A stretch of DNA of 64,000 nt from Fimbriimonadales bacterium. Lineage in GTDB: Bacteria > Armatimonadota > Fimbriimonadia > Fimbriimonadales > ATM1. A program made the translations under genes and the position numbers. Below are positions 1-64,000 of this stretch, one piece after another. The notes below the pieces were generated by a model, which did not search any database, was not told where the DNA came from, and saw nothing but the letters and a program-made list of their open reading frames with translations. The DNA is taken from assembly GCA_026129745.1 (NCBI GenBank), contig JAHCHL010000001.1:186001-250000 (forward strand), in the 5' to 3' direction. Positions within the stretch are counted from its first letter, which is position 1. Each line of letters opens with the position of its first letter.

Positions 1-465
1 CTTTCTAGCACGGTCCAAAACTTGCGTATTGTAATTCCCCCCCGGCGGTCTCCAATAGATAACCGGAGAACCTGTTATTGCACGCATCTCCATGTCCGCA
101 TTAACAAGCTCCTTCTCTGCGTCGTCGAGTGAAATCTTTGTTAGGTTCGGATGCGTGTAAGAATGATTAGCGATTTCATGCCCGCTTTCATGGATCATCT
201 TCGCGAGTTCAGGAAACTCCTTGACTTGCTGTCCCACCAAGAAGAACGTCGCTTTGATCCCTAATCGATTCAATTCAGCGACGAGCGGTTCGATCGCTCC
301 AGGCTTCGGGCCGTCGTCAAACGTAAGTGCGATCTCCTTGTGATCCGGTGATCCTGCTAAGAGCTTCCCGTTTTCAAGCGCTGTCATTGTTTGTTCCTTC
401 GTAGGCGTCTTGCTGCCGCAAGCGCAAACAACTAACGCAATCGCGATGGGAAGAAGTCGTAGCAT
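1..465 (-). CDS. Polysaccharide deacetylase lipoprotein (C-terminus cut by window edge)
   Basis: This gene encodes a NodB-type carbohydrate esterase that likely removes N-acetyl groups from a cell-wall or surface polysaccharide. Reading down from ATG at 465, the N-terminus is hydrophobic and ends in a lipobox-like Val-Cys-Ala-Cys-Gly, so the enzyme is probably a lipoprotein outside the cytoplasmic membrane. NodB motif 1 (TFDDGPKPG, with the metal Asp), motif 2 (HSYTHPNL, with the metal His pair) and motif 3 (RPPGGNYN) are all visible and intact. The reading frame is open at base 1, so the C-terminal part lies outside. A TATAAT box 8 nt before the ATG and the lack of a ribosome binding site suggest a leaderless transcript. 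Confidence 0.9.
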   Translation of the reverse strand, partial: MLRLLPIAIALVVCACGSKTPTKEQTMTALENGKLLAGSPDHKEIALTFDDGPKPGAIEPLVAELNRLGIKATFFLVGQQVKEFPELAKMIHESGHEIANHSYTHPNLTKISLDDAEKELVNADMEMRAITGSPVIYWRPPGGNYNTQVLDRARK

Positions 466-473
466 GGGTGCAA

Positions 474-479
474 ATTATA
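474..479 (-). promoter_or_regulatory. -10 box, probable leaderless start of the deacetylase gene
   Basis: On the minus strand a perfect TATAAT lies 8 nt upstream of the ATG at 465. Transcription would begin about at the start codon, leaving no room for a Shine-Dalgarno sequence. The same arrangement recurs at several genes in this window. Confidence 0.5.
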
Positions 480-521
480 GCTTGCTTGGTGAAACAACGA
501 TGTTTCGCTTCCTGAATCCAA

Positions 522-1445
522 CTATTCTTCGAACAGCCGGAGGGCCTCGGCGGATCCAGGCCTTAGGCCAAGGTCGGTCAGGGTCTTCGCGCCAAGCCTA
601 ACCGAATCGCGCATCGCGTTGCGCGCAGTTTCAGTCAGCGGATTCCCGTCAGTATCGTAAACACTGCTATGAGTCGCCTTTCCGATAGCATCTGACGATT
701 CGAAGAGCCGCTCCAAAACATCGACTGGAGATGGCGAACAGGGAAGCGAATAGCCAATCGCAATGCCTTCAATTCTCTGATCCTCCAAAGACAAAGCTGA
801 ATCGTCTGAAATGGGATAGACCCAAAGTAGAGGTGCTGGCCATCCTTGCGACTTCCACTCGAGCAAACCGCTGTCACCGAATCTAAAGCCAATCGCGTAC
901 GCTTCTTCGACTGCAGTCATGGTTGGCAGCGAGCCAAATTCCTTCTGCACCGTAACGTCCACTCCCACATCGAAAGACTCTTGGATCGCACGAAGCCTTG
1001 AGGCAGCCTGATCGACTTCGTCGGGCGGCGGCATAGCGATGGCTCTTCGCGTCCATGGTGCGCCCAACTTGTCGCAACGGGTCCATAATTCTTTAGCATT
1101 CGCATTCGAAAGCGTTCCTCGTTTGCCAACCAAGTCCCAAGCGAACGCTATTGAGTCATAGTTCATGGAATCGTCGCCAGTCCAGAGTGACTTCCACCGC
1201 TTTGCTCCCGGCGCCATCACATAGATTTCAGGATCGCCGAGTCCTGCACGGGTCTTCGGCTCGAGGAGCGCCTTGGCTTGGACCGCTGGAATCAGACTTG
1301 GGCCGACTAACTCGACAACATACTGAACCTTGTGATAAGGGCCAACCTCCGGCTCCCATGCTGGCATCGATACTGGCCGCAACGCTTTTGCCGGATCGGG
1401 AAACAACTCCCGCCCGATGAGTTTGAAGAATTGTTGCTCGTTCAC
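522..1445 (-). CDS. Conserved hypothetical protein, 307 aa
   Basis: I do not recognise this protein with confidence. I chose the GTG at 1445 because it overlaps the stop of the upstream zinc-ribbon gene in a GTGA pattern; the frame stays open to 1484, but that would force a 43-bp overlap. There is no signal peptide or membrane segment. The C-terminal part (a helix with DVLERLFESSD followed by VYDTDGNPLTETARNAMRD) faintly resembles the way ZipA C-terminal domains end, with an acidic stretch, a conserved Pro-Leu-Thr and a final helix. That is a weak impression, not an assignment. Translational coupling to the coiled-coil zinc-ribbon gene suggests a shared role. Confidence 0.7.
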   Translation of the reverse strand: MNEQQFFKLIGRELFPDPAKALRPVSMPAWEPEVGPYHKVQYVVELVGPSLIPAVQAKALLEPKTRAGLGDPEIYVMAPGAKRWKSLWTGDDSMNYDSIAFAWDLVGKRGTLSNANAKELWTRCDKLGAPWTRRAIAMPPPDEVDQAASRLRAIQESFDVGVDVTVQKEFGSLPTMTAVEEAYAIGFRFGDSGLLEWKSQGWPAPLLWVYPISDDSALSLEDQRIEGIAIGYSLPCSPSPVDVLERLFESSDAIGKATHSSVYDTDGNPLTETARNAMRDSVRLGAKTLTDLGLRPGSAEALRLFEE

Positions 1446-2161
1446 GAAAGCTCGATATATAAGTAGCGTCCGCAACCTTCGCACGTCTCAAGATCGACAC
1501 CGGAAAGAATTGCGTCTTTCAGCGGCTTAGGCACTCGCGCTCGACAAATTTCGCACTCGTCGTTGTCCACCTTCGCCAGACCTATTCCCCCGTGCGCCTT
1601 TCTCATTCGTTCGTACTTTGCCAGCACGCTCGGATCCGCTCCTTCCAACGCCTTGGGGCGCATCTCCTGCAATTGAGCAAGCTTTTGTTCCAGCTCCGCT
1701 TTGACAGAAGCATATTTCTCAAGGTACTTGCTTAACTCGGCTTCCTTCTCAGCCAGATCGATCTCAGCGGTCTTTGCCGCCTCTTCCGCCGGCGGCAGCT
1801 CTTCCCAAAGTTCCAGAATTCTGGCGTCTATGTCGCCAAGCCTTGCTTTCAGGTTCTTGACTTCTCGATCGATCGCGTCGGCGTCTTTCGCATTGTAGAC
1901 ACCGCCGGAGTAAAGACGGTCATTCTCGGACTTAATCTTTGCCTCGATCTTCTTTTGTTCCAATTCGAGGTCGGTTAGCTCTCCTCGAACGGCCTTGAGC
2001 CTGGACTCTGCCTGGTGGAATGCCTCCAACGTCTCGTCTCGTGCCTTCGTGGCTGCCCTGCCTGGATCTAAGTGATCTATTCGTCGCTGCAGTTCGAGAA
2101 TCGCTATATCGAGCTTTTGAACCTTTGCGATCCGATTGAGGGCGGCATTGAACATTGACAT
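1442..2161 (-). CDS. C4-type zinc-ribbon coiled-coil protein (CdsZ/DUF164 family)
   Basis: The 239-aa product is a long charged coiled coil (about residues 15-180) followed by a zinc ribbon whose four ligands are seen as CEIC and CEGC near the C-terminus. Proteins of this family are widespread cytoplasmic factors; some are reported to bind RNA or ribosomes, and the function here is inferred only at that level. The frame opens at ATG 2161, but a TATAAT box at 2164-2169 lies only 2 nt upstream, so the second ATG at 2155 (protein starting MFNAALNR) is the better start if the mRNA is leaderless. The gene overlaps the downstream 307-aa gene by 4 bp. Confidence 0.85.
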   Translation of the reverse strand: MSMFNAALNRIAKVQKLDIAILELQRRIDHLDPGRAATKARDETLEAFHQAESRLKAVRGELTDLELEQKKIEAKIKSENDRLYSGGVYNAKDADAIDREVKNLKARLGDIDARILELWEELPPAEEAAKTAEIDLAEKEAELSKYLEKYASVKAELEQKLAQLQEMRPKALEGADPSVLAKYERMRKAHGGIGLAKVDNDECEICRARVPKPLKDAILSGVDLETCEGCGRYLYIELS

Positions 2162-2163
2162 GG

Positions 2164-2169
2164 ATTATA
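2164..2169 (-). promoter_or_regulatory. -10 box almost touching the zinc-ribbon gene start
   Basis: A perfect TATAAT on the minus strand ends 2 nt before ATG 2161 and 8 nt before the in-frame ATG 2155. Transcription would start within a few bases of the second ATG, which argues for initiation there on a leaderless message. Confidence 0.5.
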
Positions 2170-2237
2170 GCGGGAGGAAGGAATCCTTTTGGGCTTCATA
2201 GAACCTACCACTTGAGGCAGCCGACTTCGAGGCTTGC

Positions 2238-2624
2238 ATGAACAGCGTGTTTGCGCATTTGATTCTGGACGTGCACAACGTCAAAAGGTCGATCGGGTTC
2301 TATAGGGACCTGCTCGGATTAAGTGTTCGTCAGACCGAAGAACTCGATGGACACCACTTGGCTTACATCGGAACAGACGGTTTCGAGATTCTGCTGTTGG
2401 AGCAACCTGAGAGGGAGCAGTCGCCTTCGTTTCCGCGAGGAGGCGGAGTCGTCCTCAACTTCCGCGTAACCAATCTGTCCCAAGTCGCGGAGTCTTTGAA
2501 ACAGGTACAAGTCAATGTCTTGCGTGACCTGGAGGAACCGCCCTTCGGAGAGCGAACTCTCCTTGTCGCAGACCCTGATGGCTACGCTGTCCTGCTTTCA
2601 GAGCCTGTGGGAACCTACCACTGA
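2238..2624 (+). CDS. VOC-superfamily (glyoxalase/dioxygenase fold) protein
   Basis: The 128-aa protein has the paired beta-alpha-beta-beta-beta pattern of the vicinal oxygen chelate superfamily. It opens with the typical LDVHNVKRSIGFYRDLLGL segment and ends with ADPDGYAVLLSEP, which carries a family Asp-Pro-Asp-Gly motif. Members include glyoxalase I, ring-cleavage dioxygenases and antibiotic-binding proteins, and the substrate cannot be told from sequence alone. The length is that of a single-domain member. It reads alone, just ahead of the molybdenum hydroxylase genes and without coupling to them (36-bp gap). Confidence 0.85.
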   Translation: MNSVFAHLILDVHNVKRSIGFYRDLLGLSVRQTEELDGHHLAYIGTDGFEILLLEQPEREQSPSFPRGGGVVLNFRVTNLSQVAESLKQVQVNVLRDLEEPPFGERTLLVADPDGYAVLLSEPVGTYH

Positions 2625-2660
2625 TACTTTCCGTTTGAAACCCCAACACCGGAGGAAATA

Positions 2661-3284
2661 ATGCCCGAAGAGAAGTCGGCAAAGGGAGAGCTCTCCCGAA
2701 GACAGTTCATTCGCGCGTCAGGCGCGGCCGTCGCAGCCTCGACAGTCGCTGGAACATTAATCAGTGCAAACACCAAGGCTGATGCTGCCCCCACGGTTCC
2801 CGCTGCAATCGGAGCCGTCGACGTATCGCTAAAAGTTAATGGCAAAGCCCACACGCTTTCGCTGCAGCCAAGGGTCACCCTCCTGGACGCGCTTCGAGAA
2901 CGACTTCAAATCACCGGACCAAAGCGAATCTGCGATAGAGGCAATTGCGGTGGATGCACGGTCATGAAGGATGGCAAGCCGATTTACGCTTGCATGATGC
3001 TTGCCGTCGACGCACATCAAAGCGAAATCTTAACGGTCGAAGGCATGGGAACGCCGGAGCGAATGAGCGTCATTCAAGAGAAGTTCGTCGAACACGATGG
3101 ACTCATGTGTGGCTTTTGTACGCCCGGCTTTGTGACGTCGGTCCACGCCGTCTTGCAGAAAAATCCAAGTGCAACCATGGATGAGATTCGACGAGGCTGC
3201 GCTGGCAACATCTGCCGATGCGGAACTTTCAATAGAGTTTTCGAAGCAGCCGTTGCCGCGGCAAGATCAGGAAGGGGCGCATAA
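2661..3284 (+). CDS. paoA: Tat-exported [2Fe-2S] subunit of a PaoA-like aldehyde oxidoreductase
   Basis: This is the small iron-sulfur subunit of a xanthine-oxidase-family molybdenum hydroxylase. The N-terminus carries a twin-arginine signal (RRQFIRASGAAVAAS, residues about 14-28), as in E. coli PaoA, so the complex should be exported folded. The plant-type cluster ligands are visible in CDRGNCGGC with a fourth Cys in YACMM, and the second cluster in CGFCTPGF and CAGNICRCGTF. A strong ribosome binding site (GGAGG) precedes ATG 2661. The stop directly abuts the Moco subunit start. The symbol is by analogy; the substrate is unknown. Confidence 0.9.
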   Translation: MPEEKSAKGELSRRQFIRASGAAVAASTVAGTLISANTKADAAPTVPAAIGAVDVSLKVNGKAHTLSLQPRVTLLDALRERLQITGPKRICDRGNCGGCTVMKDGKPIYACMMLAVDAHQSEILTVEGMGTPERMSVIQEKFVEHDGLMCGFCTPGFVTSVHAVLQKNPSATMDEIRRGCAGNICRCGTFNRVFEAAVAAARSGRGA

Positions 3285-5375
3285 ATGCAAGACGTAAGGT
3301 GGAACGATCCAAGAACCTCGCGCTATCTCGGAAAGAGTGTTCCGCGTCTGGATGGTCCTGGAAAAGTGACCGGAGCTGCGAAATACACCTATGACATGGT
3401 GCTACCGGGCATGCTACATGCGAAGGTTCTTCGATGCCCTCATGCGAACGCGCGAGTCGCAAGCATCGATGCTTCAGCCGCACAACGAATGCCCGGCGTG
3501 CATGCAGTGATAACTGACATCGCTGGAGCTGGAAGGTTCGCAGGCCAAGAAATTGCCGCAGTCGCAGCGGACACCGAAGAAATCGCGAGGGATGCAATCC
3601 GCGCTATCAAGGTCCAGTGGGAGGTCGAGCCGCACGTGGTGTCTACACGCCGTGGAATGCGCGACGAGAGACGAGTTGGCCGACCGAGAGAGGCAACGCG
3701 CGGTCAAGACCCTGAATCGCTCTGGTCATCAGCCGCTGCCGTGATCGAAGAAGAGTATTACTGTCCTGTCCGCGAACACCTGTCGCTCGAGACGCATGGT
3801 TTGGTTGTGCAATGGCAGGAGCCGGATCGTGCGACGGTTTGGCTGAGCACACAGGCTGTTCATGGATCGCGAGGTGAACTCGCGGGCGCACTTGGAATCC
3901 CTCAACAAAACGTCGAAGTGATCTGCGAAGTGATGGGTGGAGGATTCGGCAGCAAATTCGGACCGGGTGTCGAAGGTCGAATCGCGGCTCGGCTTTCAAA
4001 GATGACAGGCAGACCCGTAAAACTTATGCTTGAACGATACGACGAACAGGTCGCGAGCGGAAATGCTCCTGACGCGCTGATGAGGGTGAAGGCGGCGATG
4101 AGCGCAGACGGAAGGTTGATTGCACTCGACTCAAAAATCTGGGGAACGCCTGGCAACGGCAACAACTCGGGAATTCCGATGCCGTACATTTACAACGTCC
4201 CGAACTTCAAGACTTGGCAAGCCGGTGTGAGTACGAATACTGGAGGCGCGCGGGCATGGCGCGCACCGGACCGTCCACCTGCATCTTTTCTGATGGAATC
4301 AGTTGTTGACGAACTTGCCAACAAACTGGGTCTCGACCCGATGCGAGTGAGACAGCTTAATCAAAATAATCAAGTTCGCAATCGACAGTTGGAACTCGGC
4401 GCACAGCTCATCGGCTGGGAAAATCGAAACAAGGCGCCTGGCTCCGGTACGGGTCGATATCGCCGTGGGATGGGTTGCGCTCTCTCGGAATGGGGCGGAG
4501 GAATGGGGCAGCCCTGCAACTGTGATGTGAAGATTGGAACTGACGGAAGCGTCTACGTCGGAATTGGAACCCAAGATCTGGGAACGGGCACCCGAACCTA
4601 CGTTGGAACAATTGTCGCCGAAGATTTCGGGTTGCCGCTGTCGCGGGTCAAAGCAGACATAGGCAGAAGTTCCCTTCCCGTTGCTGGCGGATCCGGTGGC
4701 TCGGTGACAGCCGCATCGGTTGCGCCCGCCGTCAAGGATGCGAGCATGAAGGCACGCGCAAGATTTCTCGAAGTTGCAGCAGGCCTTATGAACACTTCCG
4801 TAGCGGACTTAGAAATGCGCGATGCAAAAGTGCTATCAAAATCGAATCCCGCCAACTCAATGACTTTCGATCAAGTTTGCGCAAAGCTACCTCCTGGAGG
4901 AATTCAAGTCAGCGGCACGACCCTTGCATCTTTGCAGCAAGGTGGAGTCGCAGGAGCACAATTCGTCGAAGTGGAAGTTGACACTTGGACCGGAAGAATC
5001 CAACCCATCAAAGTCGTGGCAGTCCAAGACTGCGGATACGTTCTCAACAAGCTGACAGCAGAAAGTCAATTGATCGGAGGCGTCATTCAGGGTCTGTGCA
5101 TGGCTCTGTTGGAAGACCGAAAGATGGACGAGCCAACGGGAAGAATGCTCAATCCGAACATGGAAACCTACAAGGTTTTGGGATCTCTGGAAGTGCCCGA
5201 AATCGTTCCAGTCCTCTATGAAACGCATGACAAAGTAGCCGGGATTGGAGAGCCAGCGGTCATCCCGACCGCGGCCGCTTGCGTCAACGCCGTCTACAAC
5301 GCGACCGGAGTTCGTTTGCGAACCTTGCCGATGACGCCGAAGCGCTGGTTCGAAGCGACGGAGACGAATCAATGA
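3285..5375 (+). CDS. paoC: Molybdopterin-binding large subunit of the PaoC-like aldehyde oxidoreductase
   Basis: The 696-aa catalytic subunit binds the molybdenum cofactor and oxidises an aldehyde or related hydroxylatable substrate. It starts with the family opening GKSVPRLDGPGKVTGAAKYT. It contains the Moco-contact motif GGGFGSKFG (about residue 220) and, near the C-terminus, GIGEPAVIPTAAA with the general-base glutamate expected at GxGEP. It begins on the base after the small-subunit stop and overlaps the FAD-subunit start by 4 bp, so the three are one transcription unit. The gene order FeS-Moco-FAD differs from the FeS-FAD-Moco order in E. coli paoABC. Confidence 0.92.
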   Translation: MQDVRWNDPRTSRYLGKSVPRLDGPGKVTGAAKYTYDMVLPGMLHAKVLRCPHANARVASIDASAAQRMPGVHAVITDIAGAGRFAGQEIAAVAADTEEIARDAIRAIKVQWEVEPHVVSTRRGMRDERRVGRPREATRGQDPESLWSSAAAVIEEEYYCPVREHLSLETHGLVVQWQEPDRATVWLSTQAVHGSRGELAGALGIPQQNVEVICEVMGGGFGSKFGPGVEGRIAARLSKMTGRPVKLMLERYDEQVASGNAPDALMRVKAAMSADGRLIALDSKIWGTPGNGNNSGIPMPYIYNVPNFKTWQAGVSTNTGGARAWRAPDRPPASFLMESVVDELANKLGLDPMRVRQLNQNNQVRNRQLELGAQLIGWENRNKAPGSGTGRYRRGMGCALSEWGGGMGQPCNCDVKIGTDGSVYVGIGTQDLGTGTRTYVGTIVAEDFGLPLSRVKADIGRSSLPVAGGSGGSVTAASVAPAVKDASMKARARFLEVAAGLMNTSVADLEMRDAKVLSKSNPANSMTFDQVCAKLPPGGIQVSGTTLASLQQGGVAGAQFVEVEVDTWTGRIQPIKVVAVQDCGYVLNKLTAESQLIGGVIQGLCMALLEDRKMDEPTGRMLNPNMETYKVLGSLEVPEIVPVLYETHDKVAGIGEPAVIPTAAACVNAVYNATGVRLRTLPMTPKRWFEATETNQ

Positions 5376-6340
5376 ACAACTTCGATTGGGTGCAACCGAA
5401 AACGATTGCCGAAGCAGCGACTGCCGTAAAGAACGGCGGCGTCGCAATGAGCGGAGGAATTGAACTCCTCTGCTTGCTGAAAGAGCATCTGATAGAGCCG
5501 CCCAGCGTCGTCAATCTGAAATCCATACCGGGCATGAGATCGATCGATGTCGCGGGGAGTGGATTGCGAATTGGTGCTTTGGCAACCACAACCGACTTAG
5601 CAGAGAATTCGGTCGTTCGCAACGACTTTCCGGGCATAAGCCAAGCTGCGGCATCGATCGCATCACCGCAGATTCGCAACGTCGGCACAGTTGGAGGAAA
5701 CCTTTGCCAACGACCCCGATGCTGGTACTACCGCGATCCAGAAGTCAAGTGTCTGAAAAAGGGCGGTCAAGCTTGCTACGCCGTCGCAGGCAACAACGAA
5801 TACCACGCGATTATGGGAGGGGGGCCTTGTCACATCGTACATCCGAGTGATCTTGGATCGGCATTCCTCGCTTACGGCGCCACAGTGGTCACGAACGAAC
5901 GTGAGATTCCGATTCAGAACTTCTTCGTTTTGCCTAAAGACGACATCGATCATGAGAACTCGTTGCGACCTGCCGAGTTGGTGACCGGCGTCACCGTGCC
6001 CAACGATTGGAAAGGTGCACGCGCATCGTTCTTCAAGTCAAAAGAGAGAGAATCGTTCGATTGGGCACTGGCGACGGCACTCGTGTTGCTCAAGATGAAT
6101 GGATCGACCGTTTCGGACGCGCGCGTCGTTCTGGGCGGAGTGGCGCCAATTCCGTGGCGCAGCACCGAAGCAGAAAATGCGTTGAAAGGAAAGTCGATCG
6201 AAGACAGCGTCGCCCTGGCGGCAGGTCGAGCAGCAGTTTCACGGGCGACGCCCATGAGCGAGAACCGATACAAAGTTCCGTTGACAACCAACGTGGTCCG
6301 AATCGCAGTCCTTCAAGCTGCTGGACTTAAGGCGGAGTGA
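5372..6340 (+). CDS. paoB: FAD-binding subunit with extra Fe-S site (PaoB-like)
   Basis: The 322-aa subunit passes electrons between FAD and the iron-sulfur subunit. I used ATG 5372, which overlaps the upstream stop as ATGA; the frame is open further upstream but inside the Moco gene. FAD-contact segments are seen as MSGGIELL near residue 25 and IRNVGTVGGNLCQ near residue 107. It is followed by a cysteine-rich insertion (CQRPRCWYYRDPEVKC, then GGQAC and GGPC). In E. coli PaoB and 4-hydroxybenzoyl-CoA reductase beta subunits such an insertion holds an additional [4Fe-4S] cluster, so this is PaoB-like rather than a plain xanthine dehydrogenase subunit. Confidence 0.9.
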   Translation: MNNFDWVQPKTIAEAATAVKNGGVAMSGGIELLCLLKEHLIEPPSVVNLKSIPGMRSIDVAGSGLRIGALATTTDLAENSVVRNDFPGISQAAASIASPQIRNVGTVGGNLCQRPRCWYYRDPEVKCLKKGGQACYAVAGNNEYHAIMGGGPCHIVHPSDLGSAFLAYGATVVTNEREIPIQNFFVLPKDDIDHENSLRPAELVTGVTVPNDWKGARASFFKSKERESFDWALATALVLLKMNGSTVSDARVVLGGVAPIPWRSTEAENALKGKSIEDSVALAAGRAAVSRATPMSENRYKVPLTTNVVRIAVLQAAGLKAE

Positions 6341-6582
6341 GCACACCTATGGAGCCAACGAGGGCAACCGCTTGTGCCTTCTTGCGCACGAAACACGACT
6401 ACTATGCAATTCACGAAGGTTCACGCCCGCCAATCTGGTGGTGCGGAAGGACACTCGGCTCATTCGGGCCTGACGACGAGATCGCAGATCTGGAGAGTTG
6501 TCAGCCCGGGAGAACGTGTCACTGCGAAACGATTGCGGGAAACGCATTGCCGATGGATCCGCAAGAAGCGCATCCAGATTAG
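6337..6582 (+). CDS. Small cysteine-motif protein in the molybdoenzyme operon
   Basis: This 81-aa frame starts at GTG 6337, overlapping the FAD-subunit stop as GTGA (an alternative ATG lies at 6349), and ends 15 bp before the sulfite-oxidase-like gene, so it fills the gap exactly. Its centre reads WWCGRTLGSFGPDDEIADLE and is followed by CQPGRTCHC. That spacing of Trp-Cys, Gly-Pro-Asp and Cys-x-Pro-Gly-Arg-x-Cys looks conserved and metal- or disulfide-like rather than random. Translational coupling supports a real gene. I know no function; a redox or maturation accessory to the neighbouring molybdoenzymes is a guess. Confidence 0.5.
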   Translation: MSTPMEPTRATACAFLRTKHDYYAIHEGSRPPIWWCGRTLGSFGPDDEIADLESCQPGRTCHCETIAGNALPMDPQEAHPD

Positions 6583-6597
6583 TAAACTCACAACCCA

Positions 6598-7296
6598 ATG
6601 CGAATAAAGAGGACGATCAAGCGGGTGGTTCCAGGAATCGATCGAGCGCATGAGGAGGCAAAGTACCAAGAAGGCCCACCGCCGTCACCTCCTGATGGCG
6701 TCATTGTAAGCCCGGATACAACAAGAGACAATCGACTTCCACCTGGACAAGCGCGAACACGCAAGTGGCCAATACTCGATGCATTCGGCCCACCGGAAAT
6801 CGATTTGGATCAGTGGCTGCTTGAGATAGTCGGTCTCGTTGAACACCCGGTAACGTTCACACTCGAAGAATTCAAAGCATTGCCAAGAGTGAAAGTGTTC
6901 GCTGATATGCATTGCGTCACACGATGGTCGCGATTAGGGAATCTGTGGGAAGGCGTTTCGACCTTGGAGATTCGAAAGAGGATCAATATTGTGCCGAATG
7001 CAACGCATGCGCTTTTGCACGGCTTCGATGGTGATTGGTCGACCAATGTCCCGCTTGAAGAATTCTTTCAAGAAGACTGCCTGCTCGCGGACATGCATGA
7101 CGGCATGCCGATTACAATTGAACACGGTGGACCGGTTCGTGCAGTAATTCCGAGGCTTTATGCATGGAAGAGCGCAAAGTGGATTCGGGCCCTCGAGTTC
7201 ATGCATGGTGATCGCCCTGGGTTTTGGGAATCTGGCGCGTACCACATGCACGGAGATCCGTGGCTCGAAGAGCGATTCAACGACAAGTTGCGCTGA
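6598..7296 (+). CDS. Sulfite-oxidase-like molybdopterin-dependent oxidoreductase
   Basis: The 232-aa protein is a single oxidoreductase-molybdopterin-binding domain of the sulfite oxidase/MsrP (YedY) superfamily. The Mo-ligating cysteine is in the motif DMHCVTRWS (about residue 105), followed by the usual WEGVS. Further on come DCLLADMHDGMPI and HGGPVRAVIP, which line the cofactor site in this fold. No signal peptide or dimerisation domain is present, so it is a minimal cytoplasmic form. It lies 15 bp after the small Cys-motif gene and probably belongs to the same operon as the aldehyde oxidoreductase. The substrate is unknown. Its stop is 3 bp from the converging hspR stop. Confidence 0.88.
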   Translation: MRIKRTIKRVVPGIDRAHEEAKYQEGPPPSPPDGVIVSPDTTRDNRLPPGQARTRKWPILDAFGPPEIDLDQWLLEIVGLVEHPVTFTLEEFKALPRVKVFADMHCVTRWSRLGNLWEGVSTLEIRKRINIVPNATHALLHGFDGDWSTNVPLEEFFQEDCLLADMHDGMPITIEHGGPVRAVIPRLYAWKSAKWIRALEFMHGDRPGFWESGAYHMHGDPWLEERFNDKLR

Positions 7297-7299
7297 TTG

Positions 7300-7710
7300 C
7301 TACACGTCGATCCGCTTTCGAATCACAATTTTTGGAACAGGCAGTAACTGTTCGTCCCTTCTAACCGGGTGACTGGTAGATGCAAGCAAGTGAGAAATGC
7401 GCTTCTCCACGTCCTTGACGAATGCGTCCATCTGCTCTTCCATGTCCAACCGCACTTCTTCGAGTTGATCGATCAGTTTGAGAATGATCTCGACCCCGGC
7501 AAGATTGACGCCCATGTCTCGCGTCAGCCGCTGAATTTGTCTGACTCTCTCGACATCGGCTTGACTATAGAGCCTGTTCTTTTCACCCTCTCTTGCAGGT
7601 GAAATCAGGCCTTGTCTCTCATATTGCCGTAAGGTTTGCGGATGAACACCGCAGAGTTTGGCAGCAACACCGATCCGATAGACGGGCTCGTGATTCGTTC
7701 TCTCCCTCAT
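7300..7710 (-). CDS. hspR: HspR, MerR-family heat-shock repressor
   Basis: The 136-aa protein has the MerR-type winged helix ([20 protein letters not shown]) followed by YERQGLI and [14 protein letters not shown], then the HspR-like segment [15 protein letters not shown] and a coiled-coil helix. HspR represses the dnaK operon by binding HAIR inverted repeats, usually with DnaK as a co-repressor. Here it is the last gene of that operon, overlapping the dnaJ stop by 4 bp, and a matching HAIR site is found upstream of dnaK at 11223-11243, which supports autoregulation. Its stop lies 3 bp from the convergent gene, with no terminator between. Confidence 0.92.
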
Positions 7711-8786
7711 TTCTTACCTCGCACTTTGACAATCTCTTCAAGCAACTTCTTCTCTTCTGGATCGAGTTCTTTCGGAACGGTAATCAAGAGTTTCACCATC
7801 AAGTGACCACGACCACCGCTAAGCCTGGACAGCCCTTGGCTTGCCAGTCGAAACTTCTGACCTGACTGACTCCCAGGCGGGATTCGCATATCCACCTTTC
7901 CGCGAAGCGTCTCGACTGAAGCCTTCCCGCCAAGAGCAGCGAGCGTGTAGTCGACTGCAAGCTCAGTCTCTAAATCGTCTCCTATCCTTTTGAATCTTGA
8001 ATGTGGCTTCTCACGAATGAGTACATACAAATCGCCTTTTCGCCCCCCCGCGCCAGTAGATCCTCCACCAGAAATGCGAAGGCGAGCACCTTCTGCAATT
8101 CCTGCCGGAATTTTGACTTCCACCCGTCGAGTCGTTGGTAGCGTTCCGCTGCCTCGGCATGTCGTGCACGGCTCATACGAAGTAATCCCTTGTCCGCCGC
8201 AAAGTCCGCATGTTTGTGCAAATCCGAGCATTCCGCGCACCCTTCCTGTACCACCGCACTGCGGGCAAGGTCTTTCTTTGGATGAACGCACATGACCCAC
8301 TCCGCGACATGTACCGCATGCATCTTCGACACGATACGTGAGGGTTCGGCTCGCACCTTTGTCGATTTCCTCCAGGGTTACTTCGATCGTTTGTTCGAGG
8401 TCATGTGCGACCGCACCCGTTCGAGGTTCAGCGCCGAAGCCACCGCCACCGAAGAATCCTTCGAAAATGGTCTCGAATCCTGGGGGAATGTTTTCCCCCC
8501 CGTACTCAACTCTGAAACCTCCGGGTCCCTGCTGAGTAAACGTGTCCCCCATTTTTTCAGCGTGCTCCCAGTTTGCACCAAACCGATCGTAGAGCTTTCT
8601 CTTCTTCTCATCTGACAGCACTTCGTACGCTTCAGAGATTTCCTTGAACTTCTCTGCCGCAGCAGAATTGTTTGGGTTGACGTCCGGGTGGTATTTGCGC
8701 GCAAGCTTGCGGTACGCCGACTTGATCTCTTTGTCGGTCGCGTTTCGCTGCACACCAAGAACTTGATAAAAGTCTTTCTTTGCCAT
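7707..8786 (-). CDS. dnaJ: DnaJ co-chaperone
   Basis: This 359-aa type I J-protein delivers clients to DnaK and stimulates its ATPase. The J domain (residues 1-70) has the HPD tripeptide, and a Gly/Phe-rich linker follows. Four zinc-binding repeats are visible as [24 protein letters not shown] and CTTCRGSG (about residues 155-215), then two substrate-binding beta domains. The length is slightly short for the family, mostly in the Gly/Phe region. It follows hsp20 after a 66-bp spacer that contains a strong minus-strand terminator hairpin, so expression should be below that of dnaK-hsp20, and it is coupled to hspR by ATGA. Confidence 0.95.
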
Positions 8787-8803
8787 CCGTCCGCCGATTT
8801 CTT

Positions 8804-8840
8804 AAACAAAAGGCGGCGCGAGCGGTGGGCCCGCGCCGCC
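8804..8840 (-). terminator. Intercistronic rho-independent terminator between hsp20 and dnaJ
   Basis: A perfect 9-bp GC-only stem (8812-8820 with 8832-8840, 11-nt loop) is followed on the minus strand by TTTTGTTT (8811-8804). It sits after the hsp20 stop and before dnaJ, so it should terminate or attenuate most transcripts from the dnaK promoter and leave a minority to read into dnaJ-hspR. Confidence 0.8.
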
Positions 8841-8852
8841 ACCAAGTAATTG

Positions 8853-9254
8853 TTAGTTTGCCGTAATCTCGATGCGGCGCGGCAACGCCTCTGGCGCTTT
8901 GGGAACGTCAATTCTCAAAACACCATCCTTGTACGAAGCCGAGATGTCATCTGCCTTGACCGGCACAAGCAATTTGAACGATCTGCTGAACTCACCGTAG
9001 ACTCGCTCGAGTCGAACGTAGTCCTCACGAGATTCTTCTTCAGACATTTCGCGCTTACCGGTCACAACGAGCGTATCTTCGACAAACTCGATCGTGATGT
9101 CTTCTTGGCGGATACCAGGAAGGTCCATCGTAAGGATGATTCCACGATCGGTCTCTTTGACGTCGGTTCTCGGAGTCCAAGGAAGATCGGCGTCATTCCA
9201 TTTCCATCCAAGACCGAGCGGATGTTGATTCGGCTTTGCGTATCGAATGATCAT
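8853..9254 (-). CDS. Small heat-shock protein (Hsp20/alpha-crystallin)
   Basis: The 133-aa protein is an ATP-independent holdase. The alpha-crystallin domain spans about residues 35-130, with DLPGIRQEDITIEFVEDTLV, GEFSRSFKLLVPV and the core signature DGVLRIDVPK. The C-terminal IxI-like anchor appears as RRIEI. It starts 14 bp after the dnaK stop and is followed by the terminator at 8804-8840, making dnaK-hsp20 the main heat-shock message. It occupies the place where grpE often stands in HspR-controlled operons; no grpE is present in this window. Confidence 0.93.
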   Translation of the reverse strand: MIIRYAKPNQHPLGLGWKWNDADLPWTPRTDVKETDRGIILTMDLPGIRQEDITIEFVEDTLVVTGKREMSEEESREDYVRLERVYGEFSRSFKLLVPVKADDISASYKDGVLRIDVPKAPEALPRRIEITAN

Positions 9255-9268
9255 TGTTTGTTACCTCC

Positions 9269-11182
9269 TTAGTCTTCTTTCTTTTCTTCGAATTCGGCGT
9301 CGATGACTTCTTCGCCGCCGCCAGTCGGTGCACCAACAGGCTCATTGTCGTCCGCTGGCGTTTCAGTTGGAGCAGCAGCCTGATTTTCATATAGCTTCTG
9401 CGCCAACGAATGCTGCTCTTGTTCGAGGTCCGCTTGCGCCGTCTTGATCGCTTCGATGTCACCCTCAGCGATCGCTTTGCGAAGAGCAGCGACCTTGTCC
9501 TCGATTCTCGTTTTGTCTGCGCCGTCGACCTTGTCACCAAGTTCCCTAAGCGTGCGCTCTACGCCATAGGCCAGCGTGTCCGCTTGGTTCTTGACTTCTG
9601 CCGCTTCCTTAGCTTTCATGTCTTCTTCGGCATGAGCTTGAGCCTCGGCGACCATACGATCGATTTCCTCGCGGTTGAGATTTCCGCTTCCAGTAATCGT
9701 GATCTGCTGCTCCTTGCCAGTTGCCATGTCGCGCGCTTTGACATTGAGAATTCCATTCGCGTCAATGTCGAATGTCACTTCGATTTGTGGCAATCCTCTT
9801 GGAGCTGGCGGAATGCCCATCAAGTGGAACCTTCCGAGCGACTTGTTGTCTGAAGCTCGAGTTCGCTCTCCTTGAAGAACGTGGATTTCCACTTCTTGCT
9901 GATTGTCTTGCGCTGTGGTGTAAACCCTGCTCTTCTTTGTGGGAATCGTAGTGTTGCGCTCAATTAGAATGTCTGTGACACCACCGAGAGTTTCGACTCC
10001 GAGACTGAGCGGCGTTACATCTAACAAAACGATGTCCTTAACTTCGCCACCAAGTACTCCGGCTTGGATCGCTGCTCCAACTGCAACGACTTCGTCAGGA
10101 TTGACCCCGCGATGAGGCTCCTTGCCCGTCATCTTTTTGACTAAGTCTTGCACCATCGGCATTCTTGTCGATCCGCCAACCAAAATCACCTCGTCGATTT
10201 CTTTGGGATCCAACTTCGCATCCTTGATTGCGTCATTGAACGGCTTCTTCAGTCGCTCGATCAAATCCGCTGTCAACTCTTCGAATTTCGCACGAGTCAG
10301 TTGCATTACAAGGTGGCGCGGTTCGCCTTCAATAGCAGTGATAAATGGAAGATTGATTTCAGTCGTAACTTGGCTGGAAAGTTCGATCTTTGCCTTTTCT
10401 GCAGCTTCGCGAAGTCTTTGCAATGCAGACTTGTCTTTACGCAAATCTACACCGTTTTCACGCTTAAACTCGTCCGCAAGCCAATCGACAATTCGCAAAT
10501 CCCAGTCGTCTCCGCCAAGATGTGTATCGCCGGCGGTCGATCGCACTTCGAAGACACCTTCACCGACATCGAGCACAGAAACGTCAAACGTTCCACCACC
10601 TAAGTCGAAGACAAGAATTGTCTCGTTCTTTTTCTTGTCGAGACCGTAGGCAAGCGATGCCGCTGTCGGTTCATTGATGATTCGCAACACCTCCAAGCCG
10701 GCGATTTCGCCTGCGTTCTTGGTCGCTGTTCTTTGCGCGTCATCAAAGTAAGCAGGAACCGTAATGACGGCTCTCGTAACGGCTTCTCCAAGATAGGCCT
10801 CTGCGTCTTGCTTCAGCTTCTGCAGAATCATTGCCGAGATCTCTTCGGGCGTGAAATCCTTGTCGACCGCGGGCACATGAACCGCCGCATTGCCCTTCTT
10901 GTCGCGCACTATTTTGTAGGAGACGTGTTTGGACTCTTCGGTAGCTTTGTCGTAAGTCATTCCCATAAAACGCTTGATCGACTGGATCGTGTTTTCGGGA
11001 TTGACGACCGCCTGACGCTTGGCAGTAATGCCGACGAGCCGCTCGCCGTTTGACTTGAAGGCGACGACGCTCGGCATTGTCCGAGCTCCCTCGGCGGTTG
11101 CTATGACGGTCGGCTCGCCGCCTTCCATCACTGCTACGACCGAGTTCGTCGTTCCCAAGTCGATTCCAACTGTTTTGGCCAC
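9269..11182 (-). CDS. dnaK: DnaK (Hsp70) chaperone
   Basis: This 637-aa Hsp70 starts at GTG 11182 behind a good GGAGG site. The nucleotide-binding domain shows [17 protein letters not shown] at the N-terminus, then [34 protein letters not shown] and [14 protein letters not shown]. The linker [13 protein letters not shown] leads into the substrate-binding domain, and the tail ends in an acidic EEKKED-type stretch. It refolds proteins with DnaJ and GrpE. The promoter region contains a HAIR repeat for HspR, so it should be induced by heat or unfolded proteins when DnaK is titrated from HspR. Confidence 0.97.
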
Positions 11183-11222
11183 TATTTTCCTCCGTGTTTC
11201 TTAGCAGGTTAGACATAACCTA

Positions 11223-11243
11223 CTTGAGCGTATGTCTATCAAG
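11223..11243 (-). promoter_or_regulatory. HAIR operator for HspR upstream of dnaK
   Basis: The sequence CTTGAGC-N7-TATCAAG closely matches the HAIR consensus CTTGAGT-N7-ACTCAAG: the left arm has 6 of 7 bases and the right arm 5 of 7, with the exact 7-nt spacer. It lies just downstream of the predicted -10 box of dnaK, a position where HspR binding would block transcription. hspR is the last gene of the operon. Confidence 0.8.
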
Positions 11244-11257
11244 TCTTAACACCAAAT

Positions 11258-11287
11258 AGGATAATCGGGTTCCAAGAAAAAAGTCAA
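11258..11287 (-). promoter_or_regulatory. Probable sigma70 promoter of the dnaK operon
   Basis: On the minus strand TTGACT (11287-11282) is separated by 18 nt from TATCCT (11263-11258). The expected start is near 11250, placing the HAIR repeat at about +8 to +28 and leaving a leader of about 70 nt with a GGAGG site before the GTG start. Confidence 0.55.
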
Positions 11288-11332
11288 TAGATCTGCTGAA
11301 ATCCGTCTAATCACCTTCCGAAAATAGAGATT

Positions 11333-12376
11333 GTGCGGTCTAAGAGGGCATTCTCCTGGATGATGGCGGTCTCGCCGCTGTTCTTTATCGCCTATCTCGG
11401 CCTCTCAGCAAGGCTCGGCGCTGGGGACACTTTCATCGAAGGCGACCCGGACGGTTATGCGGAACGGCTCGAAGCTTATCTTCCTTTCATTCGAGCTGCC
11501 ACGGTTCTTACTGAGGACAAGACCTCCAGCTCAGCGGAGGCCGATGCTGCGCTCGAATTGGCGCTTGCCGAAGCAAGCGCCGGCCTGCCTCACCTGGAGT
11601 CCACCAAGTTCGGATTGACTGCAGACACGGATGTGCGCCAACCGATAGTTGCGGCTCAAGCAAGGGCATTTGAAGTCCTGGTTCGCAAGGCAAACTCACT
11701 CGCCAAGACCGGGGATCCTTGGAATGCGGTCGAGTTGGCGGTGAGGGGGTTTTCCATCGCCGATCTAACCAGGCACTTCGACTCGCGAAGCCTAAACCTG
11801 TCGACAAGCCAGCAGGTCGTCCTGGCTAACTTTCTGAGAAGGCAGCTAAGCAACCTCAATGCCGATCAACTCGAAAGACTGTCCCATCGCCTCATTGCCT
11901 ATGAGGCCAAACGCAAAGGCATCTCGGGCATTCTTCGGAATGAAATGCACCTGCTCACCATGGAGTCACGTTGCTGGATCGGTGACTTCGATCGAATTGC
12001 GACCCTGAGCGTCGCGCTTGAGGCACTCCGAACCTTCAGGCGAGGAGAGAGCATCGAGGGCTTTATTCAGCGGACCGCACGCTGGGAGGCAAGTCCCGCA
12101 AAGTCTGACGTATGGTCGACGCTCGTCTCGTGGGAGCTTGCTTCCAGAAGCGAGGACCACAGCCAGCGAGTGATCCGGAGCCTCATTGTTGAGGTGCGAT
12201 CGCGTCAACTCGCCATGCGTGGAGAGAAGTTCGACAGCATTGCAGCACTTCGCTTGCCGGCGACGTTCTTCGCAGAAACAATAAAACGAAATGAGCCAAC
12301 TTTGGTTATTGAAGGCAATTGGGCGTGTCTGCACTATGATGTCGGACCGCTGTCCGAGATCGTCGCAATGCGCTAA
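11333..12376 (+). CDS. Hypothetical protein with N-terminal membrane anchor or signal peptide, 347 aa
   Basis: I do not recognise this protein. It starts at GTG 11333, with an ATG at 11360 as an alternative. A basic N-terminus and one hydrophobic stretch (about residues 8-27) suggest export or a membrane anchor. The rest is Ala/Leu-rich and mostly helical, with regularly spaced helices that resemble a tetratricopeptide-like solenoid without clear repeats. It is transcribed away from dnaK, and its stop overlaps the converging anti-sigma gene by the tetranucleotide CTAA. Neither its context nor its residues give a function. Confidence 0.75.
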   Translation: MRSKRAFSWMMAVSPLFFIAYLGLSARLGAGDTFIEGDPDGYAERLEAYLPFIRAATVLTEDKTSSSAEADAALELALAEASAGLPHLESTKFGLTADTDVRQPIVAAQARAFEVLVRKANSLAKTGDPWNAVELAVRGFSIADLTRHFDSRSLNLSTSQQVVLANFLRRQLSNLNADQLERLSHRLIAYEAKRKGISGILRNEMHLLTMESRCWIGDFDRIATLSVALEALRTFRRGESIEGFIQRTARWEASPAKSDVWSTLVSWELASRSEDHSQRVIRSLIVEVRSRQLAMRGEKFDSIAALRLPATFFAETIKRNEPTLVIEGNWACLHYDVGPLSEIVAMR

Positions 12377-13197
12377 TTGACCTCGATCAAGCCGTTCGTG
12401 GCTCGAAACTTGTATCCGGTTCCTTCAAGCAACGACCTAAGTGCCTCGTTGAGGTCCAGCCCAGTAAAGTCGACTTGAAGTGTGCCGGGGTCATCCACCA
12501 CGTTGGCAACGATGACAAAGCCGAATCCTTCGCTAATCGCCTTCAGCCCCTCGACAAGTGTTCCTTCGAAGGCGCCTGCTCCCGCGTTCGAAGTTCCGCT
12601 CGGAACGATGGCCACCATTGGCTTTCGATCACCAACCTGAATCCAAGCAGTCGCAGGCCGTTCGCCCTTACGATTGAGCTGATATTCTCGCAAGGAGCTT
12701 GGCTGCACCACTTCTTCGACGAGAACCGCACCATTCTCCGTGATCTTGACCGTCGTCTCACTCTTTGGGTTCAAGATTAGTACCGGGTTGCCGTCTTTCA
12801 TCTTGACTTCAAACTCGGCCTTAGACACAGGCACGCCATAGCCAGCCTCGATCCCATCCGTTTGAAAACGGTCGATGGAGACATACGCAACGCCAATCAC
12901 GACCGCTGCGGCTATTCCGCCTATGGACAGCCTTAGCCATCCGAGACCCGGCTTCGCTTTCTGCTTAGCCTCCCAAATGGCGTGATCCAGCCTTCGGCTG
13001 ACTTCCTCGCTAAGGGCTGCAGGAGCGTTCACCTTCGGGAGGGACCCAAGGGCGCCAAACAGACTCACAAATCCCTCGTAATCGGCCCGGCACTCATAGC
13101 AGTCATCGAGATGCGACTGGACAGCCTGGCGCAAGCCAGCGGCGAGCGTCTCTTCGTGAAGCTCGCTGAACAGTTCCTGAACCTTGTCGCAGTGCAT
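12373..13197 (-). CDS. Membrane anti-sigma factor with zinc finger and secretin-like C-terminus
   Basis: The 274-aa protein begins with an anti-sigma zinc-finger (zf-HC2) arrangement: MHCDKVQELF and later SHLDDCYECRADY, with the His-x3-Cys-x2-Cys pattern. A single membrane span follows at about residues 86-107. The outer part ends in TLQVDFTGLDLNEALRSLLE and a short GYKFRATNGLIEVN strand, which looks like the STN/secretin N-terminal fold seen in TonB-dependent signalling receptors. It lies 32 bp after the ECF sigma gene and should hold that sigma factor at the membrane. The C-terminal domain may sense a periplasmic ligand or partner. Confidence 0.85.
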   Translation of the reverse strand: MHCDKVQELFSELHEETLAAGLRQAVQSHLDDCYECRADYEGFVSLFGALGSLPKVNAPAALSEEVSRRLDHAIWEAKQKAKPGLGWLRLSIGGIAAAVVIGVAYVSIDRFQTDGIEAGYGVPVSKAEFEVKMKDGNPVLILNPKSETTVKITENGAVLVEEVVQPSSLREYQLNRKGERPATAWIQVGDRKPMVAIVPSGTSNAGAGAFEGTLVEGLKAISEGFGFVIVANVVDDPGTLQVDFTGLDLNEALRSLLEGTGYKFRATNGLIEVN

Positions 13198-13229
13198 AGT
13201 GCCGTGTAACTTCCTCTTGTCTGATCGAC

Positions 13230-13823
13230 TCAGACCCTGAAAAGTTCCTCCACCGGCTCGAGCAATTCCCGAAGGGCGAGCCTTGCCCGATTCAGCCGGC
13301 TCTTCACGGTGCCGATCGGCAATTCGAGCGCTTCCGCCATCTCCTCGTATGACATATCGTCCACGTGGTACATCACGATCATGACCCGCTGGTACTCCGG
13401 AAGCTTGACAATGGCTTCCTGTAGGAGTCTATGGCGTTCGTTTTGCTCCGATAAGTCCTGCGGTGATCCGCTTGAGTCTTCTACCTGGCGCTGAACCTCC
13501 CCTTCGTCTGTCCTAACAAGGCTGTCGATACTTTCGTGCTGCCGAAGCTTTTCACGCTTCTTGTAATCAAGGAAGCAGTTCGTGAGGATTCTGAACAGCC
13601 AAGTGCTGAACTGGCTCTCTCTTCTAAAACTGTGAAGGCTCTTGTAGGCACGCACAAACGCTTCCGCTGTAAGGTCAGATGCTTGATCGTGGTCTGCCGT
13701 CAAGCGAAAGGCAAACTGATAGGCGCGCTGCTGGTACTTGTGAACGAGATCGTCCAGCGCAGATCGGTCTCCCTTTATGCACCGCTCGATGAGGATGCTG
13801 TCATCGCTGTTGGCGAAGTTCAT
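13230..13823 (-). CDS. ECF RNA polymerase sigma factor (sigma-E-like)
   Basis: The 197-aa sigma factor has region 2 (about residues 25-95, with DLTAEAFVRAYKSLHSFR and STWLFRILTN) and region 4 (about 135-185, with LPEYQRVMIVMYHVDDMSYE and the helix-turn-helix LPIGTVKSRLNRAR). The linker is longer and more charged than in minimal ECF factors. It is followed by a zinc-finger membrane anti-sigma gene and overlaps the upstream DUF4446 gene by 4 bp, so the three form one operon. The regulon is unknown. Confidence 0.93.
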   Translation of the reverse strand: MNFANSDDSILIERCIKGDRSALDDLVHKYQQRAYQFAFRLTADHDQASDLTAEAFVRAYKSLHSFRRESQFSTWLFRILTNCFLDYKKREKLRQHESIDSLVRTDEGEVQRQVEDSSGSPQDLSEQNERHRLLQEAIVKLPEYQRVMIVMYHVDDMSYEEMAEALELPIGTVKSRLNRARLALRELLEPVEELFRV

Positions 13824-14320
13824 TCGAGCCGCGCCTCCATATCGCGTGACTGCGCGTTGCGGATCGCTTGCTCTTCTTCAGGTGTCAGGGCGTGGTCAGA
13901 CTGGCCGCCACGCAACGGCTTGCAATAGATCTTCACTTGTTGGCGGCCCGTAATGCTGTTGAAAACGACCCCGTCACCCGCTTCGTTCTGAAACGCAACA
14001 GCGAACGATTGGTCTCCACCCATTTCTTCAAAAGCGTCGTATCTGACAAGACCGACGCTGCCGATGTTCGATTTGGCCTTCTGTTCAAGTTCAGCGACGC
14101 GGGCCTGAAGCTCCCGGTTCTCCTCCTCGAGCTTCAGCCTGCCCCGAGTGTGGTCGACAAGCAGCCTCTCGAGGCTTTCGCCACTCGTGCCCTTGAGGGC
14201 CTCGCGTATTGACGCCAGATCCCGGTTCAATCGCAGGTAAAACAATACAAGCACGAACGCAAGAAGGCCGATCAATCCGAAGACAATCGCCGGAACAGCG
14301 GAATCGAGTTGCGAAATCAT
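13820..14320 (-). CDS. DUF4446 membrane-anchored coiled-coil protein
   Basis: The frame is open to a TTG at 14356, but I prefer ATG 14320, giving a 166-aa protein starting MISQLDSAV. One membrane helix (about residues 8-30) is followed by a coiled coil (LEEENRELQARVAELEQK). Next comes the DUF4446 core GLVRYDAFEEMGGDQSFAVA and its GRQQVKIYCKPLRGGQS end. The family is common in Firmicutes and related lineages, and no biochemical function is established. Coupling to an ECF sigma gene by a 4-bp overlap suggests it takes part in, or is controlled with, that envelope-signalling module. Confidence 0.85.
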   Translation of the reverse strand: MISQLDSAVPAIVFGLIGLLAFVLVLFYLRLNRDLASIREALKGTSGESLERLLVDHTRGRLKLEEENRELQARVAELEQKAKSNIGSVGLVRYDAFEEMGGDQSFAVAFQNEAGDGVVFNSITGRQQVKIYCKPLRGGQSDHALTPEEEQAIRNAQSRDMEARLE

Positions 14321-14388
14321 GTCATAGCACCTGACACGACCGGCCTTTATGGGCAAGAATTAACCGTCGCGCCGTCATTCTACCGAGC

Positions 14389-14874
14389 ATGGAGTTCAAT
14401 CTGTCCCAACCCGCCCCCCAGCAGACCGCACAAGTTCGTCGGGGAATGAGGCCTGCAGCGAGGAACTGGTTCCTCGTTGTTCTTCTGCTCGTTTTCCTTT
14501 TCTTGGTCTTCTTCTTCCTGAACTTTCAGAGGGTAGTCGTGAGAGGCATCTCGATGTATCCGACGTTCGAGCCTAATCAGCGTATTCTGGTTTGCAAGGC
14601 GCTTTGGCTCGTCGGGCAACCCAAAAAGGGAGATCTGGTCGTTCTGAAGCGCCAGGAGGAAAGCGAGTATCTGGTCAAGCGAGTCGCATTCATCGCGGGC
14701 GAAACAGTCGATAGAAGCCTTCAGCCGGAGAAATGGAGCTTTGTGGATGGACCTTACATAGTTCCCGAGGGCCACATTTTCGTGCTTGGCGATAATCTCA
14801 GCAACAGTGAGGACAGCCGCTCCTTTGGCGCTGTGCCACTCTCGACTGTATTGGGAAAGGTCGTCGGAAGATGA
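14389..14874 (+). CDS. lepB: Signal peptidase I
   Basis: This 161-aa membrane peptidase removes signal peptides from exported proteins. One transmembrane helix at about residues 23-44 anchors it. The catalytic serine is in ISMYPTFEPNQRILV and the general-base lysine in YLVKRVAFIAGE; the C-terminal box reads GDNLSNSEDSRSFG. The size matches the compact single-span form. A CATTCT -10-like box lies 7 nt ahead of the ATG and no ribosome binding site is seen. The NUDIX gene follows with a 4-bp overlap. Confidence 0.93.
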   Translation: MEFNLSQPAPQQTAQVRRGMRPAARNWFLVVLLLVFLFLVFFFLNFQRVVVRGISMYPTFEPNQRILVCKALWLVGQPKKGDLVVLKRQEESEYLVKRVAFIAGETVDRSLQPEKWSFVDGPYIVPEGHIFVLGDNLSNSEDSRSFGAVPLSTVLGKVVGR

Positions 14875-15332
14875 GAAAGTTTCCGACTGGCAAGTGGCTC
14901 GACAATCGCCTCGAATTTACTCCAGCGCCATGCAGACCGCCATTTCGCGCCTTCGCAGCAATGATCTTTTTATGGAAAGGCGATTGCGCTTTGCTCTGCA
15001 ATATCTGTGACAGAGGCTGGACCATCCCGAGCGGCCGCGTGGAAGGCGGCGAAGAAGGATTGGAAGCAGCGTTGCGAGAAGCGTATGAAGAAGCAGGAGC
15101 TACCGCAAAGAATATTCGTTACATGGGCTGCTATCGCCTGTGCGATTCAAAGAACACACGGTGGGCCGAGGTTTACGTCGGCGAAGTGGACGAATTTTTT
15201 CCAATTCCGGAGAACAGCGAGTCAGAAGGAAGAAGGCTTGTATCACGTGAAGAGCTGCCAAACGTCTATCACGATTGGTCCGAACTGTTTGAAAGGATGT
15301 TCGAATATTCGTGGGAAGTACTGAAACGCTGA
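14871..15332 (+). CDS. NUDIX hydrolase
   Basis: The 153-aa protein hydrolyses a nucleoside diphosphate linked to some moiety. The NUDIX box is complete as GRVEGGEEGLEAALREAYEE followed by AGA, with the metal-binding REAYEE core. The N-terminal WKGDCALLCNICDRGWTIP is the usual preceding strand pair, and DSKNTRWAEVYVGEVDEF follows, as in diphosphoinositol-polyphosphate-phosphohydrolase-like members. The substrate cannot be assigned. It is coupled to lepB by ATGA and converges on the exonuclease gene with no gap. Confidence 0.88.
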   Translation: MRKFPTGKWLDNRLEFTPAPCRPPFRAFAAMIFLWKGDCALLCNICDRGWTIPSGRVEGGEEGLEAALREAYEEAGATAKNIRYMGCYRLCDSKNTRWAEVYVGEVDEFFPIPENSESEGRRLVSREELPNVYHDWSELFERMFEYSWEVLKR

Positions 15333-16079
15333 TCAGTGAAGTAGTGTCGCTTGCTTTAATCCTGCATAAGCGAACTTCATAAGCGTCTTCAAATTCACGA
15401 CATCTTCTGCATTGTATTTCACGAGCAAATCGAGAGCGCGCTTGTCACCGCGCGCATAGTGTCTCCAAAGTGTAATCGCGTCACGTCCTGTAAGGCCATC
15501 CGTATCGGAATCTCTCGCAATGCCGAGTGCGCGCTCAATTTTCTTCAGTCCACCACGATAGCCTAACCTTCGCATCGCTGGACATAAGTCAATGTGCATT
15601 TGATCGAATGGCAACGTAAAGTAGAGCCGTTTGAGCATTGGCACATCGAAACCTGCGCCGTAAAACGTAACGATCGTCCCGAAGCGCTCTAAGTAATTCG
15701 GAAAAGCGTCCAAGTCCTTACCTTTTATGAACGCTCGATACTCGGAGCCGTTGTAGCATCCAATCATCGTAATGGAAGAGCCCGCCCAGCCGCCGTCGGT
15801 CTCGATATCGAGATACATTAGCCTGTCTTCCCACTCAGGGAACACTCGCCAATGTTCGCGTTGCGGTATTCGCTTTCCGAAGTAACGATAGTCGCGATCG
15901 TCCAGCCGCTTCTCACTATTCTTGATTACTCGCGCGAGCGATGCACTCTGCACACCTTCAATCGAGTACTTGTTTGGCTCGGCCGCGAGGTCGTACCACG
16001 TCGCGGCTCCTTGTCGCCACAGCGAGCGCTCTCCTTCTGGCTTGACGCCCGGAACATGAATGAATGTCGATCTTAACAA
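15333..16079 (-). CDS. RNase H-like 3'-5' exonuclease domain protein (YprB type)
   Basis: The 248-aa protein carries a DEDD-type exonuclease fold. The first acidic motif is YLDIETDGG (about residue 90), a middle segment reads VTFYGAGFDVPMLKR, and the last motif has LLVKYNAEDVVNLKTLMKFA. The family (ribonuclease H-like, YprB) is poorly characterised and probably trims nucleic acid. The start is TTG 16079, 12 bp after the stop of the DnaJ/TPR membrane protein; no better start is visible before the conserved region. Confidence 0.82.
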   Translation of the reverse strand: MLRSTFIHVPGVKPEGERSLWRQGAATWYDLAAEPNKYSIEGVQSASLARVIKNSEKRLDDRDYRYFGKRIPQREHWRVFPEWEDRLMYLDIETDGGWAGSSITMIGCYNGSEYRAFIKGKDLDAFPNYLERFGTIVTFYGAGFDVPMLKRLYFTLPFDQMHIDLCPAMRRLGYRGGLKKIERALGIARDSDTDGLTGRDAITLWRHYARGDKRALDLLVKYNAEDVVNLKTLMKFAYAGLKQATLLH

Positions 16080-16091
16080 CTGTCGAACAGT

Positions 16092-17183
16092 TTACCGAAA
16101 GGCGTCTGCCACGGCCCAGCCGCACACCGTTCCCAGAAAGATCACATTTCCGCCCCATAGCAACGTCTGATCCCAAGCGATGTATTCCGAGAGTCCGCTC
16201 ATAATCGCATAGGAGGCAGTTAATATGGCAACGGCAAACATGATTCGGCTCATGCTGTATGTGAACGAATTGCGTGCGAAACCCAAAATGATATAAAGCA
16301 ATCCGCCAATCCAAAAGTTGATGATCGAAACCACACTTAGAACGCTCGCTGTGCTCAGCTTTCCGGAGCTTCCGCGCGCAACGACTTCCCATCGATCGAG
16401 CAGTTTGGTCAACGCGATTGTCGCCCCGATCACAACCCCATTCACGAACATCATCACGATGAGTCCGACTGTCCAAGTCTGGATCATCAGCGGCGCGCCG
16501 CTCGCAGGCTGTTCGCCTGCGATAGCGACATAAGACATCATCAGTCCGCTAAGAAGGGCGACACCCCAAAGCGCAGGATGCGCCGTTTTTGGCGGTTCGA
16601 CTTTGCCATAGCGATCGATCTCTCCCAGTTGCTGGAAAAGCGTTTCGTAACGCTTTTGAAACGTTTGATTGCGCGGATCATGCTGAATGGCAAGCGAATA
16701 TCGTTCGAGTGCCGTCCGCAAATCTTGTCTCGCTCTCGCCACATCACCGAGGATAGCGTGCGCCATTGCCGCGCGTGGATTCGTTCGCAGGATCGAGCGC
16801 GCCAAGAACGCAGCGCGATCGAATTTCCCTTGCGACAGCAGTCCCGCCGCTTCAGCGATCTTCGCCGATACGTCTGGATTGGCGTCTCGCTTCGGACTTG
16901 CAGACGCTCGCGACTGTGTTTGGTTCTGCGAAGCATGCGACGCAGACCTCGCCGTTCGTTCCCTCTGAATTCGGAGAACGGTGTCGTAGTTGCTCCTACG
17001 TTCGGGGTCGATCAGAACTTCGTAGGCCTGATTGACTCGCACGAAACGGTCTGTCGTTTTAGGATCTCCAGACCTGTCCGGATGCAGTTTCATGACGAGC
17101 CGTCGATAGGCCCGCCGAATCTCTTCTTGCGATGCGTTCTCCGGCACACCCAGAACTTCGTAGTGAGTAGGTTCAGTCGGCAC
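16092..17183 (-). CDS. Membrane protein with N-terminal J domain and TPR-like region
   Basis: The 363-aa protein starts at GTG 17183 and opens with a complete J domain (residues 6-68; RLVMKLHPDRSGDP holds the HPD tripeptide). A low-complexity Ser/Gln linker follows. A short tetratricopeptide-like segment (about 105-180, with TNPRAAMAHAILGDVARA and ALERYSLAIQHDPRNQ) leads to about four membrane helices in the C-terminal half. It is not DnaJ: the zinc and substrate domains are missing. It would recruit DnaK to a membrane client. It overlaps the first T2SF gene by 11 bp, hinting at a role with the secretion or pilus apparatus. Confidence 0.85.
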   Translation of the reverse strand: MPTEPTHYEVLGVPENASQEEIRRAYRRLVMKLHPDRSGDPKTTDRFVRVNQAYEVLIDPERRSNYDTVLRIQRERTARSASHASQNQTQSRASASPKRDANPDVSAKIAEAAGLLSQGKFDRAAFLARSILRTNPRAAMAHAILGDVARARQDLRTALERYSLAIQHDPRNQTFQKRYETLFQQLGEIDRYGKVEPPKTAHPALWGVALLSGLMMSYVAIAGEQPASGAPLMIQTWTVGLIVMMFVNGVVIGATIALTKLLDRWEVVARGSSGKLSTASVLSVVSIINFWIGGLLYIILGFARNSFTYSMSRIMFAVAILTASYAIMSGLSEYIAWDQTLLWGGNVIFLGTVCGWAVADAFR

Positions 17184-18378
17184 CGGCTTCGCCTATCATT
17201 GCGACATAGTTCATGAAGAACGTTACGACGATGAATCCAACAACTATCGCTGCGATGCCGATTGCGGCAATTTGCAGCACAGAAGTAGTCATCTCCATCC
17301 TGACATCGGCTTCGTCTTCATATTGCTTTGCGACATGCTCAAGCATCGCTTCCATGTTGCCCGTGGTTTCGCCGGTCGCCGCCATGTCCAACGCTACTGA
17401 TGAGAACGCACCCGTCTCGGCCATCGACTGCGCGATGCGGTGTCCTTCGACGAGTTTCTGTGCAGCTGGGCGAATCTGCCAGCGCAGCGCTTCATTGCCG
17501 CATGCATCGGCACCCATCGCCATCGCTTCATTGACCGGTACTCCACCTCCGTAAAGCGCAGAGAACGCGCGGCTGAACTTGGCCATGGCGAACATGTGAA
17601 GCGTGTGCCCAATGTATGGCACACGCAACAGAAACCCATCCCATCCCCTTCGAATTTGCGGTACTTCAAGCAACAGTCGAAAGAAGATGATGCCACCAAT
17701 TAGCAGGATCAGAACGACGGGCCAAAACCAGGGCTGGTCCGAAAGTGAGAAGATCGGAAGAATCGTCGCAGAAGGCGGCGCGATTGCTTTGATGATCGCT
17801 GCAGTCAGAATCGGTATCAAGAGAATGGCAACGAAGATCAGTTTGGGATAGAACGTCGCACGCTTGATTCGATTTCGAAGCTTAATCTCACGCTCGAGGT
17901 AATCCGCGCATTGTTGCAAGCTTGCATCCAAAACGCCCCCTCGCTCTCCGACGACAACCAGGCTCGTCAGCAACCCGTCGAAAACCTCCGGATACTTCTT
18001 CATGCAATCGGACATTGAGCGGCCTGCAAGAACAAACTCCTTCATGTCGTAAAGAACGGCTCTGAGCTTTGGGTGCGAAGTAGAACTGGCCAATGTGTCA
18101 AGGGACTGAACCAGGGGGACTCCGGCGCGATACATCGAATTGAGCTGCGCGAAGAATCTTTGCAGCGCCTCGCGATTGACGCGACCGATGAGCGGAGACA
18201 AGAAGTACTTCGTTACGACATCCCGATCTTCGCTGAATTGCTGTCCCGAAGTGATGGTCTCGACGAGCAATCCGGTCTCTGTCAGTCGCTGCCGCGCGTG
18301 TCGTTCGTTGAGCGCCTCGACGACGCCCGTTTGGCGCTGCCCAGAAGAGTCTAATGCAATGTATGAGTATGTCGGCAT
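17173..18378 (-). CDS. Type II/IV secretion system F protein (PilC/GspF family), copy 1
   Basis: The 401-aa inner-membrane platform protein starts MPTYSYIALDSSGQRQTG, the classical PilC/GspF opening. It has the two repeated T2SF domains (about residues 70-190 and 275-395), with QLNSMYRAGVPLVQSLDTLA as the cytoplasmic helix bundle and three membrane spans. Such proteins bind the assembly ATPase and pull pilin or pseudopilin subunits from the membrane. A second paralogue lies directly upstream, but no ATPase, pilin or secretin gene is in the window, so whether this is a pilus, uptake or secretion system is open. Confidence 0.92.
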   Translation of the reverse strand: MPTYSYIALDSSGQRQTGVVEALNERHARQRLTETGLLVETITSGQQFSEDRDVVTKYFLSPLIGRVNREALQRFFAQLNSMYRAGVPLVQSLDTLASSTSHPKLRAVLYDMKEFVLAGRSMSDCMKKYPEVFDGLLTSLVVVGERGGVLDASLQQCADYLEREIKLRNRIKRATFYPKLIFVAILLIPILTAAIIKAIAPPSATILPIFSLSDQPWFWPVVLILLIGGIIFFRLLLEVPQIRRGWDGFLLRVPYIGHTLHMFAMAKFSRAFSALYGGGVPVNEAMAMGADACGNEALRWQIRPAAQKLVEGHRIAQSMAETGAFSSVALDMAATGETTGNMEAMLEHVAKQYEDEADVRMEMTTSVLQIAAIGIAAIVVGFIVVTFFMNYVAMIGEAGAD

Positions 18379-18423
18379 ATCGGTCCTTCGAAACGAGCTA
18401 TCTTTTCAATACGGATAGATACG

Positions 18424-19620
18424 TCACTCCTGAACATACTTTTCTACTTCGTCGAACACTCGGCCGTAATACCCTTTCACGAGCCAAATCGCGAGAACAC
18501 CGGTTCCAATTAGGGTTAGGATGCAGCCAAGTGAAGCGAGGCCGATGGCGACCCTTTGCTTTCCCGCTTCGAAGCCCTCGTTGGCCAAGTTCACCATCCG
18601 GTCCAGCGTCGCGACCATATCGCCGGTTTGCTCCGCCGTTTTAATCATCGGCGCATATTCGGATGGGAACAGGCCGGAATTGACGAACGCCACCGAAGCC
18701 GGAGTCTCGCTGGTCATGTTGCCACCAGCCTGAGCGAGTTGTATTGCCACTTCGGCGTTAGGGCTGGATGCTGAGGCCAACGCCCATGAGGCCGAGGGTC
18801 CCACTCCCCCAGAGAACAAATTACGCAACGTCCAAAGAAACGCTCGAATCGACTCCATCCTCGCCCGAGCACCAATTCCCATCGGCATCTTCAGTATCAA
18901 GGAATGTCGCAATCGAGTGTTCTGCGGCTGCTTAAGTATCCATTGACCCAAGTAATACAAAACTGCAAGCAAAATGCCGATAGGTCCTACAGGCCAAATC
19001 ACTTGCTCCAAATAGGAACGGAAGAACCCTTGCACGGTGCCTGCATGAAAGCCGGCCCAAAATGCATTCGGTATCAGCACCATCAAAACGAACGTCAGAT
19101 AGAGCTGCCAACCGAACAATCTGAAGAACCAGAATCTCCTTTTGAAACTTGTCGACTCGGTGTAGTGTTGCGCTAAGTACTCAAGCGATTCAGGCAAAAA
19201 GCCGCCCATCTCGCCGGCGCGCACCATCGCTACATCGTTGTGCGGAAACAAGTCGACGTATTTCTCCATCACTCGGCTGACACCAATTCCCTCCTTCGCT
19301 TCGTTGGCGATGGCGGTGCATGCTTGCTGAAGCCACTTGTTTGTCACGCGCCCCGCAAGCGTTCCGAACGCCTGAAATGGATTGATGCCCGCGCGAATCA
19401 AAGATGCAGCCTGAGCATACAGATACATGCGGTCTTCGTCTTTGGCTTTTCCAGTCCTAATGTAGTTCGCTGTGACTTGATCTGCGCCTAATCGTACATT
19501 CTGAAATCCGCGCAATGACAAATTCGACATTGCCTCGGCGGCGTCTTTGGCATGGATCGTTCCGTTGACGCCCTTCCCCGATGAGTCAGTCGCGGTGTAT
19601 CGAAAGCTTTGCATCGCCAT
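18424..19620 (-). CDS. Type II/IV secretion system F protein (PilC/GspF family), copy 2
   Basis: This 398-aa paralogue starts MAMQSFRYTATDSSGKGVNG and is more diverged in its T2SF domains than copy 1. QAASLIRAGINPFQAFGTLA and MVRAGEMGGFLPESLEYLA are the readable first-domain motifs, with IKTAEQTGDMVATLDRMVNL in the second. It has three membrane spans. The start lies 35 bp inside folK (an internal ATG at 19614 gives a 29-bp overlap), so translation is coupled to a folate gene, an odd pairing. Two tandem platform proteins may work as a heteromer or serve two systems. Confidence 0.88.
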   Translation of the reverse strand: MAMQSFRYTATDSSGKGVNGTIHAKDAAEAMSNLSLRGFQNVRLGADQVTANYIRTGKAKDEDRMYLYAQAASLIRAGINPFQAFGTLAGRVTNKWLQQACTAIANEAKEGIGVSRVMEKYVDLFPHNDVAMVRAGEMGGFLPESLEYLAQHYTESTSFKRRFWFFRLFGWQLYLTFVLMVLIPNAFWAGFHAGTVQGFFRSYLEQVIWPVGPIGILLAVLYYLGQWILKQPQNTRLRHSLILKMPMGIGARARMESIRAFLWTLRNLFSGGVGPSASWALASASSPNAEVAIQLAQAGGNMTSETPASVAFVNSGLFPSEYAPMIKTAEQTGDMVATLDRMVNLANEGFEAGKQRVAIGLASLGCILTLIGTGVLAIWLVKGYYGRVFDEVEKYVQE

Positions 19621-20092
19621 ATAGTTCGACGGATTGTGACGCTACGTCCGGTTCAGACAATCTCTGCCTTATGGAAGTTCGTCCGATTTGCAATTCTGGC
19701 TCCAGATCAGCAAGCGGCTCCAAAACAAATCGGCGTTCCAGCAGCATCGGATGTGGGAGGGAAAGTTCATGCGTCTCGAACTCTTCTTGAGGCAGCACGG
19801 CGAGCAGGTCGATGTCGATTTCTCTCGGTGCGTTTCGCTCGCGTTGAATGCGACCGATTTCCGATTCGATCTCCTTCGAGATTCGAAGAAGTTCGATCGG
19901 TCCAAGACCTGTCTCTACAACGACGGCTGCGTTGAGAAACGGGGGCTGGTCTTCGAGGTACATCGGCGCAGTTTCGTAGACTCTCGAAATACCCACAACC
20001 TTGCCCGCTCGAAGGTCCAGGAAGTTGACAGCCGCTTGAAGGTTCGCCAAGCGGTCGCCAAGGTTGCTGCCGATTCCCAAGAATGCTCGCAT
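19586..20092 (-). CDS. folK: 2-amino-4-hydroxy-6-hydroxymethyldihydropteridine pyrophosphokinase
   Basis: The 168-aa HPPK transfers pyrophosphate from ATP to the pterin in folate biosynthesis. The N-terminus has FLGIGSNLGDRLANLQAAV, then PPFLNAAVVVETGLGP, the catalytic segment RERNAPREIDIDLLAV with metal-binding Asp residues, and LSLPHPMLLERRFVLEPLAD. The length is normal, with a short C-terminal tail overlapping the downstream T2SF start. No folB or folP neighbours are present. It lies 20 bp after the transporter gene in a long minus-strand run. Confidence 0.94.
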   Translation of the reverse strand: MRAFLGIGSNLGDRLANLQAAVNFLDLRAGKVVGISRVYETAPMYLEDQPPFLNAAVVVETGLGPIELLRISKEIESEIGRIQRERNAPREIDIDLLAVLPQEEFETHELSLPHPMLLERRFVLEPLADLEPELQIGRTSIRQRLSEPDVASQSVELYGDAKLSIHRD

Positions 20093-20112
20093 CGAATGGA
20101 GCAGAGTATGGG

Positions 20113-21072
20113 CTATACCTGGCCCTTCGGTGCCGCCAAGGCGAGTAGCACGAGTCCTATAGAGTAGAGAAAGATCGCGACGACCACTTCACGCAAGTGC
20201 CGCTCAATTCGAACTTCGTGAAACACCCAAACTCCCCAAGCGATGGCGATCAAAGTCGACAAATTCGTGACTGGCCAGCTGATCGCCATAGGAACATATT
20301 GCATTGCCACAGTTCCGAGCGTCTGAGCAGTTATCCAGATTCCTCCGGCGATTTGTCCAAGCCGAAACTCTCTCATACCTGGCCACGTTGGCCAAATTCG
20401 CTTCTTCACTATGAATAGTGCGAACGATGATGAAGCAAGAACGCCTATGCCAAGCCATGCGCATAGGGTCGCTGCCTCCATATCATTTCGAAGTGCGTGC
20501 TTGACTGGAATTGCGTATAGGCCATAGAAAAATGCGGTTAGTGCCGAGTAGATCCAACCCTTTGTCATCAGTGCTTTGCGCTGCATGTCGGAGAGGCGAT
20601 GATCGTAAGCAAGTGCTTTTTCGTTTTCGTTTGCGCCAGCTTTGCCAAGCACACTCGCTGCCGAGATCATGAATCCGACACCACCAATGGTCATCGCAAG
20701 CGAGATCGGATCATTGATCGTGTACTCCCCAAAAATAGCAATGCCATAGATTGCCGCAAACATCGGCGCCAAGTTCTTAACTGGCGTGCTTCTCGCGACA
20801 CCGATGTGATCGACCGCTTTGCTGTAACAAATGGACCCGAGCGTCCATATCGGCCCGCAAATGAAGGCGAAGCCGACCATCGGATGCGAGATGTCAAGCC
20901 CTCCCCCGAACAGATAGGCGAACAATACACCGATCGGCGCAACTGCAAGGCTCAGCCAACACTGGTACTCAAGAACAGGTAGTCGACTGAGTTTGCGAGG
21001 GAAGATGTACGCCGCAAATGGGATTGCAGCAATCGCTGCGACCGTAAAGCCCAACAGTGGCGCGTCTTTCAC
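20113..21072 (-). CDS. Drug/metabolite-superfamily sugar transporter (RhaT/GRP-like)
   Basis: The 319-aa protein has about ten membrane helices in two halves with a short hydrophilic loop (about residues 145-165, NENEKALAYDHRLSDMQRKA). The helix patterns PIWTLGSICYSKAVDHIGVA and WPVTNLSTLIAIAWGVWVFHE resemble the GRP/RhaT branch of the DMT superfamily, which imports sugars such as rhamnose, glucose or ribose by proton symport. The substrate is unproven. It overlaps the murB stop by 4 bp. Confidence 0.85.
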   Translation of the reverse strand: MKDAPLLGFTVAAIAAIPFAAYIFPRKLSRLPVLEYQCWLSLAVAPIGVLFAYLFGGGLDISHPMVGFAFICGPIWTLGSICYSKAVDHIGVARSTPVKNLAPMFAAIYGIAIFGEYTINDPISLAMTIGGVGFMISAASVLGKAGANENEKALAYDHRLSDMQRKALMTKGWIYSALTAFFYGLYAIPVKHALRNDMEAATLCAWLGIGVLASSSFALFIVKKRIWPTWPGMREFRLGQIAGGIWITAQTLGTVAMQYVPMAISWPVTNLSTLIAIAWGVWVFHEVRIERHLREVVVAIFLYSIGLVLLALAAPKGQV

Positions 21073-22043
21073 TCGGCGTCATCCCAATCGCCGATGTACA
21101 TTACTTCCTCTTCGAGCATGATTCCGAAGCGATCGAAAACTCTTTTCTTTGCAACGGTTGCAAGCCGCTTGATGTCTTGTGCCGTTGCTCCACCTAAATT
21201 GCAGATGTAATTGGCGTGCTTCGCAGTAATGCACGCTCGTCCTTCAATGTGCCCCTTAAGTCCGCAAGCTTCCATCAGATAGCCTGCTGGAATAACACCA
21301 TTGGCTCGCATTCCATCTGTCAGTCCTTCGATCTCTTGAGCAAGTTCGACGTCGTAAACGTTCTTGAAGAATGATCCTGCGCTCGCATGGGGCGGCTGCT
21401 TCATGATGCGTTGCCGCTGAAACTCGCGCGCACGATCATAGATTTGCTTTGGATCGTCTTCTGACAAGTTCATGCGAACCGATAACAATGCGATCTTCGG
21501 CGGATCTTGACGCCGCAATATGGAATCTCTGTATTTGAATTCCAGATAGTCCGGCTTTACCCACTTTCGTTCGCCATCCCTTACAATTTCTACGGCTGTC
21601 AGCGTGCTCTCGATGTTCGACCGATACGCACCTGCATTGCTCACGAGTGCACCGCCGAGCGTTCCCGGTATGCCGACCGCGAACTCAAGTCCAGTTCGAT
21701 TCTTCTGAGCCGCCTTAAGCACGAGATCTTGCAGCCAACAGCCTGTCTCTGCATACGTTTCCTCGCCGATGTCGATGCGCGCACACGAATTGATGATGAC
21801 AAGTGCTTCGATGCCTTTGTCGCTTGCAAGCACATTGCTGCCAGAACCAAGGATGATGTATCGCACATCCATTGTTTGAACAACGGCAGCAAGTTTTGCG
21901 AACACATCTATGCGTCCAACATCCACTAAATAACGGGCATGTCCTCCTGCCTGCAACGTCGTATAATGGGACATTGGCACATTCTCGCGAATTGTGATCT
22001 CGTTTGCGAAGTGCTCGCGCAGAAAGGTGATTGCGCTCTCCAT
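21069..22043 (-). CDS. murB: UDP-N-acetylenolpyruvoylglucosamine reductase
   Basis: The 324-aa flavoenzyme reduces UDP-GlcNAc-enolpyruvate to UDP-MurNAc in peptidoglycan synthesis. FAD motifs are seen as LGSGSNVLASDKGIEALVI and AVGIPGTLGGALVSNAGAY. The catalytic serine region is PPHASAGSFFKN, and the C-terminal GLKGHIEGRACITAKHANY agrees with the class that lacks the extra loop of E. coli MurB. It begins 6 bp after tsaB and is coupled to the transporter gene by a 4-bp overlap. It is not next to other mur genes here. Confidence 0.95.
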   Translation of the reverse strand: MESAITFLREHFANEITIRENVPMSHYTTLQAGGHARYLVDVGRIDVFAKLAAVVQTMDVRYIILGSGSNVLASDKGIEALVIINSCARIDIGEETYAETGCWLQDLVLKAAQKNRTGLEFAVGIPGTLGGALVSNAGAYRSNIESTLTAVEIVRDGERKWVKPDYLEFKYRDSILRRQDPPKIALLSVRMNLSEDDPKQIYDRAREFQRQRIMKQPPHASAGSFFKNVYDVELAQEIEGLTDGMRANGVIPAGYLMEACGLKGHIEGRACITAKHANYICNLGGATAQDIKRLATVAKKRVFDRFGIMLEEEVMYIGDWDDAE

Positions 22044-22049
22044 CGGCGG

Positions 22050-22595
22050 CTATTCTGGCACCTGTGATTTGTAAGGCACTTTCGGCTGACTTATGCTCGG
22101 CTCGAGGATGTATTCCGGCAACAGGTATTCAGGCTCGATCGGACTAAGACTTGACAACACGAGCATCACGTTCTTCGCATCAGGCTGTTCGATGGTAGCA
22201 CCTTCAAGGCGTGGATCTGTATCTGTAACGACCTCGACCTTGTCCGTACGCAGATACAATTGCCCGCGCCTTGCCGGAATCGCACACGGACCGAGTGAAA
22301 TTAAGTCGAAGGCCGAGACTCCTGCGCACTTCTTGCCGAGCGCAAACGCAAGCGTTTTCATAAGCGTCACACCAACTTTAACGCCGGTGAATGACCCTGG
22401 CCCAATATCAGCAACGAATAAATCGACATCTTTCAACGTCAATCCGTTTTCAGACAGAAGCGATTGCATTAGCCGGATTGAAGTCCCGCTCGCTGCACGG
22501 GGTGCGATTTCATTCTTATCAGCGATCAGCGAACCGTCACGCAAAAGAGCCACCGACACTTTTGGTGAAGATGTCGAAACGACGAGCAGGGTCAT
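22050..22595 (-). CDS. tsaB: tRNA threonylcarbamoyladenosine modification protein TsaB
   Basis: The 181-aa protein is the YeaZ-type partner of TsaD/TsaE in making t6A37 of ANN-decoding tRNAs. It shows the ASKHA-fold opening LLVVSTSSPKVSVALLRDG, the dimer-interface motif DIGPGSFTGVKVGVTLMKTL, and GVSAFDLIS. It is somewhat shorter than E. coli TsaB, mainly at the C-terminus. It overlaps tsaE by 4 bp (22592-22595), the common pairing of these two genes. tsaD is not in the window. Confidence 0.92.
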   Translation of the reverse strand: MTLLVVSTSSPKVSVALLRDGSLIADKNEIAPRAASGTSIRLMQSLLSENGLTLKDVDLFVADIGPGSFTGVKVGVTLMKTLAFALGKKCAGVSAFDLISLGPCAIPARRGQLYLRTDKVEVVTDTDPRLEGATIEQPDAKNVMLVLSSLSPIEPEYLLPEYILEPSISQPKVPYKSQVPE

Positions 22596-23020
22596 AGTGA
22601 TAGACCCTCGATTCTGACATCGCGCGCTCCATCGACAAACTCTAAACTTATTGCGACCGCATCGCTTGGCAAGAGCTCGCCGGCGACTTCAGGCCATTCA
22701 ATTAGGCAAAGGTGCGACTCGAGGTAGTCGTCAAGTCCGAGGTCGGCGAGTTCTTGTGGATTCCGTATTCTGTAGAGATCGGCGTGACAAACAGGCGGCT
22801 CAGTTGCATATTCATGAATTAGATTGAACGTTGGCGAACGGACTTCGTCAGTCCATCCAAGACCGCGTAGAACCCCTCGAGCAAGCGTTGTCTTGCCGAC
22901 ACCGAGCGGACCTGCCAACGCGACGACCATGCCCCGTTTGGCATGCTGTGCCAGCCTTTCTCCCAGTTCGATCATCTGTTGCTCCGTGTCGATTCGCACG
23001 GCGTGCGTCTTACCCTGCAT
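22592..23020 (-). CDS. tsaE: tRNA threonylcarbamoyladenosine biosynthesis ATPase TsaE
   Basis: The 142-aa P-loop ATPase has Walker A in GPLGVGKTTLARGVLRGLG. Next come the family motif SPTFNLIHEYA and Walker B-like HADLYRI, then LIEWPEVAGELLP. It powers the TsaBDE cycle of t6A synthesis. It heads a long minus-strand gene run (tsaE-tsaB-murB-transporter-folK-T2SF-T2SF-DnaJ/TPR-exonuclease) linked by overlaps or short gaps. It is divergent from the tRNA-His gene. Confidence 0.94.
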   Translation of the reverse strand: MQGKTHAVRIDTEQQMIELGERLAQHAKRGMVVALAGPLGVGKTTLARGVLRGLGWTDEVRSPTFNLIHEYATEPPVCHADLYRIRNPQELADLGLDDYLESHLCLIEWPEVAGELLPSDAVAISLEFVDGARDVRIEGLSL

Positions 23021-23106
23021 TGCGGCTTCATTGGCGAATCAGTAGCGAAACCTGCTCAAATCTAACCTTGTCGTGACCTGCGCCGAGGTATTATTCGCAT
23101 CCGCGT

Positions 23107-23182
23107 GGCGACGGTAGCTCAGTGGTAGAGCACCTGACTGTGGCTCAGGGGGTCGCGGGTTCAATCCCCGTTCGTCGCCCCA
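23107..23182 (+). tRNA. tRNA-His (anticodon GTG)
   Basis: The cloverleaf folds fully: a 7-bp acceptor (GCGACGG with TCGTCGC), D arm, anticodon arm CTGAC-TGTGGCT-with GTG anticodon, and T arm GCGGG/CCCGT around TTCAATC. The extra G at 23107 pairs with C73 (23179), the histidine identity pair, and CCA is encoded at 23180-23182. A TATTAT box ending at 23094 with a weak TTGTCG upstream is a plausible promoter. The CBM9 gene begins 16 bp later and may be co-transcribed. Confidence 0.97.
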
Positions 23183-23198
23183 TTCACCAAAGCTCACG

Positions 23199-24215
23199 AT
23201 GACGACAATCGTCGCAGCCCTTATCCTCATGCCGCTCCCGATGCCCAAGCAATACCTTTGTCATCGCACAGAGACTCCAATCGTCATCGATGGAAGAGGC
23301 AGTGATCCAGCTTGGCAAATTGCACAGTGGACCGATGACTTCGTCGACATCGAAGGCGATGCAAAGCCTAAACCGCGATTTCGAACACGCGTCAAGATGC
23401 TTTGGGATGACGAATACTTTTATGTCCTGGCGGAGATGGAAGAACCGCACGTGTGGGGAACGCTGCTTGTGCGCGATTCAGTCATTTTTCATGATAACGA
23501 TTTCGAAATCTTCATCGACCCAGACGGCGACAACCACCAGTATTACGAAATCGAAATCAACGCGTTGAATACCGTTTGGGATTTGCTACTCATAAAGCCG
23601 TACCTCGCAGGTGGACCTGCGGTAAACGGCTGGGACATCGCCGGACTTAGGCATGCCGTATTCGTCGACGGTTCTCTCAATAACCCTGCCGACACAGATC
23701 GGGGTTGGTCGGTCGAATTCGCCATCCCGTGGAAGTCGCTAAAGGAATGTGCCGGCACCGACGCTCCTCCAAAGAATGGCGACACCTGGAGAGTGAATTT
23801 TTCGAGAGTGCAATGGGAGCATGTCATAGAAGACGGCAAATACGTCAAAGTGCCAGGCAAACCAGAGGACAACTGGGTTTGGTCGCCGCAATGGGCAGTC
23901 GACATGCACAGACCGTGGCTATGGGGCTATGTTCAGTTTACGACCGCAAAGCCTGGCGAAGCCCAGCTAACCGACGACGAATCTTGGCTAGCAAGAGAAT
24001 TGCTGATGCGAATCTGGTGGGCGCAGCGAGAATTCTTCAAAACTGAGCAACGATATGCTAATTCGGCCTCTGAACTGAACATCGAAGCGAATTTGACAAT
24101 ATCCACCTACCCGTCAGGCTGGGAAGCGACCGCTCAGCTTTCAGATGGCAGAGCGCTTCGGGTATTGCACGACGCACGCTTGTTCTTCGTCAGTTCGCCG
24201 CAATTCGCACGTTGA
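23199..24215 (+). CDS. Carbohydrate-binding family 9-like exported protein
   Basis: The 338-aa protein begins with a short hydrophobic signal-like segment (TTIVAALILMPLPMP). A CBM9-like beta-sandwich follows: IVIDGRGSDPAWQIAQWTDD, the strand VKMLWDDEYFYVLAEMEEPH, DNDFEIFIDPDGDNHQYYEI and WSVEFAIPWKSL. Such domains bind reducing ends of glycans in xylanases and occur alone in secreted proteins. No catalytic domain is attached, and the C-terminal region is unrecognised. It lies just after tRNA-His, and its 3' end overlaps the converging gene by 26 bp. Confidence 0.85.
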   Translation: MTTIVAALILMPLPMPKQYLCHRTETPIVIDGRGSDPAWQIAQWTDDFVDIEGDAKPKPRFRTRVKMLWDDEYFYVLAEMEEPHVWGTLLVRDSVIFHDNDFEIFIDPDGDNHQYYEIEINALNTVWDLLLIKPYLAGGPAVNGWDIAGLRHAVFVDGSLNNPADTDRGWSVEFAIPWKSLKECAGTDAPPKNGDTWRVNFSRVQWEHVIEDGKYVKVPGKPEDNWVWSPQWAVDMHRPWLWGYVQFTTAKPGEAQLTDDESWLARELLMRIWWAQREFFKTEQRYANSASELNIEANLTISTYPSGWEATAQLSDGRALRVLHDARLFFVSSPQFAR

Positions 24216-24990
24216 TTTGAACCAATCTCCAATCTTGACGCTCATGTATGTAGGCTAACTCAAAGAAAACTTTCATGGGTGTGGTCGGATAGTGCCCCTT
24301 GACGGTTAACCAACCGGCATCATTGATTGAAGGAGGCAGCGAAAGCACAGGATCGACATTGGCGATACCGGCAATATCCGCTTCTGCATTGATAAATGCC
24401 TTGAAGCTTTCACGAAGGCTAGATGGCGTAGTTTCCTGTTTCAAAACATCGGCGATTTTGTTGTAGAACGCAGAAAAGTCGTTTGCCTTGATCGCTGCGT
24501 CCCAGTCGAGCAGCGTTTGCAGAGCAAGGGCTTTCGCCTCATTGGAGCTCACTGACTTGGATATTGCATCGGAACCAACATCACCTGAAAGTGGGCGCCC
24601 ATTCACACTAACCTGCGACACACGCCATGTATCGCTCTTAATAAGAGTCATGGCTATCTCCGCGATTTCTCCCCCAGCGGTGTTCGCAGAGCCTGAAACG
24701 TCCGCAGTCGAATTCCTGACATTCGTCGAGCGCCACTTTGCGAGCGTGACCTTGTCTAGACCGATCTCTTTCGCAGCATCAGCAAATGACTCGTAAGGCA
24801 TCGCAGCCCGCAGTGACTGGTCTGCGGAGTCATACGCGCCACGCAAATCACCAGCGGCCACTTTGGCTATGAACGCATCGGCGGCTTCGGCAGGAGGGCC
24901 GAGTAGCCGAGAAAACATAAAGACACAGCTGCCAACAAGGCACAGCCCCAGGGCAAATATGACGCCAAGCACGATAAAGACGGTCTTCAC
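24190..24990 (-). CDS. Membrane-anchored hypothetical protein with repeated NTF2-like domains
   Basis: I start this at GTG 24990, beyond the sthA stop at 25008. The frame stays open to 25071, but that would overlap sthA by 64 bp. The 266-aa product has one membrane helix close to its N-terminus (about residues 3-28). Two roughly similar outer domains follow, beginning AADAFIAKVAAGDLRGAYD and QTLLDWDAAIKANDFSAFY, the pattern of DUF4878/NTF2-like modules. The second ends WLTVKGHYPTTPMKVFFELA. No function is known. Its tail overlaps the CBM9 gene on the other strand by 26 bp. Confidence 0.75.
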   Translation of the reverse strand: MKTVFIVLGVIFALGLCLVGSCVFMFSRLLGPPAEAADAFIAKVAAGDLRGAYDSADQSLRAAMPYESFADAAKEIGLDKVTLAKWRSTNVRNSTADVSGSANTAGGEIAEIAMTLIKSDTWRVSQVSVNGRPLSGDVGSDAISKSVSSNEAKALALQTLLDWDAAIKANDFSAFYNKIADVLKQETTPSSLRESFKAFINAEADIAGIANVDPVLSLPPSINDAGWLTVKGHYPTTPMKVFFELAYIHERQDWRLVQINVRIAAN

Positions 24991-25007
24991 AAATGGAAGA
25001 GACGAAA

Positions 25008-26411
25008 CTACGCTGCCAATCGATACGCGCCGATCTTGTTGAGGCCGTTCAATGCTGCCACTTTGTAACACTCCGCAAGCGTCGGGTAGTTGAAAACGTG
25101 GTCGAGGAAGTACCGGATGCTGCCACCGTGCGCGATCACCGCTTGGCCGATGTGGACGAGTTCCGTCGCACCTTCTCCGATGATATGCACCGCGAGCAAT
25201 TGTTCGTTCTCGCGGTTGAATATGAGTTTCAGCCGCCCCGTTTCGTCGCCCAGAATGGTTCCCCGGGCAATCTCGCGGTAGTTCGCGATTCCCACTTCGT
25301 ATGGAACAGCACTCTGCGTCAGCTCCTCTTCAGTCGGACCGACGAAAGAAACTTCAGGAATCGTGTATAGACCATAGGGAAACAATTCCGGAACCATCGT
25401 CGCGCTGACACCGAATGCACGACACGCTGCCACGCGCCCTTGCTCCATCGAAGTGCTTGCAAGCGATGGGAATCCGACGATGTCTCCAGCCGCATAGACA
25501 TGTGAGACCTCCGTTCGAAAATCCTCATCCACAGTCAGCCTGCCTCGATCGTCGGCGGACAATCCTGCCGCCTCCAAGTTCAGTTGGTCGGTGTTTCCTT
25601 GCCTGCCTGCCGCATAAATCACTGCATCCGCATGAAGCTGCTTGTTGCTTTGCGTGAACGCGTTGACACCGCCATCTGGCTCGATTTCGACTCTGGCGAC
25701 TTCTTCTCCAAGCCTAAACGTAACCCCCATTGCACGCATGTGATACATCAATGCTTCGAGAATCTCGCCGTCGATAAACTCTAACAAACGGCGTCTGCCA
25801 TCGACAAGCGTGATTTGTGTGCCGAGCGCCGCAAAGATTCCCGCGTACTCCATACCGATCACACCGCCGCCAACGACAATCATCGACCGCGGTATCCCAG
25901 GGAGGTACATCAAAGCGTCCGGATTCAAGACTCGAACACCATCTACTGGAAAATGTGCAGAACTCGCCGGTCGTGTACCGGTTGCGATGATGATTCTTGA
26001 TCCACGAACTTCTGCGTCTCCTTCTTCGCGCCTGACACGAATTACATTAGCGTTCACAAATTCGGCATGCCCTTGATAAACGGAGACTCCATTGCGACTG
26101 AAGTGCGCTCGATAGACATCGACTTCATGCTCGATGACTCTTTTGCAACGAAACATTAGGTCTTGAATCGTGATGTTTTCCTTAACTCGATAGGCCATTC
26201 CATAAAGCGCACGCTGCCGAAATCCAGACAAGTACAACACAGCTTCGCGCAAGGTTTTGGATGGAATCGTGCCGCTTGCGAAGCATGTGCCGCCAACAAA
26301 ATCGCCGCGCTCGACGACTGCGACGCGCTTGCCGAGTTTTGCTGCTTGAATCGCTGCATGGTGCCCTGCAGGGCCGGAACCTAAGACAACGAGGTCATAG
26401 TGCGTAGCCAT
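25008..26411 (-). CDS. sthA: Soluble NAD(P) transhydrogenase (Si-specific)
   Basis: The 467-aa FAD enzyme interconverts NADPH and NADH. It opens with the FAD Rossmann motif LVVLGSGPAGHHAAIQAAKL. The redox-active cysteine pair of dihydrolipoamide dehydrogenase is replaced by GTCFASGTIPSKTLREA (Cys then Thr), the hallmark of SthA. The NAD-binding motif is MIVVGGGVIGMEYAGIFAAL, and AAGDIVGFPSLASTSMEQGR is the second FAD contact. The C-terminal dimerisation domain with NYPTLAECYKVAALNGLNK is complete. Confidence 0.94.
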   Translation of the reverse strand: MATHYDLVVLGSGPAGHHAAIQAAKLGKRVAVVERGDFVGGTCFASGTIPSKTLREAVLYLSGFRQRALYGMAYRVKENITIQDLMFRCKRVIEHEVDVYRAHFSRNGVSVYQGHAEFVNANVIRVRREEGDAEVRGSRIIIATGTRPASSAHFPVDGVRVLNPDALMYLPGIPRSMIVVGGGVIGMEYAGIFAALGTQITLVDGRRRLLEFIDGEILEALMYHMRAMGVTFRLGEEVARVEIEPDGGVNAFTQSNKQLHADAVIYAAGRQGNTDQLNLEAAGLSADDRGRLTVDEDFRTEVSHVYAAGDIVGFPSLASTSMEQGRVAACRAFGVSATMVPELFPYGLYTIPEVSFVGPTEEELTQSAVPYEVGIANYREIARGTILGDETGRLKLIFNRENEQLLAVHIIGEGATELVHIGQAVIAHGGSIRYFLDHVFNYPTLAECYKVAALNGLNKIGAYRLAA

Positions 26412-26425
26412 TTTATGGCGGTCGA

Positions 26426-27076
26426 TTAGGCCGCTTCCTCCTCAGATTCGAAGGTCTTTAGCAAGTCGTAAAGCGACTCTTCGCCTCCAAGTTTTCTCAA
26501 GAACTCGACGCCGACTTCGAATCCACCCGACTTCCCTTCTGCACCTTCGACGATTCTCACAACCCTTCCAAGCGCAACGAACGGTTCAACTTCGTCGATG
26601 AACAATTCCATCTTCACAATCGTGTGAACTCTCAAAGGTGTTCTGACTCTAAATCGAACGCCTGTTTCGCTAACGTTGATGGTTTCACCCAAAGAGCGCT
26701 TGGTTTCTTTGTCTCCTGGATTCAAGCCATGCTCGGAATAGGTGAGCACGATCCGGTGCCGTGACGGGTACCTTGCGGAGCGTTGCTGCATATTCGTTTC
26801 CCAGCGAATGCTGCCGAGGACAACTTGCACGTCATCTCCAATATCTGCCCTAACGATACGCGCCCAACCGACGCGATCGTCGTCGTCTACTTGCAAGAGC
26901 AAGAGATCTTTCGGCCCAAGCATCGCAAAGCTGAGATCTAACTTCAGCTTTAGGTTGTCGCCCTTAACCTCCTCGATCGTTCCAAGTGACGGATCGAGCG
27001 AATCTGTGCCCACGGGCGAAACCTGAATCGTCATGCCGGGCGTTAGCTTCGGCTGATCTAATTCAGAATGCATCAT
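26426..27076 (-). CDS. PilZ-domain cyclic-di-GMP effector (YcgR-like)
   Basis: The 216-aa cytoplasmic protein has an N-terminal YcgR-type beta domain (about residues 10-95) and a C-terminal PilZ domain. The c-di-GMP motifs are intact: RxxxR within RSARYPSR (about residue 101) and NVSETGVRF (the N/DxSxxG motif). It should bind c-di-GMP and modulate motility, secretion or polysaccharide export. It lies 14 bp upstream of sthA on the same strand, so the two may be co-transcribed. The HD-GYP protein at 60.8-62.4 kb would be a matching phosphodiesterase. Confidence 0.9.
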   Translation of the reverse strand: MMHSELDQPKLTPGMTIQVSPVGTDSLDPSLGTIEEVKGDNLKLKLDLSFAMLGPKDLLLLQVDDDDRVGWARIVRADIGDDVQVVLGSIRWETNMQQRSARYPSRHRIVLTYSEHGLNPGDKETKRSLGETINVSETGVRFRVRTPLRVHTIVKMELFIDEVEPFVALGRVVRIVEGAEGKSGGFEVGVEFLRKLGGEESLYDLLKTFESEEEAA

Positions 27077-27112
27077 CCTTCGGTCCTCCGGGCGGGCCGT
27101 TCCTGATAAATG

Positions 27113-27152
27113 ACAAAAAGAAGCCCACCGACAACTCTTATTGTCGGTAGGC
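27113..27152 (-). terminator. Rho-independent terminator after the alpha/beta hydrolase gene
   Basis: An 8-bp stem ACCGACAA/TTGTCGGT extended by GCC/GGC across one mismatch (27123-27152, 6-nt loop) is followed on the minus strand by GGGCTTCTTTTT. It lies 22 bp after the hydrolase stop and just upstream of the PilZ gene. The other side has CTTTGTTT, so weak bidirectional use is possible. Confidence 0.8.
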
Positions 27153-27174
27153 CCTTTGTTTCAACTAACTGGAA

Positions 27175-28800
27175 TTACTGGATCTTCGATTTTTCTTTAA
27201 TCCAGTTGGCAATCACCTCCGGAACCCTCGGCACGACTTGCGTGGGCCAAGTGGCATCAAAGTCAGGGTTCTGGTAGGGCGATCTCATCAGGAAGTGATT
27301 CATCCGGGCGATCATCTCGACGGTTGTGTCCACTTCTGCCGACATTGCGGCCTCTTTCAGTTGGTTAGCGTTTTTGGATAGGACCATGAGGTCGTCCAGG
27401 CCCTGCATGATCAGCAATGGGCCTCTCTGCCTCCGAGCGTACATGAGCGGATCGACGTCCATGTGTTCCCTAAGCCAAGGGAGGCTGATTCCATCGATCA
27501 CTCCGCGCTCGCCTGCCCGGGCTTTGGCAATGATTTCCGACATCCTGGGGATCATTCGGGCCGCACGCTCTCTTTCGCTCGCCGGCAAGCTTTCATCGGT
27601 CGACATAGCATTCAGCTGCTCGACGATGACTTTGTCCAGGGAACTCGCAGGCCCTGCGAGCGAGATTACGCCGCCCAATGTCGGATCCTCAGAGCCGAGG
27701 ATCATCGCAATCAAGGCCCCCTCGCTGTGGCCCGCAACATACACGTGGAACGGGTCGACTTCAGGTTGGGCTTTGACCCAAGCGACGATGGATCGTGCAT
27801 CGCTGACAAGATTCCAGAAGGTGGCGGAGTACTGACCACCTGTCGACTTGCCAACCCCTCGATCGTCAAATCGGAAAACGACGATTCCTGCGGCAGTCAG
27901 AGCGTCCGCAAGTTGCGCGGCTGGCGCACCCGTAACCAGCGGAGGTGAATCCCAATTTCGATCGGATGGGCCGGTGCCGCTGAATAGAACCACTGCCGGG
28001 CGCTTTTCTCTGCCTCTCGGAGCGGTGAGGCTGCCGACAAGGACGACGTTCGATGCGCCAAAGATCCGAGCCTCACGCTCTTCGTAGCTGGCTCTATTCG
28101 GCATCACCCTCGCCATATCGGTCGGGCCGGTCGCTGTCGGCTGGCCGGGAGTGGTCGTCGTTACCGTGGTGGTTGGAGTCGTTCCCGCTCCGCCGGGAGG
28201 AGTTCGCACGACAAGCAGATTCTTGGATCGGACCGAAATCGAGTAGATGCGGCCTTGGGCGTCGGTCACGAACTCGTGCGCAACGCCGTCGACCGTTGCC
28301 GTCCAATCGACCCGAGTCTGGCCGTTCTCCGTTCGCTGCCCGCCCCGTACAAGCACAAGATTGGTTTGGAGCCGCTCGGAGGGCATCAGAACTTGGAAAG
28401 TCTGGCTGCTTACACCCGCTTGGTACGCCCGGAAAACATGAGTGAAGAGGTGCCAGCAAAAACTCTCGAGAGCGTAAATGGGCCTTCCGTCGGCTTGCAC
28501 CCGTCGCCCGTCCGAATACATCAGGACGTTGTTCTGGGTCGACATCCGAGTCGATGGCCCATTGACGATGTTGATGACCGCCGATTCCAGCCCCCTCGGC
28601 CCCGATGTGAACTCTGTTTTGGCGCTGATCGTTGCGGTGCCGTCAGCCACAGTGTAAAGAATTGAGCTTGATTTGCCATTTTCGAGCAGCCTGAATCCCT
28701 CTCGGGCGATCTCTACCCCGCTCATCGTGGTCGAGAACGTCCCCTGATCGAAGACGGGAACCGTCTGCGCTAGAACGAGTAATGCCAGTGCTTGTGTCAT
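27175..28800 (-). CDS. Secreted alpha/beta hydrolase with unknown N-terminal domain
   Basis: The 541-aa protein starts with a short hydrophobic signal-like segment (MTQALALLVLAQTVP) behind a GAGG site. An unrecognised beta-rich domain (residues 20-205) is joined by a Thr/Pro-rich linker (about 210-230) to an alpha/beta hydrolase domain. That domain has the FDDRGVGKSTGG oxyanion region, the nucleophile elbow AGHSEGAL, the late acid near LDDLMVL and the histidine in ARMNHFL. It resembles acyl-peptidase or esterase (S9/DUF3887-type) enzymes; the substrate is unknown. It ends at a clear terminator. Confidence 0.88.
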   Translation of the reverse strand: MTQALALLVLAQTVPVFDQGTFSTTMSGVEIAREGFRLLENGKSSSILYTVADGTATISAKTEFTSGPRGLESAVINIVNGPSTRMSTQNNVLMYSDGRRVQADGRPIYALESFCWHLFTHVFRAYQAGVSSQTFQVLMPSERLQTNLVLVRGGQRTENGQTRVDWTATVDGVAHEFVTDAQGRIYSISVRSKNLLVVRTPPGGAGTTPTTTVTTTTPGQPTATGPTDMARVMPNRASYEEREARIFGASNVVLVGSLTAPRGREKRPAVVLFSGTGPSDRNWDSPPLVTGAPAAQLADALTAAGIVVFRFDDRGVGKSTGGQYSATFWNLVSDARSIVAWVKAQPEVDPFHVYVAGHSEGALIAMILGSEDPTLGGVISLAGPASSLDKVIVEQLNAMSTDESLPASERERAARMIPRMSEIIAKARAGERGVIDGISLPWLREHMDVDPLMYARRQRGPLLIMQGLDDLMVLSKNANQLKEAAMSAEVDTTVEMIARMNHFLMRSPYQNPDFDATWPTQVVPRVPEVIANWIKEKSKIQ

Positions 28801-28907
28801 TTGGGTACCTCTGCTGTTTTTACGTGGTTTATCCTACTCCAAACGCGTAGTCTGGGTGCTCCGGCGATCCATGCCACCAGCCGAGCCGAGCATCGCGATG
28901 TCGCCGG

Positions 28908-28913
28908 TAAACT
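28908..28913 (+). promoter_or_regulatory. -10-like box 9 nt before trpA
   Basis: TAAACT lies 9 nt before the trpA ATG, and the intervening sequence (GCGCACCCC) has no ribosome binding site. This fits a leaderless transcript, as at several other genes here. Confidence 0.4.
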
Positions 28914-28922
28914 GCGCACCCC

Positions 28923-29714
28923 ATGTCCCGAATCGATGAGACTTTTGAAGCGCTTCGCAAAAGAAGCGAAAAGGCGCTCGTCGTGTTCGTAACTGGCGGC
29001 GATCCGCCGATTGAGCAGTTGCCCGCCATTCTCCAGACGCTTGAAGCAGCCGGCGCGGACATTATCGAAGTTGGGCTTCCGTTCAGCGACCCGATCGCCG
29101 ACGGCCCGACGATACAGGCCAGCAGCCAGCGCGCACTGGATAGGGGTGTTCGCACTCAAGACATCTTCGACGCAGTGAAAGCGGCCGACATATCGGTGCC
29201 GATCGTTTACATGGGTTACACGAACACTGCAATGCGCCATGGGTTCAGGGACTTCGCCCAGCGCGCGGCCGCATCGGGAGCAACCGGAGCGCTGCTGAGC
29301 GATTTGACTCCGGACGAGGCCACTGAGTGGCGCGACGCGGCAAAGCTGGCGAATCTCGACACTGTGTTTCTCGTGGCTCCTACCAGCACGGACGACCGCA
29401 TCAAACTGGCATGCGACGCCGCGAGCGGATTCGTCTACTGCGTTTCACGAACTGGCGTAACTGGTGCGGCAAACGCAGTGCCACAAGACGTATCGAGAAC
29501 GATAGATCGAGTGAAGTCGATTACAGCGTTGCCCGTTTGTGTCGGGTTTGGAATCTCCACTCCTGAGCAAGTGCGAATGGTTTGCTCAGTAGCAGACGGA
29601 GCCGTTGTCGGAAGTCATATCGTTTCGTTGCTGGACCAATACTGGAACGACGGAGCCGGATCGAATGTCCTTCGTGAAGAAGTTGAAGCCTTGAAAGCTG
29701 CGACGCGAAGCTAA
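28923..29714 (+). CDS. trpA: Tryptophan synthase alpha chain
   Basis: The 263-aa TIM-barrel enzyme cleaves indole-glycerol-phosphate to indole, which passes to the beta chain. The catalytic glutamate is in IIEVGLPFSDPIADGPTIQ, which also holds the aspartate, and the phosphate-binding end is GFGISTPEQV followed by ADGAVVGSHIV. The length is normal. It stands alone, without trpB or other trp genes, and its stop shares the tetranucleotide CTAA with the converging acetyltransferase stop. Confidence 0.95.
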   Translation: MSRIDETFEALRKRSEKALVVFVTGGDPPIEQLPAILQTLEAAGADIIEVGLPFSDPIADGPTIQASSQRALDRGVRTQDIFDAVKAADISVPIVYMGYTNTAMRHGFRDFAQRAAASGATGALLSDLTPDEATEWRDAAKLANLDTVFLVAPTSTDDRIKLACDAASGFVYCVSRTGVTGAANAVPQDVSRTIDRVKSITALPVCVGFGISTPEQVRMVCSVADGAVVGSHIVSLLDQYWNDGAGSNVLREEVEALKAATRS

Positions 29715-30181
29715 AGTTCTAATAGATAACCCCACTCTTCATAGACTTCTGGATATTCGGGATCGGCCACCGTCCTTTCACCTATTGGCACTGCGCCGAA
29801 CCGCCGATACATCTCTTGCGACACTTCGAGCCGTTTGTCAGACCAAATCTCCATCTGTTTATAACCAAGAAGCCTCGCCTCATCGATAGCCTTTTTAAGC
29901 AGTCGCTTTCCCAGTCCTTGTCCTCGATGCTCTGCAAGCAAATACAGTCGGCAAAGATCGCACAGCTCGTCATCGATTCGACGAATTCCGACCGTTCCAA
30001 CAACTGCGCCATCCGATTCCATAACCCAGAATCCGCCTCCGCGATCGTGATAGTGAGCTTGAACTTCGTAAGAGTCGCGATTGTGTCCTTCGGGCTGCCA
30101 AGGAAACCCGTGCTCTTCGAACACCGTGCGAATGACAAGGGCGATGCCCAGTTCATCACCAGGCTGATACGGGCGAATCAT
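29711..30181 (-). CDS. GNAT-family N-acetyltransferase
   Basis: The 156-aa protein carries the GNAT fold: the N-terminal IRPYQPGDELGIALVIRTVF helix, the strand FWVMESDGAVVGTVGIRR, and the acetyl-CoA pyrophosphate loop in LLAEHRGQGLGKRLLKKAI (the Q/RxxGxG/A motif). MYRRFGAVPIGERT is the last helix-strand. The acceptor substrate cannot be predicted. It starts within 35 bp of the divergent rfbD-like gene and its stop overlaps trpA by 4 bp. Confidence 0.88.
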   Translation of the reverse strand: MIRPYQPGDELGIALVIRTVFEEHGFPWQPEGHNRDSYEVQAHYHDRGGGFWVMESDGAVVGTVGIRRIDDELCDLCRLYLLAEHRGQGLGKRLLKKAIDEARLLGYKQMEIWSDKRLEVSQEMYRRFGAVPIGERTVADPEYPEVYEEWGYLLEL

Positions 30182-30215
30182 GTGTGCAGATTATTGCGCG
30201 TGGTACGCTTCAAGG

Positions 30216-31097
30216 GTGAATGGCGAAGTCCTGCTGATCGGCGCGACGGGGCTTCTGGGTTCCGACGTCTTATTGCAATTGCAATCGCGCGGTTGGACTG
30301 TTGACGCTCCAAGTCGGACTGTTCTCGATCTCGAAGATCCTCGTTCGATCGATGCGTACTTCTTGGCCGCGAGGCCTGCATGGGTGATTAACTGTGCCGC
30401 GTACACTGCCGTCGACGCTGCCGAATCCGATGAATCGCGCGCAAACGTTCTCAATTCCGTTGCGCCCTTCTCGCTTGCGCGATTCTGCAAATGGATCAAG
30501 GCCAGACTGTTGCACATCAGCACCGACTTCGTATTCGACGGTAACTCGAATTCACCTTACAAAGAAACTGACGAAGCGCGTCCACTCGGGCTTTATGGAA
30601 AGAGCAAGTTTCATGGTGAGCGGCTAGCATTCGATGAGAACAAAGAAATGATCGTTGCAAGAACCGCATGGCTGTTCGGTTCGAACGGCAAATGTTTTCC
30701 CCGCACGATTCTAAAGGCTGCACTTGAAGGGAGAGAACTGCGAGTTGTCAGCGATCAGATTGGCAACCCGTCTTACACAAGAGATGTCGCGAAAGCGCTG
30801 TGCAACTTGGTCGCATCCGATGCCGTGCCAGGAATTTATCATGTCGCCAATCGCGGACAGGCAAGTTGGTTCGAACTTGCTTGCGAAACGATTCGCATGG
30901 CAGGAATCAAATCGGAGGTGCAGGCTATCTCGACGCAAGATTGGCCGACCCCTGCGCCCCGCCCAAAGTACAGTGTTCTCGATACTTCTAAATACGACTC
31001 CCTTGGATTTGAGCCGATGCCGGATTGGCAGACCGGAATCGCACGGTTCGTCGAGGACGTACTGCCGCAACTAAAGGCGGAAACGGCTCGGCAATAG
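30216..31097 (+). CDS. rfbD: dTDP-4-dehydrorhamnose reductase-like SDR protein
   Basis: I chose GTG 30216, giving a 293-aa protein starting with VNGEVLLIGATGLLGSDVLL; the frame is open to 30180 but the extra residues are not family-like. The NAD(P) motif is GATGLLGSD, and the catalytic YxxxK is in LYGKSKFHGERL after STDFVFDGNSNSPY. It matches RmlD/RfbD, the last step of dTDP-L-rhamnose synthesis. No rfbA/B/C genes are adjacent, so a related reductase role such as MAT2B-like cannot be excluded. The 3' end overlaps cdd by 27 bp on the other strand. Confidence 0.85.
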   Translation: MNGEVLLIGATGLLGSDVLLQLQSRGWTVDAPSRTVLDLEDPRSIDAYFLAARPAWVINCAAYTAVDAAESDESRANVLNSVAPFSLARFCKWIKARLLHISTDFVFDGNSNSPYKETDEARPLGLYGKSKFHGERLAFDENKEMIVARTAWLFGSNGKCFPRTILKAALEGRELRVVSDQIGNPSYTRDVAKALCNLVASDAVPGIYHVANRGQASWFELACETIRMAGIKSEVQAISTQDWPTPAPRPKYSVLDTSKYDSLGFEPMPDWQTGIARFVEDVLPQLKAETARQ

Positions 31098-31451
31098 TTT
31101 GGAAAGCGTCGTCTCATTGACATTGCCTTCGCCGTCTACCATAAAGACAGCCATTTCACCTTCGAGCGGTTGAAACTGCGAGAGAACTTGACGACAGGCA
31201 CCACAAGGAAAACCACCATCTTTCGTCGCTATCGCTATGGCGACGGCTGTCGTGCAGCCTTGAGCAACCATCGCCGCGACCGCGTTCCGCTCTGCGCAAA
31301 CTGACAGCCCGTAAGAATCGTTCTCGACATTGCAGCCAACGTAGATCAAGCCATCTGAACCAAGAACAGCGGCGCCGACTGAATAGCCCGAATGAATGGC
31401 ATAGGCGTTGCCTCGAACGCCCCTTGCGGCTTCGATTAGTTCCGACTTCAC
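31071..31451 (-). CDS. cdd: Cytidine deaminase
   Basis: The 126-aa zinc enzyme deaminates cytidine and deoxycytidine in pyrimidine salvage. The catalytic CAERNAVAAMVAQG holds the zinc Cys and proton-shuttle Glu, and the second motif PCGACRQVLSQF gives the other two zinc Cys. YSVGAAVLGSDGLIYVGCNVEN is the usual opening. This is the compact homotetrameric form. It overlaps mutS2 by 4 bp (ATGA) and the converging rfbD-like gene by 27 bp. Confidence 0.95.
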   Translation of the reverse strand: MKSELIEAARGVRGNAYAIHSGYSVGAAVLGSDGLIYVGCNVENDSYGLSVCAERNAVAAMVAQGCTTAVAIAIATKDGGFPCGACRQVLSQFQPLEGEMAVFMVDGEGNVNETTLSKLLPSRFRL

Positions 31452-33814
31452 TTGAAATTCACCACGGTCACGCCGGTGCCTCCTTCTCCAGGATCGCCGT
31501 CTCGCACGCTCAAAACATCGCTCCTATTCGCGACAAATTCTCGAACGATCTTGCGCAGAACTCCGCTTCCTTTCCCGTGGACAATGCGAACTCGATGCAA
31601 TCCTGCAAGCACGGCATCGTCAAAAAACTTTTCGAGACTCTCGATAGCGTCTTCAGCTCTCATGTGACGGAGATGCAGCTCGCTCGAAGCATGCATTGTC
31701 TTGTGGACAGAAGTCGACATAGACCTTCTTCTCGATTCCTTGTGCGAATCTTCAATTGGAACAAGTTCGTTCGGCTTGAGCGAAATCTTCAGCGCACCGA
31801 CTTGAACAATCACCTTTCCCGATTTCTGAATCTCAAGAACTTGACCAACCTGGTTATTGGAAATCAATCGAACGGCCATTCCAGCAACCACGGACGGCGC
31901 TTGCTGAGCGACGATCTCCGGGCTGATTTCAGACTTCGCCGCGCGAAGGTCATCCTCAATTTTCCTGGCCTCTTGCAAAATTGCTTCCTTCTCGACAGTT
32001 TGCGCAGCACGTGTTGCTTCCAATAACTCGCGATATCGCTGCCGCGCCTCCCGCAAGGCTTCGTTCGCAATCTCCTCGGCTCTCGCTCTTGCGCGCCGCA
32101 ACTTTTCAAGTTGCTCTTCGCGATCGAGTTCCGCTTTTTTCATAAGGCCTTCTGCCTCATGCCTGAGTTTCACAGCCTCATCGCGCTGCTGCCTCGCCTC
32201 TTGAAGCAACCGATCCAATTCTCCCGACTTCACTCTCTCATCCGCCGCTTCTGATCCGAGTATCGCTTCTGCGTCGTCGACGACCGATTCGGGCAAGCCA
32301 TGCCTTCGTGAGATTTCAAGCGCGTGGCTTTGGCCGGAAGCACCAGCAATTAACCGATACGTCGGCTTTAGGCTTGCGACGTCGAACTCCATCGCTGCGC
32401 AATGAAAGCGCGCGTCGGATTGCGCGTACGCCTTAAGCTCCCCGTAATGCGTCGACGCAGCGATGACGACACCTCGATTTGCAAGCGAATTCAGTATCGA
32501 CTGTCCGAGTGCAGCTCCTTCGCGCGGATCCGTCCCCGCACCAATTTCGTCCAGAAGCACGAGATCGCCTGCCTTCGCATTCTCGAAAATTGTAGCGATG
32601 TTCCGCAAGTGCCCGCTGAAAGTGGAAAGCGATTGCTGCAGACTCTGTTCATCGCCGATGTCCGCCCAAACGTTTCCGAACGGGCCATAACTCACCGACG
32701 ACGCAGGCAACAGAAATCCGCAACCGATCATGAGCGCATACAATCCGATCAATTTGAGCGTCACGGTTTTCCCCCCCGTATTCGGTCCCGTGATGAGCAT
32801 CGAACCGTAGCTTCCACCGATTGCAACATCGATCGGAACCGACTGCTCCCGGTCGATCAAGGGATGGTGGCCAGACTCGATGCGAATCCGATTCCCATCG
32901 ATAAACTTTGGTGCAACGGAGTCTGTGTCCAGTGCGAATCTTGCCTTACCGAAAATCGAGTCCAACTCTGAAAGTGATTCGATGCCGCAGAGAATTGAGT
33001 CGCACTGGTCGCCAATCTTCTTTGAAAGCGAACGGAGAATTCTTTCAACCTCTTCGCGTTCCATCGACTCGATTTCCCGAAGCTTGTTAGAATCAGAAAC
33101 AACCGATTCCGGCTCGACAAAAATCGTTTGACCTGAACCGCTCGCATCATGGACGATCCCAGGAACTTTGCCCTTGTATTGCGCTTTGACAGGCACGACG
33201 TATCTGCCGTCGCGAATCGTGTAAATCGGCTCCTGCAAATAAGTCTTGAGCGATCCGTTGATGAGATTCTGAATGCGAGTCGCAATGCGCCTAGCCTGAG
33301 CTGACTTCTCACCACGGATTTTCGCCAAAACTGAACTCGCACTGTCGAGCACTTCCCCTTCAGGCGAAACGGAAGCGTGCAGCTCTGCTTGAAGCTCCGG
33401 AAGGTAGGGCAGCTGTTCTGAGATTCGAGCCAATTCGGGCGTGTCTTCTCGCCTGCCGACCAGATACTTTCTTAGCCGCATCATCGCGTCCAAAGTCTCA
33501 CCGACCCGAAAGATCTCTTCTCCAGGAATTGTGCTGCCCTTTCCCGCAGAACCTACGGCCGCTTTCACATCTCGAGCGTTGCTGTAAATGGGAGGTTCTG
33601 AATCGCGCAAGAGTTCGAGGGCCTCGGACGTCTGCGAAACCCGCCTTTCAACCACGTCGCGCCCGTAAATGGGACTTGTGGCAATCAAGAACTCTGCGCC
33701 GAGAAGCGTGCTGCAATTCGCCGCTGCCAATGCGAGCACACGGTCGAGTTCCAATACCACTTCGGCATGGGTTCTGGGTGGCACAGCGAGATTGTGGCGC
33801 ACGAGGCGTGTCAC
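31448..33814 (-). CDS. mutS2: MutS2 endonuclease/ribosome-rescue ATPase
   Basis: The 788-aa protein has the MutS core with Walker A in ITGPNTGGKTVTLKLIGLYA, Walker B in LVLLDEIGAGTDPREGAALG and the following STHYGELKAYA. Next come a long coiled coil (about residues 520-630), a KOW-like segment, and the C-terminal Smr nuclease domain with RIVHGKGSGVLRKIVREFV. MutS2 proteins act on recombination intermediates or on stalled, collided ribosomes. The start GTG 33814 is the longest; GTG 33760, just before the conserved LELDRVLALAAA, is an alternative. It is divergent from fabD. Confidence 0.93.
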   Translation of the reverse strand: MTRLVRHNLAVPPRTHAEVVLELDRVLALAAANCSTLLGAEFLIATSPIYGRDVVERRVSQTSEALELLRDSEPPIYSNARDVKAAVGSAGKGSTIPGEEIFRVGETLDAMMRLRKYLVGRREDTPELARISEQLPYLPELQAELHASVSPEGEVLDSASSVLAKIRGEKSAQARRIATRIQNLINGSLKTYLQEPIYTIRDGRYVVPVKAQYKGKVPGIVHDASGSGQTIFVEPESVVSDSNKLREIESMEREEVERILRSLSKKIGDQCDSILCGIESLSELDSIFGKARFALDTDSVAPKFIDGNRIRIESGHHPLIDREQSVPIDVAIGGSYGSMLITGPNTGGKTVTLKLIGLYALMIGCGFLLPASSVSYGPFGNVWADIGDEQSLQQSLSTFSGHLRNIATIFENAKAGDLVLLDEIGAGTDPREGAALGQSILNSLANRGVVIAASTHYGELKAYAQSDARFHCAAMEFDVASLKPTYRLIAGASGQSHALEISRRHGLPESVVDDAEAILGSEAADERVKSGELDRLLQEARQQRDEAVKLRHEAEGLMKKAELDREEQLEKLRRARARAEEIANEALREARQRYRELLEATRAAQTVEKEAILQEARKIEDDLRAAKSEISPEIVAQQAPSVVAGMAVRLISNNQVGQVLEIQKSGKVIVQVGALKISLKPNELVPIEDSHKESRRRSMSTSVHKTMHASSELHLRHMRAEDAIESLEKFFDDAVLAGLHRVRIVHGKGSGVLRKIVREFVANRSDVLSVRDGDPGEGGTGVTVVNFK

Positions 33815-33825
33815 AATTCCGCGCC

Positions 33826-34758
33826 GTGAGTGAGAGCCGCATCGCGTTTGTCTTTCCGGGTCAGGGTTCGCAAAAGCCAGGCATGGGGCGCGAAGTGCAC
33901 GATCATTATGAAAGTGCCGCTCAGGTTTTCGACGAAGTCACCGCCGCGACCGGCGTCGACGCACGGAAGCTGTGCTTCGAAACCGAGGAAGAAACCTTGC
34001 GACAAACGCAGAACGCTCAACTGGCCCTGTTCACCGCATCAGTCGCTACATTTCGCGCCATCGAATCGAAGGCCAAGGGAGTGGCTATGGCGGGACACAG
34101 TGTCGGTGAATACGCGGCGCTGGCTTGTGCGGGAGTATTTTCCGTGGCAGATGGCGCACGGCTCGTGCAAAAGAGAGGCGACTTGATGGCGAGAGCCGGA
34201 ACTCTGAGGCCCGGCACGATGGCAGCCGTCTTAGGTCTGGATGACCCCAAGATTGAAGAGATTTGCTCGGCGGTGAGTTCTCAGGACAAAGTGGTGGTGG
34301 TAGCCAACTACAACAGCCCTGGGCAGATTGTCATCTCCGGAGACATCGATGCAGTCGCAGAAGCATCGAAGCTGCTCCAAGAGGCGGGCGCGAAACGGTG
34401 CATTCCGCTGAACGTGAGTGGCGCGTTCCACAGCCCGCTCATGCACGATGCGGCCAAATCGATGGGTGAAGCGTTGAGTCAGGTGCAGTTCGCAGAGAGT
34501 AACCCGGCAGTTATCTCGAATGTGACGGCGGAGCCTGGAACAAATTGGCAAGAGCTCCTCGAACGGCAGCTTGAATCTCCGGTGCGCTGGACGGAGTCTG
34601 TACGAAAGATGATCGAATTGGGAGCGGAAACATTCGTCGAGTGCGGACCGGGTGACGTTCTAACTGGCTTGTTGCGCCGAATCGACTCAAGTGCGAAAGG
34701 AATCTCGGCTGAGAGCGCTGAATCGATTCGAACATTGCAAGAGGAACTGAAAGCTTGA
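33826..34758 (+). CDS. fabD: Malonyl-CoA:ACP transacylase
   Basis: The frame opens far upstream, but the real start is GTG 33826, giving a 310-aa protein beginning VSESRIAFVFPGQGSQKPGMG. The active-site serine is in MAGHSVGEYAALACAG and the histidine in SGAFHSPLMHDAA. It loads malonyl groups onto ACP for type II fatty acid synthesis. It heads the plus-strand fabD-fabG-acpP-fabF unit and overlaps the fabG start by 4 bp. Only 11 bp separate its start from the divergent mutS2 start as called. Confidence 0.94.
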   Translation: MSESRIAFVFPGQGSQKPGMGREVHDHYESAAQVFDEVTAATGVDARKLCFETEEETLRQTQNAQLALFTASVATFRAIESKAKGVAMAGHSVGEYAALACAGVFSVADGARLVQKRGDLMARAGTLRPGTMAAVLGLDDPKIEEICSAVSSQDKVVVVANYNSPGQIVISGDIDAVAEASKLLQEAGAKRCIPLNVSGAFHSPLMHDAAKSMGEALSQVQFAESNPAVISNVTAEPGTNWQELLERQLESPVRWTESVRKMIELGAETFVECGPGDVLTGLLRRIDSSAKGISAESAESIRTLQEELKA

Positions 34759-35486
34759 AGGGCAAGGTGGCGATTGTCACTGGCGCAAGCCGAGGAATTG
34801 GAAAGGCGATCGCTGAAGCATTGGCCGCCGAAGGCGCAAAGGTCGCCTGTGTCTCAAGCTCCGGTGCTGCTGAGGAAACCGCAGAATTGCTCAGGGCGCA
34901 AGGCGCGGAAGCGATCGGACTTAGATGCGATGTCGGAGACGCTTCGCAAGTCGAAACCACCGTGGCAGCAGTAATCGATGCCTTCGGCTCTGTAGACATT
35001 CTGGTTAACAATGCCGGCATCACGCGCGACACGCTGCTGCTGCGAATGACCGACGAAGATTGGAATGAAGTGATGCGCGTCAACGCCAAAGGTCCCTTCA
35101 ATATGACTCGGGCCGCGCTGCGGCCAATGATGAAGGCCCGATGGGGCAGAATCGTAAACGTGACAAGCATCGTAGGCTTGAGCGGTCAAGCCGGCCAGGC
35201 GAACTACGCCGCAAGCAAGGCGGCCATCGTCGGCTTAACCAAATCGGTCGCAAAGGAATTCGGGAGCAGAGGCATAACCTGTAACGCGGTGGCGCCCGGC
35301 TTCATCGAAACGGACATGACGCGCGATCTATCAGACGATATGCGCCAGTCAATTCTTGCCCAAGCTCCCGCATCGAGGCTTGGCAAGCCAGAAGATATCG
35401 CCGCAGCGGTTACCTTCTTGGCTGGGGAGCAGGCAAGCTACATCACGGGACAGGTTCTCGTGGTGGACGGAGGGCTGACCGTCTGA
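34755..35486 (+). CDS. fabG: 3-oxoacyl-ACP reductase
   Basis: The 243-aa SDR starts at TTG 34755 (TTGA overlap with fabD). It shows the NADPH motif VTGASRGIGKAIAEALAAEG, then DILVNNAGITRDTLL, catalytic Ser in VNVTSIVGLSG and YxxxK in NYAASKAAIVGLTKS, with the C-terminal YITGQVLVVDGGL. It reduces 3-ketoacyl-ACP in elongation. The length and position in the fab cluster leave little doubt. Confidence 0.96.
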   Translation: MKGKVAIVTGASRGIGKAIAEALAAEGAKVACVSSSGAAEETAELLRAQGAEAIGLRCDVGDASQVETTVAAVIDAFGSVDILVNNAGITRDTLLLRMTDEDWNEVMRVNAKGPFNMTRAALRPMMKARWGRIVNVTSIVGLSGQAGQANYAASKAAIVGLTKSVAKEFGSRGITCNAVAPGFIETDMTRDLSDDMRQSILAQAPASRLGKPEDIAAAVTFLAGEQASYITGQVLVVDGGLTV

Positions 35487-35534
35487 AGTCGCCCAAAATC
35501 AAAATCTAAGAAATAGCGAGGAAAACGGAGTAAC

Positions 35535-35858
35535 ATGGCCCCGATCGAAGAATTCGACGAAATGGAAGCCGTAGGGTTTGCAAACCCGGACGACGAAGAT
35601 ACGGAGGAAACTGATATGGACGATATCGTTGCGCGAGTCAAGAAGGTGATCGAAGCACAGCTCGGTCGAAAAGAGGAAGAGATAACCCTCGGCTCCTCTT
35701 TCGTCGAGGACCTTGGCGCCGACTCTCTTGACATCGTGGAGCTAGTCATGGGCTTCGAGGACGAATTCGGCATCGACATCCCGGACGAGGACGTCGAGCA
35801 AATGCGCACCGTGCAAGACGCCGTCGACTACATCGGAAAGAAAGCCGGCGACGGATAA
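35535..35858 (+). CDS. acpP: Acyl carrier protein with possible N-terminal extension
   Basis: The carrier domain is canonical: helix [19 protein letters not shown], the phosphopantetheine serine in [19 protein letters not shown] and a C-terminal [15 protein letters not shown] helix. The frame begins at ATG 35535 after a GGAG site, adding 27 acidic residues not usual in ACP. An internal ATG at 35616 has its own strong GGAGG 8 nt upstream and would give a standard 80-aa ACP. Both starts look usable. It follows fabG by 48 bp and precedes fabF. Confidence 0.93.
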
Positions 35859-35872
35859 CTCAAATACTGACG

Positions 35873-37132
35873 ATGCTCCGGGGATACGATCCTAATCGCC
35901 GGGTGGTCGTCACCGGGCTGGGAGCGGTGACACCGGTCGGAAACGACGCCAAGACATTTTGGCGGAGCATCGTTGCGGGCGAAAATGGTGTCGATCGGAT
36001 CACCCACATCGATCCCGAAGGCTTTAGTTGCCAAATTGCGGCTGAAGTCAAGGACTTCGACCCCGCTGCCTTCCTCGATGCAAAAGAGGCGCGCCGACTT
36101 AGCCGATTCTTGCAGTTCGCAGTGGCGGCTACGGACATGGCGATCGCGGACGCGTGTCTCGAACTCGACTCAATCGACAAGGAGCGGGTAGGTGCGCTGA
36201 TAGGCTCCGGCATCGGCGGGCTTGACATTCTTGGCGAGCAGCATCGCAGGCAGATCGAAGGCGGACCCGGCAAAGTTTCGCCGTTCCTCGTTCCCTACAT
36301 GATTCCGGATATGGCGAGCGGCTATGTCTCGATCAGACACGGCTTGAAGGGTCCGAATTCGTGCGTCGTGACCGCATGCAGCACCGGAGCGAACGCCATT
36401 GGCGATGCGGCGCACATCATTCTTCGCGGCGAAGCCGACGTGATGATAGCAGGCGGGGTCGAAGCTCCCATAACAGAAATTGGCGTCGCAGGATTCTGCG
36501 CGGCGCGAGCGGTTAGCACAAGAAACGACGATCCCAAACATGCGAGCAGGCCTTTCGACAAAGAGCGTGACGGATTTGTAATGAGCGAAGGCGGTGGCAT
36601 CCTCGTGTTGGAAAGCGAAGAACACGCGAAAAGACGCAATGCTCCGATCATCGCGGAAGTGGCCGGTTACGCGATGAGCGCCGACGCGTTTCACATCACG
36701 CAACCAGACCCGCAAGCAGACGGTGCCGCCCGATCGATGTCTCTCGCCCTAAAAAGCGCCGGAATCCAGCCAGCCGAAGTCGACTATATCAATGCGCACG
36801 GCACAAGCACTCCTTACAATGACAGACTCGAGACCCTTGCAATTAAAACTGTCTTTGGAGACCACGCGAAGAACCTCGCAGTAAGCAGTATCAAGTCGAT
36901 GATTGGACACAGCTTAGGTGCTGCCGGTGCGATCGAGTCGATCGCCTGCATACTGGCGCTGAGAGACGGAATCATTCCGCCAACAATCAATTATGAGGTG
37001 CCGGATCCTGATTGCGACTTGGACTACGTCCCAAACGAATCGCGGAAGCGCGACATTCGTTATGCAATGAAGAACTCTTTTGGATTCGGTGGACACAACG
37101 TGACGTTGGTGTTTAAGAAAGCTGATGGCTAG
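35873..37132 (+). CDS. fabF: 3-oxoacyl-ACP synthase II
   Basis: The 419-aa condensing enzyme has the opening RRVVVTGLGAVTPVGNDAKT and the nucleophilic cysteine in SCVVTACSTGANAIGDAAH. The two histidines are in INAHGTSTPYND and SIKSMIGHSLGAAGA, and the end is KNSFGFGGHNVTLVFKK. It elongates acyl-ACP with malonyl-ACP. It starts 14 bp after acpP and overlaps the following small membrane-protein gene by 8 bp. Confidence 0.96.
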   Translation: MLRGYDPNRRVVVTGLGAVTPVGNDAKTFWRSIVAGENGVDRITHIDPEGFSCQIAAEVKDFDPAAFLDAKEARRLSRFLQFAVAATDMAIADACLELDSIDKERVGALIGSGIGGLDILGEQHRRQIEGGPGKVSPFLVPYMIPDMASGYVSIRHGLKGPNSCVVTACSTGANAIGDAAHIILRGEADVMIAGGVEAPITEIGVAGFCAARAVSTRNDDPKHASRPFDKERDGFVMSEGGGILVLESEEHAKRRNAPIIAEVAGYAMSADAFHITQPDPQADGAARSMSLALKSAGIQPAEVDYINAHGTSTPYNDRLETLAIKTVFGDHAKNLAVSSIKSMIGHSLGAAGAIESIACILALRDGIIPPTINYEVPDPDCDLDYVPNESRKRDIRYAMKNSFGFGGHNVTLVFKKADG

Positions 37133-37565
37133 CGGAGTCTTAGAACGGCAAAAGAGAGCGACCGCCTTCTTCGTCTTGGGCTGGGTGTTGATCTTTGTCA
37201 ACATCGGAGCGGTCGTGCTGACAAGTTATGCTCCGTTTCATCTCAATGCGATGACGCGAGAAGCGTTCTTCTGGGTCGATGAGGGCGTTAAAGTCTCGCG
37301 TATGTTTTTCTTGGTGACTACTGGACTATACGTTTTCGCACTCCTTCAGGCGTTGTTCTTGGGCACATTCGCACACAGCGTCATGAAAGACGACACACCG
37401 CAAGTAGCCGCCGCCGAAGGCTCCTTGAAGATAGCGAGAATTACTGCAGTTATCGCAATGGTCTTGATGTTTTATGGCTGGTATCAAACCGTGAGAATCG
37501 ACATCTTTTGGCATGAAGCTCTGCGGCAGCAAGAGCTGAGACAAAGCCGCGACTGGGGCGGATAG
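37125..37565 (+). CDS. Small membrane protein downstream of fabF
   Basis: I do not recognise this 146-aa protein. It has three hydrophobic helices (about residues 13-33, 60-82 and 105-125) with a charged loop SVMKDDTPQVAAAEG between the second and third. It starts 8 bp inside fabF, so it is translationally coupled to the fatty acid synthesis operon and probably the last gene of it. A role at the membrane in lipid metabolism is inference from position only. Confidence 0.8.
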   Translation: MASGVLERQKRATAFFVLGWVLIFVNIGAVVLTSYAPFHLNAMTREAFFWVDEGVKVSRMFFLVTTGLYVFALLQALFLGTFAHSVMKDDTPQVAAAEGSLKIARITAVIAMVLMFYGWYQTVRIDIFWHEALRQQELRQSRDWGG

Positions 37566-37576
37566 CAGCCGACAGG

Positions 37577-38296
37577 CTAACTCACAAGCAGCGAACTCGC
37601 TTGTGGAGCGATTTTCTCCAGTTGTGCAGTCCAATCTTGAATCGCCTTTGCTGAATATGCGCTCGTGGCTACTCCCGACGTGAAAATCTCGGTCAATGGA
37701 GTTGTCGCGTATTCTTCAATGGAATGCGATGCGTATGAGTCGCGCATGACAAGCCTCAATGCGCTGTGCGCTGCGGGAATGCGCTCCCAATCCGGCAGCG
37801 GAGCCGGCCAATCCAAATGATGAGCTGCACCGGACAGTAAGCTCGCAGTAAGACTGACAGGCCTGACGAGATTGATGACGACTGGCCTTTCCCGCATCGT
37901 GTCGAGATGCCTGTTCACGACTTCAAAGGTCGAACCAAGGATTACAGCTCGAGCCAAAAGAGCAGGACCAGACCCCGGGTCCGAGATTTGAGCTTCCCGC
38001 ATCCAAGCCTCCCATCGTTCCCTCTCACGCCCAAGACCGAAAGCGAGCACCAACATTGTCGCGCCGGGAATTGCGTCGTCGATGCTGTCGCTCGTCTTGA
38101 TCTCACACTGCGTGCCGGCTTCTTCTGCAAAGACCGCAGCGACTCGAGCAAACAGGTCGACAGCCTCCGCGTGCAGATCGCACAGCCTGAGCTCGAGACC
38201 GTTTCGCCGCTCGACGCTGAAGAGTCCGCCCAGCACCGGCATCGAACAGCGCAGGCTGCCGCCACCTATGATCGCAACACGATCGACTCTTGTCAC
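37577..38296 (-). CDS. Short NAD-binding protein resembling the N-terminal half of family 4 glycosidases
   Basis: The 239-aa protein opens with the Rossmann motif VDRVAIIGGGSLRCSMPVLG and continues LELRLCDLHAEAVDLFARVA and DDAIPGATMLVLAFGLGRE, the layout of GH4 alpha/beta-glucosidases and lactate/malate dehydrogenases. It is about half the usual GH4 length and lacks the recognisable metal-binding Cys/His region. It could be a truncated relic or a shortened enzyme of another role. The frame ends at TAG, so a missing selenocysteine is not the cause. It is divergent from the Mrp ATPase gene, 52 bp away. Confidence 0.65.
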   Translation of the reverse strand: MTRVDRVAIIGGGSLRCSMPVLGGLFSVERRNGLELRLCDLHAEAVDLFARVAAVFAEEAGTQCEIKTSDSIDDAIPGATMLVLAFGLGRERERWEAWMREAQISDPGSGPALLARAVILGSTFEVVNRHLDTMRERPVVINLVRPVSLTASLLSGAAHHLDWPAPLPDWERIPAAHSALRLVMRDSYASHSIEEYATTPLTEIFTSGVATSAYSAKAIQDWTAQLEKIAPQASSLLVS

Positions 38297-38335
38297 CCGC
38301 GAATTCTACTCCCCATTCTCTCCGCCCGCTGCAAG

Positions 38336-38341
38336 TAAACT
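38336..38341 (+). promoter_or_regulatory. -10-like box 7 nt before the Mrp ATPase gene
   Basis: TAAACT lies 7 nt before ATG 38349 with no ribosome binding site between, consistent with a leaderless transcript. Confidence 0.4.
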
Positions 38342-38348
38342 GTCGACG

Positions 38349-39437
38349 ATGCCAGTCACCGAGCAAGACGTTCTCGATGCCCTAAAAGCGGTAATCGATC
38401 CCGATTTGAAGCGCGACATCGTGTCGCTTGGATTTGTCAAGGATTTACAGATCGAGGGTTCATCGGTTGACTTCAAGGTCGAACTGACCACTCCGGCTTG
38501 TCCAGTCAAGGACTTGTTGCAGCAGCAGGCAAGAGACGTCGTGCTTGCTCTATCAGGCGTCGAATCGGTGGAAGTCGAGATGACGGCTCGTGTCCGCGAG
38601 TCGCTCAACGCTGATCTCATTCCAAACGTTAAGAACGTGGTCGCCATTGCAAGCGGAAAGGGAGGTGTCGGCAAGAGCACCGTTTCCGTCAATCTTGCAG
38701 TCGCGCTCGCACAGTCCGGCGCCAAAGTTGGCTTGATGGACGCTGATGTCTACGGACCCAGCGTTCCTCTAATGATGGGTTGTGCTGACGAACGCCCATG
38801 GACTCAAGACTCCAAAATCATCCCAATCGAACGGTACGGGCTAAAGATGATGTCGCTTGGATTCTTGTTGGAAGAAGGTCAAGCCGTATTATGGCGAGGA
38901 CCGATGGTCGCAGGAACTGTCAAGCAACTGCTTGCCGATGTCGACTGGGGTGAACTCGACTACTTGATCGTGGACTTGCCGCCCGGAACTGGCGATGCGC
39001 CGATGTCGCTTGCACAATTGGTTCCATTGACTGGCGTTGTAATTGTTGCGACTCCTCACGATGTTGCAGCAAACATCGCTGGCAAAGCGGTTGCGCTTTT
39101 TGAAAGACTGAACGCGCCGCTGATCGGAGTGATCGAAAACATGTCGCACTTCGTTTGCCCACACTGCGGTGAGGTTTCCAAAATCTTTGCGGGGACGAGC
39201 GGCGATGAAATGGCCCGCTACTTCGGAATTCCGTTCTTGGGCTCGATTCCACTCGATCCCGCGATCAGCGCGTCAGGGGACCGTGGAGAGCCGAGCATCG
39301 TCGCACACCCGGACAGCGTTCAAGCGAACCGAATTCGTGAAATTGTGGGAAAGCTTGCAATGGAAGTCAGCAAGCACGGAATGGCCGAAAGAGACCTCAT
39401 GCGCGGAATTGGAATACTCAAACGCAAAGACGCTTAG
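38349..39437 (+). CDS. apbC: Mrp/NBP35-type iron-sulfur cluster carrier ATPase
   Basis: The true start is ATG 38349 (362 aa); the upstream open frame has no coding character. Residues 1-90 form a DUF59/MIP18 domain (VTEQDVLDALKAVIDPDLKR). The P-loop domain follows, with the deviant Walker A IASGKGGVGKSTVSVNLAVA, then LMDADVYGPSVPLMMG and the CxxC in FVCPHCGEVSKIF that binds a transferable [4Fe-4S] cluster. It delivers clusters to apo-proteins; the window has several clients (PaoA, PaoB, QueG). Confidence 0.93.
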   Translation: MPVTEQDVLDALKAVIDPDLKRDIVSLGFVKDLQIEGSSVDFKVELTTPACPVKDLLQQQARDVVLALSGVESVEVEMTARVRESLNADLIPNVKNVVAIASGKGGVGKSTVSVNLAVALAQSGAKVGLMDADVYGPSVPLMMGCADERPWTQDSKIIPIERYGLKMMSLGFLLEEGQAVLWRGPMVAGTVKQLLADVDWGELDYLIVDLPPGTGDAPMSLAQLVPLTGVVIVATPHDVAANIAGKAVALFERLNAPLIGVIENMSHFVCPHCGEVSKIFAGTSGDEMARYFGIPFLGSIPLDPAISASGDRGEPSIVAHPDSVQANRIREIVGKLAMEVSKHGMAERDLMRGIGILKRKDA

Positions 39438-39475
39438 TTTTTACGAGTTGATATAATCGGTCAACTACTAAAGCC

Positions 39476-40522
39476 ATGAAACTTCAAATTCTCATACCCG
39501 CCCTCGTGATTGTCGCTGCGGGCTGCGGAAGCGGCTCCAAAGCTGAAGAGCCGTTAACAAACGGCGAATCGAAGCCTGCTTTGACCATCGCGCTCGTGTT
39601 CGATGAAGCAGGTCGGGGCGACAAAAGTTTCAATGACAGCGCAGCGCGCGGACTCGATCAAGTGGCCGAAGAACTCAAAGCGAGAACTCGCGAAATCGAC
39701 AGCAAGTCCGCTTCGGACTACAAACCGAACTTCGAAAGCCTCGTCTTCGATAAACCTGACTTGATCATCGGAGTCGGTGTTAGCATGGATAGCGCACTTC
39801 ATGAGGCGGCAAAAGCGAACCCCAGCCAGAAGTTCGCGCTGATCGATATGCCGTCTCGAGCAGATAACGTTTTAGGAGTAACGTTCAAAGAGGAGGAAGG
39901 CTCCTTCTTAGCCGGCTTGCTCGCAGGCATGACTACGAAATCGAATCGCGTCGGATTCGTCGGTGGAAAGAATATTCCTTTGATCAAGAAATTCGAAGTT
40001 GGATTTCGTGCAGGCGTCTTAACGGCAAATCCAAATGCGGTCGTCACAGCGAAATACACAGAAGACTGGTCGGATATCCAGAAAGGCAAGGAAGCGGCTC
40101 TGTCTCTCTACAACACAGGTGCCGACATCGTCTATCACGCTGCAGGCAGGTGCGGTCTGGGTGTTATCAACGCTGCTAAGGAAAAGGGAAAACTTGCGAT
40201 CGGAGTCGACAGCGATCAAGACCACATTGAGCCAGGGGCTGTATTGACAAGCATGGTCAAGAGCGTCGACAAAGCCGTATTCGAAGCCGCGAGAATGGTG
40301 CGCGATGGGACATTCAAAGGTCGCACACTCGAACTCGGAATAAAAGAAGGCTACATCGGACTAAGCGAACCCAAGGATTACACAAAGCCGCTGATGCCCA
40401 ACGGCGCGTTAGAGGCAGTCGAAGAAGCGAAGAAAATGATCTCTGATGGCGCACTCATCGTTCCAAAGAGCGAGGCCGAACTCGCGAGTTTCAAGCCCCC
40501 GCGATTGGCTTCCTTGCAGTAA
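39476..40522 (+). CDS. BMP-family substrate-binding lipoprotein
   Basis: The 348-aa protein has a lipoprotein signal with lipobox VAAGC (Cys about residue 17). The basic-membrane-protein/PnrA fold follows: ALVFDEAGRGDKSFNDSAARG, FALIDMPSRADNVLGVTFKE, NRVGFVGGKNIPLIKKFEVG and GVDSDQDHIEPGAVLTSMVK. Family members deliver purine nucleosides to an ABC importer. No permease or ATPase gene is nearby, so the transporter must be elsewhere. A TATAAT box lies 18 nt before the ATG. It is transcribed after the Mrp gene. Confidence 0.9.
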   Translation: MKLQILIPALVIVAAGCGSGSKAEEPLTNGESKPALTIALVFDEAGRGDKSFNDSAARGLDQVAEELKARTREIDSKSASDYKPNFESLVFDKPDLIIGVGVSMDSALHEAAKANPSQKFALIDMPSRADNVLGVTFKEEEGSFLAGLLAGMTTKSNRVGFVGGKNIPLIKKFEVGFRAGVLTANPNAVVTAKYTEDWSDIQKGKEAALSLYNTGADIVYHAAGRCGLGVINAAKEKGKLAIGVDSDQDHIEPGAVLTSMVKSVDKAVFEAARMVRDGTFKGRTLELGIKEGYIGLSEPKDYTKPLMPNGALEAVEEAKKMISDGALIVPKSEAELASFKPPRLASLQ

Positions 40523-40525
40523 GCG

Positions 40526-40978
40526 TTAACGCTTCAAGTTCGATTCATAAAGCTTAATGAATTCCTTCACGGAGTGCCGTTTGACTGCCTTTGCGATGAG
40601 ATCCAGCGGAAGGGAATCGAGCTTCTTGAATCGAATGCAGCTCTTCCCCATGTCGAGCTTTTTGCCTGCTTCCGAAGCTGATTTCACAAGCCACGCCGAG
40701 CTCTCGCTGTCCATGTAGATTCCGAACAAATAGAGGGACATATGATTCTTTTGTGAGGCCAATCCTGCAAAAGGAAGTGGCTGCTTAGGATCGCAATGGT
40801 AGCCATTTGGATAGATGCTGTGCGGAATCACGTAGCCGATCATGCCGTACTGCATCATTTCCTCGACGCCCACAGGCATATTCTTCAGGACGACTTTTCG
40901 GACTGCTTCGATAGCTTCACGGCGATCCTCCGGAAGCGATGCCAAGTATTGCTCGACGGTGCCTGCCTTGCTTTGCAT
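40526..40978 (-). CDS. DUF1801-domain protein (YdhG-like)
   Basis: I use ATG 40978, giving 150 aa beginning MQSKAGTVEQYLASLPEDRR, the usual start of the family; longer in-frame starts to 41041 lack family character. The core VEEMMQYGMIGYVIPHSIYP and KQPLPFAGLASQKNHMSLYL, then GKSCIRFKKLDSLPLDLIAK, matches DUF1801/YdhG. The fold is frataxin-like and proposed to bind iron or small ligands; no function is proved. It is divergent from the homocysteine methyltransferase gene. Confidence 0.85.
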   Translation of the reverse strand: MQSKAGTVEQYLASLPEDRREAIEAVRKVVLKNMPVGVEEMMQYGMIGYVIPHSIYPNGYHCDPKQPLPFAGLASQKNHMSLYLFGIYMDSESSAWLVKSASEAGKKLDMGKSCIRFKKLDSLPLDLIAKAVKRHSVKEFIKLYESNLKR

Positions 40979-41030
40979 ATGCCGCTGTTTACCCGACCGC
41001 CCAGAATCTGCTCCCCTTCCCTTCATTTGC

Positions 41031-41036
41031 CATAAT
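41031..41036 (+). promoter_or_regulatory. -10-like box 10 nt before the homocysteine methyltransferase gene
   Basis: CATAAT lies 10 nt before ATG 41047; the sequence between (CCCATCCCGC) has no ribosome binding site. It is consistent with an almost leaderless transcript. Confidence 0.45.
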
Positions 41037-41046
41037 CCCATCCCGC

Positions 41047-42855
41047 ATGCGACTTCTCGATGCTCTTCGAGAGCGAATCCTCATCATCGACGGCGCGATG
41101 GGCTCACGCCTGTCGGTGCTGGGATTCGACAAGACTCCCTACTCGTTGGCGAATTTGGAAGCGCCCGAACTCGTGCTCCGTTGCCACTCCGAGTTCATCG
41201 AATCAGGGGCTGACGCAATCGAAACAAACACGTTTTGGGCGAATCAAGTTCGATTGCGCTTGCATGGAAGCGACGCGAGCCCGGAAGAAATCTGCCGCCT
41301 CGGAGCAAAGCTTGCTCGCCAAGCAGCCGGCGACAAACTCGTATTCGGTGCGATCAGTCCATGCGGGAAACCCCTTGCGCCACTCGGCCCAGTTGATTTA
41401 GAAGACGCGAACAACGAGTTTATTGTTCAGGCGCGAGCGCTTTCGGAAGAAGGTGTCGATGCGATCATTCTCGAATCGTTCAGCGATTTGCAAGAATTGG
41501 AAATCGCGATTCGAGCGGCGAAGTCCGTTTGCGATCTGCCGATCATCGCGTCGAAGAGTTTCATCGAAGACGGTGAGACGCTCGCAGAAGGCTTTCCCCT
41601 GCGTGTCGCGACAGCGATGATGGAGTGGGGAGCGGATGTGGTTGGAGCAAATTGCGTGGTTGGTCCACAGCGCATGTTCGACATCGTTCGGTGGATGAGC
41701 GAAGCTGGCAATATTCCGATTCTCGCGATGCCGACACCTGGCATGCCGCAATTGGTCAAGCAGTCGCCGATATATGACGTCACTCCCGAGTACTTCGGAA
41801 AGGCCGCAGCCAGGCTTGCTGAAGCGGGCGCAAACATCATTGGTGGTTGTTGTGGCGTGTTCCCGCAACACATAGCTGGATTGAATGCCGCGCTAAAAAA
41901 TCGCACTCCACAGAAGAGGACTCATATAAGAACACAAGAAGCTGCCGAAAGACAGCCTCTCCAAGAAAGCGAGCCGAGCAAGCTAAGCAACAAGCTCAAG
42001 TCCTGCAAGTTTGTCACGACCGTCGAACTCGATCTGCCGAGAGGACTCGACACAACGAAGGTTCTCGAAGGTGCAAGGGCATTGCAAGAGATTGGTTGCG
42101 ACATGATCGACATCAGCGATGGAGCGCGCGCAAGATTACGCATGAGTCCAGTCTCGATTTCGTCGATCATCCAGAATGAGATTGGAATCGAAGTCATGAT
42201 GCATGTCGCATGTCGTGATCGCAATCTGCTCGCCTTGCAAAGCGATGTGCTTGGAGCGCACGCGTTAGGAATCCGCAACGTCTTGCCTGTAACCGGAGAC
42301 CCTGCGAATATCGGCGACTTTCCAAGCGCGACAAGCGTGTTCGATATTGACTCGATCGGTTTGGTTCGCGTATTGTCAAGATTCAATGAAGGGCGTGACA
42401 TGGCAGGAAACACGCTCGGCAAAAAGTGCGCTTTCACAATTGCAGTCGCCTTCAATCCAGCCGCGCAGGATCTAACTTTCGAAATCGAAAGGTTGCAAAG
42501 AAAAGCAGAAGCCGGCGCGCACTTGATCTATACGCAGCCGCTCTTTGAAGACAGGCACCTCGATTTGGCATTGGAAGCGGCGCGTGGAGTCAGGTTGCCC
42601 ATTTTGATTGGCGTGCTTCCATTGCGCTCAAGTCGGCACGCCGAGTTCATGCACAACGAAGTGCCGGGAATCGAAGTGCCCGACTGGCTCAGATCGAAGA
42701 TGGCGGATGCACCTGAAGAGTCCGCCCAGGAAGTCGGGATTGCAGTCGCGCAGGAGTTCGCAAGAAAGCTTCCCGGGAACGCCCAAGGCCTCTACCTCAT
42801 GCCGCCATTCGGCAATCACAAGGTCGCGATGAGGGTTTTGGAGGCGATCACCTAA
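41047..42855 (+). CDS. Bifunctional homocysteine S-methyltransferase/methylenetetrahydrofolate reductase
   Basis: The real start is ATG 41047 (602 aa), MRLLDALRERILIIDGAMGS. Residues 1-290 are the homocysteine methyltransferase barrel with zinc cysteines in VVGANCVVGP and IIGGCCGVFPQH. After a charged linker (about 295-320) residues 325-600 are an MTHFR barrel (TTVELDLPRGLDTTKVLEGA, VLPVTGDPANIGDF, LIYTQPLFE). The fusion makes 5-methyl-THF and transfers methyl to homocysteine; the N-terminal half can act as a MetH-like methyl acceptor. No B12-binding domain is present in the protein. Confidence 0.92.
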   Translation: MRLLDALRERILIIDGAMGSRLSVLGFDKTPYSLANLEAPELVLRCHSEFIESGADAIETNTFWANQVRLRLHGSDASPEEICRLGAKLARQAAGDKLVFGAISPCGKPLAPLGPVDLEDANNEFIVQARALSEEGVDAIILESFSDLQELEIAIRAAKSVCDLPIIASKSFIEDGETLAEGFPLRVATAMMEWGADVVGANCVVGPQRMFDIVRWMSEAGNIPILAMPTPGMPQLVKQSPIYDVTPEYFGKAAARLAEAGANIIGGCCGVFPQHIAGLNAALKNRTPQKRTHIRTQEAAERQPLQESEPSKLSNKLKSCKFVTTVELDLPRGLDTTKVLEGARALQEIGCDMIDISDGARARLRMSPVSISSIIQNEIGIEVMMHVACRDRNLLALQSDVLGAHALGIRNVLPVTGDPANIGDFPSATSVFDIDSIGLVRVLSRFNEGRDMAGNTLGKKCAFTIAVAFNPAAQDLTFEIERLQRKAEAGAHLIYTQPLFEDRHLDLALEAARGVRLPILIGVLPLRSSRHAEFMHNEVPGIEVPDWLRSKMADAPEESAQEVGIAVAQEFARKLPGNAQGLYLMPPFGNHKVAMRVLEAIT

Positions 42856-42876
42856 GAATTGTTCGTAAAGTTGACT

Positions 42877-43875
42877 ATGGTTCTCTCCGAAGCGATTCGC
42901 CTCCACGATTCAGGTGAGGCATTCTGCCTTGCGATCGTCGTCGCAAAGAGCGGAAGCGCCCCGCAAGTTCCGGGGGCCAAGGGGCTGTTTCTCAGGGATG
43001 GAAGGATCATAGGAACGATCGGCGGCGGATGCCTCGAAATGGAGTGTCGAAGGCTGGGACTCGAAGCCCTCACCAGCGGCAAGCACGTCCTCAGGGAGTT
43101 CAAACTGGACGACGACTTTGGTTGGGACGACGGCCTAATTTGCGGTGGCAGAGTGCAAGTCCTCTTGCTCCCAGACTCAATCAAGTTTGTCGACGCGTTT
43201 CGCTGTGCCAACGAAGCAAATGCGAACGGTGCACTCGAATACGATCTTTTGTCCGGAACGGCGCGCTTTGTCAATCGAGATGAAGCCCAAACCGAAGCGA
43301 CGCTAACAAGCATTGCGAGACGTCGCGAAGTATTGGATGGTGAATGGTTTGTAGAACCAATCTTGCCGCCCGAAAGGTTGGTCATCTTCGGTGGCGGTCA
43401 CATCGGAGCGCAACTCGCAAAACACGGCGTCCAGCTCGGATTCAATGTAACGGTTGTTGACGATCGACCGGAGTTTGTCAACAGCGAAAGGCTTCCACTC
43501 GTTCACAATCTTGTTTGCGAAAACCCGGAGCGATATGCGAATCAATTGCAAACGGATGTCGACACCTATTTATGTCTGGTTACGAGAGGACATCGGAACG
43601 ACGCGAAAGTACTGAGAGAACTCATACAAAAGAATCGAGCATATCTCGGAATGATCGGCAGCAAGCGCAAGCGTGAAATGGTTAGAAGAACAATGATAGA
43701 AAATGGAATCTGCACCAACGAACAATTTGAGCAAGTGGCATCTCCGATGGGTATCGACATTGGTGCTGAAACGGTCGAAGAAATCGCCGTGAGCATTGCC
43801 GCCGAATGGATCAAGGTAAGGTCCTCGAAACGGGGGCCAATTCTCGCAAGATGCCGCCAAAAGGCTAAAATTTGA
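42877..43875 (+). CDS. xdhC: XdhC-family molybdenum cofactor maturation protein
   Basis: ATG 42877 is preferred over TTG 42859, giving 332 aa. The N-terminal XdhC/CoxI domain shows VVAKSGSAPQVPGAKGLFLR and IGTIGGGCLEMECRRLGLEA. The C-terminal Rossmann domain shows VIFGGGHIGAQLAKHGVQLG and VDDRPEFVNSERLP, ending with the GMIGSKRKREMV segment and MGIDIGAETVEEIAVSIAAE. XdhC binds and sulfurates Moco before insertion into xanthine-oxidase-family enzymes. The likely client is the PaoABC-like enzyme 37 kb away in this window. Confidence 0.9.
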   Translation: MVLSEAIRLHDSGEAFCLAIVVAKSGSAPQVPGAKGLFLRDGRIIGTIGGGCLEMECRRLGLEALTSGKHVLREFKLDDDFGWDDGLICGGRVQVLLLPDSIKFVDAFRCANEANANGALEYDLLSGTARFVNRDEAQTEATLTSIARRREVLDGEWFVEPILPPERLVIFGGGHIGAQLAKHGVQLGFNVTVVDDRPEFVNSERLPLVHNLVCENPERYANQLQTDVDTYLCLVTRGHRNDAKVLRELIQKNRAYLGMIGSKRKREMVRRTMIENGICTNEQFEQVASPMGIDIGAETVEEIAVSIAAEWIKVRSSKRGPILARCRQKAKI

Positions 43876-44387
43876 TGGAAAACTTGAATAAACCCGGCGT
43901 CAGTGGGCGAAAGCTGGTCCTCGGTTGTGCCGCGTTCGTCACGCTGCTTGCATTCGGAGGCGTCTATTGGATGATCACAGAGACAGCAAGGCAGCAGGAG
44001 CGGCGGCAAACGCTCTTCAAACAAACTGGCATCGCGAAACTCGAAGTAGAGTTTTTGCAAGGTGCTTCTCCCATCCGCGTTTCGCCGCCGACACAAGCAG
44101 ACAACCCCATTGCGTATTGGGAAGTCTATTCAATCGATCGGCCGTTTCAGGAAGTTGTCAGTGTTGCGAAAGAAGAACTCGATCGCATTGATCCGTCCAT
44201 TTCAGATTCCGCTGTTACAGATTGGACATGGCAGCATAACGGAAAGAAAGCACAAGTTATCATCGTCAAGGACACAGCCTTTCCTGAATTCAACGGTCAA
44301 GGCAATCGTGAAGTCTTTCCGGACTTGCCGCCACTTGTAAGCAGAATGGGTTCGGTTGTTGTAAGAATCGATTACAAGCGCAATTAG
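43875..44387 (+). CDS. Single-span membrane protein of unknown function
   Basis: The 170-aa protein starts at ATG 43875, sharing one base with the xdhC stop (TGATG), so it is translationally coupled. One membrane helix (about residues 14-34, LVLGCAAFVTLLAFGGVYWM) is followed by an outer domain with no recognised motif (YWEVYSIDRPFQEVVSVAKE, TDWTWQHNGKKAQVIIVKD). The stop shares TTAG with the converging nitroreductase stop. Function unknown. Confidence 0.75.
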   Translation: MENLNKPGVSGRKLVLGCAAFVTLLAFGGVYWMITETARQQERRQTLFKQTGIAKLEVEFLQGASPIRVSPPTQADNPIAYWEVYSIDRPFQEVVSVAKEELDRIDPSISDSAVTDWTWQHNGKKAQVIIVKDTAFPEFNGQGNREVFPDLPPLVSRMGSVVVRIDYKRN

Positions 44388-45190
44388 CGCAAATTGAATC
44401 CTTGGGACTCGAGCCATGTTTTCAACACTTCTCGGCCCGTCAATTGAATCGCTCGTCTACCTGATCGCTGTGCCCACGTGAACTCTGCTTTCATTCCTTC
44501 TGACAAATAGAAATCTCGCATTCGATCGTTATAGCCAGAAACATCGACATCGGTCTCATACGTTTCACGAAACCAGATGGAGTCTTGGGGCAACCGAGGT
44601 TTTATCGTTTCTCGCGGCTCATCGGTGGGCCAACCGAGACACAGACCGAAGACGCCAAATGTCCCTGACGGAAGTTCGAGCAACTTTCGAACGCCTTCGG
44701 GATCATTCCGAAGCGCCCCGATGTAGCAAATCCCGATTCCGAGCGACTCCGCAGCGCATACCATCCTTTCCGCTGCCAAAGCGGCATCGATTACCGCCAT
44801 CGTATAGAACTCAACATAATCTAATCCTGCCGGGTCGATTCCCGCCTGTTCCGAGGCACGCTGTAGCCTGTGGTGGTCCGCCAAGAACGCAAAAAACCAC
44901 GCCGCAGACCGAATTTGGTCTTGATCGGCACAGAGCTTGGCAATCGCTTCCCTTCTCGAAGGCTCCTGGACGCTGACAATCGACCAGAGCTGAAGGTTAC
45001 TGCTGGTTGCGGCCGACTGCGCACAAGCCACCAGCATCGAGATGGTCTCTTCATCAATCGAGCGATCAGAGTATTTCCGAACACTGCGATGCCTTATGAA
45101 ATTGGTAAGGCTTGGCAGTTCAGCTGGCGGATCGATTCCGTACCGTGCCTTCCATGCTTCGACAAACGATTCTGAAAAATATCGACTCAT
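44384..45190 (-). CDS. Nitroreductase-family flavoprotein (NfsA-like)
   Basis: The 268-aa protein shows the FMN-binding start RHRSVRKYSDRSIDEETISM and AATSSNLQLWSIVSVQEPSR, then AERMVCAAESLGIGICYIGA, FGVFGLCLGWPTDE and the final catalytic-loop region. It belongs to the NfsA/FRP group of NADPH-dependent flavin or nitroaromatic reductases. The physiological substrate is unknown. It overlaps the HD-domain gene by 4 bp upstream and the small membrane gene by 4 bp at its end. Confidence 0.88.
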   Translation of the reverse strand: MSRYFSESFVEAWKARYGIDPPAELPSLTNFIRHRSVRKYSDRSIDEETISMLVACAQSAATSSNLQLWSIVSVQEPSRREAIAKLCADQDQIRSAAWFFAFLADHHRLQRASEQAGIDPAGLDYVEFYTMAVIDAALAAERMVCAAESLGIGICYIGALRNDPEGVRKLLELPSGTFGVFGLCLGWPTDEPRETIKPRLPQDSIWFRETYETDVDVSGYNDRMRDFYLSEGMKAEFTWAQRSGRRAIQLTGREVLKTWLESQGFNLR

Positions 45191-45741
45191 AAATCAATTG
45201 GCGTGATCAGAGGTTGCACGGACAAAAATGCCGCGACGACATCAGGGTCGAATTGCGTCGCAGAGTTTCTATTGATGTCAGCGATCGCATCTTCTTCAGA
45301 CTTTGCCAACTTCCAACATTGTTGGTTTCGCATGACATCGAAGGCAACACACAATGCGATGACACGAGCGCCGATGGGTATCTCCTCGCCTTTTTGCTTT
45401 CCAGGAAATCCAAGCCCATCGAACCTTTCATATTGACTTACGATGATTGGTTCGACGGACTCCAAAAAAACTTCCTTGGAGACTTTGGATGCCGATCCAA
45501 CCACCCATGCGCGAATTTCTACGAGCTGATGCGCTTCGAGTTGACCACTATGCTCAAGAATCGTTCGATCGATTCGCGTTTTTCCGTAATCGTGAAGTAC
45601 CGCTGCAATTCGCATTGCAAACAGCTCCTCTTCATTGAAACCGAGCTTGTGCGCAGTCGCAACCGAATACGATGCCACGCGCTCACCGTGACCTTTTCGA
45701 GCAGGGTTGTGCTGCTCCAACTCTAAGAGCATCTGCCGCAT
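45187..45741 (-). CDS. Degenerate HD-GYP-like domain protein
   Basis: I start at ATG 45741 (184 aa); the open frame extends to 45822 inside selA. The HD pair is intact in AAVLHDYGKTRIDR and the first histidine in KGHGERVASYS. The downstream HD-GYP metal motifs are altered: the usual His-His-Glu before the Asp-Gly-x-Gly-Tyr-Pro is Ser-Gln-Tyr-Glu in VSQYERFDGLGFPG. It may be a c-di-GMP-binding or inactive phosphodiesterase-like protein. It lies 20 bp after selA and is coupled to the nitroreductase gene. Confidence 0.75.
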   Translation of the reverse strand: MRQMLLELEQHNPARKGHGERVASYSVATAHKLGFNEEELFAMRIAAVLHDYGKTRIDRTILEHSGQLEAHQLVEIRAWVVGSASKVSKEVFLESVEPIIVSQYERFDGLGFPGKQKGEEIPIGARVIALCVAFDVMRNQQCWKLAKSEEDAIADINRNSATQFDPDVVAAFLSVQPLITPIDL

Positions 45742-45761
45742 CGCAGAGAGGCTCTTGTCCC

Positions 45762-47078
45762 TCAACGCAGAACCTCGGAGGCTTGCCTCGCAATAAGGTC
45801 TATCTCGTCCTCCTCCACGCATCTCATGTCCAACCTGAAGGCCCCACCTTCTACATATCCGATTACGGGAGTCGGCATTGAACGGAACTTAGCCGACAGA
45901 TCGTTGGCATGTCCAGGAATCGTCACGCGCCAAGAAGGCAGTTCGACACCGGGCAAAGAGCCGCCACCTGGCTCGCACTTGCCGCGACTGGATTCTCCAC
46001 CGATCAACTTAGCAAGCCGATCTGCAAGTGCTCGCACTTCATCGATGCTTCTTGAAAGGTAACGAATAGTCGGAATTTCCGATTCCCTTCTTTCTCGATA
46101 CAGCCTAAGCGTCGCTTCCAATGCCGCTGCAGTCACTTTATCGATCCGCAATGCCCGTGCAAGTGGATTCTTTGCAATTCTTGAGATTAGCTTCGCTTTT
46201 CCTAAAATGATTCCAGCTTGAGGGCCACCGAGAAGTTTGTCCCCACTCGCCGTCACAACGTGCGCTCCGGCCTTTAACGAATCTTGAATTGTCGGTTCAT
46301 GCGGTAAACCAAACCTTTCAGTTTCAACCAGGCTTCCGCTTCCGACATCATCGACCAATATCAGCTTAAGTCTCTTTGCACACTCCGCAAGATCCTTCAC
46401 GGTTGGCTCATCGACGAAGCCCGATATTTTAAAATTGCTCGGGTGACAGCGCAACAGCACAGCCGTGTCGGCGTCGTGAGCAGTTTCGTAGTCCGACACC
46501 TTTGTTTTGTTCGTTGTGCCAACGTCGATAAGAGTAGCTCCAGAAGCGCGAATGACGTCCGGCATTCTGAACGCGCCACCGATCTCAACGCTCTGGCCAC
46601 GAGAAAGCAAGACCTTGCGACCAGAAGCGAGACTGCTCAGAACGAGCAGAACGGCACCCGCGTTGTTGTTGACGACGAGTGCAGACTCCGAGCCGGTCAA
46701 TCGAGTAAGCAAGGACCTAAGTCCAAGCTGCCGGTCTCCCCTTCGCCCCGTTGCGAGTTCGATTTCGAGCGTCGAATGGGAGCTCCCCGCTGCTGCCATC
46801 GCCTCGACCGCTGCCCGAGGCAACCGCGCCCGCCCAAGGCCGGTGTTCAGAATTGTCCCGCTGCAGTTGATGGCGGGGCGATAGGCGGGAGTTGAGATTT
46901 GAGCTGCGAGTTCTGCCGCTCGTGCCGGTATCTCCCTCGGATCTAACCCGTTTCGGCGGGCCTCATCGATGGCTTCGCGGGCTGCATCCACCGCGATTGG
47001 ATGGGGAAATTCGGCGAGTTCTGGGGCAGCTGCCAGCTTTGCCACGCTCGGCAATGTCCGAAGGTTCTTGCCTTCCAC
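45762..47078 (-). CDS. selA: L-seryl-tRNA(Sec) selenium transferase
   Basis: The 438-aa PLP enzyme converts seryl-tRNA(Sec) to selenocysteinyl-tRNA(Sec) using selenophosphate. INCSGTILNTGLGRARLPRA is the family N-terminus, LVVNNNAGAVLLVLSSLASG follows, and the PLP lysine is in VVTASGDKLLGGPQAGIILG. DDVGSGSLVETERFGLPHEP is also typical. Full-length selA, together with a selD whose frame holds a TGA codon (52797-53849), shows that the organism should use UGA as selenocysteine. selB and selC are not in this window. Confidence 0.95.
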   Translation of the reverse strand: MEGKNLRTLPSVAKLAAAPELAEFPHPIAVDAAREAIDEARRNGLDPREIPARAAELAAQISTPAYRPAINCSGTILNTGLGRARLPRAAVEAMAAAGSSHSTLEIELATGRRGDRQLGLRSLLTRLTGSESALVVNNNAGAVLLVLSSLASGRKVLLSRGQSVEIGGAFRMPDVIRASGATLIDVGTTNKTKVSDYETAHDADTAVLLRCHPSNFKISGFVDEPTVKDLAECAKRLKLILVDDVGSGSLVETERFGLPHEPTIQDSLKAGAHVVTASGDKLLGGPQAGIILGKAKLISRIAKNPLARALRIDKVTAAALEATLRLYRERRESEIPTIRYLSRSIDEVRALADRLAKLIGGESSRGKCEPGGGSLPGVELPSWRVTIPGHANDLSAKFRSMPTPVIGYVEGGAFRLDMRCVEEDEIDLIARQASEVLR

Positions 47079-47163
47079 GATGGGATTTTAGCCGCGATTT
47101 GTCCAGCCGGCGACCGTCCTGGCTGTAGTTTTTGCCTGAACGGGCGTATAATCAGAAAGGCCG

Positions 47164-47412
47164 ATGTTTTCACAAATCTATAACTCGACACTGGCAATTT
47201 TCGGACTGAGCGGCAACGAGCTGCTGATTATCGGTCTCATTATTCTCGTTCTTTTCGGCGGAGCGAAGATTCCATCCCTCATGAGATCGCTAGGCAGAGG
47301 AATGGGCGAGTTCCAGCGTGGCGCCGAAGAAGGAAAGCGAATCTTCGAAGCCGAGAAGGCAAAGACGCTGACTTCCGCAAGCGCGTCCGAAGGCGAAAGC
47401 GAAAAAGAGTAA
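47164..47412 (+). CDS. tatA: Twin-arginine translocase TatA/TatE
   Basis: The 82-aa protein has one N-terminal helix and the TatA signature GNELLIIGLIILVLFGGAKI, then the amphipathic helix PSLMRSLGRGMGEFQRGAEE and a charged Ser/Glu tail. It forms the Tat protein-conducting pore. A TATAAT box at 47147-47152 lies 11 nt before the ATG. It is followed after 9 bp by the unknown-PqqD-ABC cluster. It would serve the Tat-signal-bearing PaoA-like subunit at 2.7 kb; no tatC is present here. Confidence 0.92.
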   Translation: MFSQIYNSTLAIFGLSGNELLIIGLIILVLFGGAKIPSLMRSLGRGMGEFQRGAEEGKRIFEAEKAKTLTSASASEGESEKE

Positions 47413-47421
47413 AGGCAAACA

Positions 47422-48213
47422 TTGAGCCGGACAGTCCGGTTTGCATGGCAAGGCTTCTCCCTGCCCATCACCGACGATTGGCGTCCGGCGGTTATCAGCG
47501 GAACATTCCGCGAGGGCTATATTCGACTCGAAGGCGACCGCGAGTCCGTTATTCAAGTTAGATGGAAGTCGTCAAAACCAGTCAAGGCGCTGAATAAGCG
47601 TGTTCTTGAGTACTTCTCCCAGCTCGAAAGGACCGCAAAAAGAGCAAAGCAAGCTTTGCACAGCGAACTTGATGTTATTGAAGAAGGCCTCGTCGAGTAT
47701 CACTGGCATGCCGGAGCAAAGGGCTACGGAAGAATGTGGTTCGATCCCGAAGCAAAGCGAGTGCTTTTCATCGAACGATCCGGCCGCGGTGCTGATTCGT
47801 TCAAGCGAGAGGCGCGCGAGCTATTCGATCAGTTCGAATCGCACACCGGCGAACGGCGCCCATGGAGTCTGCTGGGACTATCACTATCATTGCCATCGGG
47901 ATACGCTCTATCTTCATATAAGCTGCTGAGCGGCCGAACGACACTTCACTTCAAAACTCGCGGCGCGAAACTGACCGCCGAACGATGGGCGTTCGCATCA
48001 CAGATCCTCTCAAAGCACCTCCTCGAAGACTGGGCCGTATCTGCGACCGGGATCAAGTCGAAACCCATGCCGGATGAATCAGGGCTGAAGCTATCGCGAG
48101 GTCGAAAGACCGCACTCATCCTGCACGATGACCCGAACAATCAGCTCTTGGTGCTGAACGCAGTACACTCTGCAGCCAACGAGCCGCAATGGGACTACTT
48201 CGCATCAATCTGA
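47422..48213 (+). CDS. Unknown protein with duplicated beta-rich domain, beside a PqqD protein
   Basis: The 263-aa protein starts at TTG 47422, 9 bp after tatA. I do not recognise it. It looks like two related halves: FAWQGFSLPITDDWRPAV, SGTFREGYIRLEG and VIQVRWK at the start, and LGLSLSLPSGYALSSYKLLS, RTTLHFKTRGAKLTAERWA in the second (about residue 145 onward), with an acidic-aromatic linker between. There is no signal peptide. It overlaps the PqqD-like gene by 25 bp and heads a four-gene unit with an ABC permease and ATPase. Confidence 0.75.
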   Translation: MSRTVRFAWQGFSLPITDDWRPAVISGTFREGYIRLEGDRESVIQVRWKSSKPVKALNKRVLEYFSQLERTAKRAKQALHSELDVIEEGLVEYHWHAGAKGYGRMWFDPEAKRVLFIERSGRGADSFKREARELFDQFESHTGERRPWSLLGLSLSLPSGYALSSYKLLSGRTTLHFKTRGAKLTAERWAFASQILSKHLLEDWAVSATGIKSKPMPDESGLKLSRGRKTALILHDDPNNQLLVLNAVHSAANEPQWDYFASI

Positions 48214-48572
48214 AGAGAAAGAATCAGGCGACGCGAAGCGAGATACGCAGGGCGCGCCCAATCCGAAACCCAGCAATCCGCTTCGAGCAAGCTGACGACG
48301 GAAGCGTGATGCTTTTCGTTCCAGTAACGCAGCGCGGATTCTTGGGAAGAACGATTGGAAAGATGGTGCCCGAGGACAAGCAAGTCGAACTTGAGCCGAT
48401 TGGGGCATTCGTTTGGAAGCTTTGTGACGGCAAACGCACGGTGCAGGGAATCACAGAAGCGTTGCAGCGAGAGTTCAAAATCACAAGAGTTGAAGCAGAG
48501 GCGTCGTTGCTCGCGTTCTTGGATACTCTAATGAAGCGAAGGTACGTTGCACTCGAAGTGCCCAAAAAATGA
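48189..48572 (+). CDS. PqqD-family protein (RiPP recognition element fold)
   Basis: The 127-aa protein has a PqqD-like winged-helix core, VELEPIGAFVWKLCDGKRTV, then QGITEALQREFKITRVEAEA and the final helix LLAFLDTLMKRRYVALEVPK. In RiPP pathways this fold binds the leader peptide and presents it to a modifying enzyme. No radical SAM enzyme, precursor peptide or other modifier is visible near it. It is coupled to the next gene, a reduced MacB-like permease, by a 4-bp overlap. The N-terminal 45 residues are basic. Confidence 0.85.
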   Translation: MGLLRINLKRKNQATRSEIRRARPIRNPAIRFEQADDGSVMLFVPVTQRGFLGRTIGKMVPEDKQVELEPIGAFVWKLCDGKRTVQGITEALQREFKITRVEAEASLLAFLDTLMKRRYVALEVPKK

Positions 48573-49147
48573 AGCAGAAAGATCCACCGATCTCGGTAGC
48601 GCTCAAGCAAGCGATGAAAAGCATTCGAATGCGAATGCTGCGGCAGTTTGCGACTGCATTCGGTGTCTTGCTCGGCATCGCGTTCTATGCAAGCGTCAGG
48701 ACAAGCCTTGCTCTCTCAGAAAGCGACCCGGAGGCCGTTGAAGGAGCGGTCAAATTGCGTTGGCTCGTGTTTCTTTCGCTGCTCATGTGCCTGGTCGGAA
48801 TTACGAATGCGATGCTCATGTCCGTTACTGAGCGCTACAAAGAGATTGGGACTTTCAAATGCCTTGGTGCAACCAATTCGTTTATTGTCAAAGTATTCTT
48901 TTTAGAAGCGCTCCTCATCGGTGTCCTTTCCTCCACGGCAGGCGCGTTCTTGGGGTTCGGCATTATGGTGGCCGTAAGAGTCTTCACGGATGGAGCGTCG
49001 TCATTGTCGGCGCTTGGCTCTGGTTCGCTGCCCATTCTATTGTCTGCAATTGGAATCGGAACGCTGATAACAATTCTTGCTGCGATACTTCCTGCGATTC
49101 AGGCCGCACGGATGCCAGCTGCCGCAGCTCTGCGCGTTGAGGTGTAA
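48569..49147 (+). CDS. Reduced FtsX/MacB-type ABC permease
   Basis: The 192-aa protein has the four-helix FtsX topology, with one N-terminal span (about residues 25-48) and three in the C-terminal part. LSLLMCLVGITNAMLMSVTE and ERYKEIGTFKCLGATNSFIV are the classical MacB/LolC coupling region. The large periplasmic domain normally between the first and second spans is missing, leaving about 20 residues. With the ATPase it should form a small exporter or mechanotransmission complex. It overlaps the PqqD-like gene by 4 bp. Confidence 0.88.
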   Translation: MKQKDPPISVALKQAMKSIRMRMLRQFATAFGVLLGIAFYASVRTSLALSESDPEAVEGAVKLRWLVFLSLLMCLVGITNAMLMSVTERYKEIGTFKCLGATNSFIVKVFFLEALLIGVLSSTAGAFLGFGIMVAVRVFTDGASSLSALGSGSLPILLSAIGIGTLITILAAILPAIQAARMPAAAALRVEV

Positions 49148-49156
49148 TGCAAACAA

Positions 49157-49921
49157 ATGGAAGCCAGTCGCGCCCTTGAGTCCGAACTGATCGTTAGAAC
49201 GCGCGGCGTTAAAAAGACTTACCACCTCGGTGACGAAGTCGTCCATGCGTTGAGGGGCGTTTCGCTCGATGTGCAACGCGGAGAGTACGTCAGCATCATG
49301 GGACCGAGCGGAAGCGGCAAAAGTACGCTCTTCAACATGGTAGGAGGGCTCGACAAACCGACCGAAGGCAGCGTTTACATCAATGAAGTCGATATCGCCC
49401 AGCTCTCTCCGCCCGAACTTGCTTATTTGCGAAACCGCACCATTGGCTACATTTTTCAAACGTTCAACCTCATCCAAGTGAGAACCGCGCTCGAGAACGT
49501 AACTTTGCCAATGCTGTTCGCAGGCCTTAGCGCAGACGAAGCGGACGAGAAGGGATTCCTACTTCTCGAATCGGTCGGCTTAGGTGAACGATTGCATCAT
49601 CGCCCGACTGAACTGTCAGGTGGGCAGCAGCAGCGCGTAGCGATTGCGCGTGCGCTCGCGAACGATCCTGCGATCATTCTCGCAGACGAACCAACGGGAA
49701 ACCTCGACCTTAAGACCGGCAAGGAAATCATCGATTTATTGCGAAAGCTCAACGAAGAAATGGGCGTGACAATCATTTCCGCAACGCATGACCTCAAAAT
49801 GCTCGACGTTTCGGACCGAATCGTTTACGTGCGGGATGGTGAGATAGCAAAGATCGAAACGCGCGCAGAACTCGATTTGCAAATCGGCGAAGTCGAAGGG
49901 ATCGGGGAAGAAAAATGGTAG
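49157..49921 (+). CDS. MacB/LolD-type ABC ATP-binding protein
   Basis: The 254-aa protein shows Walker A in IMGPSGSGKSTLFNMVGGLD and the LolD/MacB-specific LRNRTIGYIFQTFNLI. The signature LSGGQQQRVAIARALANDPA, Walker B IILADEPTGNLDLKTG and the H-loop in TIISATHDLKML are also complete. It pairs with the reduced permease just upstream (9-bp gap). The cluster unknown-PqqD-permease-ATPase runs from 47.4 to 49.9 kb and ends at the converging queG stop. Confidence 0.93.
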   Translation: MEASRALESELIVRTRGVKKTYHLGDEVVHALRGVSLDVQRGEYVSIMGPSGSGKSTLFNMVGGLDKPTEGSVYINEVDIAQLSPPELAYLRNRTIGYIFQTFNLIQVRTALENVTLPMLFAGLSADEADEKGFLLLESVGLGERLHHRPTELSGGQQQRVAIARALANDPAIILADEPTGNLDLKTGKEIIDLLRKLNEEMGVTIISATHDLKMLDVSDRIVYVRDGEIAKIETRAELDLQIGEVEGIGEEKW

Positions 49922-50866
49922 CTACAGGCCCAGGTTTCTCTTCATGCGATTCAAACCTGCACGCATTAGAGCCGAACCTCCGTAAGTCGCAATAAACGAT
50001 TCCTTTGTCGCAGAATCGAGAAAGGATGGATCGGGACTAACGTTCTGCGGTCTCAAAGCAAAGTCCGGCTCTTTTGTCGGCGCACCTCGAAGTGGCTGAT
50101 GGGGCCTTGGCTTGTTGAATGGACAAACGTCCTGGCAGACATCGCAACCGAACGCCCAACCATTCAGCATCGCGAACTGCTCTTCCGAAAAGTCGCCTCT
50201 ATGCTCGATGGTCAAGTAGCTAATGCAACGATTCGAGTCTACGAACGCAACGGGAGATCCTTCGCGCAAGACAAGCGCTCCTGTGGGACATGCTTCGATG
50301 CACGCGCTGCAAATTCCGCATCCGCCGACTGCGGGCAAATCCTGTTCGAATTCAGCATCGAGCAGCAAGAGTCCAATGAAGAACCAACTACCACGCTGAG
50401 TGTTGATCAAGCAGCTGTTTTTTCCATACCAACCGATCCCTGCCAGCCACGCATAGTCACGTTCGAGTATTGGTGCTGAGTCAACGCAAGCTCGACAACC
50501 AACTCCAGGATGCGTTCTTTCGAGCCAACGAGCAACGTGTCTCAGCTTCTTTCGAACCACTTTGTGATAGTCACGACCCCATGCGTACTTTGCGACTTTT
50601 GGAGCACCATCAACTCTTTCAGTCTCGAGTGACTGCGCGTAGTTCAGACCGACAGCCAATACTGATTTGCATCCTGGGAGCAAGTTGCGAACTGTACGCC
50701 TCGCTTCTTGCGATCGCGCCATCCAGTCCATCCCCGCGTGGATGCCCTGCGATACCCACTCAAGATAGGCCTCGAAGTGTGGTGGATCGATTGCAGGACA
50801 GACCCCCGCAAGATCGAAGCCCGCGTCCAGTGCGGCCTTTTTGAGATCGCTCGAAGCTAATGCCAC
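49922..50866 (-). CDS. queG: Epoxyqueuosine reductase
   Basis: The 314-aa enzyme reduces epoxyqueuosine to queuosine in tRNA. It shows the N-terminal WVSQGIHAGMDWMARSQEAR and LAVGLNYAQSLET segments. Two 4Fe-4S motifs follow (CGICSACIEACPTGALVL and CDVCQDVCPFNKPRPHQPL), and the B12-binding face lies in between (YAWGRDYHKVVRKKLRHVA). It starts GTG 50866 and is divergent from the ROK kinase gene, with starts about 20 bp apart. Confidence 0.94.
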   Translation of the reverse strand: MALASSDLKKAALDAGFDLAGVCPAIDPPHFEAYLEWVSQGIHAGMDWMARSQEARRTVRNLLPGCKSVLAVGLNYAQSLETERVDGAPKVAKYAWGRDYHKVVRKKLRHVARWLERTHPGVGCRACVDSAPILERDYAWLAGIGWYGKNSCLINTQRGSWFFIGLLLLDAEFEQDLPAVGGCGICSACIEACPTGALVLREGSPVAFVDSNRCISYLTIEHRGDFSEEQFAMLNGWAFGCDVCQDVCPFNKPRPHQPLRGAPTKEPDFALRPQNVSPDPSFLDSATKESFIATYGGSALMRAGLNRMKRNLGL

Positions 50867-50886
50867 GCCCCATTGTTTCCGATAAA

Positions 50887-51864
50887 ATGCCTCGCGTGAC
50901 TGATTCGGTCGTTATCGGTGTCGATTTAGGCGGTACGAACGTTCGCGCCGCCGCATTCGATGAGATGGGGAAACCTGCGGGCCCAAGGGTGGAATCGCCA
51001 TCCCACGCCAGAGACGGCGCGCCAAATACGATCGACGCCATCGTCGCTGCCATTGAGCAGGCAAAGACAGATCGAGACCTGGCCGCCGTCGGAATGGCGG
51101 TTCCCGGCCATATCGAAGGCGATCTCGTCCGCTGGGCACCGAATTTCGGAGCAACGATCGATGGCAAATTCAATTGTTACCGCGATGTAGACCTGGTGTC
51201 TCCGATTCGCGATGCGCTGAAGGTTCCAGTCAAGATGGGCAATGACGCGAACGTCGCCGCGCTGGGTGAGTACTGGTTTGGGTCTGGCAAAGGAGTCGCA
51301 AAGGGACTTGCGCTCATTACTATCGGGACAGGAATTGGAACGGGGATCGTGTTGACACCTGCATGCGTGTCGGGAGGATTGAAGCGCCCGACGATGCTGA
51401 TTGGAGGTAACGGCGGCGGAGTCGAATTCGGTCACGTCGTGATCGTCAAAGATGGCGACGAATGCTCGTGTGGAACACGAGGATGCGTAGAAGCATATCT
51501 TGGAACAAACGGCTTGATTCGCCGCGCGATGCCACACATACCAGAAGATGTCGTTCTCACTCCGAAACTGCTCGCAGACTTCGCCGATGAAGGACACAAA
51601 GGTGCAATTGAGTTTTGGAAAGAAACGGGAGAGTATTTGGGAGTGCTTCTCGGGAATTTGATCAATGGTTTTGCTCTTGAAGTCATCGCAATCGGAGGAC
51701 AAATCGCAAAAGCCTACAAGCACTTTCTGCCGACCGCAGTCGAAGTCGCAGGGCACAATGCGATTCCGACGCTGTGGCCGGACTGCAAAATCGTGCTTGC
51801 CGACAAAGTCGAAGACGCGGGACTATTGGGTGCATCAGTGCTTGCATGGGAAGCCGTCGAATGA
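50887..51864 (+). CDS. ROK-family sugar kinase (glucokinase type)
   Basis: I use ATG 50887 (325 aa, MPRVTDSVVIGVDLGGTNVR); ATG 50860 would overlap the queG start. The phosphate-binding IGVDLGGTNVRAAAFDE, catalytic-Asp region GNDANVAALGEYWFGSG, GTGIGTGIVL, EFGHVVIVKDGDECSCGTRG and the zinc motif CSCGTRGCVEAY are complete. It phosphorylates glucose or a related sugar; the exact sugar is unproved. The methyltransferase start overlaps its stop by 4 bp. Confidence 0.92.
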   Translation: MPRVTDSVVIGVDLGGTNVRAAAFDEMGKPAGPRVESPSHARDGAPNTIDAIVAAIEQAKTDRDLAAVGMAVPGHIEGDLVRWAPNFGATIDGKFNCYRDVDLVSPIRDALKVPVKMGNDANVAALGEYWFGSGKGVAKGLALITIGTGIGTGIVLTPACVSGGLKRPTMLIGGNGGGVEFGHVVIVKDGDECSCGTRGCVEAYLGTNGLIRRAMPHIPEDVVLTPKLLADFADEGHKGAIEFWKETGEYLGVLLGNLINGFALEVIAIGGQIAKAYKHFLPTAVEVAGHNAIPTLWPDCKIVLADKVEDAGLLGASVLAWEAVE

Positions 51865-52634
51865 ACAAACAAGAAGCGACGCAAAAGCGAATCTGGGAAC
51901 AAGTCGCAACAAATTGGGAAGCACATGCAGACGAAGTCGAAACGTGGTTTCAGCCCATTACCGACGCGATGGTCGATCTGCTCGACAAGCGAGGTGGACT
52001 GCTCGCTGACCTCGGATGCGGCGCGGGTTCGATCAAGTATCCAACCGAATGGCGCGCAATCGGACTCGACATAGCAGAAGACATGGTGCGTGCGCATGGC
52101 TGCGCGGCGATGGGAACCTTCGACCCATTGCCGTTCAAGAACGACACATTCGATGCGATCGTGTCGCGATTCGGCTTCATTTTTGCTTCGGACGTCAAAT
52201 GTGCGTTTGCACAGTCGTATCGCGCGCTAAAGCCAAATGGACAAATCATTTTCTCGACATGGGGACCGCCAGAAAGTAACCTCTGGGTCGGCCCCCCCAC
52301 AAAACTCGCGATCGAATGGCTCGGTTTGAACATGCCGCAGCCGACCGATCCGAGCGCATTTCGACTTGCAGACGCGAATGAAGTGCGAGAACTCTTGAAG
52401 GAGACTGGCTACGTCGACATCAGCGCATTCCAGGTCGAGGTGCCTCATTTCAGCCAAATGCAACCTGAAGCAGTATTCGAAAAAGTCATGGCATTGGCAG
52501 GCCCCGCTTCAACGCTCTACGCTCGGATGGAAGAGCCGATGAAGTCCGAATTCAAAGCGAAAGTCTTAGAGGGATATAGGACCGCCGACCTCACCGGCCA
52601 TGCATTCGTCTGGCAGGCCAGACGACCCAAGTAG
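51861..52634 (+). CDS. SAM-dependent methyltransferase, class I
   Basis: The 257-aa protein starts at ATG 51861 overlapping the kinase stop. SAM motif I is LLADLGCGAGSIKYPTEWRA, motif II AIGLDIAEDMVRAHG, and DPLPFKNDTFDAIVSRFGFI follows, as in UbiE/Methyltransf_11 enzymes. The substrate is not indicated; the C-terminal half (VPHFSQMQPEAVFEKVMALA) carries no specific signature. It is the gene just before the selD leader region. Confidence 0.88.
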   Translation: MNKQEATQKRIWEQVATNWEAHADEVETWFQPITDAMVDLLDKRGGLLADLGCGAGSIKYPTEWRAIGLDIAEDMVRAHGCAAMGTFDPLPFKNDTFDAIVSRFGFIFASDVKCAFAQSYRALKPNGQIIFSTWGPPESNLWVGPPTKLAIEWLGLNMPQPTDPSAFRLADANEVRELLKETGYVDISAFQVEVPHFSQMQPEAVFEKVMALAGPASTLYARMEEPMKSEFKAKVLEGYRTADLTGHAFVWQARRPK

Positions 52635-52663
52635 CACACTTTACAAACTCCGCAAAAAAACTA

Positions 52664-52692
52664 TTGACATCTGGGCCGATTTCCCCTATATT
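52664..52692 (+). promoter_or_regulatory. Near-consensus sigma70 promoter upstream of selD
   Basis: TTGACA (52664-52669) and TATATT (52687-52692) are separated by exactly 17 nt. Transcription would start near 52699, at the first of three tandem hairpins. This is one of the best-matching promoters in the window and contrasts with the leaderless-style starts of other genes. Confidence 0.8.
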
Positions 52693-52698
52693 GTTTCC

Positions 52699-52776
52699 GG
52701 CGAAAGCCTCTTCCCGGCTGTTGCCGGGAGAGGAGAGGACTACTGCGGGGGCCATTACAGGCTCCCGCTTCTCTTA
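52699..52776 (+). ncRNA. Structured RNA: selD leader or independent small RNA
   Basis: Three tandem hairpins follow the promoter. The first is GGC-GAAA-GCC (52699-52708, a GNRA tetraloop). The second is an 11-bp stem with one bulge (52707-52718 with 52723-52733, loop TGTT), which shares two bases with the first. The third is a 9-bp stem (52745-52753 with 52760-52768, loop ATTACA) followed by TTCTCTTATT, terminator-like. A purine tract 52729-52735 can also pair with 52768-52774, so two folds compete. A TATGCT box 6 nt before the selD GTG could start selD separately, making this element a stand-alone RNA. I do not recognise it as a known riboswitch or tRNA-Sec. Confidence 0.45.
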
Positions 52777-52796
52777 TTGCCCGGTATGCTCTCAGC

Positions 52797-53849
52797 GTGA
52801 TTCGCCTCACACAACTCGTCGATTGCGCTGGTTGAGCGAGCAAACTCGGGCCTTCGCAGTTGGCGGAGGTTCTGGCGGCTCTGCCCCGCAGCTCACATCC
52901 TAACCTGCTCGTCGGATTCGATACCCACGACGACGCGGGAGTCTTTCGCGTGTCTGAACACCAAGCGCTCGTTCAAACGATGGACTTCTTCACCCCCATC
53001 GTCGACGACCCTTACTCCTATGGCCAAATCGCGGCCGCGAATGCACTAAGCGACGTCTATGCGATGGGAGGCCGCCCAATCACCGCAATGAACATCTGCT
53101 GTTTCGATCCGCAGATGGCCCCGGCACAAGTCTGGGCAGACATCCTGCGCGGAATGGCAGACAAAGTCGCTGAATCAGGTGCAGCGCTCGTCGGCGGACA
53201 CAGTGTCGAGGACCCGATGCCAAAGTTCGGACTCTCGGTAACCGGACTCATCGACCCCACCCATATGCTCGACAACGCAGGCGCAGAGCCGGGCGACCTT
53301 ATCTTCCTCTCCAAACCACTCGGCACAGGGATCATAACAAGCGCGGCCAAGTGGGACGACGAGTTTGCTTTCGATTCGCTGGTCGAAGATCCAGTCGCCC
53401 TGCCACAAGGCGCGACCGTGATTCAGGACTCGCCGATCGGCGTTGCCATCGCATGGATGTCGCACCTCAATCGCGAAGCGTCGGAGAGAGCCCTCGCTGC
53501 AGGAGCGAGGTGCGCGACCGACATCACCGGTTTCGGCCTCGCAGGTCACCTATTCAACGTAGCTCGATCGAGCGAAGTTGGAATCGAGATCGATTCTGCG
53601 GCGTTGCCTCTCTTGCCTCGAATTCAAGAGCTGGTCGAACGCAAAAACCTGACTGGAGGTTCAAAGAAAACTCGCGCACATCTTGGCAATAAGATGACGT
53701 TCGCGGACTCCGTACCCGATTGGCTGAAAGAAGTTGTCGTCGATCCCCAAACCAGCGGTGGTCTTGCGATTTTCAGCAAAACGCCGATTGAAGAATTTGC
53801 ATGCATCGGAAGAACGTTCTCGGGAACAGCACAAATCGCTGTCCGATAG
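52797..53849 (+). CDS. selD: Selenophosphate synthase, itself a selenoprotein (TGA = Sec)
   Basis: The gene reads from GTG 52797 through an in-frame TGA (52833-52835) to the stop at 53849. The start is VIRLTQLVDCAG-Sec-ASKL, matching the conserved SelD active-site segment where other enzymes have Cys or Sec followed by x-x-Lys. After it come GFDTHDDAGVF, LVQTMDFFTPIVDDPYSYGQ, ALSDVYAMGGRPITAMN and LVGGHSVEDPMPKFGLSVTG, all typical. It makes selenophosphate from selenide and ATP for SelA. Without the TGA readthrough only a truncated protein from TTG 52860 would be called, lacking the active site. Confidence 0.93.
52833..52868 (+). other. Sec codon and SECIS-like hairpin in selD
   Basis: After the TGA, bases 52845-52868 can fold into CTC/GAG and GCC/GGC stems around a 9-nt loop (TTCGCAGTT, 52853-52861) with a small internal loop. 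The loop lies 17-25 nt past the TGA, the distance expected for a bacterial SECIS that binds SelB. Pairing is by eye. Confidence 0.7.
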
Positions 53850-53852
53850 CGC

Positions 53853-54992
53853 TCACCAAATCGGTATCGGCGTTCCCACAACGTGCAATATTGCCATCGC
53901 GGTTGCACTCGTCGCCATAGCGCCAGCCATCACATAGGGTAGGCCGCTCTTAGACAATCGCCGCCAAAAGTTTGGCGAAAGCCGCGCGCTCTTTCGATAG
54001 TTCTCAATCATCTCGTTTGCTGCAGAGATAGCCCCTTCAACCTGCTTTCGATTCGGAGGTTTTGTTGTTACCAAGTACTGCACAACCCCCCCGACCGAAC
54101 GCCATGTGAGCACGGTAAACGCCAATGCAAATAGCGGGCCAATCTGCCCCATAAATCTCCAACCAAAATCGAGCAGAATCAAAAACATCATCGCACCAAC
54201 GGCAATGTTGGTGCCGCACCGGGGATGAACTCGCGGCATTCGCGAAACGACTTCAAAAACCAACGGTTCTCTTCGTTCGATTGCATGCACGACCATGTGC
54301 TCTGCGGCGTGCGTCCCGGAAATCGGCGACAATCGAATCATCAACAAGAAGATGAAAACTGGTCCGAGTTGAAAAATCGCGCCCGGCCATCCAACAGCAT
54401 TGAATGCGTTTTCCATAAGTGGTGTGCCGGAAGCCCGCTCTGCAACTAACAAACCACCATACGTGACAGCGATACCGATGAAGTAGGTGATGAACAGCAA
54501 TGCTCCAGTGATTGCAAGCGCGATTGGTTTCGCCCCCCCGCTCACCTCGCCATTCGTTAGATACACGCCTGCCGGAGTAGCCATGCCACCGACCAGCCCC
54601 GGCATTGCCGGTACCGGAGCGCGTCCGAACAGAGACATCGCGTGCACGACGCCCACATACCTTCCATCGACATCTGCGACAATCAATGTTTGCGCCCGAG
54701 CCTCCCGCAATACTGCTACTGCTTGAGTCAACGTCGCATTCGGTAACACGGTTAGCGGCTCGCGCATGATCGAATCCACTGGATCCAAAGGGGATGCGCC
54801 TCCCAAAAGCGCCGCCGTCAAGTCAGCCGACGCGACGGCACCGACCAAGTATCCGCCTGCAACGACTGGGACCGATTCCACGCCAGTTTCGCGGACGATC
54901 TCGACTGCCGATTGCAGCGTGGATTCACGAAATACTGGCCGAACGGGAGAAATGGCCGAGAGAACGGTCGCTTGGGACCCCAATGAAGACAT
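53853..54992 (-). CDS. CBS-domain and DUF1385 membrane protein
   Basis: The 379-aa protein has two N-terminal CBS domains (residues 10-65 and 70-125: ESVPVVAGGYLVGAVASADL and AQTLIVADVDGRYVGVVHAM). Next are the DUF1385 membrane domain with GTHAAEHMVVHAIERREPLV, RMPRVHPRCGTNIAVGAMMF and about five hydrophobic helices. CBS pairs bind adenosyl ligands and gate attached domains, so the membrane part may be nucleotide-regulated. The function of DUF1385 is unknown. It converges on selD with a 3-bp gap. Confidence 0.88.
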   Translation of the reverse strand: MSSLGSQATVLSAISPVRPVFRESTLQSAVEIVRETGVESVPVVAGGYLVGAVASADLTAALLGGASPLDPVDSIMREPLTVLPNATLTQAVAVLREARAQTLIVADVDGRYVGVVHAMSLFGRAPVPAMPGLVGGMATPAGVYLTNGEVSGGAKPIALAITGALLFITYFIGIAVTYGGLLVAERASGTPLMENAFNAVGWPGAIFQLGPVFIFLLMIRLSPISGTHAAEHMVVHAIERREPLVFEVVSRMPRVHPRCGTNIAVGAMMFLILLDFGWRFMGQIGPLFALAFTVLTWRSVGGVVQYLVTTKPPNRKQVEGAISAANEMIENYRKSARLSPNFWRRLSKSGLPYVMAGAMATSATAMAILHVVGTPIPIW

Positions 54993-55099
54993 TTGTTATT
55001 CGATGGTACTCCACAAATCGAACTCGCATCGCACCATGTTGAATGCGAAGAACAGTTACAGTCAAAACAAGACGACTCGAGAGCTTGCCTTTGCGCCGA

Positions 55100-55987
55100 T
55101 TATCGGCCAACCGATGACGCCGGTCCGCTGATTCCACCAGTAACGAAGTTCGTCAACTTAGTGACGTCCGTGCCATCCGACCGACTGCTGAATAGGTTCG
55201 GCAGGATGTCTCGAGTGCTGATGAATGCCATCCGCTGCCCATTCGGGCTTGCAGCAGGAGAGTTATTTGAGTGCGCACCAGTCGTCAATTGTGTTCTGGC
55301 CGCACCCGGAACTGGGTCCATGATCGTCACGTGCAAACTGCCAGACTCGCCTGAACTGAAAAGAATCCTTCCACCTGGTGTCCAAGAGGGCTGCTCATTT
55401 TGCCAACTGCTAAACGTTAGTCTCTCTCGCCCCGTTCCATCAGGATTCATCAAGTAGAGTTCCGAAAAGCCATGCTCGTCATTGGACCACACAATCTTTT
55501 GTCCATTCGGGCTCCACGCAGGAGAGTAGTTCCCGTTCGCGTCCTCAGTCAGGCTAACGAAACCGGTGCCATCAGAATTGATTACGACAATGTCGCGATA
55601 GAACGACGACCCGTCAGCTACTGTGCTAAAGACAAACGCAATCTTTTGGCCATTGGGACTGAATGCTGGTTCGGCGGCCTCGCCGTTTAGAAACGTGATC
55701 CGCTGTTGATTCGATCCGTCTAAATCCATCATCCAAATCTCGCGCGCCCCGGATCGGTCGGAAACGAATGCGATCTTGTTCACGACAAAGTTGACGGTGG
55801 GGTCCGAATCGTATCCGGAATGGCTCGAGAGATTGTGCATCCCACCTCCACCGAACTGAATACGATAGATCTCCCAATTCCCTTCTGCCAGTGCCCCAAA
55901 GTAGACGTAGCTGAAACCGCCGCTCCCACCACAGGACATCAGAATCGGGCAAGTTAGTGCCACCATAAGCAGGATTCCTTTTCGCAT
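55100..55987 (-). CDS. TolB-like PD40-repeat lipoprotein A
   Basis: I start at ATG 55987 (295 aa), giving a lipoprotein signal with lipobox LMSCG. The body is a beta-propeller of PD40/WD40-like repeats: EPAFSPNGQKIAFVF, SPAWSPNGQKIVWSN, QPSWTPGGRILFSS and SPAASPNGQRMAFIST. Such propellers act as periplasmic or surface scaffolds, like TolB. A related protein lies at 57.5 kb with a regulator between them. No Tol-Pal partner is seen. Confidence 0.85.
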   Translation of the reverse strand: MRKGILLMVALTCPILMSCGGSGGFSYVYFGALAEGNWEIYRIQFGGGGMHNLSSHSGYDSDPTVNFVVNKIAFVSDRSGAREIWMMDLDGSNQQRITFLNGEAAEPAFSPNGQKIAFVFSTVADGSSFYRDIVVINSDGTGFVSLTEDANGNYSPAWSPNGQKIVWSNDEHGFSELYLMNPDGTGRERLTFSSWQNEQPSWTPGGRILFSSGESGSLHVTIMDPVPGAARTQLTTGAHSNNSPAASPNGQRMAFISTRDILPNLFSSRSDGTDVTKLTNFVTGGISGPASSVGR

Positions 55988-56082
55988 GACCGCATACTTC
56001 GACTCATGTAAGCAGGATCCCTTCAAAATCTTAAAGCCTCAGTAGAGAAGAATCCGCCTACCTCTTTCTTTCAAGTGAGTGG

Positions 56083-57390
56083 TCAGGCCACTCCCGCAAG
56101 CCGCCTAATCTTTGCACCCATCGCCAGCAAGCGTGGAGTGTTTCTGAAGCCGCTGTTTGCGCGAAAAGCCTGCGCCTTGCGCCAAGCAGCAAGTGCAAAG
56201 CTTGGCTGATTCTGGGCAGCTAATGCAAGAGCTTCTGCCTCTAAACAGTATGTCGCCAGGAGGCTGCGCCCCTGATGTTCAAGCTCGGTCCGAAGGGCAT
56301 TGATCATCGTGCAGGCACGGTCAGGCTCGGTCAAAACAGCAAGTCGACACTCCGCGAGACGAAGCAATGAATAATGCTCTACATCAACTTCCGGAATCAC
56401 GATCTTCATTGCCTCGCTTGCGGCGTAATAATAGAATTCAAGGTCGTAAGATTCTGCAGACAGCACGGATGCATTAGCCCAAAAATGTAGGCGATCAGCG
56501 CGAGACTCTCCGCGAATCGATCCGAGTCTTGACTTGTATAGACGGAGTGCAGTTTCGCCATGTCCGGTGTTCCAAGCAAAGGCCGCAACTGCATTGTTCA
56601 CAATTAGCTTCTGACCAAACTTTGAGGACTCCAATTCTGCAAGCAGAACTCGTGCCGTTCCCAAGTCACCGCATTCGAGTGCGAAAAAGAGACGTAGTGA
56701 CTTTATGCGCGACAATTGGCTGTATCGTTTGGCATGGTGAGCGATACGAGAGCCACGGGCAATCCATTCTTCTGCTTCGCGCTTTCTGCCCATCATGAAG
56801 AGTACCCATGAGATCATCTCACAATGCTCAAAGGCATACGCGTCCTTTCGAGACTTAGGATTAGTCAGATAAAGGAGGGAAAGGCTCTGATGGGGCAATA
56901 GCCCCTTTGTCATTGACGGCGCACCAGCGAGAAGCCCTCTGGCACTGTCTTTGTCGATTGCTGCAACATCTCGGACTATTTGCGCAAATGCGCTCAATGG
57001 TTCGTGAATGTTCGCAGCTACGGATTGATTGCGAAATCTGTCGAAGGTTGGGTGCGAGTAGCCTGCGGCGATCAAACTTCCTTCCCGAACGCAGATTGTC
57101 ACTTGTGCAGCAAATTGGATTGACTCGCGTCGGGCATCGACGATGTCTTCACCAAGCCATTGTCGCAATCTGCGAACTGATTGCCGCAACGCAGTCAGAG
57201 CAACCTCGCGATCCGCGGAAGGGTATATGGCTGCTGCAAGCGTCGCTCTGCTTCTCGCTTCCTGACCTGCCTCCGCCAGACAAACAGCAAGGGCAGCAAC
57301 GCTCGCATTCGGTGCACGGCCAAGAGATCGGCCATTGGCTTCGGCCCACAGGAATTCACCAAGGTTAAGTGCTAAAGCAAGTTGCTCCAT
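56083..57390 (-). CDS. SARP/BTAD-like winged-helix protein with TPR-like region
   Basis: The 435-aa cytoplasmic protein begins with a segment like the winged-helix of SARP-type regulators (VAALAVCLAEAGQEARSRAT, LAAAIYPSADREVALTALRQ, SVRRLRQWLGEDIVDARRES). Its C-terminal half is helical and TPR-like (LYLTNPKSRKDAYAFEHCEM, LLAELESSKFGQKLIVNNAV, CTMINALRTELEHQGRSLLA). It probably regulates transcription of nearby genes. It lies between two TolB-like lipoprotein genes, divergent from the one at 57.5 kb, so both may be its targets. Confidence 0.8.
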   Translation of the reverse strand: MEQLALALNLGEFLWAEANGRSLGRAPNASVAALAVCLAEAGQEARSRATLAAAIYPSADREVALTALRQSVRRLRQWLGEDIVDARRESIQFAAQVTICVREGSLIAAGYSHPTFDRFRNQSVAANIHEPLSAFAQIVRDVAAIDKDSARGLLAGAPSMTKGLLPHQSLSLLYLTNPKSRKDAYAFEHCEMISWVLFMMGRKREAEEWIARGSRIAHHAKRYSQLSRIKSLRLFFALECGDLGTARVLLAELESSKFGQKLIVNNAVAAFAWNTGHGETALRLYKSRLGSIRGESRADRLHFWANASVLSAESYDLEFYYYAASEAMKIVIPEVDVEHYSLLRLAECRLAVLTEPDRACTMINALRTELEHQGRSLLATYCLEAEALALAAQNQPSFALAAWRKAQAFRANSGFRNTPRLLAMGAKIRRLAGVA

Positions 57391-57522
57391 TGCGCTGCCT
57401 ACGTCACGGTATGGTCACGAAAACCCTACTATACTTCAGCTAACAAGTTGGCTCAAGCGCAGGCTGCTGGCATATTGACGAACGGACAGCGGCATGAAAG
57501 AGCCTTGAAAGGAGAATCGAAG

Positions 57523-58419
57523 TTGAATACACGAAATAGCTTACGAAGGATGTGCATGGGTTCCTGCGCTGTTCTAACGGTTGTGTCGACCGGCTGCTTT
57601 CAGTGGGACTGCACGAACAACCTTCCAACCCAGCTCTTGACGTTTAGCACATGGCGACACGGCGACCTTGAAGTCTATCGAATGAGGGCTGACGGCTCCA
57701 ATGAGCAAAGGCTTTCGAACAATTCGGCTTGGGACTACCAATCTGTCTTTAGCCCAGATGGGACAAAAATTGCGTTCGTTTCGACACGAGATGGCAACGA
57801 AGAAATCTACGTAATGAACGCGGATGGCAGCAATCAAGTGAACATTACTAACAGTAACGCCAATGAAGCGCATCCAAGATGGAGTCCAGATGGCACTAAG
57901 ATCGTTTTCGATACCGATCGTGATGGCAACGATGAGATTTACATGATGAACGCGGACGGTTCTTCACCAATAAGATTGACAGACGATCCATCAGATGACA
58001 TTATGCCGACGTTTAGTCCAAATGGAAACTTGATCGCATTCGCAAGCAATCGAGATGGGAATCGAGAGATTTACATCATGAATGTTGATGGAACCGGCCA
58101 AACGCGCCTGACTGATGCAACAGGAACAGATAAAGAGCCTGTATTCACTCGAGACGGGACACAAATCGTTTTTGTTTCGAGTCGTGATGGCAACGAAGAA
58201 ATTTACATCATGGGAATCGACGGAAGCAATCAAACCAACCTTTCCAACCACCCTTCAAGCGACCGAGAACCCTACACAAACCCACGGGGAGGCACCATTG
58301 CTTTTAACACGAACAGGCATGGCAACTTTCAGTTGTACTCGATGTCGCTAAATGGTGCGAACCTCAACCGACTTTCCAACAACAATTCCGACGAAGGTCT
58401 GCCAGCATACAGTCCTTAG
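57523..58419 (+). CDS. TolB-like PD40-repeat lipoprotein B
   Basis: I start at TTG 57523, which has a good AAAGGAG site, although the frame opens at 57382. The signal ends in lipobox VSTGC (Cys about residue 25). The propeller has repeats with a strong Asp-Gly-Asn pattern: RDGNEEIYVMNADGSNQVNI, RDGNDEIYMMNADGSSPIRL, RDGNREIYIMNVDGTGQTRL and RDGNEEIYIMGIDGSNQTNL. Each has a following PD40 SPDGTKIVF-type strand. The acidic repeats may bind calcium. It is a close relative of the lipoprotein at 55.1 kb in design. Confidence 0.87.
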   Translation: MNTRNSLRRMCMGSCAVLTVVSTGCFQWDCTNNLPTQLLTFSTWRHGDLEVYRMRADGSNEQRLSNNSAWDYQSVFSPDGTKIAFVSTRDGNEEIYVMNADGSNQVNITNSNANEAHPRWSPDGTKIVFDTDRDGNDEIYMMNADGSSPIRLTDDPSDDIMPTFSPNGNLIAFASNRDGNREIYIMNVDGTGQTRLTDATGTDKEPVFTRDGTQIVFVSSRDGNEEIYIMGIDGSNQTNLSNHPSSDREPYTNPRGGTIAFNTNRHGNFQLYSMSLNGANLNRLSNNNSDEGLPAYSP

Positions 58420-58636
58420 TGTCACGTCTGGAATCGAAACAAGATCAGTTCTCTTGCCAATCAATGAAACATCGCCTTGGGCTGCCAAGCAAGCCTCGCG
58501 GCTGCCCGCTATGATAGACGGGACTGTGGCGGTCTGCACTCCTTCGTCAAGGAAGCACTAGCCACCAAGGGATTTGCATCGCGACCACCGAGTTCTGTCC
58601 TCTCTCACGCTGCTTTGCATTCCGGCCAGAGTTCCG

Positions 58637-58642
58637 CATAAT
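58637..58642 (+). promoter_or_regulatory. -10-like box 8 nt before the 132-aa membrane protein gene
   Basis: CATAAT lies 8 nt before GTG 58651 with no ribosome binding site between, consistent with leaderless initiation on GTG. Confidence 0.4.
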
Positions 58643-58650
58643 CGTGTTTT

Positions 58651-59049
58651 GTGAAACAGCCCGATTCCATTGCTACTTCGCACCCTTCGGTGATGCATCC
58701 TTCGAACCTCGTCGGCGAGGACAAGAGGCACGCGATCATTCGTCACAACGAAAAGATTCTCGACTGGCTCGCGAGTCACGTGCTGGCCTCCATCTTGATG
58801 TTTGATGCAGCGCTCATCTTGCCCCTGTTGGTTATCCCAATGAACGACAGCATCAAGATCACGCTCGGCGTCATTTCTGGATCGTGGATTCAATGGTGGG
58901 CGCTCCCTGCCTTGCAGCGATCACAGGTCAAGGCGGAACAAGAGCGAGAGAGGAAGGCCGAGGCGGACCACCGTGCGCTGACGCACATCGCCCATACGGT
59001 GGACGCCATTTTGTCAAAGCTGGAGACAAAAGATGCGCGCAACGCTTAG
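58651..59049 (+). CDS. Small DUF1003-like membrane protein
   Basis: The 132-aa protein starts at GTG 58651. It has two membrane helices (about residues 45-68 and 72-92) and then a charged helix RSQVKAEQERERKAEADHRA ending LTHIAHTVDAILSKLE. The order NEKILDWLASHVLA, two spans and a DHRALTHI tail resembles DUF1003 proteins. No function is known for these. It is isolated: 231 bp from the previous gene and 460 bp from the next. Confidence 0.75.
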   Translation: MKQPDSIATSHPSVMHPSNLVGEDKRHAIIRHNEKILDWLASHVLASILMFDAALILPLLVIPMNDSIKITLGVISGSWIQWWALPALQRSQVKAEQERERKAEADHRALTHIAHTVDAILSKLETKDARNA

Positions 59050-59510
59050 CTGCTATGTGTCTCACCGAGGCCGCAACCGAGCGAGAGGGCTTGCGCCAAA
59101 CGAAGCCATGAAACGGAATGACTGAAATTGCATTCATCAGTTGACGAATGCCCATGCTAAGGTCTTAAACCTCGTGTACGCCATCATGTGAAAACACGCA
59201 GAAACTCCTCACCAGACCACAAGAATCCACATTCCAACAATTGCAGTGATTTCAGTGACGACGGTGACGCGTTAACAAATCAAGGTCAAAACCAAATTAA
59301 AACTCGTCACCACACAACTGAATAGAATTAAAATTCTCGTCTGCGACAGTCGGAAAACACCAAGGTGATGGACCAACGACGTCAACTAAACTCAAAAGCA
59401 ATTCCTGAGCTGGACAGTAACTCATTGATCCGGCCGCTGCCGACAGGGAGAGATCGATTCGGCCGGGCCAAGTTGGGAGACCCGAACCCGGTATACTCGC
59501 TCGTCCCGCC
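59050..59510 (+). other. 460-bp intergenic region before purA
   Basis: I see no convincing gene here. It holds a small palindrome AGAATT-AA-AATTCT at 59324-59337 and an AT-rich stretch around 59280-59345. Just before purA is a TATACT box at 59492-59497, 13 nt ahead of the ATG, without a clear -35 element. The purA transcript would have a very short leader. Confidence 0.5.
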
Positions 59511-60800
59511 ATGCCTACGCTCATTATCGTCGGCGCGCTTTGGGGCGACGAGGCCAAGGGAAAACTCGTCGACGTCTTTGGAGAAAGCGCCAGGTTCAAC
59601 GTCCGCTACAGCGGGGGCAACAACGCAGGCCACACCGTCAAAGTAGGCTCGGAAACGTATAAGTTCCACCTGATTCCATCAGGCATTCTCCATGAATCCT
59701 GCACCGCCGTACTCGGGGCAGGAATGGTGATTTGCCCCGCGGCCTTAGTGGAAGAGCTGAAGACATTTCGCGAGAAGTCCGGGCGAGAAGGAAAGCTTCT
59801 GATCTCCGGCGCGGCGCACGTCGTGTTTCCTTATCATCGCTCACAAGACGCAGCCGAAGAAGAGATGCGAGGCGACAATCCGCTCGGCACAACCAAGCGC
59901 GGCATCGGTCCGGCTTACCAAGACAAAGTGTCGCGAATCGGAATTCGAATGTGGGAATTCGTCGATCCGAACCGATTGACATCGCGCGTCAAAGAGGTCG
60001 TTTCACTTAAGAACCGAACGTTGCAAGCTTTCGGTGAGAAACCGATCGACGCCGATGCGATCATTGCCGAATATTGTGCTTACGCCGATCTCATTAGGCC
60101 CTTTGTAGGCGAAGCGGAACTGATCGTAAACGAAGCGATCAGGCGCGGGGAAAAAGTCTTGTTCGAGGGCGCACAAGGAACGCTACTCGACATCGACATG
60201 GGGACGTATCCCTACGTAACTGGAAGCCATCCGACTTCCGGAGGGGCTTGTGTTGGAACCGGCTTACCTCCAACAATGATCGACAACGTCTTGGGCGTAT
60301 GCGCCGCTTATGCGACTCGAGTCGGAGCAGGTCCGTTCCCAACGGAACTCCACAATGAAATTGGCGAGCGCATTCGAATCCAAGGCAACGAATTCGGCAC
60401 AACGACTGGCAGGGCACGAAGAACCGGATGGCTCGACCTGGTCGCTCTTCGTCATGCATCGCGCATCAACGGCTTCACTTCGCTTGCAATTACGCGCCTC
60501 GATGTCCTCAGCGGATTCGAAGAAGTTGGCTTATGCACGAGTTACGAAGTCGATGGACATCAAACGGATGCTTTTCCTTCAGACACGATGAAGCTGGAGG
60601 CGGCAAAGCCGCTTCTTGAGATGCAGCCAGGATGGAACGAAAACCTGTCGAATTGCAAGACATATGAAGAGTTGCCGAAAGAAGCCCAGCGTTTTGTCGA
60701 TAGAATCGAGATGTTCACGGAGACTCCGGTATCGCTTATCTCGGTGGGACCCGAGCGAACCGAGACAATCTATTTGAAGCCGAGTTTGATTTGGAACTAA
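59511..60800 (+). CDS. purA: Adenylosuccinate synthase
   Basis: The 429-aa enzyme joins IMP and aspartate using GTP on the way to AMP. The P-loop reads GDEAKGKLVDVFGESA (the usual GDEGKGK with Ala at the fourth position). FNVRYSGGNNAGHTVKVGSE, KRGIGPAYQDKVSRIGIRMW and EGAQGTLLDIDMGTYPYVTG follow, and the C-terminal RTRRTGW-type substrate loop appears as TTGRARRTGWLDLVALRHA. It is a single-gene unit whose stop shares CTAA with the converging HD-GYP gene. Confidence 0.96.
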   Translation: MPTLIIVGALWGDEAKGKLVDVFGESARFNVRYSGGNNAGHTVKVGSETYKFHLIPSGILHESCTAVLGAGMVICPAALVEELKTFREKSGREGKLLISGAAHVVFPYHRSQDAAEEEMRGDNPLGTTKRGIGPAYQDKVSRIGIRMWEFVDPNRLTSRVKEVVSLKNRTLQAFGEKPIDADAIIAEYCAYADLIRPFVGEAELIVNEAIRRGEKVLFEGAQGTLLDIDMGTYPYVTGSHPTSGGACVGTGLPPTMIDNVLGVCAAYATRVGAGPFPTELHNEIGERIRIQGNEFGTTTGRARRTGWLDLVALRHASRINGFTSLAITRLDVLSGFEEVGLCTSYEVDGHQTDAFPSDTMKLEAAKPLLEMQPGWNENLSNCKTYEELPKEAQRFVDRIEMFTETPVSLISVGPERTETIYLKPSLIWN

Positions 60801-62428
60801 GCGGCTTCTGTTTTCGCGGTCGCAGCCATTTCGGGATAAATCCGCTTGAGCGCACCTCTGACATAAAGCTCTCGCAATGTTGCTAAGATTTTCGGGTCGT
60901 AGTGGCGACCCGATTCTGACTCAAGCTGAGCGAAGATCTCTTCTGGTTGCAGGATTTCGCGATACGACCTTCTCGAATTCATCGCATCCCAAGCGTCGGC
61001 GACTGCGAGAATGCGCAGCGATAGGCCAATGTTCTCGCCAGTGAGCGCGTCGGGATAGCCGCTCCCATCGAGCCACTCATGGTGATTCCGAATCAATCCG
61101 AGAACGGAATCATTCAAGCCGAGCGGCTTGCATATCTCGTAGCCGACCAAGGGATGGGCACGCATAATGGCAAGCTCTTCGTGCGTCAAGCCGCCTGGCT
61201 TATTCAGCACCTCATCGGGAACGCCGATTTTTCCGACATCGTGCAGCAGCGCACCGACTCGCAACTCTTCCATCTCTTTCGCGGACAGCGAATGGGCGGC
61301 AGCCAAGAGCATCGACACACTGCAGACTCTTTCAGAATGTCCCCGCGTGTACTCATCACGGGCCTCAAGTGTTCTAACGAGAGCCTCGAGCGATCTCACG
61401 TAGGCAGTTCGAAGCCGAGTCTCCATTCGAGCATTCAAAATCGAAACTGAAATCAGCGACGCGAAGGTCTTAAGCAAATCAACATCTGCCGCTTCGAACA
61501 TTTCGCTGCGGTTTGGATCGATGACGGTCAATGTTCCGTATAGTTTCTCACCGGATTCAATGCCTCCATCCGGAGAGATCTTCGCAACAAGCGGAACGCT
61601 AACAATCGCGTGTGCCCCCCCTAAATGCATCTGCCCATCCGGGCTAGATTCAACGCGGTTGATGATTTCGCCAGTCCTGGCTGCAACGACGGACGCGCCG
61701 CCAGTTATCTCTGTTCCATCCAGCATCTTAACTTGCGAGTATCCATGCGTTAGCGCAACTCTAAGCGAACCCTGTTCATCTCCGATAAGGATGTAACCAA
61801 ACAAGGCACCCGACTCGCGAACTGCTGCTGCAAGCAACTTCGGAAGTATCGAGGTTTGGTCCTTTTCTGAGGTCAGTCCTGCACCGCACGCGAGGAGAGC
61901 GGAAAGTCTCTTTGCGCGTGCTGCCATCGCTTCTTCTTCTACGTGAAACTTCGCTAATCCCAGTGCAACGATTGAAGAAGCTAAGACCGTTACCAGTGCG
62001 AGAATCGCGTAAGCTCCGTTTCCATGCATCCACTCGCCAGCAACACCTGCAACACCGAGCAACACGGCAAAACACGTAACTCTCATTCTGCTTCTCGATG
62101 CAATCGCTTCTGTTAGGATCAGACCGGAACCGAGCACCCAGCAGAATGGAATCGATTCCGTTAAGGATAACGCTGCGGCGGCAACCGCAACGACTTCGAT
62201 CGCTCGAACCCAACCGGCAATGGCGGCGCGCTTGGGACGAGTAAGTCGGTCACTTGCGGTTAGAAAAGAGGACCCGGCAGACAAGATGAGGACACCACCA
62301 TAAGCGAGCCAAACAACCCAGCTTGCCTTGCCAAGGAGGAGCAATCCACCGGCAGCGACTAAGACTGCCAGCCGGGATGCCGCCGTTAGTCGTTCTATGC
62401 GTTTCCTAAAATCTGAGCGAATACTCAA
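60797..62428 (-). CDS. Membrane GAF and HD-GYP cyclic-di-GMP phosphodiesterase
   Basis: I prefer TTG 62428 (543 aa), with TTG 62479 possible; no ATG fits. Five to six N-terminal helices are followed by a GAF domain (about residues 190-345; LPKLLAAAVRESGALFGYIL, AIVSVPLV) and a complete HD-GYP domain: HSERVCSVSMLLAAAHSL, LLHDVGKIGVPDEVLNKPG, HPLVGYEICKPLGL and NHHEWLDGSGYPDALTGENI. All metal ligands are kept, so it should hydrolyse c-di-GMP, opposing the PilZ effector at 26.4 kb. It lies just downstream of tRNA-Gly on the same strand. Confidence 0.92.
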   Translation of the reverse strand: MSIRSDFRKRIERLTAASRLAVLVAAGGLLLLGKASWVVWLAYGGVLILSAGSSFLTASDRLTRPKRAAIAGWVRAIEVVAVAAAALSLTESIPFCWVLGSGLILTEAIASRSRMRVTCFAVLLGVAGVAGEWMHGNGAYAILALVTVLASSIVALGLAKFHVEEEAMAARAKRLSALLACGAGLTSEKDQTSILPKLLAAAVRESGALFGYILIGDEQGSLRVALTHGYSQVKMLDGTEITGGASVVAARTGEIINRVESSPDGQMHLGGAHAIVSVPLVAKISPDGGIESGEKLYGTLTVIDPNRSEMFEAADVDLLKTFASLISVSILNARMETRLRTAYVRSLEALVRTLEARDEYTRGHSERVCSVSMLLAAAHSLSAKEMEELRVGALLHDVGKIGVPDEVLNKPGGLTHEELAIMRAHPLVGYEICKPLGLNDSVLGLIRNHHEWLDGSGYPDALTGENIGLSLRILAVADAWDAMNSRRSYREILQPEEIFAQLESESGRHYDPKILATLRELYVRGALKRIYPEMAATAKTEAA

Positions 62429-62529
62429 GTTTGGAGCACCTGTGTCGCCTGCACATGTCCAGATCCGGCTGGACCCCAAGCGTCCTGTTAGGATTGTCGG
62501 CTAGCTGAGAGATTCCTTTAGGTTTTCTT

Positions 62530-62604
62530 TGGAGCGGGCGACGGGGGTCGAACCCGCGACCCTCTGCTTGGGAAGCAGATGCTCTACCACTGAGCTACAC
62601 CCGC
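62530..62604 (-). tRNA. tRNA-Gly (anticodon CCC)
   Basis: The minus strand folds as a full cloverleaf: acceptor GCGGGTG/CGCCCGC, D arm with AGCTCAGTGGTAGAGC, anticodon arm CTGCT-TCCCAA-AGCAG with CCC (62570-62572), and T arm CGGGTTCGACCCC. The discriminator is T and CCA is encoded (62532-62530). A TAGAAT box lies about 13 nt before the 5' end. The HD-GYP gene follows on the same strand. Confidence 0.97.
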
Positions 62605-62762
62605 TCGGACAAGATCTATTCTACACCGCATTCTTCTGTTGTTCAGGCCCAAGTTTGGGATTTCGATAGGCAAAAACGCCACCGGCGGCCCACCTGCGAT
62701 TTCGCTAAATACCTGGTAATCAGAGTGTCCACTTGGCCTGAATTGCATGGAACGCTCACATT

Positions 62763-64000
62763 ATGCGGATCAAGTGGGCATGCTTGACGCTGCTCCTGGG
62801 CATGGCGGCCCCTGGGCTGGCAGCTGACTACGAGCTCGTGGTGCCAAACACCGGCTCGAACATTAAGAACAGTCCGGTACTGGTTGTTTATCCCAACGGA
62901 AGCTTAGGCGAGGGGGACCGAATCGTCAGCGTACGATTCGGCGGCGGCAAGCCAGGCTCGATCCAGTGTAAGGTCGAAGGCAAGACTAAAGCCGAAGGCA
63001 AGTTGCTGGCTCCTGGACCGGAGGTCGGAGAATTCGTCGGCAAGGTGTTTCTCGGCGAAGGTTCTGCACCGAGCAAGGCCGTTGGCGCTTCGCTAGTCGA
63101 GGTGCCGCCAGGCGCGGCGAAGCAGGTGGCTGCCGCAGCCAAGGCGGCTGCCAAAGAGTCGGAAGGAGTCCCGGGTTGGGTGATTTGGGCAGGAGCAGGC
63201 GTTGGATTAGGCTTCTTGCTTCTTTTTGTTCGCTCACAGGTTTCCGGGAGGCGGACAAGTCCTACGAGTCCGATTGGACCAAGCAGGCGGAGTTCGGTTG
63301 GCGATATGTTTGCTGAATTGCAATCGAAGCTTGAACAACTCGCTGACACACAACACGAACTGGTTTCCAATCCGCCAGGAGCAAAAGAGGCCAAGAAGAA
63401 GCTTACATCAATTGAAGATCGTTTGAGCAAGTTGGAGTCCGCTACAGGCGTGGCCACCCAATCTACGAGCAAGCTGACAAGCAGCATCGCTGCGCTTGAG
63501 AGGCGACTTGTCGAGTTACACGAATCTCAGAAGTCTCTAGGCGATCAAGTCACATCAATTAGGCAACTGCATGAAGTGGCTAAATCGGACCGAGCGGCGG
63601 ACATCAAGGCTACTTCACAAGAATTGTCTGAACTGAAGAAGAGCCTGATGGATGCCATGTCGGACTCGTATGCAAGATTCGAGACCACAATTAATGCGAT
63701 ATCAAAAAGGATTGAGGAAGCGACGAACCGAATCACGGCGATCGAAGCAAAGAAATCTGCCACTCCGTCCGATCTTGCACCCCTCGCACAAGGGTTGAAA
63801 GACTTGGCAGAACAATCGAAGGCATCGCTCTCGCAACTCGACATTCGCGTCGCAGAACTTCGTTCGGTCTTTGAAACTGCAGCACAACCTAACGAGGTTA
63901 TCGTCGGCTTGGAAGAACGACTGAACGAGATTTCCGCAAAATTCGAGAACGTTGAGACAAAGATCTCAGAACTGCCTACTCATGTCGACAATAACGAGCC
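62763..64000 (+). CDS. Exported coiled-coil membrane protein (C-terminus cut by window edge)
   Basis: Translation from ATG 62763 is open to the window end (over 412 codons), and the gene was found by reading the raw sequence. It begins with a signal peptide (RIKWACLTLLLGMAAPGLAA). A beta-rich outer domain (residues 22-115), an Ala-rich stretch and one membrane span (about 140-157, WVIWAGAGVGLGFLLLFV) follow. After that is a long coiled coil with repeats such as MFAELQSKLEQLADTQHELV and IEDRLSKLESATGVA. I do not recognise the family. Periplasm-to-cytoplasm orientation is inferred. The stop is outside the window. Confidence 0.8.
   Translation, partial: MRIKWACLTLLLGMAAPGLAADYELVVPNTGSNIKNSPVLVVYPNGSLGEGDRIVSVRFGGGKPGSIQCKVEGKTKAEGKLLAPGPEVGEFVGKVFLGEGSAPSKAVGASLVEVPPGAAKQVAAAAKAAAKESEGVPGWVIWAGAGVGLGFLLLFVRSQVSGRRTSPTSPIGPSRRSSVGDMFAELQSKLEQLADTQHELVSNPPGAKEAKKKLTSIEDRLSKLESATGVATQSTSKLTSSIAALERRLVELHESQKSLGDQVTSIRQLHEVAKSDRAADIKATSQELSELKKSLMDAMSDSYARFETTINAISKRIEEATNRITAIEAKKSATPSDLAPLAQGLKDLAEQSKASLSQLDIRVAELRSVFETAAQPNEVIVGLEERLNEISAKFENVETKISELPTHVDNNE

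Follow-up and report, generated by a model that had tools for sequence, protein, structure and literature searches.

Selenophosphate synthetase (SelD) with selenocysteine (Sec) in place of cysteine at its catalytic position is a known kind of selenoprotein. In a prokaryotic reference set, 19% of SelD genes had Sec, and its position did not vary (Mariotti et al. 2015, PMC4561486). The selD gene described here adds one member to this kind: it shares the protein family (TIGR00476), the Sec position, and the UxxK motif with Sec-SelD/SPS2 and differs from it in lineage only. Its RNA element can be compared with the bacterial SECIS (bSECIS) consensus model and its four rules (PMC13188914, Fig. 2). 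That model consists of one stem-loop, whereas in most relatives of the present gene the hairpin carrying the G-U loop is separated from the UGA by an additional conserved hairpin. A limited literature search retrieved no paper on Sec in Armatimonadota, which does not prove that none exists.

The window analyzed is a stretch of 64,000 nucleotides from a Fimbriimonadales genome (2.62 Mb, 20 contigs, 94.9% complete). We conclude, with a probability of roughly 0.96, that its selD gene encodes a selenophosphate synthetase with Sec at the catalytic position, predicted to be decoded through a SECIS hairpin and SelB. The features of the window discussed below are as follows, H1 and H2 being the first and second hairpins of the relatives.

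45762-47078, minus strand: selA, Sec synthase (TIGR00474, 474 bits; PF03841), 5.7 kb from selD and on the opposite strand
52664-52692, plus strand: sigma-70-like promoter match (TTGACA-17-TATATT) upstream of selD, by consensus match only
52745-52768, plus strand: terminator-like hairpin in the selD leader, then a U-rich stretch (0.6 expected by chance per region)
52797-53849, plus strand: selD coding sequence with one Sec codon, GTG start, 350 amino acids, Sec at residue 13
52833-52835, plus strand: Sec UGA codon within the UxxK motif (UASK)
52845-52859, plus strand: H1 position, broken here by two mismatches (the third and fourth of five pairs)
52848-52872, plus strand: predicted SECIS hairpin of 10 bp (nt 16-25 with 31-40), loop AGUUG at 52858-52862
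52860-52878, plus strand: H2 position, weak remnant here

Translated from GTG 52797, the gene reads VIRLTQLVDCAG-U-ASKLGPS and continues to TAG 53847-53849, with the TGA at 52833-52835 being the sole one in frame. The product scored 323 bits against TIGR00476 (E 1.5e-96; cut-off, 125 bits), which places it in the SelD family, and it contains AIRS and AIRS_C domains. The sequence-only reading had proposed an in-frame TGA shortly after this GTG with the SelD frame continuing beyond it, and the translation and family match bear this out. Its placement of the TGA at the SelD redox position before a Lys holds as well, as the codon begins a UxxK motif and aligns with the Cys codons of relatives. The N-terminal pattern (M/V)xRLT..V.CAG-U-A.KLG is kept in relatives, and the GTG start fits the M/V-RLT position of this pattern.

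When recoding is not considered, mechanical ORF calling yields a protein of 329 amino acids from TTG 52860, the start of the longest stop-free ORF. If translation began there or at another internal start, the upstream region would be untranslated and the UGA would be an ordinary stop; that a ribosome-binding site is not clearly visible upstream of GTG 52797 would be compatible with this. However, such a protein would be missing both the catalytic residue and the Lys that follows it, and its TTG codon falls inside the SECIS loop. Furthermore, conservation of the upstream residues and of the Sec/Cys position extends to other families of the phylum. We regard a shorter SelD as highly improbable and retain the full-length frame with Sec at residue 13.

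The Sec machinery is complete in the genome, comprising selA in the window, selB (391 bits), and a tRNA-Sec with a UCA anticodon (80.3 bits). TGA terminates 482 of 1363 long ORFs, making it about as frequent as the other two stops; therefore, it is an ordinary stop and the genetic code is not reassigned. Two further uses of selenium were considered and rejected: no tRNA 2-selenouridine synthase scored above the cut-off in the genome, which argues against selenouridine as the purpose of SelD, and the best genome match to a Sec-containing formate dehydrogenase has no TGA. A readthrough scan of the whole genome left 62 candidates after coding and SECIS filters, of which selD and three genes of a second family (see below) were accepted. 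Judged by eye, the remaining candidates mostly resembled adjacent genes or short ORFs.

A SelD search covered this genome and 120 relatives, and most carriers had exactly one internal TGA in the gene. The catalytic codon was TGA in 61 and TGC or TGT in 7 of the 68 aligned SelD genes, including the present one. The sequence-only reading had staked its claim on selB and a UCA tRNA-Sec being present, and on close relatives not carrying a different codon that would mark the upstream sequence as noncoding. It survives on both counts: the machinery was found, and relatives have either TGA or a Cys codon at precisely this position. Sec-SelD and SelB occurred together in 57 of 61 genomes, while SelB was detected in 8 of 60 genomes without Sec-SelD (Fisher p about 1e-20), six of which have Cys-SelD. 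The four Sec-SelD genomes in which selB was not detected come from fragmented assemblies with 68-95% completeness. On the SelD tree, Cys-SelD appears in at least three separate places, once among Sec genes of the same genus, where locus L038 of genome G098 is nested among Sec relatives with the same genus label. The closest named relative found, from which the phylum was taken to be Armatimonadota, was an 'Armatimonadetes bacterium' assembly (58% identity over SelD), and only two SelD loci came from the scan of named genomes.

As a separate observation, Cys replaces Sec in the SelD of loci L021, L038, L075, L076, and L078, which belong to several separate lineages, and selB is retained there.

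Numbered from the U of the UGA, the hairpin loop AGUUG of this selD occupies nt 26-30 and begins 22 nt past the UGA. The sequence-only reading had described a SECIS-like hairpin with its loop 17-25 nt after the TGA, and both the distance and the resemblance agree with our computation. The 5-nt apical loop and the 10-bp upper stem lie within the bSECIS ranges (3-9 nt and 4-16 bp), a G occupies one of the first two loop positions, the UGA-to-loop distance lies within 16-37 nt, and the fold energy of -16.2 to -17.2 kcal/mol is below the limit of -7.5 kcal/mol. The local fold of the 43-nt segment (-17.2 kcal/mol) had a z score of -1.8 when compared with its dinucleotide shuffles, and the hairpin taken by itself is only moderately unusual in this comparison. 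When the peptide was recoded synonymously, an equally good fold under the SECIS rules arose in 1.75% of cases, and in none of 400 with an (N)GU loop.

The single hairpin of this gene is not the structure conserved in its relatives. The minimum-energy fold after the UGA consisted of two consecutive hairpins in 52 of 59 distinct Sec-selD sequences, with H1 at nt 13-27 and H2 at about nt 28-48, the latter bearing G37-U38 in its loop. The paired hairpins, at nt 13-48 after the Sec UGA, were observed among selD loci L013-L076. In Sec-selD, the expected pairs fitted in 90% (H1) and 89% (H2) of cells, and a shift of the 3' partner by 1-3 columns lowered the fit to 23-58% and 31-60%, respectively. Two-sided changes occur in H2, for example at 30-46 (GC, CG, TA) and 33-43 (GC, CG). 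When codons were shuffled between sequences that share the encoded amino acid, H2 was fully paired in 48 rows versus a null mean of 8.9 (maximum, 18; 300 shuffles) and H1 in 42 rows versus 33.4 (maximum, 39), a significance that is overstated because the shuffles ignore relatedness. Support from these alignments for H2 as a conserved hairpin is strong, and that for H1 is moderate. G37-U38 also encodes a conserved Val, and thus the H2 loop sequence is partly explained by the protein. The Cys orthologues, including L038 of G098, do not show the two-hairpin fold, and their pair fit was lower than that of Sec-selD (0.66 versus 0.90 for H1; 0.50 versus 0.89 for H2).

As the case for Sec is computational, readthrough of the UGA by a suppressor or by leaky termination could instead be imagined, with Trp, Cys, or Arg inserted. 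The absence of a general codon reassignment and the full Sec machinery speak against such decoding, as do the exclusive replacement of the catalytic Sec by Cys and the retention of the two-hairpin fold only alongside a TGA codon. There is very little room for this explanation, and insertion of Sec is the reading we carry forward.

Among distinct Sec-selD folds, only this gene and L032 of genome G095 formed one hairpin whose loop begins at nt 26. The clade in which the present selD is nested (support, 0.995) otherwise consists of two-hairpin genes and one Cys gene, while L032 lies elsewhere in the tree; therefore, the single-hairpin form is probably derived and of separate origin in the two genes. 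The hairpin of this selD thus looks like a remodelled form. In this respect, the sequence-only reading was correct about the single SECIS-like hairpin but missed the two hairpins of the relatives and the further selenoprotein genes of the genome.

A narrower alternative concerns the RNA element and not Sec itself, namely, that the working SECIS here is still the relatives' second hairpin, whose GGU loop lies 33 nt past the UGA, with the single hairpin being incidental. A remnant with the GGU loop can form, with 7 of 8 pairs in one register and several of them G-U, and a 4-bp equivalent with loop GGUC persists in the contig 14 member of the second family. However, the remnant folds at only -4.2 kcal/mol alone and at up to -7.9 kcal/mol with flanks, compared with -14.2 kcal/mol for the single hairpin, and a GU-containing loop lies 22-23 nt past the UGA in all four UGA genes of the genome. 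We consider this alternative unlikely and favor the single hairpin as the putative SECIS.

The three further UGA genes are paralogous, and each has one in-frame TGA within the motif GHPxxCTUNNG (CTU family). Two were found by the whole-genome scan for coding on both sides of a TGA, and the third was found by homology and a second scan. They and a Cys paralogue lie outside the window, at these positions:

contig 4, 11220-10138, minus strand: CTU-family gene
contig 14, 53594-52416, minus strand: CTU-family gene (L223)
contig 12, 102967-104007, plus strand: CTU-family gene
contig 4, 98150-99217, plus strand: Cys paralogue of the CTU family (TRGQPSCDDCNAP)

Relatives of these genes occur in 52 of 291 genomes of the phylum Armatimonadota, and most matches have an internal TGA. 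An alignment of 26 members has 28 invariant columns, including the Sec column. Besides single-member chance-level matches, Pfam returned only Thioredoxin_7 (E 0.011, 4 of 26 members). Some members show a remote likeness in their thioredoxin-like part to NF041382, NF041383, and NF041199 (VPGUxxT, Trx7/PDZ thioredoxin-like selenoproteins), with NCBIfam matches of 10-20 bits (best E 6e-4, 19.5 bits). These scores are far under the curated cut-offs of 275-350 bits, and the CTU family differs from those proteins in its own motif and in a second beta-strand domain. A confident AlphaFold model (pLDDT 90.8) predicts a thioredoxin-like fold with a second beta-rich domain, and the nearest solved fold is that of the thioredoxin-fold protein AGR2 (E 5.6e-4, TM 0.60 on target). 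No matching entry was found in the catalogue of 119 selenoprotein families (PMC13188914). Taken from sequence, the CTU genes apparently represent an uncatalogued family of thioredoxin-fold selenoproteins.

The CTU genes of contigs 14, 4, and 12 likewise have a single hairpin each, with the loop at nt 26-30, while 15 relatives of the contig 14 gene (L224-L238) have two hairpins after the UGA, with loop GGUC at nt 35-38 in most. One of these, L238, belongs to G095, the genome whose selD has one hairpin; therefore, both forms may serve in one cell. The pair columns of the CTU family hardly vary, so codon shuffles are uninformative there. A more general proposal is that Armatimonadota use a two-hairpin SECIS in which H1, starting about 6-9 nt after the UGA, would serve as a spacer or face the ribosome, and H2 would carry the SelB-binding G-U loop, about 31-33 nt past the UGA. 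The selD gene and the unrelated CTU-motif gene would have this arrangement in common, with both remodelled in the present lineage to a single hairpin with the G-U loop at 22 nt. We give this proposal an even chance.

Upstream of selD, the region 52664-52797 contains a near-perfect promoter match followed by a leader of about 100 nt with two GC-rich hairpins (52707-52733 and 52745-52768; fold z = -3.6). These hairpins were not seen in relatives, and the leader had no Rfam match at the gathering threshold and only chance-level matches below it. An attenuator of selD is a possible function.

For selD, the sequence itself establishes the reading frame, the conservation of the UGA/Cys position, the presence and placement of the hairpin, and the completeness of the machinery. 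From established biology, SelB would bind to the G-U-containing apical loop of the hairpin that lies just 3' of the UGA and deliver Sec-tRNA(UCA) to the ribosome with the UGA in the A site. SelA would make Sec from selenophosphate that SelD itself presumably supplies. In most relatives, the role of the hairpin appears to fall to two consecutive hairpins, the second of which bears the G-U loop; in this selD, H1 is broken, and one longer hairpin would bring a G-U loop nearer to the UGA.

Overall, the selD case indicates that a little-studied phylum commonly decodes Sec and that automatic gene calling can lose the catalytic residue of SelD. The Cys-SelD lineages that retain selB provide a set for studying Sec/Cys exchange. 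Beyond one more Sec-SelD, the two-hairpin form of the clade and the CTU family are the parts of specialist interest. The clade amounts to a natural experiment on the requirements of a bacterial SECIS: Sec and Cys forms occur next to each other, a single gene exists with one hairpin or with two, and the genomes also hold a selenoprotein family that is apparently unlisted.
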